A stretch of DNA of 33,894 bases from Anaerolineae bacterium. GTDB taxonomy: Bacteria; Chloroflexota; Anaerolineae; Aggregatilineales; Phototrophicaceae. Made by a program: the position numbers and the translations under genes. The stretch's first letter is position 1. Every line of letters starts with the position of its first letter. The stretch is taken from NCBI GenBank assembly GCA_023382675.1, contig JAHDWN010000056.1, positions 1 to 33,894 on the forward strand, written 5' to 3'. The notes beneath the pieces are model-generated. The model was given only the letters and a program-made list of their open reading frames with translations, searched no databases and was not told the DNA's origin. Positions 1 through 33,894 of the stretch are shown one piece after another.

Positions 1-55
1 TGAGCTGGGGATTCTTATTCCGATCATTTTGGGGATTTTTATCCCGATCTTGACA
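1..55. repeat. IS21-like terminal inverted repeat, left copy
   Basis: These 55 bases are the exact reverse complement of 33840-33894, and identity stops at base 56. Read outward to inward from base 55, the sequence begins TGTCAAG, giving the TG...CA termini used by IS21-type elements. It contains two 19-base direct copies of GATCGG(G/A)ATAA(A/G)AATCCCCA with a 24-base period; multiple internal repeats near the tips are typical of IS21-family ends. No transposase gene is inside the window, so the family call is inference. Identical ends of exactly this length could also reflect an assembly breaking at a multi-copy element. Confidence 0.6.
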
Positions 56-60
56 GTAGT

Positions 61-2244
61 TTGATTTCGCCAGAAATTGGCATTTCAGCGGGCACATTAT
101 TTGAAGTCAATTGGGATGCTTTGACAAATCAGATTACGGCTGCAATGTCCCTTGAGAACGATCCATATGACCAGGAAGTGGGGGTAGTTGCCAGAGGTAG
201 CGTCAAAGCAGCCGAACTGCTAGTGAAGAAATACAACTTGGTGATCACAAACGTTCCCTATCTCGGAAGATCACGACAAAGTGATTTTTTGATGGATTAT
301 TTGGACGACTTCTACCCCGTCAGTAAGAATGAACTAGGGTATGTATTTCTCGAGCGCTTCATTGATAATTTGAGAGCAAACTCAGGGGTAATTGCCTTAG
401 TTCAACCGCAGAATTTTCTCTATATGCCGCGATACAAACCTCTAAGAAAGCTATTGCTCCAGACTGATACTTGGCATTATGTGGCAAGACTAGGTACAAG
501 CGCCTTTGAAACCATATCTGGCGAAGTAGTAAATGTAGGTTTGTTCATACTTTCAGGCGCTTACGCCGATGACGATCACATTGTCAACGGCATTGATGTG
601 GGCGAATTAGATTCTGCCGAAGAAAAAGCAGAAGGTCTACATAAACAGCCACAGCAATGCGTGCTTCAACAGAAGCTTCTCGAGTCCAAGGATCATGTAT
701 TCTCATTTGGCTCTGTTTCCCATTCAGAAGAACTTCTTGAGAGTTATGTTGCCTGTTATCAAGGACTCAGAACGGGTGACGCAAATCGCTTCGTTCGATT
801 TGTATGGGAAATACCTCAACGAACCTGGCAGTGGGATCTATTCCAATCCTCAAGCTCGAGTGAAAAAGGTTTCTTCTCCGGTTACACCAATATTCTCTTT
901 TGGGAAAACGCCAGAGGTCAACTTCACCGATATGCAGCAGAGACAAGATCGAAGCTTCATGATATGCATGAAAGCGGGAATCGCTCTTGGGGAAAATATG
1001 GTGTCGCTATCGGACAAATCACTTTGCGAGCAACTGCCTATTTCGGTCATAAATACGACAATCCGATAGCAGTTATTACACCAGATAAGCCTGAACATCT
1101 TGGCTCCCTCTACTGCTTTCTACAGGACGACCAATACTACGCCAGTGTAAAAGAGATCAATCGTGGCCTATATGTTACGAATGCAGCACTAATCAAGATT
1201 CCTTTTGATCTTGAACACTGGCAGGCCGTTGCACAAGAACGCTACCCCAACGGATTTCCCTCGCCTTACTCCGACGACCCGACGCAATGGATCTTTCACG
1301 GTCATCCCTGCGGCAGCGTCGTCTGGGATGAAGACGCCAAGGCGCTCGCTCATGGCGACCTGCGGACAGATGACACGGTGCTTCAGGTGACGGTGGCGCG
1401 TTTGCTTGGCTATCGCTGGCCTGCCGAACTCGATGAAGAGATGGAACTCAGCGCCGAGTCGCGCGAGTGGGTGGCGCGGTCTGGGGAACTGCTCGAATAT
1501 GCCGACAAGGACGGCATCGTGTGTATCCCGTCGGTGCGCGGCGAACGCCCAGCGGCGGATCGTCTGCTCAACTTGCTGGTTGCTGCGTACAGCGATGCTT
1601 GGAGCAACGATGTGCTGGGGCAGCTGCTCGCCAGCGCCGATCATGCAGGCAAGACGCTGGAGACCTGGCTGCGCGACAAATTCTTCAGCCAACACTGCGC
1701 ACTGTTCAACCAGCGGCCGTTCATCTGGCACATCTGGGATGGCCTGCGCGACGGGTTCTCGGTGTTGGTCAATTACCACAAGCTCGATTACAAGCTGTTG
1801 GAGACGTTGATCTACAACTACCTGGGCGACTGGATCACGCATCAGAAGCAGGATATTCACCAGGGGGCAGACGGCGCTCAGGAGAAGCTCGCCGCTGCGG
1901 AGGCGCTGCAAAAGCGCTTGATCCTGATCCTCAAGGGTGAAGCGCCGTATGATATCTTCGTGCGCTGGAAACCGCTTGAAGAACAGCCAATGGGCTGGAA
2001 TCCGGATCTCAATGATGGCGTGCGCCTGAACATCCGCCCGTTCATGAGCGTGCCTGACATCGGCAAGAAAGGCGCGGGCGTGCTGCGTGACAAGCCACGC
2101 ATTGACTGGGGCAAGGATCGCGGGAAGGATGTCGAGTCTGCGCCCTGGTATGCCACGTTCAAGGGCGAACGCATCAACGATCACCACTTGTCACTGGCTG
2201 AGAAGCAAGCCGCACCTACGAGGTCGATGCGGGAACAGACGTGA
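61..2244 (+). CDS. pglX: BREX adenine-specific methyltransferase PglX, 5'-truncated
   Basis: This is the C-terminal 727 residues of a PglX-type N6-adenine DNA methyltransferase. In BREX, PglX methylates host DNA and marks it as self. Methyltransferase motif IV is present as NVPY at residues 64-67 (usual form NPPY) and is followed by the long target-recognition and C-terminal region. The SAM-binding motif I and the N-terminal part, probably 400 or more residues in full-length relatives, are missing because the frame runs straight into the IS-like end at base 55. The TTG at 61 is therefore only a nominal start. GC rises from roughly 47% before base 1200 to roughly 60% after it, suggesting a mosaic gene. 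pglZ starts 38 bases downstream. The fragment alone should not methylate DNA. Confidence 0.85.
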   Translation: MISPEIGISAGTLFEVNWDALTNQITAAMSLENDPYDQEVGVVARGSVKAAELLVKKYNLVITNVPYLGRSRQSDFLMDYLDDFYPVSKNELGYVFLERFIDNLRANSGVIALVQPQNFLYMPRYKPLRKLLLQTDTWHYVARLGTSAFETISGEVVNVGLFILSGAYADDDHIVNGIDVGELDSAEEKAEGLHKQPQQCVLQQKLLESKDHVFSFGSVSHSEELLESYVACYQGLRTGDANRFVRFVWEIPQRTWQWDLFQSSSSSEKGFFSGYTNILFWENARGQLHRYAAETRSKLHDMHESGNRSWGKYGVAIGQITLRATAYFGHKYDNPIAVITPDKPEHLGSLYCFLQDDQYYASVKEINRGLYVTNAALIKIPFDLEHWQAVAQERYPNGFPSPYSDDPTQWIFHGHPCGSVVWDEDAKALAHGDLRTDDTVLQVTVARLLGYRWPAELDEEMELSAESREWVARSGELLEYADKDGIVCIPSVRGERPAADRLLNLLVAAYSDAWSNDVLGQLLASADHAGKTLETWLRDKFFSQHCALFNQRPFIWHIWDGLRDGFSVLVNYHKLDYKLLETLIYNYLGDWITHQKQDIHQGADGAQEKLAAAEALQKRLILILKGEAPYDIFVRWKPLEEQPMGWNPDLNDGVRLNIRPFMSVPDIGKKGAGVLRDKPRIDWGKDRGKDVESAPWYATFKGERINDHHLSLAEKQAAPTRSMREQT

Positions 2245-2282
2245 CAGCGCACAAGCTCACCTTTGATGAGGCGGCATAGATT

Positions 2283-4634
2283 ATGGTCAGCATTCTTGAA
2301 CACTTTGTAACGTCGTTACGCTCGGCAGCGACCTACAACCCCGACGTGCAGGTCGCGCCGCATTGTATCCTGTGGACGGACGCCGATCGCCAATGGGATG
2401 CTGTAATACCTCGTCTGCAGGAGCAAATGCCGGAGTTGTACGTCCTGGGCGACTATGCTCCGGAACAGCGGCGCGGCCCCGCCATCTGGCTTCGATGTGT
2501 ATTGGCTCGCACGATACCTGATCTGAGTCACCCTGAGGATCTCCCTCCGGTGTTTTATCTACCGGGTGTCAGTCGCCAGGATTTGCGCGCGGTCGATAAC
2601 TGCCCGGATCACTTGAAACCACTTGCAGAACTTCAGTATCGAGGTGTCATCTGGTCACAGGTCAACGCCAAAGACTGGACGATTCTTGCGTTCTTGCAGT
2701 CTGCGCAGGGCGGCCTGAGTTTGGACGTCGCTCAAGACAAAGACACCAAGGCAGCAATGAAGATTGCGCTCCCCAATCTCCTGGAGGCAACCACGGAGCA
2801 GTTCAAGGGCAAACGGCTGGATCGCGACGATTTTTATCGTCTGGTCAGCGGTGATCCGACATCGGAGTTGCTCAAGTGGCTGAACGATGGGGAGAGTTAT
2901 CGGCAGCAAAAGAGCGACGATGAGTGGCGGGCTTTCGTCGAGCTCTGTCGCTATCAGTTCTTGTTCAACCCTGAGACTGACGGGCCCATTTCTGCCGCTG
3001 AGCGACTTGCGACTCGCCAGGGCCAATGGTCGGCCATCTGGGAAAGGTATTGCGAGGCGCACACCAGCTACAAAGCCATTCCTGATCGTATCCGGCAGGC
3101 TCGCTCCCCATCAGACCAGATTGACTGGCGCGACCCAACAGGTGATGTCTACTCGGCGTGGCCTCAATGGAACGACCTTCATGAAGACGCCCTGCGTGAA
3201 AACCTGACGCAGCTTGCCGATCAAGTCCCAGGGAACGCCGCGCAGGTGCTTGACGAACTTGAAAGACGGCATGGACACAGACGTCAATTGATCTGGGCCA
3301 GATTAGGGATGGCACCGCTTGCGCAGGCGCTGGAACATCTCAAAGTGCTCGCCTTAACGACACAGCAGGTTCCGCTCGCAGGTGGAACCCTTGATGATCT
3401 GGTTAGTGGTTATACGGCAAGCGGTTGGCGCGCCGATGACGCCGTCATGCGCGCACTGGAGTGTGTGATCAAACCTGACGACAAGCGCGCTGTGACTGCC
3501 GCCATTCGTTCTGTCTACGTTCCATGGGCAGAGAAAGCAGCACGTTACCTGCAGCAGTTGGTCGAAGTGGAGGGATATCCAGGGGGAAGTCACAAGTCCT
3601 CTCCGCCCAAGGAATATGCCCCAGGCACGTGCATACTTTTTGTTGACGGCTTGCGGTTTGACATTGCGCGGCGCCTGGTCGAGCAGTTGGAGTCGAAATT
3701 CAGTGTCGTAGAAGGTGTTCGATGGGCGGCTATCCCCAGCGTAACGGCGACCGGGAAGCCAGCGGTTTCTCCGGTGGCGGGGCAAATTGCTGGACGCGAC
3801 TCAACGAGTGATTTCGAGCCGGATATTGCCGAAACGTCTAAAACAGTCAAGCATGATCGGTTTGAAAAGTTGCTCGACGATTCAGGGTGGACGATATTGA
3901 AGAACTCGAGTACAGGTGACCCTTCTGGCAGAGCCTGGACAGAAGTCGGAACGATTGACACTGCCGGTCACAATGACAATCTTGCACCGAAGCTCGATAC
4001 AACAATTGCCGATATCGCCACTTATGTTGACAAGCTGCTCTCGGCGGGCTGGAAACGGATAGAAATCGTTACCGATCACGGATGGCTATACGTGCCCGAT
4101 GGTCTGCCAAAGATTTCCTTGCCAAGGAATCTCACCGACAATCAATGGGGCCGCTGCGCAGCAATCAAGCCAGGTGTGTCCACGCAGGATCGTCAATTCC
4201 CGTGGTACTGGAATCCAAATCAATACTTCGCACTTGCTGACGGTATCAGCTGTTTTAAAAGTGGCATCAACTATGCGCATGGCGGGGTGAGTTTTCAAGA
4301 GTGTTTGGTGTTGAATCTAGCTGTTTCTATAGGGGCCAGTCAAAAGACTCCTGGTTCCATACTGGTGGCTGATGTGGAATGGCGAGAACTCCGCTGCGTA
4401 GTCACGATTGAAGGTGAAACGGAAGGCTTATCAGTCGATATTCGGAAACAACCAGCGAACGCAGAAAGCAGCATAGCCTTCAGCACGAAGGAAGTGAAGC
4501 CAAATGGAACAGCATCGCTGGTGGTAGAAGACGAAGAACTGCTCGGCTGGAGTGCGTCGGTCGTTGTTTTGTCAAAAGATGGGCAGCTAGTTGCCCAGAT
4601 GCCAACAAAAGTGGGCGGAGATGCAAATGGTTGA
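2283..4634 (+). CDS. pglZ: BREX phosphatase-superfamily protein PglZ (type B-like)
   Basis: A 783-residue PglZ protein, normal length for the type B variants of BREX type 1 systems. The N-terminal stretch (YNPDVQVAPHCILW, then YLPGVSRQDLRAV) is characteristic of that subgroup. The alkaline-phosphatase-like PglZ domain lies at roughly residues 445-690. It carries the metal-binding motif VDGLRFD near residue 454 and VTDHGW near residue 596; a short C-terminal beta-rich part follows. PglZ is essential for BREX defence and acts with PglX, though its biochemical substrate is not settled. The start is the ATG at 2283, with only a weak upstream GATGAGG. The stop overlaps the start of brxL, so the two are probably translationally coupled. 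Confidence 0.92.
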   Translation: MVSILEHFVTSLRSAATYNPDVQVAPHCILWTDADRQWDAVIPRLQEQMPELYVLGDYAPEQRRGPAIWLRCVLARTIPDLSHPEDLPPVFYLPGVSRQDLRAVDNCPDHLKPLAELQYRGVIWSQVNAKDWTILAFLQSAQGGLSLDVAQDKDTKAAMKIALPNLLEATTEQFKGKRLDRDDFYRLVSGDPTSELLKWLNDGESYRQQKSDDEWRAFVELCRYQFLFNPETDGPISAAERLATRQGQWSAIWERYCEAHTSYKAIPDRIRQARSPSDQIDWRDPTGDVYSAWPQWNDLHEDALRENLTQLADQVPGNAAQVLDELERRHGHRRQLIWARLGMAPLAQALEHLKVLALTTQQVPLAGGTLDDLVSGYTASGWRADDAVMRALECVIKPDDKRAVTAAIRSVYVPWAEKAARYLQQLVEVEGYPGGSHKSSPPKEYAPGTCILFVDGLRFDIARRLVEQLESKFSVVEGVRWAAIPSVTATGKPAVSPVAGQIAGRDSTSDFEPDIAETSKTVKHDRFEKLLDDSGWTILKNSSTGDPSGRAWTEVGTIDTAGHNDNLAPKLDTTIADIATYVDKLLSAGWKRIEIVTDHGWLYVPDGLPKISLPRNLTDNQWGRCAAIKPGVSTQDRQFPWYWNPNQYFALADGISCFKSGINYAHGGVSFQECLVLNLAVSIGASQKTPGSILVADVEWRELRCVVTIEGETEGLSVDIRKQPANAESSIAFSTKEVKPNGTASLVVEDEELLGWSASVVVLSKDGQLVAQMPTKVGGDANG

Positions 4635-6675
4635 GCTAGACGCAATAGATTCGCTTGCTGCTGAGCATTTTGATGGATACCTGGTTCGAAAAGACTTGGT
4701 ACGAACCTTCAGCCGTCAGTTTCCAGTACCTACATATGTGGTGGAATTCTTGCTTGGGCGCTACTGCTCAAGCACGGATCCGGATGAAATCAAAGAAGGT
4801 CTGGATATCGTTCAGCGTCAGCTGCAATCGCGCACAGTCAAGGCAGATGAACAAGAACTGTTCAAGGCACATGCGCGCGAGAATGGGCAAGTAAAGCTCA
4901 TTGATCTCATTACCGCGAGGCTTGACTCTCGAACCGACTCTTACCTGGCAACGCTGCCCAGTCTGCAACTTAAGGATGTACGGATAGACGCTGAACTTGT
5001 CAATCAGCATGAGCGAATGTTTACGGGTGGATTCTACGCCGAGATTACGCTGGGATATGACGCCGCTATTGCTCAGGAGAAATATGGTCGTCCATTCAGC
5101 ATCGACAACCTACGCGAGATTCAGTTGTCCAAGCGTGATGTGCTCGATGTGACAGCAGAACATCGAAAGGCTTTCACTCGTGACGAATGGATCGTCTTCC
5201 TGCTTCGAAGCATTGGCATTGAGCCTGTTGGGCTACCAGAGCGGGCGAAGATTGCATTGCTTCTTCGGATGGTTCCGTTTGTTGAGCGAAACTACAATCT
5301 CGTTGAGTTGGGCCCGCGTGGAACGGGTAAGAGCCATCTGTTTCAGCAGATTTCTCCATATGCACACTTGATTTCGGGCGGGAAGGCAACCGTCGCCCAG
5401 TTGTTCGTGAATAATGCGACTGGACAACGGGGTTTGGTGAGCCAATACGATGTCATTTGTTTTGACGAAATCTCAGGCATTTCGTTTGATCAGAAGGACG
5501 GAGTCAATATCCTTAAAGGATACATGGAGTCCGGCGAGTTCAGCCGAGGAAGGGAAAGCATTCGTGCCGATGGAAGCCTCGTCATGGTGGGCAACTTCGA
5601 TGTCGACGTCGAGCATCAGCAGCGGGTAGGGCACCTATTTGGTCCGCTTCCACCCGAAATGCGCAACGATACCGCGTTCATGGATCGAATTCATGCTTAC
5701 CTGCCGGGCTGGGACATTCCCAAGATCAACAAAGAACTGCTCACCGATCATTTCGGACTTGTAGGCGATTTCTTGTCCGCTGTATGGTCAACACTGCGTA
5801 CCTACAGTTATGTTTCGTTGCTTCACAACCGCGTCTTCTTCGGTGGAGCTTTGAGCGGGCGAGATACAAATGCCGCCAACAAGAGCGTAAGTGGCTTGTT
5901 GAAACTTGTGTTCCCTGGAACTCCAGAGATTGTCACTGAGGAAGATGTCGAGTGGGCTGTGCGTGTTGCACTGGAGTCGCGTCGGCGTGTCAAGGAACAA
6001 CAAAAACGGATCGGAGCAGCCGAATTTCGAAATACGCATTTCAGCTATGTGATGGGTACGGACGGGGTCGAGAAGTTTGTCGGCACTCCCGAGCTACATA
6101 GTGAGAATAGCGTTGGAGCTGATCCCTTGGAGCCAGGACAGATCTGGACAATCAGCGAGGGCGGGGAAAATGAACATCCAGGACTATTTCGCCTCGAGAT
6201 CAGTGAGATAAATGGATCGGGGGTCAAGATTCTGAACAAGCCGGCCCCACCTGCATTCCGGGAAAGTGTAAGTTATGCAGAGCAAAATCTCTATGCACGT
6301 GCGACAAGCCTCGTTGGGGACAAGGATCCACGTCAACACGAATTCTCAATCCAACTTCGAGCATTTGACGCAGCGAAATCAGGTGCCAGGGTAGGGGTCG
6401 CAATATTGGTCGCGTTTTGCAGCGCTCTCCTAAAGAAGAGTGTTCGAGGCGGCTTGATCGTTGTCGGAGAAATCAATCTTGGGGGATCTATTGAGTCAAT
6501 CCTCAATCCAGTAACACTTGCAGAGATTGCGGTGGAGAAGGGGGCTACGGCTCTGCTATTGCCGGTTTCATGCCGTCGACAACTACTGGATTTGTCGGAT
6601 GATATGGCAACGAAAATCGACATTCAGTTTTATGCTGATGCGCGCGATGCACTCCTCAAGGCTATCATTGAGTAG
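4627..6675 (+). CDS. brxL: BREX AAA+ Lon-like protein BrxL
   Basis: BrxL is an AAA+ protein with a Lon-protease-like C-terminal fold that assembles on DNA as a ring and is needed for phage restriction in type 1 BREX. Walker A is GPRGTGKS at about residues 229-236 and Walker B is ICFDEIS around residue 280. The Lon-like domain occupies roughly the last 190 residues. The expected GPSAG-type serine context reads KSGARVG, so proteolysis is doubtful, as in studied BrxL proteins. I chose the ATG at 4627 because GGAG lies 6 bases upstream and the start overlaps the pglZ stop (ATGGTTGA); in-frame ATGs at 4591 and 4621 are alternatives. It is the last gene of the BREX unit here. Confidence 0.93.
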   Translation: MVELDAIDSLAAEHFDGYLVRKDLVRTFSRQFPVPTYVVEFLLGRYCSSTDPDEIKEGLDIVQRQLQSRTVKADEQELFKAHARENGQVKLIDLITARLDSRTDSYLATLPSLQLKDVRIDAELVNQHERMFTGGFYAEITLGYDAAIAQEKYGRPFSIDNLREIQLSKRDVLDVTAEHRKAFTRDEWIVFLLRSIGIEPVGLPERAKIALLLRMVPFVERNYNLVELGPRGTGKSHLFQQISPYAHLISGGKATVAQLFVNNATGQRGLVSQYDVICFDEISGISFDQKDGVNILKGYMESGEFSRGRESIRADGSLVMVGNFDVDVEHQQRVGHLFGPLPPEMRNDTAFMDRIHAYLPGWDIPKINKELLTDHFGLVGDFLSAVWSTLRTYSYVSLLHNRVFFGGALSGRDTNAANKSVSGLLKLVFPGTPEIVTEEDVEWAVRVALESRRRVKEQQKRIGAAEFRNTHFSYVMGTDGVEKFVGTPELHSENSVGADPLEPGQIWTISEGGENEHPGLFRLEISEINGSGVKILNKPAPPAFRESVSYAEQNLYARATSLVGDKDPRQHEFSIQLRAFDAAKSGARVGVAILVAFCSALLKKSVRGGLIVVGEINLGGSIESILNPVTLAEIAVEKGATALLLPVSCRRQLLDLSDDMATKIDIQFYADARDALLKAIIE

Positions 6676-7003
6676 CCCAACCGTTGCTGATCATACATCG
6701 TCAAGCCTCTTCGCGACGAAGATTCGTTCCCCTGTTGTATATCGGAAGTTTTGAAGCGCTCTGACCTTGCTATCGGGCGCATTTCATGATGGATGGAAAC
6801 AATGCTCGACGCACGCAAGGTGAGTATGTTGACCTGGGCTGCTCTTCTCTTTGGGTGCTTCAGCAAATCGGTCAGCTGCGGCGGAGGATCTGTGACTTCA
6901 TCGACCCGGAACTATCTATCTATTGCACGGCTCTCGGTGTCTCACGACTTTGGAATCATTACTACGAATCTAGTTCGACAGACTTCGTGCGTTGCACAAT
7001 CGC
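6676..7003. other. Intergenic gap between convergent brxL and the two-component operon
   Basis: About 330 bases separate the brxL stop from the convergent regulator stop. Two overlapping + frames of about 80 codons (6786-7037 and 6793-7029) run into the regulator gene. Neither has a clear Shine-Dalgarno site or a recognisable motif, so I do not call them. A 5-bp CTTCG/CGAAG hairpin near 6710 lacks a T-run. I see no supported gene or terminator. Confidence 0.5.
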
Positions 7004-10000
7004 TTACTTTGACTTCAGTTTCTCAATGATTTGCTGACACAATTCCTGTGGCGTCATTCGGTTTGCGTTAACATACCCAATTGTCGACACGATGCCCGGG
7101 ATTTCAGTGTCATCGAACCGTACAGGAAGAATGTATTCCTTGCTCGCTTGGAACGCGCGTGCTTGCGCACTCCGCCGCTCATGGGTTGTCCATAACTTCT
7201 GAGCATACGCCTTGGAAAGGAACATCACACAGTAGCGCGCCTTCTTCCGGTAGATTTCGTCCAGGTGGACATACAGATCTTTTCCCCAGAGATCAATCTG
7301 AGCATGATCAAATTTGTAGTAAAACACTCTTGTCCCATTTGCCTTAAGGCAATCGGCAACTAAATCCACATAGGCTGTGTCTTCCCCTGCACATGAGAGC
7401 GCAATATCAAAGTTGTACATTGACTCCTCCAGGGATAATGACTGAATATCATGGGTTTGGCGACCATCACGCATTGGAGCGCTCGCTACCCTATCGCCAT
7501 TTTGTTTGAGGTGCGATGCTAATGTTCGCGTCAACTCATCTGGACTTAGGTCAAGATGCTGAATTCCGGCTATGTCCATCCTTTCTATATCCCTTAAAGG
7601 TATGTTATTGCCGACGGTCCATACTTTGAAGCTCGCTAAAGCGTATGTTGCCTTCCAGCCTTGGACGATCCGGATGTCGGTTGAGGAAGGGTAAAGCATC
7701 AATAAGCTGCTACCTTGGAAGAGGAGATCAAGAAGCAACCTTTGGAGATTCTGAACGCGCAATACGTTCTCCTGTGACTCATACTCTTGTTCAGTTAATG
7801 GGCATCTTGAACTCTGCTCCACGTCAAGAGTTCCGTAGAGCTTGTAGATATGAGTGACATCCGAATTCGAGATCGAATGCGCAAGATGATCCTCGATTAC
7901 TTTGTGCGACTTGTTTTGGAGGTTATAGAAACCTTCGATATAGGAGTGTTGGTTAGTTGTGAAGATTGCCTTCCAAGGCAAGCCGGGAAGAAATCGAAAA
8001 ACATCCGGCGCTCTATCGACCGAGAAATAGGCGATGTGGTTTGCGAGGAGTTGATCTCGACTAGCATATTTCTTGACGAAGATCGATGCCATGCTCCGGT
8101 GAGTATCCTCTGGCAATGGCGAATATCCTACTTCACGCATCAAACGTGTCATGAGATGGAATGGAGTTAGATAGCTGGGATCATCTCCCGATCGACGGCC
8201 AACAAAGAGTATGACTTCGCCCTTAGCGAGTTCGTCAAAAAGATCCACCTGTTGGCGGGTCAAGGGATTCATTGAGTCGACTTCGTTGTTTGATTCGTGT
8301 GGAATGTGAGCATCGATAACTCGAAGATCCGGAATAATTGAATAGCCTTTGTCCAAACTCTCAAGCCGAGAGCAGATCAGCGAAGCCGAGATCAACGCAT
8401 GAATCTTCTTCTCAGTAGTGACATGCTTAAGGCGAATTACATTTAGAGTGGCCATTAGCACCGCTACAAGAATCTCAGACTCATCGTCTGGTGCTGTTGG
8501 AAATCCTTGTTGCTCACGACAGAGCTGTCGAATTTGCTCGATGATGACACTTGTCCTAGCAAGTAGTAGGTTATCTGAGACCTCTTCTTCGTTAATGGTC
8601 TCAAGTCCGAGCAAATGCTTTTCTAATGTTATGAAGTCGGGCAAATCTAGTTTTTCTGCGAGCCTGTACTTTATGTCTGATTCCAGGACAACCAGATCCC
8701 GCAGTATGTGGCTCTCGCCTGTCCTATAGAAATCGATAAGCCACATTTTGTGATAGACGAACGTCTTGCCTTGTACGTGTTCGATATACTCCGTAGTATC
8801 AGTCATGATGTTACGTCCAGTCAAATCGCCATGGGTTACACAACGATACGCTGGAAGAATGCATCGATCTCTATGTGTCTCGAGCCACAAAAATGGGTTG
8901 AGAAGTGCGTCTTTAAGGACTGCAATCTTGAATTGAGGAGAATGCGGATCAAATTCAACCACGTATTTTCGCACGTCATCATTCTCTAGGACTTCGTCAA
9001 TGACTCTCTGCAACCGCCCCTTTTCTTCTAGTTCGAACGCCTGATAGTAATCGTCCGGTAAATAGAATATTTCTTGGTTCCGTTCCCCGTACAATAATCG
9101 GAAGGTTCGCTCGAATACGAACCGCAGTCCCTGGCAAATCGCCTCGTTTCTAATCTCATGGTTCTTGAACAGAACGTCGAATTCACGGAGTTCAGAACCT
9201 CTCTCGTTTTCCGCAAACCGATAACATATTGCGCCAAGATCACGGGTGGAGGCCGCAGCAGCGGCAGTTACTGCCCCTCCCGTAAACTTGGGCGAAACAA
9301 GCTCTGAGTAGTTCTTGTATTCACGTTCGATTTTGTCACGCCGACCTATCTTGACGACATAACGCTGCCCCAAACCTCGTGTAGTACCGGAAGGGCGCGC
9401 ACGGATAATAGCGGCGCCCGTCAATCCCGACGACATTGTCGACAAAAAAAGCTTGTCTTCATTGTAGAAGAGTTCATTGAGCAAATCATAAACCTGCAGG
9501 GCGATCACATCAGGAGAAATGAGTGATTCTGAGGGCAGAGACTTCCATTTATCTTCGGGAGTCAAAAGGGAACTGATTTTGGGACCCTCGTGTTCAATTA
9601 TGTGCTCCACTGCTTTGGGGATTACTTCGAGATCTGAATTGACCTGAAACTCCAAGTTGAGTTTCACACTGTGGTTTATACGCGCCCTTTGCCGTTCATT
9701 ACGTGACTTTGTACTATCAAAAGCCTCGTCCAGTGCCTTTGTGAGGAGAGTAACGTAATCTTCCTCATGGGCATCGCTATATTTCTTTAGAGCCCTAAAA
9801 ACTCCCCATTCACCAAGAGCGCGCGAATATAGGTCGACATCAGGGTAATTCGTTAATATAATCCGAGTCAGAACATCATTAAGACGGCTGCTATGGATAT
9901 CGGACAGCAACCGTTCGCCAGATCCACGTTCACCGATTTGACTTGGTCCCTTTCCCGCATTCAAGAAAATATCCACAATAGCTACATGAAAGTGGTTGGC

Positions 10001-10147
10001 ATGAAGTTGAAACCTTGCATCATCAACATCTGTCGCGAGTGTGACCTCATAGCCTTTTTGTCGCAAAACCCGTAATAGTTGTTTATAGAAGATCTCGTCG
10101 TCTTCGACAAGGATGATGCGACGCTTTCTCTGCGGAAGTTCGAACAT
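7004..10147 (-). CDS. Response regulator with kinase-like, SIR2-like and TIR effector domains
   Basis: Residues are numbered from the TTG at 10177. The receiver domain (20-150) has acidic pocket D26/D27, phosphoacceptor D69, T109 and K131/K132, so it looks competent. Residues 245-600 resemble an aminoglycoside-phosphotransferase/choline-kinase fold: K276 in YVVKIG, HGDLTGRN at 449-456 and D482 in LIDF. Residues 636-870 resemble a SIR2-like NADase, with TTN at 740-742, but the expected KLHG reads KLYG (Y781), so it may be inactive. Residues 919-1054 are a TIR domain with candidate catalytic E1000 in WTTHERR. There is no DNA-binding domain or membrane segment. The ATG at 10147 with AAAGG 7 bases upstream is my preferred start; the TTG at 10177 would overlap the kinase-gene stop by 4 bases. 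Likely role: phosphorylation-gated NAD+ depletion (inference). Confidence 0.82.
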   Translation of the reverse strand: MFELPQRKRRIILVEDDEIFYKQLLRVLRQKGYEVTLATDVDDARFQLHANHFHVAIVDIFLNAGKGPSQIGERGSGERLLSDIHSSRLNDVLTRIILTNYPDVDLYSRALGEWGVFRALKKYSDAHEEDYVTLLTKALDEAFDSTKSRNERQRARINHSVKLNLEFQVNSDLEVIPKAVEHIIEHEGPKISSLLTPEDKWKSLPSESLISPDVIALQVYDLLNELFYNEDKLFLSTMSSGLTGAAIIRARPSGTTRGLGQRYVVKIGRRDKIEREYKNYSELVSPKFTGGAVTAAAAASTRDLGAICYRFAENERGSELREFDVLFKNHEIRNEAICQGLRFVFERTFRLLYGERNQEIFYLPDDYYQAFELEEKGRLQRVIDEVLENDDVRKYVVEFDPHSPQFKIAVLKDALLNPFLWLETHRDRCILPAYRCVTHGDLTGRNIMTDTTEYIEHVQGKTFVYHKMWLIDFYRTGESHILRDLVVLESDIKYRLAEKLDLPDFITLEKHLLGLETINEEEVSDNLLLARTSVIIEQIRQLCREQQGFPTAPDDESEILVAVLMATLNVIRLKHVTTEKKIHALISASLICSRLESLDKGYSIIPDLRVIDAHIPHESNNEVDSMNPLTRQQVDLFDELAKGEVILFVGRRSGDDPSYLTPFHLMTRLMREVGYSPLPEDTHRSMASIFVKKYASRDQLLANHIAYFSVDRAPDVFRFLPGLPWKAIFTTNQHSYIEGFYNLQNKSHKVIEDHLAHSISNSDVTHIYKLYGTLDVEQSSRCPLTEQEYESQENVLRVQNLQRLLLDLLFQGSSLLMLYPSSTDIRIVQGWKATYALASFKVWTVGNNIPLRDIERMDIAGIQHLDLSPDELTRTLASHLKQNGDRVASAPMRDGRQTHDIQSLSLEESMYNFDIALSCAGEDTAYVDLVADCLKANGTRVFYYKFDHAQIDLWGKDLYVHLDEIYRKKARYCVMFLSKAYAQKLWTTHERRSAQARAFQASKEYILPVRFDDTEIPGIVSTIGYVNANRMTPQELCQQIIEKLKSK

Positions 10148-10173
10148 CTTTGGGCCTTTGAGCACAAGGTAGG

Positions 10174-13017
10174 TCAACCGTTAATCTTCCACCATGCGGG
10201 CTTAATGGGCAGTCGCAAACACATGACTGTCCCTTTCCCAACGCTGCTTTTCTCAACGTACAAAGTTCCTTCGTGAGCTTGAGCTAGCTCCCGAGCGTAG
10301 AACAATCCGATACCATGTAGCAGGCGGTCGTGTGGGTTGGTTGCAGTATAAAATGGATCGAATATTTTCCCCCATACACTCTCGTGCATGCCGACGCCAT
10401 TGTCTTTCACTCGTATTAACCAGTAACCTTTGGACCTCTTCACGGAAATCTCGACGATGCCCTCAGTGTCCTTCCGAGATATCGCCGAATAAGCATTAAG
10501 TAGAAGATTCTTCAGAAGCAGCTCAATCCAGACCTTATCTACATGTACTCTCGAATGGATATGCCGCGGATTTGTCTTTATTTCAAGATTCTCGGGTGCA
10601 TCGTTAATCGCAGCTTGAATACTGGTGTCGATTAGCTCGCCAAATGTAACATAGTCTGGACTGAAGTTCCGCGTCTTGAGAAATTCTTCTAACCTTTCGT
10701 TGATACGACTTACGCCCTCTACGGCACTTACGACGCTATGGATCTGTTCCGAGTAGATCGAAGTGAAATCCTCTGAGATGTCTGACATCTCCTTCATTGC
10801 TGCGGGAATGACACCAGTTACCGTGCGTATGTCGTGTATGAGTCCTGTCGCAAGCACCGCAATCTCTTGTCTCCACTTCTGCTCCTTTCCTCGTTGAAGG
10901 TCAACGTGCTCATGAGCTTTTTGCAACGCAATCCCGGCGAAATCAGCTATGAGTCTTAGCAGGGCGTGGTGTTCCTTTTCATTAAATGGGTCTGGCAAAT
11001 CACTCTCGACAATAAGTGCTGCAGTGCTTGAAATCCTGATACACAATTGAGATTGAGTCGACTTGATAGCCTCAATGTAGTGTTCGATACTTCGGTCTTT
11101 GATGTTGCACTCAATCAGAATATCTCCATCTGAATGATACCTCATGACCATCCCCGCCAAACCCATGCGTTTGTCAGCATTGACTATGAACCCCTCACCT
11201 GACTTTGGCGGATCATCCAGGCGATAGAATCCATTGAGACTTACGGGCCCAATATAAAGGCGATGGGATGTAGGGAGATATTCGACGAATGCACAATTAT
11301 GAGCGATTCCGCTAAATTCCTTGCTTATGGTACTCAATATTGTCCTCATGACGTCATCAGGGTTCAGACTCTTGATAGCAAGCGCCAATTCCTGCACAAT
11401 CTTCAGGTGCCGCTTTTCTCGCTCCGATTCTCGAGATTGTAGTGCGCGATTGAAAGCGGTGGATGCCGACTCGACGAAAAGCTCTAGGAGATTTCGTTCC
11501 TCTTGATCAAATTGGTGTTGCATTCTGTAGCAGAAGAAAATCGCTCCAACGTTGCGAAGATTTGTTGAATGCACTAATCCTCGCATGGCATAAGCTGCAA
11601 CGCTACTGATTCTTTCGCTCTTGCAGAAATCGCTGGACAATAGAAGCTGCTCCATCTCTGAAGCACCCACAGATGCCAAGAAGACTTCGTTAAGTCGATT
11701 GTCAGAAGCGTCAAATCTGTCAGGATCGCGTAAACCGTACTGTGCTATGAACAGCTCGTCTGTCAGGTCATCGTTGTAGCAAACAATAAGGGCATCAAGC
11801 GATCGAAGTGCTTTGCTTATCTCACTAACTAGAATTTCGGCAATCTCATGAAGATCGAGACTTTCGGCAAAACGTATTGAAAGTTCCCGCAATGCGACTA
11901 GGGCGTTGGTAGCGTCATATTGTCTTGTGACAGCTGCCAGTTGTCGGCTGTAGCGCGCCAAAATGCTTTGGTTGCGGATTACCTGCGGGCTCTTTCTGAA
12001 GCTTTGCCCGAAAAGTTGAGGTATTAGGACTTGGTTGAAAAAGATTCCTACACAGGTTTCTCCAACCCGGATGCTCGCCGCCACAACATATGAATGTGGA
12101 TCAGCAGTTTCAAGCTTATGTTTTGAACGCCACGCGAAATAACTGCGGGTAGGTTCATTCTGGGCCGACTGAAAAAACTGGACGATCTCCTTGGCAAAAC
12201 TCAACAATCGGTTGTGCTGCGGAGAATCAAGATCTTCTATGTTGATTTCTGATGTCTGGTCGATCTCGTACTTTCGCCATCCGCCGAGAGGAATCTTTAT
12301 TACCAAAAATGTGTCGCGAAGTTCTTCGACTAGTTGCCGAAGAAGTCCGTCGATTTCTTCGTGAATATCTATTTGTGTCTTACGTTCGTTTAGACTGAAG
12401 ACCAGGTGTTCAAAGCGCCTCGTTGGTGAGTTATTGATTCTGTTTTGTTCACGAATACGTTGGTGAGCTATCAAGTGGGAAACCTGGTAGACATACATTT
12501 GCAGAACGTTCAATTCAATGTCGGTGAACGTTCTTGTTTCAAGCCAGTTAACATAAAGTATGCCGATAGGCGATTCTGGTTCTCCAAGTCTGAATCCTAC
12601 AAAAGAGCGTATCCTCTCGCTACTAACAAAGGTGTTGTCAACATATAATTTTAGTTTCTTATTAGTCTCTATTTCATCCATGTAGATTGCTGGATAGGTG
12701 AAAACATTTTCAACTACGAGCAGATTTTGTCGTATTATGAATTCTGCAATTCCTGAACCGGCACGGATAGGCTGAAGCCTCCCTGCCACATCTTCAGGAT
12801 CGCAGCTGATGCTTTCCGTAACGTAGCGATCGTTGGCATCACCTGAGTTAGTCAAGGTATACAAGACCGCACAATAGGAATCTTCGAAGATGTCTCGCAC
12901 AGAAGTAACAATGGCACCGTTGACGTTCTCGGGGGTATTCCGTGCTGTAATCTCGACGAAGTTTATCGCCTTGTACAAACGATTGAATAGAAGCTGGATC
13001 GTGGTTTCGCTAGACAA
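10174..13017 (-). CDS. Soluble multi-GAF sensor histidine kinase
   Basis: A 947-residue histidine kinase without transmembrane segments, so it should sense a cytoplasmic cue. Three to four GAF-like modules occupy roughly residues 15-170, 180-355, 370-545 and 550-715. The transmitter follows: phosphoacceptor H728 in LIHDIR, N-box asparagines N837/N841, G1 motif DNGVGM at 872-877, F-box IFDPFY and G2 motif HGIGL at 901-905. All residues needed for ATP binding and autophosphorylation are visible. The start is a TTG at 13017, chosen because there is no in-frame ATG before the upstream stop and the first GAF module begins close by; the ribosome site is weak. Its stop lies directly before or overlaps the regulator start, so the two are one operon and almost certainly cognate partners. 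Confidence 0.88.
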   Translation of the reverse strand: MSSETTIQLLFNRLYKAINFVEITARNTPENVNGAIVTSVRDIFEDSYCAVLYTLTNSGDANDRYVTESISCDPEDVAGRLQPIRAGSGIAEFIIRQNLLVVENVFTYPAIYMDEIETNKKLKLYVDNTFVSSERIRSFVGFRLGEPESPIGILYVNWLETRTFTDIELNVLQMYVYQVSHLIAHQRIREQNRINNSPTRRFEHLVFSLNERKTQIDIHEEIDGLLRQLVEELRDTFLVIKIPLGGWRKYEIDQTSEINIEDLDSPQHNRLLSFAKEIVQFFQSAQNEPTRSYFAWRSKHKLETADPHSYVVAASIRVGETCVGIFFNQVLIPQLFGQSFRKSPQVIRNQSILARYSRQLAAVTRQYDATNALVALRELSIRFAESLDLHEIAEILVSEISKALRSLDALIVCYNDDLTDELFIAQYGLRDPDRFDASDNRLNEVFLASVGASEMEQLLLSSDFCKSERISSVAAYAMRGLVHSTNLRNVGAIFFCYRMQHQFDQEERNLLELFVESASTAFNRALQSRESEREKRHLKIVQELALAIKSLNPDDVMRTILSTISKEFSGIAHNCAFVEYLPTSHRLYIGPVSLNGFYRLDDPPKSGEGFIVNADKRMGLAGMVMRYHSDGDILIECNIKDRSIEHYIEAIKSTQSQLCIRISSTAALIVESDLPDPFNEKEHHALLRLIADFAGIALQKAHEHVDLQRGKEQKWRQEIAVLATGLIHDIRTVTGVIPAAMKEMSDISEDFTSIYSEQIHSVVSAVEGVSRINERLEEFLKTRNFSPDYVTFGELIDTSIQAAINDAPENLEIKTNPRHIHSRVHVDKVWIELLLKNLLLNAYSAISRKDTEGIVEISVKRSKGYWLIRVKDNGVGMHESVWGKIFDPFYTATNPHDRLLHGIGLFYARELAQAHEGTLYVEKSSVGKGTVMCLRLPIKPAWWKING

Positions 13018-13516
13018 CTTGTCGGTAATTCCGGTTATGTCGACACGTTAATAATAATCCCAAATGCGAAACTGCCCTGGTAGACTCGCTGGGAACTTCA
13101 ATCGCTCCAAATTAGGCTAGGATATTAACCGTTTAGTCGTCATGATGCAACCAATAGCGATGTCCCATGGGAATGCTGGTTCCATGTGGCGCCACCAGAA
13201 CTCCAGTTGAAGTCCGACCAACAACAAGTGCTATGCACTGCGCCAAGAGTTAGAACCCAATACGGTTCGGTTAAGCAAATACGAAGGAGAAACCTGCCAT
13301 GCTTGACGCATAGTTCTCCCGTACAGAGCTTCAGAAAAAGTCAGAAGATATTGCTAGAAATCCCTTATCCCTACCGTATTGAGTTAGAACCCAGCAACCA
13401 CATATATGCTTCGCTGCTGGCGGCCACATCAAAAGGACGGCTTGGACGGTGTATATTGACCGGGAATGGGATAGGGGATCTCTTGTAGTGAGGCAGTCTC
13501 TTGCCTGCTCACGCCG
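13018..13516. other. Intergenic region upstream of the kinase operon
   Basis: No gene is supported in these 500 bases. A + frame of about 100 codons (13186-13488) is open but has no recognised similarity. It spans the MITE-like insert at 13260-13380, which supplies its middle third, so I treat it as chance. The kinase promoter should lie near 13020-13140, where the minus strand is AT-rich, but no -35/-10 pair is convincing. Confidence 0.45.
13247..13393. mobile_element. Candidate 121-base MITE with flanking 13-base direct repeats
   Basis: The core runs from 13260 to 13380. Counting the shared A at 13259, its ends are imperfect inverted repeats: AATACGGTTCGGTTAAG on the left and, on the opposite strand at the right, AATACGGTAGGGATAAG (14 of 17 match, first 8 identical). 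The core is flanked by the exact direct repeat GAGTTAGAACCCA at 13247-13259 and 13381-13393, as a target duplication would give. It is too short to encode a transposase and would depend on one elsewhere. Thirteen bases is long for a target duplication, so a non-transposition origin is possible. No second copy was found in this window. Confidence 0.5.
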
Positions 13517-14256
13517 CTAATTCCTTTTGCGGTTCACAATCTGATGCACGCGCTGTTTCGTGATGCCGTAGCGCGCGGCCAGGTCACCAAGTGATACTCC
13601 TGCTTCATATTCCGCAATCATCGCGGCGTTGCGGCTGCTTTCTTTCGGTGTCTTATTGTTGACGGGAAACGTGGGTTCTGGCTGGTTGGCGTAGAGCATT
13701 TCAACGAAGCGCATTATGGCTGCATCGACATCGTGTACGGAGCTGAGCCATAGTCCCGTATGGAGCATCGCTTTACCCATGCTTAGAGACCCATCAGCGG
13801 TCTCTTTTTGTTTGTCCTCGTGCTCGTACAAGGCCGCTCGAAGAACGATGAAGCGATCTGCCCACGGCTTGAGCCTGAAGTCGGTGATGCAGCGGCGATC
13901 CAGGTCGTAGGTCACAGACGAGAACAAATTCCGCACTAATCCCTGCCGATCCTCATCGCTCGATATCGTCCACAGCCGGTGAATCTTATCGACCGCCTCG
14001 ATACACAGGGCAAACTCAAGGCCCAGCTTCTCAGTATCAAACGTGCGCGACTCCCAGTGGGCGATTTCAGGCACTTTCCACCCTATAGAGTAAAGCCGTT
14101 TGACCTCGTTGTTGCGCTCTGTCTTGGGTTGCGATTTGCCCGTAATTGGCTCATCAGGATGCGAAAGTCCTGCGTTAAGCCGCTGGGTCAGGGCAAAAAC
14201 TGCCTCTTCCAACGAGGGTAATGGTCTGGCTAATAAGCCTAAATGGAGCAGACCAT
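13517..14256 (-). pseudogene. Chimeric remnant of a large serine recombinase C-terminus
   Basis: The open frame (13517-14212, 231 codons) joins two out-of-order pieces of a serine recombinase. Its first part (DNA 14059-14250) matches the extreme C-terminal coding region at 30607-30798 with no gaps and about 84% identity by hand count. Its second part (DNA 13859-14068) matches the upstream coiled-coil region at 30902-31111, also without gaps. The join lies in the shared bases GGGCGATTTC. It then continues into a different C-terminus with a helix-turn-helix (SLGDLAARYGITKQRVHQI). The catalytic domain, recombinase domain and zinc ribbon are all missing. The best explanation is a deletion between two tandem recombinase genes by microhomology. 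It cannot be an active recombinase. Confidence 0.75.
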
Positions 14257-14261
14257 TACCC
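14216..14261. repeat. 13-bp perfect inverted repeat at the edge of recombinase homology
   Basis: GGGTAATGGTCTG (14216-14228) and CAGACCATTACCC (14249-14261) are perfect inverted arms with a 20-base loop. The right arm begins where similarity to the recombinase at 30.8 kb ends. Neither strand has a T-run after the stem, so it is not a standard terminator, though it sits just past the end of the catabolic operon at 14281. Confidence 0.7.
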
Positions 14262-14280
14262 TTGCCGATGCACGTTGCAG

Positions 14281-15075
14281 TCAGCTGCGTGATCTATAAT
14301 GTGCCAGGTTTGAGGAGATGTCGTCCATTATCTTCTCTGCATGTGCAATCATGTAGCTGTAGTCGCCGCCGACTTGCAGCCATTGGACGCCGCGCCGTGC
14401 CATGCTGACCGCATAACGCGCATCCGGCCCCATGCCAGCGCCAACGAACAGTCCTGCGCCGCGCGCCTTAGCGATGATGTGGTCGATAGCTGCCGACACT
14501 TCAGAATGATCGGGATCGCCCGTGTGGTCGAGCGAGGCCGCCAGATCAGCCGGACCGATGACGATCGAGTCGAGGCCGGGCACGGCGACAATCTCGTCAA
14601 TCGCCTCCCAGGCCTCACGATTCTCAATCTGCACCGATACGAAGACAGCTTCGTTCGCGCGCGCGACATAATCCGGGCCGCCATCCCGCCCGTAGTTGCC
14701 GGGCACACGCGGGCCGTAGCCGCGCTTACCGAGCGGCGGATAGCGACAGTCGTCGACGACGCGCCGGACTTCTGCAGCGCTGCGCACCTGCGGCACGATG
14801 ATGCCGTCGGCGCCGCTATCCAACACCGGCTTGATGAACGGCGTGTCGCTGCCCGGCACGCGCACGAGTGACGGCACCTGCCGACTCTTCGCGGCCAGCA
14901 GGTGCCCCTGGAGCGCCTCCGGACTCATGGCGCTGTGTTCAAGGTCGATCCAGAAGAAATCGACCGAGTCGCCGAGTGCGTCGCTGACGAGCGGATCGGC
15001 AAAGGTGATGCTCGCGCCGACGCAGATGTCACCGTCCGTCATACGCTGGCGGAATCGAAGTATGGTTTCCATCAT
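14281..15075 (-). CDS. HpcH/HpaI family aldolase
   Basis: A 264-residue class II, metal-dependent aldolase of the HpcH/HpaI type. Members cleave 2-keto-3-deoxy or 4-hydroxy-2-keto acids to pyruvate plus an aldehyde in the cytoplasm. Family marks visible in order are WIDLEH near the N-terminus, SGADGIIVPQVRSAAE, the GKRGYGPR loop, QIENREA (metal-ligand glutamate) and GPADLAAS (metal-ligand aspartate). Length is normal. Two consecutive ATGs open the gene; the first, at 15075, is used. It is the last gene of the minus-strand unit, 40 bases after the BKACE gene. The exact substrate cannot be read; relatives include 2-keto-3-deoxy-L-rhamnonate aldolase. Confidence 0.9.
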   Translation of the reverse strand: MMETILRFRQRMTDGDICVGASITFADPLVSDALGDSVDFFWIDLEHSAMSPEALQGHLLAAKSRQVPSLVRVPGSDTPFIKPVLDSGADGIIVPQVRSAAEVRRVVDDCRYPPLGKRGYGPRVPGNYGRDGGPDYVARANEAVFVSVQIENREAWEAIDEIVAVPGLDSIVIGPADLAASLDHTGDPDHSEVSAAIDHIIAKARGAGLFVGAGMGPDARYAVSMARRGVQWLQVGGDYSYMIAHAEKIMDDISSNLAHYRSRS

Positions 15076-15115
15076 GGTTGTGTCAGCCTGTCTGTGATGC
15101 GATCCGCGAGTAATC

Positions 15116-16030
15116 TCACGCCAATCCTGTCATGACGCGCGCCTCTTCCGGCGAGGCGATCTCGCGCCCGACTTCACGCGCAATGCGCACCGCTTTGTCG
15201 GCGAGTTCAGCGTTGCTCTTGGCGAAGACGCCCGGTTCGATGTACGGGCAGTCCTCCATACCGACGCGCACGTGGCCGCCGAGACTGATGGCATGGGCGA
15301 TGGTCGTCCAGTAGACGGACGGGTCCATGCAGCTCATGCTCCAGTTGGCGCGTTCCGGCAGATGATCGATCATGAACTGGAGGCCTTTGGCCGTCGGCGG
15401 CATCCAGCCCTGGCCGGGCCAGCCGAAGAACATCGTCAGCCATAGCGGATCGTCGAGCAGGCCCGGCTCATCTTCGCGCTTGCCATCGACCCAGAATTCG
15501 CCCGCGCGCATCTTCTGAATCGCCCAGAAGGCGCCCGTGCTGAAGCATTCAATCTCGAGTTTGACGCCATATTCTTTGGCAAGTTGAGAATACTGGCGCA
15601 GCTCGGAGATGGGGTGGATCGAGTAGCAGTAGCCCGCAGGAGGGTAGTCCGGGTCTGGCTGGAAGTATTCGTCGTGCGAATTGAAGTTGATCGAACTCAT
15701 GTCCGGGCGCAGCGTGCGCCAGAGTTCCAGCTTCTGTTCCAGGCGGATGCTGGCGAGACCAAATTGGACGATTGCCGGGCCGGTCGCGCGGATGCGCTCG
15801 TTGATCTCCGCCCAGCCGTCCATGATCGGAATCTGCAACTGGCGGCCATCGGGCTGAATGACTGGATCACTGGTGTAGGAACCATGCGTATGGCAAATCG
15901 ACGCGCCTGCACCGATGGCACGAACGTACTCGTCGGCAACACCTGTCGGGTTGTCAGGCTTTGGCCCGTTCGGGTTCTGGGGATAGGTCAGTGTGGTATC
16001 GCAGGTCACGGTGATAATGAGCTTTTTCAT
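15116..16030 (-). CDS. BKACE family beta-keto acid cleavage enzyme (DUF849)
   Basis: A 304-residue TIM-barrel enzyme of the beta-keto acid cleavage family, whose founder is 3-keto-5-aminohexanoate cleavage enzyme. These zinc enzymes react a beta-keto acid with acetyl-CoA to give acetoacetate and a new CoA ester. The HTHG zinc motif is at residues 47-50 and the RVGMED motif at 255-260 supplies the catalytic arginine, third zinc ligand E259 and D260. Length is typical. The neighbouring dehydrogenases could generate the beta-keto acid. Active-site specificity residues cannot be assigned here, so the substrate is open. Confidence 0.9.
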   Translation of the reverse strand: MKKLIITVTCDTTLTYPQNPNGPKPDNPTGVADEYVRAIGAGASICHTHGSYTSDPVIQPDGRQLQIPIMDGWAEINERIRATGPAIVQFGLASIRLEQKLELWRTLRPDMSSINFNSHDEYFQPDPDYPPAGYCYSIHPISELRQYSQLAKEYGVKLEIECFSTGAFWAIQKMRAGEFWVDGKREDEPGLLDDPLWLTMFFGWPGQGWMPPTAKGLQFMIDHLPERANWSMSCMDPSVYWTTIAHAISLGGHVRVGMEDCPYIEPGVFAKSNAELADKAVRIAREVGREIASPEEARVMTGLA

Positions 16031-16073
16031 GGAACATCCTTCATGTGATCGGTGATTGAATAAAGTTCTTTGC

Positions 16074-17102
16074 TCAAGGCGAATAGGTCAGCACAATGCG
16101 CCCGATGGCAGTACCAGAACGCAGGTGCTCCAGGGCCTGGTTGACCTTCTCCAGCGGATAACGATGGCGCACGATCGATTTCAACTGGCCGGTCGCCATC
16201 AGGTTGAGCACGTCGATCAAATCCTGCCTGCGCCCGGCGCGCGTGCCGATGACTTCCAGTTCGTTCTGGGCGAGCTGCTTGCCGGGCAGGGGAAGATGCT
16301 CCGGCGTGTAGCCGACGACGACCATGCGACCGCCACGCTGGACACTGTTGAAGCCCGCGTGCATGGTCGCTTCGGTGCCGACCACGTCGATGGCGCACTC
16401 CGCGCCCATGCCGCCAGTCATCATCTGCACAGCCTGCGCGATGTTTTGGGTGGTGCTGGAGTCGATGAACATGTGCGCACCATTCTCTGCCGCCCAGTCA
16501 GCGCGCTGTGAATCGTGGTCGGCGGCAATCACACGCGCACCTGCACCTCGTGCGAGCTGGACGAGCAGCGATCCGACGCCGCCGATGCCGATGATGACGA
16601 CGGTTTCGCCCAGGCGCAGGCGCGATCGCTGCAGCGCGTGATAGGCTGTCAACGCGGCATCACAGGCGGTGGCCGCATCTTCCCAGGCGACGGCATCCTG
16701 CAGGCGGATCAGCTGCTGCACGGGAACACGGACGTACTCGGCGTAACCGCCGGGCCGGCGCAGAATGCCCATCACACCGCGCATGTTGGGGCAAAGCTGC
16801 TCGCGATGTGTCAGGCAGTAGACGCACTTGCCGCAGATGAGGAAGTTGTAGACGGCGACTCGATCACCGCGCTTGAAGTTGGTGACGTCACGCCCGACCT
16901 CGCTGACCATGCCCGCGATCTCGTGACCCATGATGAAGGGGAGTTCCGGTGTGTAGCCGAAGCCGTCCCACAGCTTGAGATCGGTGCCGTCGATGCCGCA
17001 GGCCATCGTCTGCAAGATGACTTCGTCATCCTCCGGCGCGAGGTTGGGCACGTCCTTGATCGTCAGGGGCTGGCCGAATTCGTGCAAAACCGCTGCTTTC
17101 AT
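16074..17102 (-). CDS. Zinc-dependent MDR-family alcohol/polyol dehydrogenase
   Basis: A 342-residue medium-chain dehydrogenase related to sorbitol and threonine dehydrogenases. Catalytic zinc ligands are C35 and the H60-E61 pair in MGHEIAG. The structural zinc site has four cysteines at C90, C93, C96 and C104. The nucleotide-binding fold shows GIGGVGS in the middle of the protein. It should oxidise a secondary hydroxyl with NAD(P)+ in the cytoplasm, and may feed the BKACE 43 bases downstream. Its start overlaps the stop of the isomerase gene by 4 bases, indicating tight co-expression. Substrate is not predictable. Confidence 0.9.
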   Translation of the reverse strand: MKAAVLHEFGQPLTIKDVPNLAPEDDEVILQTMACGIDGTDLKLWDGFGYTPELPFIMGHEIAGMVSEVGRDVTNFKRGDRVAVYNFLICGKCVYCLTHREQLCPNMRGVMGILRRPGGYAEYVRVPVQQLIRLQDAVAWEDAATACDAALTAYHALQRSRLRLGETVVIIGIGGVGSLLVQLARGAGARVIAADHDSQRADWAAENGAHMFIDSSTTQNIAQAVQMMTGGMGAECAIDVVGTEATMHAGFNSVQRGGRMVVVGYTPEHLPLPGKQLAQNELEVIGTRAGRRQDLIDVLNLMATGQLKSIVRHRYPLEKVNQALEHLRSGTAIGRIVLTYSP

Positions 17103-17926
17103 GCCGTCTGTCCCTCAATTCCTAAGGCCTCCAGCGCTATCTGGAAGCGCGGCAGTCCCCAGCGATAGCCCTGTTCCGGCAGCGGATAGCCGTACATATC
17201 GAGTGTAGCGCTGCCCTTGAAGCCGACGTCCTGCAGCGCCTTGTCCATCGCCGCAAGATCCAACGTGCCTTTGCCCGGCGGAAAATGCAGTTCGGACGAG
17301 ACGCGGTCGCTATCGGCGTAATGCAGATGTTGAATGCGGTCGCCCAGCGTGTGAATCGCTTCGACATAGCCATCCGGCTTGCCGACGCCGAAATGGCAGA
17401 AATCGAACAAGATGCCGAAGTGATCGCGTCCCAGGCGGTCGCACAACTGGCAGACGAAGTCGAGATCCATACCGAGCGTGAAGGGGTGCGGCTCGGCCAG
17501 AAAGCGCACGCCATTGGGTCGCGCGTAGTCGATAGCTGCCTGAAACAGGTGAGTCAGTGTATCCAGCAGCTCGACGTGCGAGATCTTGATGCCGGGGTGC
17601 GCCCCTTCCCAGACCATGACTTCGCGCACGCCAAGTTCGAGCGCATAGTCGACATCTTCTTTCAATCCGGCCAATGTGCGGTCGTAACTCGCTCCCGACT
17701 CGAAGGGATGGAAATAATCCGCGCCGACGACGTTCAGCCCCCACAACGACAGTCCCAGGTCGGCGGCGAACTCGCGAAAGTGCGCCAGCAGGGCGGGGGT
17801 CTTGAAGCCCGATAGATGATCCTTCCACATCTCGACGCTGTTACAGCCCGCGGCGACGATGCGCTGACAGGCTTCTTCGGCGGGGTAGGCGTGAAACGAG
17901 ATCGAGTTGCCGCGCAAGTAGACCAT
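17099..17926 (-). CDS. Sugar phosphate isomerase/epimerase (xylose isomerase-like TIM barrel)
   Basis: A 275-residue AP-endonuclease-2/xylose-isomerase-like barrel. Visible marks are the N-terminal strand plus SVEMWKDHLSG, the metal-ligand-rich strands VMVWEGAH, FLAEPHPF and LFDFCHFG, then HLHYADSD with a late PGKGTLD. The pattern fits sugar or sugar-acid isomerases, epimerases and inosose-type dehydratases of the superfamily. It lies 4 bases after the Ldh-family gene and overlaps the zinc dehydrogenase, consistent with carbohydrate-derived substrates. The reaction type remains ambiguous from sequence. Confidence 0.85.
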   Translation of the reverse strand: MVYLRGNSISFHAYPAEEACQRIVAAGCNSVEMWKDHLSGFKTPALLAHFREFAADLGLSLWGLNVVGADYFHPFESGASYDRTLAGLKEDVDYALELGVREVMVWEGAHPGIKISHVELLDTLTHLFQAAIDYARPNGVRFLAEPHPFTLGMDLDFVCQLCDRLGRDHFGILFDFCHFGVGKPDGYVEAIHTLGDRIQHLHYADSDRVSSELHFPPGKGTLDLAAMDKALQDVGFKGSATLDMYGYPLPEQGYRWGLPRFQIALEALGIEGQTA

Positions 17927-17930
17927 GGCG

Positions 17931-18974
17931 CTAAAGCCTCACACTCAGGGAGTCGGCCTGGGCCTTGATCTCGTCCCAGACGCTCGCCTCGACCGGAATG
18001 CCATCGCGCGAACGCTGCTGGGCGGTGCGATACTCCGGCTCGCCGGGCAGCAGAATTTCTTCCACGCCGGGGCGGCGGCGCGACGTTTTGACGTAACCGA
18101 CCAGGTTGCGCACGCGCTCCTGGAAGGCGTCCATCGTCGTGAACGCCTTGATGTCAATCGCCTGGATGAAGAGGCCGTTGCCTTTGCTCTCGGTCGGTTC
18201 GCCGCTGGCGCCCGCGCCGGAGAGGATGCCGCCGAGCACCTCGGTCATCAGGATCAGGCCGTAGCCCTTGTGGCCGAGCACACCGCCGAGGGGCAGCAAT
18301 GCGCCCAACGGCGGTCCGTAGAAGGCTGCGGGGTCGGTCGTCGGGTTGCCGTCGGCGTCGATGATGCTGTCAGCGGGCAGTTGTTCACCGCGGTGGCGGG
18401 CGACGCGAACCTTGCCTTCGGGCACGCTCGACGTGGTGATGTCCATCAGGATGGGGTAATCGAGGCCGCTCGGCGCGGCGAAGGCGATTGGGTTGGGCGT
18501 GAAGCGGCGGTCGATGCCGCCCCACGGCGCGACTGCCACGCCGCCGCCGTGCGAATTGACGACAGCCAGGCCGATCATGCCCTCGCGCGCGGCCATCTCG
18601 ACGTACTCGCCGAGCCGACCAATGTGCGGGCAGTTCTGGACGACGACCGCGCCTAACCCCTGCTGTGCGGCTTTGTCGATGGCGGTCTGCATCGCGGATC
18701 GCGCGGCGACCTGACCCCAGCCGAGGTTGGCGTTCAGGATGGCGGTCGTCGGCGTTTCGTGCTCGACGGTCATGTCCGCGCCGGGGCGCACTTCGCCATT
18801 GCGCACGTGATCGACGTACTGCGTGAAGCGGACAACGCCGTGCGAATCGTGGCCGACGAGATTGGCGCGCACGAGGGTTTCCGCCACCCAGGCCGATTCG
18901 TCATGCGGCGACCCAACCGCATCAAACAGCTCCGTGCCGATTTGTTGTAGCTGTTCTGCCGTAAACAAAGGCAT
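17931..18974 (-). CDS. Ldh family malate/L-lactate-type dehydrogenase
   Basis: A 347-residue member of the NAD(P)-dependent malate/L-sulfolactate/ureidoglycolate dehydrogenase family, which is distinct from classical LDH. Typical marks are GHDSHGV with H45, the catalytic HIGRLGEY with H117, FTPNPIAFAAPS and LGHKGYGL. These enzymes interconvert 2-hydroxy and 2-keto acids, including aldonate-type sugar acids. It lies between the RraA-like and isomerase genes in one operon. A role making a 2-keto acid for one of the neighbouring aldolases is plausible inference. Confidence 0.9.
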   Translation of the reverse strand: MPLFTAEQLQQIGTELFDAVGSPHDESAWVAETLVRANLVGHDSHGVVRFTQYVDHVRNGEVRPGADMTVEHETPTTAILNANLGWGQVAARSAMQTAIDKAAQQGLGAVVVQNCPHIGRLGEYVEMAAREGMIGLAVVNSHGGGVAVAPWGGIDRRFTPNPIAFAAPSGLDYPILMDITTSSVPEGKVRVARHRGEQLPADSIIDADGNPTTDPAAFYGPPLGALLPLGGVLGHKGYGLILMTEVLGGILSGAGASGEPTESKGNGLFIQAIDIKAFTTMDAFQERVRNLVGYVKTSRRRPGVEEILLPGEPEYRTAQQRSRDGIPVEASVWDEIKAQADSLSVRL

Positions 18975-19004
18975 TATTCGTTCCTTGTCTGCGCTAAGGT
19001 CAGG

Positions 19005-19775
19005 CTATTGGTCGGATGTCGATTCGGGGTAGCCTCGCTTGAACGCGTCGTAGGCGTCGATCAGCCGCTCCAGCGTGAAGTGTTCGCGGTTGCGGCAGAC
19101 CTCGATCACCGGGCGCTCCATGGCGATGATCTGGCGGCAGGCGTCCGCGAGCTTCGGGGCTGCTGCGTGCGGAATGACGAGCACGCCATGCATGTCGCCG
19201 AAGATCAGGTCGCCGGAGCGCACGAGCACGTCGCCGACCTCGACCGGCAGGTCGTAGTCGATGATGTGCGCCCACGAGTGGCCGACGACCACCTCACGCG
19301 CGAAGGCAGGGTAGCCCATCACCTCCAGCGGCGGCAGATCGCGCACGCCGCCTTCGAGCACGACGCCGACACAGCCGAGCGCCTGATGAATGCTGGCCTG
19401 GACTTCACCCCAGAGCGACCCGGCAGCCGGCGCCGGATCGATATCCTGGCCGACGGTCACACGGGGGCCGGGCACGCTCAGTACGTAGCGCCAGTAGTCC
19501 GCGCGCTCGACGTGCAGCTTGCCGCGGGCGGGTTGGCGCGCTTCGAAGATGATCGTCGTCGCGTAGCCGATCATCGGCGGCATCTGTGGGAACTGTGCCT
19601 TGATGCGCGACGATATAATGCCGTCGTTGCGATCCTGCTCGCGGAAACCGATCAGTTCGAGCGCGTTCGAGATGGTCGGCGCGTCGAACTGGCGCAGCTC
19701 TTCGAGCTGTGCGGCGGTCAGTGGGACTTCGGGGAGGTTGCTGGTCTGTGTCATCGTGATTGCTGCTCCGATCAT
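19005..19775 (-). CDS. RraA-like 4-hydroxy-2-keto-acid aldolase family protein
   Basis: A 256-residue protein of the RraA/HMG-aldolase fold. The motif EGGVRDLP carries the substrate- and metal-binding Arg-Asp pair, followed by VEVGDVLVRSGDLIFGDMHGVLVIP, typical of the family and given here as separate short elements: VEVGDVLV, GDLIFGDM, HGVLVIP. Bacterial relatives are either RNase E inhibitors or class II pyruvate aldolases and oxaloacetate decarboxylases. The catabolic neighbourhood and the N-terminal extension of about 50 residues over minimal RraA favour the aldolase role. The start overlaps the SDR stop as ATGA; an ATG 7 codons in is an alternative. Confidence 0.85.
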   Translation of the reverse strand: MIGAAITMTQTSNLPEVPLTAAQLEELRQFDAPTISNALELIGFREQDRNDGIISSRIKAQFPQMPPMIGYATTIIFEARQPARGKLHVERADYWRYVLSVPGPRVTVGQDIDPAPAAGSLWGEVQASIHQALGCVGVVLEGGVRDLPPLEVMGYPAFAREVVVGHSWAHIIDYDLPVEVGDVLVRSGDLIFGDMHGVLVIPHAAAPKLADACRQIIAMERPVIEVCRNREHFTLERLIDAYDAFKRGYPESTSDQ

Positions 19776-20563
19776 GAGTTCATGGCGCGAAGTTCGTCAT
19801 CGGTTGCGAGCGGCAGCGGGCGCAGATGCAAGCCGCCATCGACCGTGAACTCGGCACCGGTCGTGTATGGGCTGAGTTTATCCGATAGAAGCAAGACTGC
19901 CGTAGCCCCCAGTTCCTCCGTCTCGCCGAAGCGGCGCAGCGGGATCTGGCTCTTCATGATGGCTTCGGCTTCTGCCGAGATGCCCGCCGTCAGGGGCGTG
20001 AGGAAATGCCCCGGCACGAGCAGATTGACGCGGATGCCGAACGGCGCTAACTCCAGGGCGAGCGTATTCTTGAACACGCGTAGACCCGTCTTGGTGATGT
20101 GATAGGACGCTTCTTTGTACGCTTGGGTGTACTGCGCTGTCGAACCGACGATCAAAATGCTGCCCTGTCCACGCGCGATCATGTGCTTGCCGATCTCGCG
20201 GCAGGCCCAGATGCAGGCCGATAGGTTGGTATGCAGCGTCTCCAACCACGCCTCGGTCGTGATGCGCGTGACCGGCTGGTGGCGCGCCATAGCGGCGTTA
20301 TTCACGTACAGATCGAGGTGGCCGAAGTGGGCGATGGTCTGCTCGACCATCCCGGTCACTTGCGCTTCGTCGCTGACGTCGGCCTCGATGCGCAGTGTCC
20401 CCGCGCCGAAGGCCGCGATCTCGTCGCGCACCGCTTCTGCCGGGTGACGGCTGGCGATGGCGACGTTGACCCCTTCAGCGGCGAGCGCCAGCGCGATCGC
20501 GCGCCCGATGCCGCTGCCCCCGCCGGTGATGAGCGCGGTCTTGCCGCGTAAACCGGCGTCCAT
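19772..20563 (-). CDS. SDR family NAD(P)-dependent oxidoreductase
   Basis: A 263-residue classical short-chain dehydrogenase. The cofactor motif TGGGSGIG is at residues 13-20, NNAA at 88-91, catalytic S141, and the YHITK motif gives Y154 and K158. The C-terminus has the usual TGAEFTVDGG. The ATG at 20563 overlaps the ATPase stop (ATGA) and starts right before the Rossmann fold. A longer frame to 20893 would add about 110 arginine-rich residues that lie out of phase over the ATPase gene, so it is rejected. It probably oxidises a hydroxyl of the imported substrate. Confidence 0.92.
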   Translation of the reverse strand: MDAGLRGKTALITGGGSGIGRAIALALAAEGVNVAIASRHPAEAVRDEIAAFGAGTLRIEADVSDEAQVTGMVEQTIAHFGHLDLYVNNAAMARHQPVTRITTEAWLETLHTNLSACIWACREIGKHMIARGQGSILIVGSTAQYTQAYKEASYHITKTGLRVFKNTLALELAPFGIRVNLLVPGHFLTPLTAGISAEAEAIMKSQIPLRRFGETEELGATAVLLLSDKLSPYTTGAEFTVDGGLHLRPLPLATDDELRAMNS

Positions 20564-21654
20564 CAGTGTTGCTCGGCCAGTGATAGACCGGTCTGCGCAT
20601 TGAACAGATGCGTGCCGCGATGATCGAAGCGCAGATGCACACGTTCTCCTACCCGCACGGGATGGAGTGCGTCGATCATGGCCGAGAACAGCTTGTCGCC
20701 CGCACGGACGAACACCTGCTGGCGGCTGCCGAGCGCCTCGATCAGTTCGATGGTGCCGGGCACGTCGCCGGGCTGCCCCTCGTCGGCGATCTTGACCGAC
20801 TCTGGACGGACGCCCCATGTGACCGGCATCCCTGGGCCGGCGCCGGGGAAGCGATCCGGCAGCTTGAGTTCGATACCTGCCAGATCGACGCACAGCCCGC
20901 CGCCGTTGGGCTTGATCGTGCCGTCGAACATGTTCATCGTCGGCGTGCCGACGAAGTTGGCGACGAACACATTGCGCGGGTTGAAGAAGACCTCCTGCGG
21001 CGTGCCGACTTGCTGCACGTTGCCGTGATCCATGACGACGATCTTGTCGCCCAGGCTCATCGCTTCTTCCTGATCGTGTGTGACGAAGATGACGGTTGTA
21101 CCCGTCTCTTGATGGAGCCGCTTGATTTCCATGCGCAATTGGATGCGCAGCTTGGCGTCGAGGCTGCTCAACGGCTCATCCATCAGGAAGACTTCCGGGC
21201 GGCGCACCATCGAGCGAGCCAGGGCGACGCGCTGCGCCTCGCCACCGCTAACCTGGCGCGAGCTGCGCTGGAGCAAGTGCCCGACGCCGACCAGACCGGC
21301 GGCCTCTTTGACCTGGCGATCGATCTCGTCTTTGCTCAGTTTGAGCACCTGGAGCGGGAAGGCGATGTTCTCGTAGACCGTCATGCTGGGGTACATGCTG
21401 AAGTTCTGAAAGACCATGGCGACGCGCCGATCTTTGGAGGCCAGATCGGTGACGTCGCGCTCGCCGATAAAGACGTGGCCGCTATCCGGCGTTTCCAGCC
21501 CGGCGATGATGCGCATGGTCGTCGTCTTGCCGCAGCCGGACGGCCCCAGGAAGACGGCCAACTCGCCATTGTCGATCGTCAGGTTGACGTGATTGACGGC
21601 GACAGAACTCGACGACGGATATTGTTTGACCAGATCCTGCAAAACGACTTTCAT
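20563..21654 (-). CDS. MalK/UgpC-type sugar ABC transporter ATPase
   Basis: A 363-residue ATPase that energises the adjacent sugar importer. Walker A GPSGCGKTT is at 37-45, the signature reads VSGGEAQ at about 135-141 in place of LSGGQ, Walker B FLMDE is at 156-160, and the H-loop VTHD places His near 193. The region from about 240 to the end is the regulatory TOBE-type domain of the MalK group. It lies 12 bases after the inner permease gene and overlaps the SDR start. No specificity can be drawn from it. Confidence 0.95.
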   Translation of the reverse strand: MKVVLQDLVKQYPSSSSVAVNHVNLTIDNGELAVFLGPSGCGKTTTMRIIAGLETPDSGHVFIGERDVTDLASKDRRVAMVFQNFSMYPSMTVYENIAFPLQVLKLSKDEIDRQVKEAAGLVGVGHLLQRSSRQVSGGEAQRVALARSMVRRPEVFLMDEPLSSLDAKLRIQLRMEIKRLHQETGTTVIFVTHDQEEAMSLGDKIVVMDHGNVQQVGTPQEVFFNPRNVFVANFVGTPTMNMFDGTIKPNGGGLCVDLAGIELKLPDRFPGAGPGMPVTWGVRPESVKIADEGQPGDVPGTIELIEALGSRQQVFVRAGDKLFSAMIDALHPVRVGERVHLRFDHRGTHLFNAQTGLSLAEQH

Positions 21655-21666
21655 AACACGCCTTCT

Positions 21667-22488
21667 TCACTCCACCAGACCCAGCGCCAGCCCTTTGACC
21701 AACTGGCGACGGAGGATGATCGTCAAAATAATCACGGGCAGCATGATGATCAGGTTGACGGCGAACAGGTTGCCCCATTCGACACGTGCGCGCCCGACGT
21801 AGGTTGCGGCTGCGACGGGCAGCGTGCTCGTATCGCGCCCGCCCAGGATCAACGCCAGAAAGTACTCGTTCCAGGCAAAGATGAAGTTGAGCAGCGCCGT
21901 CGCGATGATCCCCGGCGTGACGACCGGCAGCACGACTTTGCGCAGCGCCTGGAGGCGGCTGTAGCCTTCGACCATGGCCGATTCTTCCATCGCGCTTGGG
22001 ATCTCGACGAAATAGCCGCGCATCATCCAGATTACGAGCGGGATCAGGAAGGTGAGGTAGGCCAGGATCAGGCCGAAGTGCGTGCCGCGCAGGTCGAACG
22101 TCTGGAAGAGAACGTAGAAGGGCAGCGCGACCACAATTGGCGGGATCATGCGCAGGGAGATCAGCCATTGCAGCAGCCCTTTGGAGCCACGGAAGCGGAA
22201 GCGCGCCAGCGCATAGGCCGCCGGGACGCCCAGGATCAGCGCGATCGTGACCGAGCCGGTGGCGATGATCAGGCTGTTGCGCAGGTGGAGCAGATTCTGC
22301 CGCTGGATGAAGACGAATTCGAAGTTTTCCAGCGTCGGCTGGAAGATCCAGATGGGCGGGCTGGAAACCCAGATGATCTGCGGCTTGAAGGCCGTTAGCG
22401 CACCGGCAATCAGCGGGATAACGATGAGCAGCGCCAGGATGCCCAGGATGACGTAGGCGCTCAAGCGCTGCCGTAATGAAATCGTCAT
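21667..22488 (-). CDS. Carbohydrate ABC transporter permease, MalG type
   Basis: A 273-residue inner-membrane permease with about six hydrophobic helices. The cytoplasmic EAA loop reads EESAMVEGYSRLQ and continues to LPVVTPGI, which contacts the ATPase. An N-terminal segment of about 20 hydrophobic residues (YVILGILALLIVIPLIAGAL) fits helix 1. It is the second of two permeases, 3 bases from its partner, and belongs to the CUT1-like group by length and motif. Confidence 0.94.
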   Translation of the reverse strand: MTISLRQRLSAYVILGILALLIVIPLIAGALTAFKPQIIWVSSPPIWIFQPTLENFEFVFIQRQNLLHLRNSLIIATGSVTIALILGVPAAYALARFRFRGSKGLLQWLISLRMIPPIVVALPFYVLFQTFDLRGTHFGLILAYLTFLIPLVIWMMRGYFVEIPSAMEESAMVEGYSRLQALRKVVLPVVTPGIIATALLNFIFAWNEYFLALILGGRDTSTLPVAAATYVGRARVEWGNLFAVNLIIMLPVIILTIILRRQLVKGLALGLVE

Positions 22489-22491
22489 GCG

Positions 22492-23427
22492 CTAGCGCCT
22501 TTCCACATCACGATAGAGGTAGCGGAACATCAGGGCGGAAATGATACCGATGACGAGGAGCATGATCATCGATCCGGCTCCCGCGCGGCTGAGCTTGTTG
22601 AAGTTGAAGGCTGTCCGGTACAGGTACAGGCTCAAGGTTTCCGTCGTGTAGGCCGGGCCGCCGTCGGTCATGACGCGGACGAGATCGAAGGTGCGGAAGG
22701 CATCGACCGTGCGCAGCAGGAGCGCCACCAGGATGACAGGGCGCAGCAGCGGCAGGGTGATGCGGCGGAAGATCGTCCATTCGGATGCGCCTTCGAGCCG
22801 CGCCGATTCGTAGGGCGCGCGAGGGAGGCCGGACAAGCCCGCGTCCATGATCAGAAAGATGAGTGGATACCACTGCCAGATATCGACCAGCATGACGGCG
22901 ATGCGCGCGGTGCTGGTCGAGGCCAGCCACGTCTGCGGCGGCAGCCCCAGGCCGGTGAGTATCCAGTTGATCAGGCCGAATAGCGGGTCGAGCATCCAGT
23001 TCCAGGTCAGGCCGACGACAATCGGCGCGATGGTCAACGGCAGCAGCAAGATCAAGCGCAGCCAGTTACGACCGGCTGTGATCCGGCGCAGCAGCAGCGC
23101 CGCGCCAAAACCGAGGACGAATGCGCCGCTGACGGTCACGAACACGTAGAGCAGGGTGTTGCCGAAGACGACGCGGTAATCCGGGTCGCTCAGCACCCAG
23201 GCGAAGTTCTCGAACAGCACGAACGGGCGCTCGCGCGAGTCGAACGTCACGCGGAAGAACGACAGCCCGGTCGAGTAGACGATAGGGTAGATGGCGACCA
23301 CGAGCACCGCGATCAGCGCGGGCGCGATGAAAAACCAGTGGACGTACTTCTGAGACATGCGGTAGAGCCACCTGCGGAATGCGCCAGCCCCGGTGGCTAC
23401 CGGCTTCACCTCTGTTGATGCAGTCAT
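22492..23427 (-). CDS. Carbohydrate ABC transporter permease, MalF type
   Basis: A 311-residue inner-membrane permease of the MalF/UgpA type. After a cytoplasmic N-terminus, the first helix is FFIAPALIAVLVVAIYPIVY. The EAA motif reads YESARLEGASEW and continues to ITLPLLRPVI. It forms the heterodimeric channel with the MalG-type permease directly downstream. The substrate-binding protein gene is 65 bases upstream in the same operon. Confidence 0.94.
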   Translation of the reverse strand: MTASTEVKPVATGAGAFRRWLYRMSQKYVHWFFIAPALIAVLVVAIYPIVYSTGLSFFRVTFDSRERPFVLFENFAWVLSDPDYRVVFGNTLLYVFVTVSGAFVLGFGAALLLRRITAGRNWLRLILLLPLTIAPIVVGLTWNWMLDPLFGLINWILTGLGLPPQTWLASTSTARIAVMLVDIWQWYPLIFLIMDAGLSGLPRAPYESARLEGASEWTIFRRITLPLLRPVILVALLLRTVDAFRTFDLVRVMTDGGPAYTTETLSLYLYRTAFNFNKLSRAGAGSMIMLLVIGIISALMFRYLYRDVERR

Positions 23428-23492
23428 AAGTCGCTCAAAAATAATCCTGGGTGACGACGGGGGCCGCCACCCAGTGGCTCAACAAAGATTGA

Positions 23493-24968
23493 TCAGCACT
23501 CCGGGCTTTCGAGGCCGAGTTCGCCGAACAGCGTGCACACGAACTGCTCGCGTTCCTCGACGCTCACGTAGTGCGCGCCGCTGTCATAATAGCCCGCGTC
23601 CTGCACGATGCGGATGACCTCGTCGTTGGCCGCCGTCATGACTTCCTCGACGGATGAACCGGCAACCGCTGCTTGCAGAGCCTGGCCGAGCGCGTTCTCC
23701 GCTTCCGGCCACCACGGCTCGGACGGACGGCCAATGCCGACCTTCATCGCTTCGAGGTTGGCGGCGAGGTGCGGAAACTGCGCGACGAGATCGGGATCGC
23801 TCAACGTGGAGATGCGGTGCCCCGCGCCGTACTGTTCCGCCAGCATCCGTTCGAACTGCTGCCCGTAGGCCAGTTGCAGGTAATCCCACGCCAGACGTTT
23901 GCGCTCCGGCGAGATGTTGGCGTTGATCATGTAGGCCGGGCCTGCCGAGAGCAGTGCACGATGCACTTCACCCGTGTCGGGGTCACGCCAGCCGGGGATG
24001 GGCGCAAAGCCCGTCACGTCGGCCACGGTCGAGGCTTCCGGATCGAGCAGCAGCGGAATAGCCCAGCTTTCGGTGCCGTACATCGCGACCTTGCCCTGCG
24101 TGAAGTTTTGCAGCACTTCGCCGAACTGGAACGACTCGCGTCCGGGCGGCTGAAGGCTCAGGAAGTCCTGGCCGGTGAAGAACGAGGCGGCATCGAAGGC
24201 GGCGGGTGTCGCGAACAGCGGGTTGAAGTCAGGGTCGAAGAAGTTGACGCCGCGCGAGAAGCCGAAGTGGATCATATAGTCGAACAAGATGTTGTTTGGC
24301 GTGCCGTAACGATAGTTGAAGCCGTACAGATCTTCATCCGGGCGGGTGAAGAACTCGCCGACTTCCTTCAGTTCGTCCCAGGTTTCCGGTACGGCCAGTT
24401 CGCGCCCGTACTGCTCCTGGAAGGCGGCCTGCTCGTCGGGGTCGCTGAACAGGTCGGTGCGGTAGGCGAACATCCCGACCGCGATCAGCGTCGGCATACC
24501 GTACCAGGTCTGATTGTGCATGGCGACCGTACCGAACGCGCGGATCGTGTAGTCTTCCGGGTGCGAGTCGCCGGGGGCGGCCATGTAGTAGGGCGCCAGC
24601 GGTTCGAGGCAGCCGAGCGCTTCGAGCGAACCAGACCAGCCATCTTCGACGAACATGATGTCATAATCGTCGCCGCCGGCAGCGCACATCGTTTGCAGCA
24701 CGGGCAGGAGCGCGCCCTGATCGTAGTTCTCGTAGATCAGGTTGACGCCAGATGCTTCAGCATAGGCGGCGTCGAAGACTTCATGCTCATAGGCCAGAAT
24801 CGGCACGACTTCGGTATTGATGATGCGGAGTTCCTGGCCTTCAAAGGGGCGGGCGCCGGTGGCGGGGTCGGTCACTTCGAACGGTTCGACCTCGGATTGT
24901 GCCATCACGCCCATGGGGACCAAGACCAAGAGCAACAAAGTGAAAACTGCCAGTCGAGTGGCTTTCAT
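23493..24968 (-). CDS. Extracellular sugar-type solute-binding protein
   Basis: A 491-residue binding protein for the adjacent importer. It has a signal peptide: basic MKATR, a hydrophobic stretch LAVFTLLLLVLVPMGV and a likely cleavage after VMA. There is no lipobox cysteine, so it is predicted secreted or loosely wall-associated rather than a lipoprotein. The body has the family-1 solute-binding pattern, with QTMCAAGGDDYDIMFVEDG near residue 95, repeated tryptophan/tyrosine clusters and a late GQALQAA helix. GGAGGG lies about 9 bases upstream of the ATG at 24968. It is somewhat longer than average for the family. The ligand is unknown. Confidence 0.93.
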   Translation of the reverse strand: MKATRLAVFTLLLLVLVPMGVMAQSEVEPFEVTDPATGARPFEGQELRIINTEVVPILAYEHEVFDAAYAEASGVNLIYENYDQGALLPVLQTMCAAGGDDYDIMFVEDGWSGSLEALGCLEPLAPYYMAAPGDSHPEDYTIRAFGTVAMHNQTWYGMPTLIAVGMFAYRTDLFSDPDEQAAFQEQYGRELAVPETWDELKEVGEFFTRPDEDLYGFNYRYGTPNNILFDYMIHFGFSRGVNFFDPDFNPLFATPAAFDAASFFTGQDFLSLQPPGRESFQFGEVLQNFTQGKVAMYGTESWAIPLLLDPEASTVADVTGFAPIPGWRDPDTGEVHRALLSAGPAYMINANISPERKRLAWDYLQLAYGQQFERMLAEQYGAGHRISTLSDPDLVAQFPHLAANLEAMKVGIGRPSEPWWPEAENALGQALQAAVAGSSVEEVMTAANDEVIRIVQDAGYYDSGAHYVSVEEREQFVCTLFGELGLESPEC

Positions 24969-25048
24969 CGCTATTTCCCTCCCGAAATATTCTTAAAAGC
25001 ATCTCATAGACCGTGATCGCGTTATTTGCGGTGTCTCCCTCCTGTTCT

Positions 25049-25855
25049 CTACGAATGGCTTGTGCCGCCATCTCTGATCGGAAGCTCACGCCGGGCGCCG
25101 AGGGAGTACGAGAACTCGTCGGCGAGCGTGCGAACTCGTTGCCCAATTTCGGGGAACCTCTCGATCATCACACGCGAACTGGGGCCGGAAATACCCATTG
25201 CCGCGATGACGTGATTGCTGTTATCCCGAATGGGTGCTGCCACACAGCGAACGCCGATGAAGGTCTCTTCGTCGTCGGTCGCGTACCCTAATTCCTGAAC
25301 ACGAGCGAGTTCTCGCCGCAGAGTATCGCTACTCGTCAGTGTGTTCGGGGTCATGGCTCTGAGTGTGAGATGTTCGATGATGGTTTCGCGCTCGACATTC
25401 GGCAGGAAGGCGACGATGGCCTTGCCCACCGCCGAGACGTAGACGGGACGGCGCAGCCCCAGCAGCGGGCCGACCGTGAGCGCCTCCAGGCTGGGCAGGT
25501 GATTGACGTAGACGACTTCATCGCCCTGCAAGACCGCCAGATTGACCGCCTCGCCAAGGTCGTCACGCAGTTGCTTGAGCCACGGAGTCGCGAGCGAAGG
25601 CCAGTGCAGGCTGGCCTGGATGGTGCTTTCCAGGGCATAGATTTTGCGACTGCTGAGGATGTATTGGTCGCTGTGCGGGTCGCGTTCGACGAAACCGTGT
25701 GCCATCAGTGTGGTCAGAATGCGGTATGCTGTGCTGCGATCCACATCGAGCGCGTCCGCCAGTGCTTTGGGGGTCAGCGAGTGTTTGGCGACGAGTTCGA
25801 GCGCCGCCAGACCGCGGGATAACGATTGGATGAGATTGGGGTCTTGTTCCATCAC
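25049..25855 (-). CDS. IclR family transcriptional regulator
   Basis: A 268-residue regulator with an N-terminal winged helix-turn-helix (LTPKALADALDVDRSTAYRI at about 27-46) and a C-terminal GAF-like effector domain with LPSLEAL, VGKAIVAFLP and GVRCVAAPIRD. IclR proteins bind palindromes as dimers and respond to small organic acids or sugar acids. It is encoded head-to-head with the Gfo/Idh/MocA unit and 80 bases ahead of the transporter genes, so it is the likely regulator of both units through the 25856-26025 region. Confidence 0.93.
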   Translation of the reverse strand: MMEQDPNLIQSLSRGLAALELVAKHSLTPKALADALDVDRSTAYRILTTLMAHGFVERDPHSDQYILSSRKIYALESTIQASLHWPSLATPWLKQLRDDLGEAVNLAVLQGDEVVYVNHLPSLEALTVGPLLGLRRPVYVSAVGKAIVAFLPNVERETIIEHLTLRAMTPNTLTSSDTLRRELARVQELGYATDDEETFIGVRCVAAPIRDNSNHVIAAMGISGPSSRVMIERFPEIGQRVRTLADEFSYSLGARRELPIRDGGTSHS

Positions 25856-26025
25856 TGTTGCAACTCGTGTCGCTTCGAGTTATGCTGTGCGCTATTCGCA
25901 CAATGCTGTGCGTATTGTACAACGAATTGTTGAGGCGTCAAGAAATTCATTTTTGGCTCTTGGACGCTCCTCTTTGCGGCAACTGAGAGGAGTGGGGCGC
26001 GGGATGAGCACGTGCAGGGGGCAAC
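25856..26025. promoter_or_regulatory. Divergent control region with nested palindromes
   Basis: This 170-base gap separates the IclR gene from the + catabolic unit and must hold divergent promoters. It contains AACTCG(8)CGAGTT at 25862-25881, TGTGCG(5)CGCACA at 25886-25902, CGCACA(4)TGTGCG at 25897-25912 and CAAC(5)GTTG at 25920-25932. The decamer ATGCTGTGCG occurs at 25882 and 25903, 21 bases apart, which puts two sites on one face of the helix. These are plausible IclR operators. AGGGGG at 26015-26020 is the ribosome site of the GTG start at 26026. Confidence 0.6.
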
Positions 26026-27195
26026 GTGAGCGAGAAGGTGCGGTTTGGTGTGATCGGCTGCGGGGTGGCGGCATGGATGGGGCATCTGCCGTGGATCTGG
26101 AGTCACCCGCAGGCAGAGCTGGTCGCCGCTTGTGATACCGACATGGCGCGGGCGCGGCAGGCGCAAGAACGATACAACGCCACTATTGCGACAACCGATC
26201 ATCATGAGCTGTTGACGCGCGAGGACATCGACGCCGTGTGCATCTGCACACCGCCGGGGTCGCACGCGCCGCTGACGATTGAGGCATTCGAACACAAGAA
26301 GCACGTGCTGCTGGAAAAGCCGATGGGGCGCAGCCTGGACGAATGCCGGACGATGATCGTGGCGGCGCGGCGCAGCGGCAGGTTCCTGATGATGGGGCAC
26401 GAGAAGCGCTTCAATCTGGCGTTCGAGCGCGTGCGGCAGATCATTGAGCAAGGCACGATTGGCGAGGTTTTCTACCTCGTCGTGCATTGGGGCGCATCGG
26501 TCAAGCTGGCGCCGGAGCGCATGATCCCGGCGGGCTACCGCGAGAACTACGAGTGGCGCTGGAAAGACCCGAACGTGGGCGGCGGTATCCTCCAGGATCA
26601 TCTGCCGCACTACGTCGATCTGTGGCGCTGGTGGACGGGTGCCGAGGTCGAGTCCGTTTACGCCGAAGTCCAGAACATCACACGCGATTATCTCAATCGA
26701 CCCGACATCGGCCTGTGGGAAGATTTCGGCACGGTTATGATGCGCTTCGGCAATGGGGCGGTCGGTGTCTTCAACACGGGTACGGTCGGGCGCGGCCTAT
26801 CGCCGATTTTGCACATCGGTTCGCAGGTCGGCGAGTGGTCGGAGTTCGGCTACATCTTCGGCACGCGCGGGCAGATCACGTTCGATATGCCGCCGTGGGA
26901 CTCGCCGGAGAACGGTCGCATCATGGTCTGGTCGCTGGATGAGGCCGCTGGGCGCGGCTGGTACCAGGTCGAGATGCCCGACCCACGCCGATCACCGGGC
27001 GGCCCTCTTTCTCCGGCCACCAACGAGAATTACATGTTCTACCGGCAGATCGATCACTTCGTACGCGCCATCCAGAGCGGGACGCCACCGGGAGTCGGCG
27101 GCGGTGATGGTGTCGCGACGTTAGCGGTCGTCGACGCGGTCTACGAATCGCAGCGCGGCGGCCAGAGAGTGCTCGTGCAGCCGCCTACAATCTAG
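26026..27195 (+). CDS. Gfo/Idh/MocA family oxidoreductase
   Basis: A 389-residue NAD(P)-dependent dehydrogenase or related enzyme of the Gfo/Idh/MocA superfamily. The Rossmann motif is GVIGCGVAA at the N-terminus, ICTPPGSH follows, and the EKPMGRS motif carries the conserved lysine-proline pair near residues 97-99. HLPHYVDLWRWW supplies the conserved catalytic-region histidine. Members oxidise cyclic polyols, sugars and sugar derivatives. The start is GTG at 26026 with AGGGGG 5 bases upstream. It opens the + unit, divergent from the IclR gene. Confidence 0.93.
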   Translation: MSEKVRFGVIGCGVAAWMGHLPWIWSHPQAELVAACDTDMARARQAQERYNATIATTDHHELLTREDIDAVCICTPPGSHAPLTIEAFEHKKHVLLEKPMGRSLDECRTMIVAARRSGRFLMMGHEKRFNLAFERVRQIIEQGTIGEVFYLVVHWGASVKLAPERMIPAGYRENYEWRWKDPNVGGGILQDHLPHYVDLWRWWTGAEVESVYAEVQNITRDYLNRPDIGLWEDFGTVMMRFGNGAVGVFNTGTVGRGLSPILHIGSQVGEWSEFGYIFGTRGQITFDMPPWDSPENGRIMVWSLDEAAGRGWYQVEMPDPRRSPGGPLSPATNENYMFYRQIDHFVRAIQSGTPPGVGGGDGVATLAVVDAVYESQRGGQRVLVQPPTI

Positions 27196-27240
27196 AAGAA
27201 ACCTATCGTTAGCGCCTACGGGCATTGTCTGAGGAGAAAA

Positions 27241-28170
27241 ATGATTATGAATGTGCCGTATCTCGCGCCATTGCTGAAAGAGAAGCGCCCGATCTGGATC
27301 ATGGGCGTGCACGACGTCGTCTCGGCCAAGATCGCCGAGGCGGCGGGCTTCGACGCGGTCGGCGTCCAGTCGCTCCAGATGGCGTTCGTCAACGGGCAGC
27401 CGGACATCGGAGTCATCACGCCGGATGAACTGGTGGCGACCTGTCGCAAGATCCGCCGCTCGATCAATCTGCCGATTGTGGTCGATTTCGAGCAGGGCTT
27501 CGGCGAGCCGTATGTGTCCGTGTTCTGGATGAACGAACTCGAACGCGCCGGGGTCGCCGCCGTGCACATCGACGACTACGGCCTGCCATACAAGTGCCCG
27601 TTCATCCCGCCGCACGTAATGGCGCTGGAGAGCATGGACGAGACGGCGGACAAGATCCGGGCAATGGTGGGCGAAAAGCTCAACCCGGAGTTCATGGTCA
27701 TCGGGCGTCCGGGGACCTACGTTGCGAAAGTGCATCCCGACGAAGAAGCGCGGCGGGCGGATTGGCTGCGTCGTGCGCAGGCCTATCAGGAGGCCGGGGC
27801 GGACGCGATCATGGCGATTTGCTGGACAGTCGAACACGCGAAGTGGTTCCGCAGCCACATCGACGGGCTGATGATGACGATCCGCACGCTGGGGACGGAG
27901 ATCAACGTCGACCGCGTGCAGTACGACTCAAACATGATGGAACTCTCTGTAGACGAGTTGTACGAGTTGGGCTACCAGCTTCAGATCGAGCCGACGACGA
28001 TGCTCGGCGTGGCCGTCAACGCGATGGTGCAGGCGATGGCGCTCGAACGGCAAACGGGCAAGATCAGCAGCCTGCGCGAGCAACACGGCAACCTGTACGA
28101 CCTGCTGGAATCGTGGATGAACGTGGCGGAGGTGCGGCGCATCCGCGAGACGTACATCAAGGGGGGATAG
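27241..28170 (+). CDS. Isocitrate lyase/PEP mutase superfamily lyase
   Basis: A 309-residue TIM-barrel enzyme related to methylisocitrate lyase, oxaloacetate hydrolase and carboxyvinyl-carboxyphosphonate mutase. The Mg-binding signature normally written DxDxGxG reads DFEQGFG (D82, E84), and the VHI(E)D position reads VHIDD (D111, D112). The catalytic loop KKCGH of true isocitrate lyases reads YKCPF; the cysteine C119 is kept but its neighbours are not. It is probably a C-C lyase or hydrolase of a 2-hydroxy or keto diacid with changed specificity. GAGGAG lies 4 bases upstream of the ATG. Confidence 0.85.
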   Translation: MIMNVPYLAPLLKEKRPIWIMGVHDVVSAKIAEAAGFDAVGVQSLQMAFVNGQPDIGVITPDELVATCRKIRRSINLPIVVDFEQGFGEPYVSVFWMNELERAGVAAVHIDDYGLPYKCPFIPPHVMALESMDETADKIRAMVGEKLNPEFMVIGRPGTYVAKVHPDEEARRADWLRRAQAYQEAGADAIMAICWTVEHAKWFRSHIDGLMMTIRTLGTEINVDRVQYDSNMMELSVDELYELGYQLQIEPTTMLGVAVNAMVQAMALERQTGKISSLREQHGNLYDLLESWMNVAEVRRIRETYIKGG

Positions 28171-28188
28171 CGGCAGGGGCGGTGGAGA

Positions 28189-28286
28189 GGGTTTGGCAGC
28201 GCCAAACCCCTACGAAAAATGTGACGTTTCGTAGGGACGCCATTTTTGGCGTCCGCTCCGGGATTGGACGCGTGAATAATCACGCG
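28189..28286. repeat. Cluster of four short palindromes in the leader of the VOC gene
   Basis: Four inverted repeats follow one another: GGGTTTGGC(3)GCCAAACCC at 28189-28209, TACGAAA(9)TTTCGTA at 28211-28233, GACGCCATTTTTGGCGTC at 28236-28253 and CGCGTGA(4)TCACGCG at 28269-28286. The core beginning GTAGGGACGCC resembles dispersed palindromic repeats common in Chloroflexota and cyanobacterial intergenic DNA (from memory, not searched). In RNA the hairpins could stabilise or partly terminate the upstream message; none has a T-run. Confidence 0.65.
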
Positions 28287-28343
28287 CCGCGCAGATAGGG
28301 TTCTTCGAAAACTCTGTTCATCGGAACACAAGGAGCGGCTGTC

Positions 28344-28760
28344 ATGTTGACCGGCATCTGGACGATTGGCATCAAGGTGCGCGATCTGGAGCAGGAGCTG
28401 GCGTTTCATCGCGCCATCGGCAACGAGATCGTGCTGGACGAGATGATCGAATTCGAGGGCGCACGCTATCGCATTCCGCTGGTGAAGATGGGCGACAAGT
28501 ATCTGCACATCATGGAGCAGATGGTTTATGAGAAGTCGTTGGGTGAGACGCGCCCCGTCGGCTCGACGCATCTGGTCTATATGAGCGACGATTTCGACCA
28601 CGACGTGGAGCAGATCCGGCGTGCCGGTGCGACCGAACTGGCGCCGGTCTCGGACGTTTCGGCGGGCTTCGGCGAGCGGCGGGTGGCCTTCTTCCGCGCG
28701 CCCGGCGGCTGGTTCTTCGAAGTCATCCACGTCATCCGCCATCGGGTGCCGGAGGTCTAG
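28344..28760 (+). CDS. VOC (glyoxalase/dioxygenase-like) family protein
   Basis: A 138-residue single vicinal-oxygen-chelate protein with two beta-alpha-beta-beta-beta modules. GIKVRDLEQELAFH opens the first and THLVYMSDDFDHDVEQIRRA opens the second, ending with FFRAPGGWFFEVIHV. The usual first-strand metal ligand, a His just before the V.D motif, is absent (TIGIKVRDL). The second-module ligands H in THLVY and E in FFEVIH remain, so it may be a partial metal site or a binding protein. AAGGAG lies about 9 bases upstream of the ATG. Confidence 0.8.
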   Translation: MLTGIWTIGIKVRDLEQELAFHRAIGNEIVLDEMIEFEGARYRIPLVKMGDKYLHIMEQMVYEKSLGETRPVGSTHLVYMSDDFDHDVEQIRRAGATELAPVSDVSAGFGERRVAFFRAPGGWFFEVIHVIRHRVPEV

Positions 28761-28763
28761 ATC

Positions 28764-29546
28764 ATGCGCATCGGCGAACATCTTTACCTCGTCGGCAGCG
28801 AGCAGTTCGGGCTGAGTCATCCGCTCGATTCGAACTGCTACCTGATCGACGGCGGCTCGGCGCTGGCGCTGGTCGATACCGGCTTCGGTCTGGGTGTGGA
28901 CGATATCCTGGCGAACATGCAGGCCGATGGCTTCGGTCCGGCGCGGCTGACCCACATCCTGATCACGCACGCGCATTACGGCCACTTTGGCGGCGCGGCG
29001 GAATTACGGCAGCGTACAGGGGCGCGGGTTGGCTGCCCGGCGTTGGGCGCGCACATCTTGCGCGATCCGTACCTGGAACCGGGGATGCAGTACAACATCA
29101 AGTTCAATCGCTACCCACCCGGCTTCGAGGCGCACGCCTGCCCGCCAGATTTCGTCTTTGACGATGGCGAGACGGTCACGATTGGCGACATCGACTTGAA
29201 AATGATACTCGTGCAGGGGCACACCAAGGATTCGACCTGCTTCCTGTTTGACGACGGAGACAAGCGCGGCCTCTTCACCGGGGACGTTGTCTTTTACGGT
29301 GGTAAGCTGGGCCTGCTCAACCTGGAGGGCTTCAGCATGGACGATTACCGGCGCGACATTCACAGGCTGGCGGATTTGGGGATCGATATGCTGCTGCCTG
29401 GGCACAGCGTGTTCGTGCTGCGCCGCGGGCAGAGTCACATCCGGCGCGCCACATACAAGCTCGGTGATTTCGTCATGCCAGAGACCTTCTTCGAGACCAA
29501 CGAATTCATGTGGGAACGTGATTATCTCAAGGTGATGAGCGAATGA
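28764..29546 (+). CDS. MBL-fold metallo-hydrolase with altered metal motif
   Basis: A 260-residue metallo-beta-lactamase-fold protein. The HxHxDH motif reads HAHYGH at residues 69-74, so the site-2 aspartate is replaced by glycine (G73). Later ligands look kept: GHTKDS, FTGDVVF and LPGHSVF. Most family members are hydrolases of thioesters, lactones or glutathione adducts using two metals; loss of the Asp suggests one metal or a different reaction. It starts 3 bases after the VOC stop with GGAGGT upstream, and its stop overlaps the amidohydrolase start as ATGA. Confidence 0.87.
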   Translation: MRIGEHLYLVGSEQFGLSHPLDSNCYLIDGGSALALVDTGFGLGVDDILANMQADGFGPARLTHILITHAHYGHFGGAAELRQRTGARVGCPALGAHILRDPYLEPGMQYNIKFNRYPPGFEAHACPPDFVFDDGETVTIGDIDLKMILVQGHTKDSTCFLFDDGDKRGLFTGDVVFYGGKLGLLNLEGFSMDDYRRDIHRLADLGIDMLLPGHSVFVLRRGQSHIRRATYKLGDFVMPETFFETNEFMWERDYLKVMSE

Positions 29547-30469
29547 TCGTCGATGCTCACGCGCACATTTTTCACGAACTGCACGGCCTGACCGGGCAAG
29601 GGGCGACGCGCTCGCTGACGTATGGCAAGGCGCTGCTGGGCGATCAGGTTTTCCAGATGACGCCGCCGATGATGGAGAAGACGGCGTTTCCGCCAGAGGC
29701 GCTGCTCGCCAACATGGATTGGGCTGGGGTGGATAAGACCGTGCTGCTGCAAGGTTCGTACTACGGCGAAGCGAATGCGACTGTCGCCGAGGCCGTGCGC
29801 CGCTGGCCGGATCGCTTCGCAGGTGCGGCGTTCATCGATCCACGTGCGAATGACGCCCGTGACACTTTCCTGCGCTGCGTCGAAGACTACGGCTTTCGCA
29901 TCCTCAAGTTCGAGATCAGCGTGGGGACGGGGTTAGTTGGCCTGTATCCTGATTTGCGGCTCGACGAGGACTCGATGGCGTGGGTCTGGGAAGAAGCGGA
30001 GCAGCGCGGGCTGGTCATGACGCTCGACCTGGGTGCGGTCGGCAGCACGTCATACCAGACGGACGCCGTGCAGGCGATGCTGGCGCGCCATCCACGCCTG
30101 AAGGTCGTTATCTGCCACCTGGCGCAGCCGCCGGTCGCGCGTGGGGACGACGCGGCACTTGGCCGGCTGTGGCAAGAGCAAATTCAGCTTGCGACGCAGC
30201 CCAACGTCTGGTTCGATCTGTCGGCGCTGCCCGCCTACGCATCCGCCGTCGAAGCCTATCCGTACCCGCGCGCATGTGAGTATATTCGGCGGGCAGTGGA
30301 ACGCATCGGTGTCGACAGGCTGATGTGGGGGACAGATGCGCCGGGCTTGCTGGCACAGGCGACCTATCCTCAACTGCTCACTTTCGTGCGCCATCACTTC
30401 AGCTATCTCGCGCCGGACGATCTGGCCGCGGTCATGGGCGAGACAGCCCGGCACGTCTACGGAGTGTAG
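29543..30469 (+). CDS. Amidohydrolase-2 family protein (ACMSD/lactonase-like)
   Basis: A 308-residue TIM-barrel metal enzyme of the amidohydrolase-2 group, which includes ACMSD-type decarboxylases, sugar-lactone and 2-pyrone lactonases and hydratases. The metal site is visible as DAHAH (H6, H8), the strand KVVICHLAQPP and the late aspartate in MWGTDAPG. GGVDKTVLLQ-type strand 2 is present as WAGVDKTVLLQG. It is the last gene of the + unit and is translationally coupled to the MBL-fold gene. Lactone hydrolysis or decarboxylation would fit a sugar-acid pathway, but this is inference. Confidence 0.88.
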   Translation: MIVDAHAHIFHELHGLTGQGATRSLTYGKALLGDQVFQMTPPMMEKTAFPPEALLANMDWAGVDKTVLLQGSYYGEANATVAEAVRRWPDRFAGAAFIDPRANDARDTFLRCVEDYGFRILKFEISVGTGLVGLYPDLRLDEDSMAWVWEEAEQRGLVMTLDLGAVGSTSYQTDAVQAMLARHPRLKVVICHLAQPPVARGDDAALGRLWQEQIQLATQPNVWFDLSALPAYASAVEAYPYPRACEYIRRAVERIGVDRLMWGTDAPGLLAQATYPQLLTFVRHHFSYLAPDDLAAVMGETARHVYGV

Positions 30470-30553
30470 CCAAGCTAACATATAGACTTGTCTGGGGCGG
30501 AATAATCAATCGTACATGAGAGCCAATGTATTCTCTTGTGCTACATGACTTCG

Positions 30554-32199
30554 CTATTGCCCCTTCAGAATCTGGTACACGCGCGGGATCGACACATCGA
30601 AATACCGGGCGATGTCCGGAACTGTCCACCCTATAGAGTCCAGCCGTTTGACCTCGTTATTGCGCTCGGTCTTGGGTTGCGATTTGCCCGTAATTGCCTT
30701 GTCAGGACGCGAAATTCCTGCGTAAAGCCGCTCAATCAGAGTGAAGACAGCCTCTTGTAACGAGGGTAATGGTATTGTCAATAAGCCCGTATGGAGCAAC
30801 TCCGTACACGCGCCTTGACGGTCTTGTTGAGGCGCGTTTTCTTTGACATTCGCCGCTTGTTCCAGCTCATGGAGGCCAGCGCGAACCGTCAAAAACCTTC
30901 CTGCCCAGGGCTTGAGTCTGAAGTCGGTGATGCGGCGGCGATCCAGGTCGTAGGTCACGGACGAGAACAAGTTGCGTACCAATCCCTGGCGATCCTCATC
31001 GCTCGATATCGTCCACAGACGGTGAATCTTGTCGACTGCCTCGACACACAGGGCAAACTCAAGACCCAATTGCTCGGTCTCAGAGGTGCGCGACTCCCAA
31101 TGGGCGATTTCGCGCTCGTTTTGTTCGCGCAGGCGCAGGTATTCTGCTTTGTCGATAGTGCCCTCTTTGTACAGATTCACTGCTGCTTCTATCCGGCGAT
31201 AGCAGAGGGCAAGTGCTTCGGTCTTTTCCTGTTCGAAATCCCGCTGTTCGTGTACCTGTCGACCATTGTCAGCCTGGATGGCAATCTCGAGCATGAGGTG
31301 TTCAACCTCTGGCTTCACCATGAGCAGCCCCATCAGTCGAATGAAGTCCTGCTCCAGTTCCGCGCTTGGTACGGAGCGATTGTGAATACCACATTTGACG
31401 CCCGGCTTGTGACGATAACGGAGTATGCCGTTTGCAAACTGTCCACTCAGCGGACTCCGCAGCCGAGGGTCTTCCTGGCTTTCAGCCAGCTGCTCGCAGT
31501 GGGCGCAGTAGAGGACGCCTGCTAGAGGATAAAAGCGCGTCTCATGGTTCTTGCCATGATCGGATGGCTTTCTCGTTCGCTCCATGCGCACCTCTGCAAC
31601 TGCGCGCAGGAGTTCGATAGGGAAGACGGCACGATCTGAACGAAAAGGCAGTTCATCGAGATTGAGCGTTTCGTAGGCAGGCCGCCACTTGGTTCCCTTC
31701 TCAAATACGATGCCACCGTATTCCGCCCAATTACTGATGACCCGGCGTACATCATCAGAGTTCAAGGCGCGCGGCGTGTTAGTGCGGTCGCGAAACGCCC
31801 AGTTCTCCTTGTTCATTCGATAGGCAATTCTGTCAAGCCCGTACTTGCCGGTGCTATAAAGGCGCAAGATGCGCTCTGCAGCTGCATGGTAGCTCTTGAA
31901 GACTGCCTCCTCCTCAGGCGGTGCGTCAGCTGTCCCGGTTACCCATGTCCCGTCGGGAAACAGCCACGCGCCATCCGGAGCGGGCTTCAGATACCCATCG
32001 TCGCCACGAATGGAACCAAACGGTTGTGCTCTTTGGTCCCAGATTTGTGCTTCTCTGCGTCTTCGTAGATCTCAGGAACCCATCCATTCTTTTCGCAGAC
32101 TGCCATGATGTTTGCGCGCTGGCGTTCAGGGCTGTCGCGATCATTGGCGTCGCGCGTAAATGACTGACGGACGTAGCACAATGCGATCGTGCGCTGCAT
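30554..32199 (-). pseudogene. Large serine recombinase, inactivated by internal deletion
   Basis: The N-terminal fragment (31987-32199) has the serine resolvase start CYVRQSFTRD with the nucleophilic serine, and runs to SGTKEHNR. The other frame resumes at about 32020 with PFGSIRGDDGYLKPAP. It then encodes the recombinase domain (GKYGLDRIAYRMN), a zinc ribbon (CAHC ... CGIH), a coiled coil and a C-terminal helix-turn-helix (VPDIARYFDVSIPRVYQIL), ending at 30554. By comparison with relatives, about 95 codons of the catalytic domain, including the SRLxR region, are missing and the frame has shifted. The longest intact frame is 30554-31867. Start at 32199 is favoured by AGGAAAGC just upstream. 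Its 3' part is duplicated at 13859-14250. Confidence 0.85.
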
Positions 32200-32215
32200 T
32201 GCTTTCCTGAGCTTC

Positions 32216-32479
32216 CTAGACTTTCTGGGGTACATGGCGGCTTCCTTTCTTGCTTATACGTTTCCATCTCGTCTTCATCAGATGCTTGGCCGTGATGATG
32301 GCAATGGTGTCCATGAAGCTTGCGAATTCTCTGCGAGTTGTCGTCAGCTGACCGCGGTCGGCGAATTCAAGCTTTTCGCAGACCTGCCGCGCGTACTCGC
32401 TGATTTCATCAAGTGGCGGCGGGACATACTCGAACGTATATTCCTGTTTTGTCTGGCGGGTTTGGGCCTTATCATTCAT
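32216..32479 (-). CDS. Small hypothetical protein upstream of the recombinase
   Basis: An 87-residue protein, not recognised, rich in charged residues (N-terminal KAQTRQTKQEYTFEYVPPPL; C-terminal RWKRISKKGSRH). AGGAG lies 3 bases before the ATG. It is 16 bases upstream of the recombinase start on the same strand, so the two were probably co-transcribed. Small basic proteins often precede large serine recombinases and may act as directionality or accessory factors, but nothing in this sequence shows that role. Confidence 0.5.
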   Translation of the reverse strand: MNDKAQTRQTKQEYTFEYVPPPLDEISEYARQVCEKLEFADRGQLTTTRREFASFMDTIAIITAKHLMKTRWKRISKKGSRHVPQKV

Positions 32480-32508
32480 ATACTCCTGTCAAGGCATGAA
32501 CATGGGTC

Positions 32509-32551
32509 AAATAAAAACGCCGTCATGCTGTTACCCAGGCATTGACGGCGT
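32509..32551 (-). terminator. Rho-independent terminator, minus strand
   Basis: On the minus strand, ACGCCGTCAATGC pairs with GCATGACGGCGT across a 10-base loop with one bulge, and is followed by TTTTTATTT. It would end transcription from the 32671-33033 ORF before the 87-residue gene. Confidence 0.7.
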
Positions 32552-32616
32552 ATGACAGGCTGCGCGATACTACGCGTTAGCCAGCCGCTGCTGCTGTATT
32601 CAGCACGGTTCGGTTA

Positions 32617-32662
32617 GCCCCCGCGCGGTGTTGGTAGCACCGTTCGGGGGCGTTTTGTTTTT
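32617..32662 (+). terminator. Rho-independent terminator, plus strand, with no gene before it
   Basis: GCCCCCG at 32617-32623 pairs with CGGGGGC at 32645-32651, with an inner CGGTG/CACCG stem, followed by GTTTTGTTTTTG. All called genes within 2 kb are on the other strand, so the RNA it terminates is unknown. Confidence 0.65.
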
Positions 32663-32670
32663 GTGACTTG

Positions 32671-33033
32671 TCAAGCACTATATTGCATTCTATGAGTCTG
32701 CGTCAAGTTACAACGTCTGTACTTTGCCGCGCTACCCTGTACGTGGTACCGGGGTCTTGGTTTTATGGCATGGTAGGCGAAGTAAACGAAGCGGAGGAGG
32801 TGGGTGGTGCGCGGGTGGTTAAGTGAGTGGCGAAACAGCCGCCGCTCCTCGTCTTCCAGGCGGTTCTCATAGGCGCGCTGTACGCCCGAGAGCCGTTTCT
32901 GTTCCGCCCAGCGAATGAGTTCGATCAGTTCGTTCTTTCGCCGCAATGTCGCTAATGTCAGGTGAATTAGGCTGCACTGAATGCGGATATCGTCAGTAAC
33001 ACTTTTCATAGACTTATGAGTCGAATCTATCAA
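32671..33033 (-). CDS. Hypothetical basic protein
   Basis: A 120-residue frame, not recognised. It is rich in Arg, Lys and Leu, with a helical centre (RRKNELIELIRWAEQKRLSG, then RAYENRLEDEERRLF) and a basic tail. It starts at a TTG; the ATG 8 codons later (33009) is an equally good start, and neither has a strong ribosome site. A minus-strand terminator follows at 32509-32551, which supports transcription on this strand. The steady charge pattern favours a real gene, but the evidence is thin. Confidence 0.35.
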   Translation of the reverse strand: MIDSTHKSMKSVTDDIRIQCSLIHLTLATLRRKNELIELIRWAEQKRLSGVQRAYENRLEDEERRLFRHSLNHPRTTHLLRFVYFAYHAIKPRPRYHVQGSAAKYRRCNLTQTHRMQYSA

Positions 33034-33157
33034 ACCGAATGGTACGAGTCAACCAGCACAGCATTGAGTCTCACAACGAGCAACCCGATCAACACTTCGT
33101 AGACTAGTGCGCTTGAAGTTCACATATTCCTACCGCATCCACCGGCCGTGAATCGTC

Positions 33158-33274
33158 TCAGTAATTCCGTACCACTTCGCGTTGCTTAAGTTCGTTGAGC
33201 CGTTGCCACCGAGCTTCAATCTTTGGGCGATATGAGTCGCGCTTGTTGTTATCCACGCCGCGCGGATCGCTCAT
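33158..33274 (-). CDS. 38-residue ORF coupled to the NACHT-like gene
   Basis: MSDPRGVDNNKRDSYRPKIE begins this short protein, which ends KQREVVRNY. Its ATG overlaps the stop of the upstream gene as ATGA, the usual sign of translational coupling. The 124 bases after it hold no gene that I can see. It has no recognised family. It could be a real small partner or a chance frame; the overlap is the only support. Confidence 0.4.
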   Translation of the reverse strand: MSDPRGVDNNKRDSYRPKIEARWQRLNELKQREVVRNY

Positions 33275-33840
33275 TGCGAAAGCCACGCCGTCACTCTTTC
33301 TATCATACTGTGTAGGAATTCAGCTCTGCGTTCCATACTGGAGATCTGATCGTAAAAGTGGTTGTAGATGAAATGGAAATCCAGAAGATCTTGAATTTCC
33401 CACGTACTATCCATATCGTCAACTTGTTTCTCACAAGATGCCTTTTCAGAACGCGCCTTCCGGTGTTCACCGTGAAGAGTCGTCAGGAAGTCTTCTACCA
33501 TCCTTTTGTTGATGTTTCGCCCCATGAAGATACAGTCCACTGCAAGCTCAATGTCAATCCCCATAAGTTCCTTCAACAAAGAATCTGGTTCACTGGTTAT
33601 TCCGTAGTACATTCTAATTGCATTGTACCATCTCGTATTGGGCCTGAAGCGATCAGCCGGTGGCCCTTGCAGTGATAAGGTTCCGCTTAACCCGAGCCTT
33701 TGAAAGTAGAGAGCCACGAAATAGTCTTGAATCAGATGATGGGAGAAGCCGATGGTTTCGTCCCACCGTTCAAGAATGCTTGCACTACGCAATACTTCAA
33801 CCAGTCCCTGTGCGCGTTTTTCCTCATCGGTTGTTAGGTT
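33271..33840 (-). CDS. NACHT/STAND-like NTPase, C-terminal fragment
   Basis: About 190 residues of a larger protein, truncated at its 5' side by the right IS-like end. The frame is open from the junction, so the TTG at 33792 is not a true start. The segment LRSASILERW, then GFSHHLIQDYFVALYFQ is the conserved helical end of the NTPase module in bacterial NACHT proteins, just before their sensor region. A helical C-terminus rich in Asp, Glu and Arg follows. NACHT/STAND proteins are common anti-phage sensors. The P-loop region is missing, so the fragment should not work alone. Confidence 0.7.
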   Translation of the reverse strand, partial: NLTTDEEKRAQGLVEVLRSASILERWDETIGFSHHLIQDYFVALYFQRLGLSGTLSLQGPPADRFRPNTRWYNAIRMYYGITSEPDSLLKELMGIDIELAVDCIFMGRNINKRMVEDFLTTLHGEHRKARSEKASCEKQVDDMDSTWEIQDLLDFHFIYNHFYDQISSMERRAEFLHSMIERVTAWLSQ

Positions 33841-33894
33841 GTCAAGATCGGGATAAAAATCCCCAAAATGATCGGAATAAGAATCCCCAGCTCA
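33840..33894. repeat. IS21-like terminal inverted repeat, right copy
   Basis: Exact inverted copy of bases 1-55, starting TGTCAAGATCGG and entering the element rightward. The bases flanking the two copies (GTAGT after base 55; TAGG before 33840) are not a shared target duplication. The window therefore lies between two separate copies, not inside one insertion. Confidence 0.6.

Follow-up and report, generated by a model that had tools for sequence, protein, structure and literature searches.

The window, by which we mean the whole analysed stretch of 33,894 nucleotides from an Anaerolineae bacterium (Phototrophicaceae), contains a short element with inverted ends and exact flanking direct repeats (Table 1). 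It lies next to two adjoining large genes on the minus strand (7004-13017) that combine signalling with defence-type domains in an unusual way: one of them has response-regulator, TCAD9, SIR2-like, and TIR domains, and the other has GAF and histidine-kinase ATPase domains. The genes at 61-6675 look like a portion of a BREX-type phage defence set, with an Eco57I-type methylase, a PglZ match below the cut-off, and BrxL (N-terminal and ATPase domains). On the other side of the element there is a 231-aa reading frame (13517-14212), to which related DNA occurs elsewhere in the host genome (C29) and in genome G002, with weaker similarity in G080, G132, and G135. The longest coding candidate over the element itself, at 13186-13488, would encode 100 aa and is the only listed frame of at least 90 aa crossing it. 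No Rfam match at gathering scores was found in the window, and no sigma-70-type promoter match was found in 13000-13560.

Table 1. Position and parts of the short element in the window.
Feature	Position	Strand	Description
Left copy of the target duplication, AGTTAGAACC	13248-13257	+	10 bp, exact
Whole element	13258-13381	.	124 bp, termini C-AAT...ATT-G; edges follow the register seen in 71 related elements
Left terminal inverted repeat, CAATACGGTTCGGTTAAG	13258-13275	+	15/18 identical to the other end; fits the IS4-subgroup end consensus
Interior	13276-13363	.	88 nt; similarity to 7 compared elements not above the shuffled level
Right terminal inverted repeat, CAATACGGTAGGGATAAG (read on the minus strand)	13364-13381	-	fits the IS4-subgroup end consensus
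Right copy of the target duplication, AGTTAGAACC	13382-13391	+	10 bp, exact

An earlier note on this DNA had described a 121-base core between 13-base direct repeats and had proposed it as a candidate new MITE. The repeats GAGTTAGAACCCA are indeed exact, at 13247-13259 and 13381-13393, and the 17-nt imperfect inverted ends are present at 13259-13275 and 13364-13380 with 3 mismatches. The limits of the core are better moved outwards, and the element is better described as 124 bp with 18-bp ends and a 10-bp duplication, its terminal letters being C at 13258 and G at 13381. The 13-mer is better read as the target duplication plus tip letters, where the extra G, C, and A are tip letters or chance matches, because the 71 related elements described below show that register.

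How often would such a structure arise in DNA of this composition? The whole window has 34 exact 10-nt direct repeats spaced 60-300 nt apart, and only one of these pairs (13248/13382) is accompanied by 18-nt inverted ends that differ at no more than 3 positions; the runner-up has 11 mismatches. Among 3478 repeat pairs from 300 dinucleotide-preserving shuffles there was none with 3 or fewer end mismatches, and the lowest number was 5. Since none of the 300 shuffles gives such a structure, the observed combination of inverted ends and direct repeats is real and beyond chance.

The tips led to short elements of cyanobacteria. Exact matches to the left tip AATACGGTTCGGTTAAG were sought in public genomes and found at at least 115 loci, and the 80 of them with listed titles are all cyanobacterial as judged by genus names; the scan says nothing on other phyla. 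With up to 2 mismatches the left tip occurs at 91 to 498 sites (both strands) in each of six cyanobacterial genomes, where the reversed-tip control occurs at only 2 to 4. Among the matches listed, 82 exact left tips were paired with an inward partner and 39 were unpaired, several of the latter lying at locus or contig ends. Inward reading frames of at least 250 aa beside 8 chosen tips of these 39 included no transposase recognisable by eye.

The boundaries and the duplication length were read from 71 of these short elements. They are flank-distinct pairs measuring 61-299 nt from AAT to ATT, in which one tip is exact, its partner has no more than 3 mismatches, and 30 nt of flank are present; the other pairs and the unpaired tips of the at least 115 loci were left out. 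When the flanks were compared at registers 6 to 16, a single register of ten consecutive positions stood out. Each of the ten inner positions matches in 55-60 of the 71 elements, and each of the two outer positions in 17. All ten inner bases are identical in 39 elements, and at least 8 agree in 53. The base to the left of AAT (-1) is C in 67/71, and the base to the right of ATT (+1) is G in 64/71. The ten-position agreement and the conserved C and G therefore mean that the related short elements have the form C-AAT...ATT-G and make a 10-bp duplication. The window element conforms to this register at all 10 of 10 flank positions.

The cyanobacterial elements with AATACGGTTCGGTTAAG (Nostoc, Fischerella, Brasilonema, and others) are 82-297 bp long and share with the window element an identical left 17-nt tip, the C/G termini, and the 10-bp duplication. 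They differ from it in their high copy number, and the interior is unrelated in L102, the sole one of them that was compared. Nezha, reportedly a published MITE, is a possible counterpart of these elements.

Complete elements with matching tips provide the link to a transposase. L185, in a genome of the host's taxonomic family (G115), is 1481 bp long and has the tip AATACGGTTGGGATAAG at both ends, with 1 mismatch to the right tip of the window element (16/17 identical) and 2 to the left. It encodes a transposase of 458 aa that has PF13006 and PF01609 and scores 168 bits against NF033592, above the cut-off of 115. The flanking sequences of L185, GGCTAAAGCC and GGCTTTAGCC, match at 8/10 positions and are near-palindromic, so we rate its target duplication as probable, not proven. 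L162, from the genome that carries the Nostoc calcicola locus L050 (G156), is 1488 bp long, with tips AATACGGTTCAGTTAAG and AATACGGTTCAGTTAAA and an exact 10-bp duplication, TTCTATATTG. Its protein of 414 aa has PF13006 and PF01609, matches NF033592 (IS4 family) at 190.5 bits, and is 26% identical to E. coli InsG across an alignment of 384 positions (E 7e-33).

In the six cyanobacterial genomes, 30 loci out of 150 PF01609 matches were examined. Paired tips round a transposase were found at two of 32 compared PF01609 loci, L162 and L169, and these two loci are the ones that match the L162 protein closely. L169 is related to L162 (78.9 and 88.0% identity over its two main pieces) but is broken, with a fragmented transposase; its tips are paired, and its flanks agree at only 4/10 positions. 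Three other loci (L163, L173, and L180) have one tip-like end each, with 3-4 mismatches, and do not match IS4-type proteins, and L179 is a distant match to such proteins without a tip.

Across 151 genomes, the host among them, the L162 protein had matches in 7 and the L185 protein in 9, and the host was in neither group. IS4-like transposase matches have a tip or a tip-like end beside them in G115, G047 (two places), G134, G148, G145, and G029; the matches in G145 and G148 extend to the contig end, and G029 has a short IS4-type piece (a 49-aa open frame) next to its tip. The matches of G061, G079, G109, and G117 are weak or partial and showed no adjacent tip. Two further complete elements, L190 and L184, both belong to G047, a genome of the host's taxonomic family. 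Their flanks agree at 7/10 and 3/10 positions respectively, and their tips differ from those of the window element more than the tips of L185 do. The Y-(2)-R-(3)-E-(6)-K signature is intact in L162 and in E. coli IS4, while in the transposases of L185 (1450-2826) and L190 (1165-2583) D replaces K at its end.

In Table 1 of De Palmenaer et al. 2008 (PMC2266710), the IS4 subgroup is given ends -AATR--------WTW---- and direct repeats of 10-13 bp; the same source gives a size of 1400-1650 bp, a relaxed first nucleotide, and cut-and-paste as the mode of movement of the IS4 family. Both window tips fit this published consensus, which is loose and weak alone, with 18 single sites fitting it in the window. 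The exact 10-bp duplication is inside the tabulated range, and the similar-tipped complete elements have PF13006 and PF01609 transposases. In contrast to the subgroup as described there, with a YREK DDE transposase within 1400-1650 bp, the window element has 124 bp without such a frame. Because it has no transposase, it has IS4-subgroup ends only and is not filed as an IS4 insertion sequence. E. coli IS4, as read from MG1655, has tips AATGCCGATCAGTTAAG and AATGCCAGTCAGTTAAG, which are 13/17 and 12/17 identical to the left window tip and 9-10/17 identical to the right one; it differs in having T/A outside instead of C/G and a 12-bp duplication.

In the host genome (96.46% complete, 110 contigs), no second copy was found by DNA search and no protein matched the IS4-type transposases of L162 or L185. 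With up to 3 mismatches the tip has 9 sites there, two of them the element's own ends, versus 7 for the reversed control, so single tips in this genome carry little information. Near its two PF01609 matches there is one unpaired tip-like site (L021) with 4 mismatches to the right tip, and no left tip within 5 mismatches. The plasmid collection gave three matches only, at E 0.3 or worse, one of them a tip in Nostoc.

DNA search in the relatives gave matches at E of 1 or less in 30/101 genomes; these extend over about 40 nt at most, and the strongest, leaving aside the window's match to itself, has E 0.009. The string AATACGGTNNGGNTAAG at one mismatch is present in 71/151 genomes, and the reversed control is also present in many of those; for this reason only paired tips or tips adjoining a transposase were used in relatives. 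Small elements with paired tips of this type are present in relatives of the host. G117, from the same taxonomic family as the host, has three copies (L032, L035, and L036) with 114 bp between AAT and ATT and a similarly asymmetric tip pair, AATACGGTTGGGTTAAG and AATACGGTAAGGATAAG; the interior, compared for copy L035, is not similar to that of the window element above the shuffled level. G013 has two small elements of about 275 bp (L010, L011) and G065 two of about 155 bp (L013, L015), all with paired tips of the same type. The flanks in G117 and G013, read by eye, fit a duplication of about 10-11 bp, some of them with mismatches.

The 88-nt interior was compared with seven elements, including L185, L162, L102, and L035, and 16 to 196 of 200 shuffles scored as high as the real sequence. 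An empty site was sought in 150 relatives and by comparing the joined flanks with every gathered locus except four copies of the window itself, and no relative aligns across the site. Only L193 and L197 align, rightwards from window positions 13492 and 13518, leaving the site uncovered. The earlier note held that the lack of another copy anywhere, together with conservation of the region as ordinary intergenic DNA in relatives, would refute its proposal; the host has no second copy, but the 150 relatives searched do not preserve this stretch as intergenic DNA, and other genomes do have elements with ends of this kind.

Taken together, the tips, the duplication length, and the transposases linked to such tips assign the ends to the IS4 family, IS4 subgroup. 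We consider it very probable that this is a MITE-sized non-autonomous element with such ends, which was moved in trans as a small unit and made a 10-bp duplication. Thus the earlier note's remark that it is not recognisable as a described family does not hold at the family level. The proposal of a MITE survives as far as a small non-autonomous transposon is concerned. The element is short, has inverted ends and a target duplication, and lacks a transposase gene; other genomes carry similar-tipped elements in several copies, and the autonomous elements with very similar ends (L185 and L162) lie in other genomes, none having been found in the host. A MITE family in the host is not supported by a single copy, and because there is one copy in that genome the wording is 'MITE-sized element'. 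The search for further copies, suggested in the same note, was empty in the host and positive for same-type paired tips in its relatives. In the literature searched, the string CGGTTCGGTTAAG occurs only in unrelated work and none of the papers found for Chloroflexi and MITEs concerns this element, both as judged by title; no paper joining the IS4 family, MITEs, cyanobacteria, and Nostoc was found.

Could the element instead have arrived at full size? It may be what is left of a complete IS4-type element whose transposase was removed by an internal deletion after insertion, and it would then never have moved as a small unit. The single genomic copy, the interior unlike any compared element, and the transposase piece at a tip in G029 are in agreement with such a history, but the duplication has stayed perfect, short elements ending in these tips are common elsewhere, and the interior has no similarity to complete L185 or L162, so we regard this origin as unlikely. 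It is much less probable still that a transposase of a different family was at work and that the tips resemble those of IS4 by accident: while the interior bears no family mark and the three single-tip PF01609 loci do not match the IS4-type proteins, the scanned proteins of the paired-tip complete elements L162 and L185 belong to the IS4 family, other tip-flanked proteins match those two, and the end consensus and duplication length fit the subgroup as tabulated by De Palmenaer et al. A chance arrangement in ordinary intergenic DNA without transposition, to which the missing second copy and empty site in the searched genomes might point, has a negligible likelihood given the shuffles, the same duplication register elsewhere, and the excess of left tips over the reversed control in six cyanobacterial genomes.

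Movement in trans of a small IS4-ended unit would have proceeded as follows. An IS4-type DDE transposase from a complete element with matching tips would have moved the unit to this site, and staggered joining at a 10-bp target with fill-in by the host would have left AGTTAGAACC on both sides. This copy presumably moved by cut-and-paste at its present small size, and its source may have been a relative of the L185 element. The element is probably immobile now, because it has no second copy in the host genome and searches there revealed no IS4-type transposase, which would leave it stranded.

A broader possibility, which we consider doubtful, is that the tip system CAATACGGT-NNGGWTAAG with its 10-11 bp duplication represents an IS4 branch common to cyanobacteria and the host lineage. 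Such a branch would have kept a near-unchanged recognition sequence, its transposases and small elements might act across the two groups, and its host-side members would have Y-R-E-D and not Y-R-E-K.

With these comparisons an otherwise anonymous repeat can be classified, delimited exactly, and linked to a transposase that plausibly mobilised it, and its kin can be recognised by C-AAT...ATT-G together with a 10-bp duplication. For the field this is a minor addition, one more non-autonomous element with IS4-type ends, real but ordinary.

At about 32604 the window has a string, CACGGTTCGGTTAG, which was earlier regarded as related to the tip and lying near a recombinase. The string is present, and no matching second end was seen near it, as had been said; its relatedness is not borne out, since it has 4/17 mismatches to the tip and about 0.8 such sites are expected by chance in the window (our own arithmetic), which is to say that it is at chance level. 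A recombinase could not be confirmed among the neighbouring genes: the frame 30554-31867 has only a weak helix-turn-helix match below the cut-off, and the frames 31926-32267, 32671-33033, and 33271-33792 have no domain match. The same string opens a stable RNA hairpin (32596-32670, z -4.3), which was not flagged by the terminator scan and is followed by a T-rich stretch.
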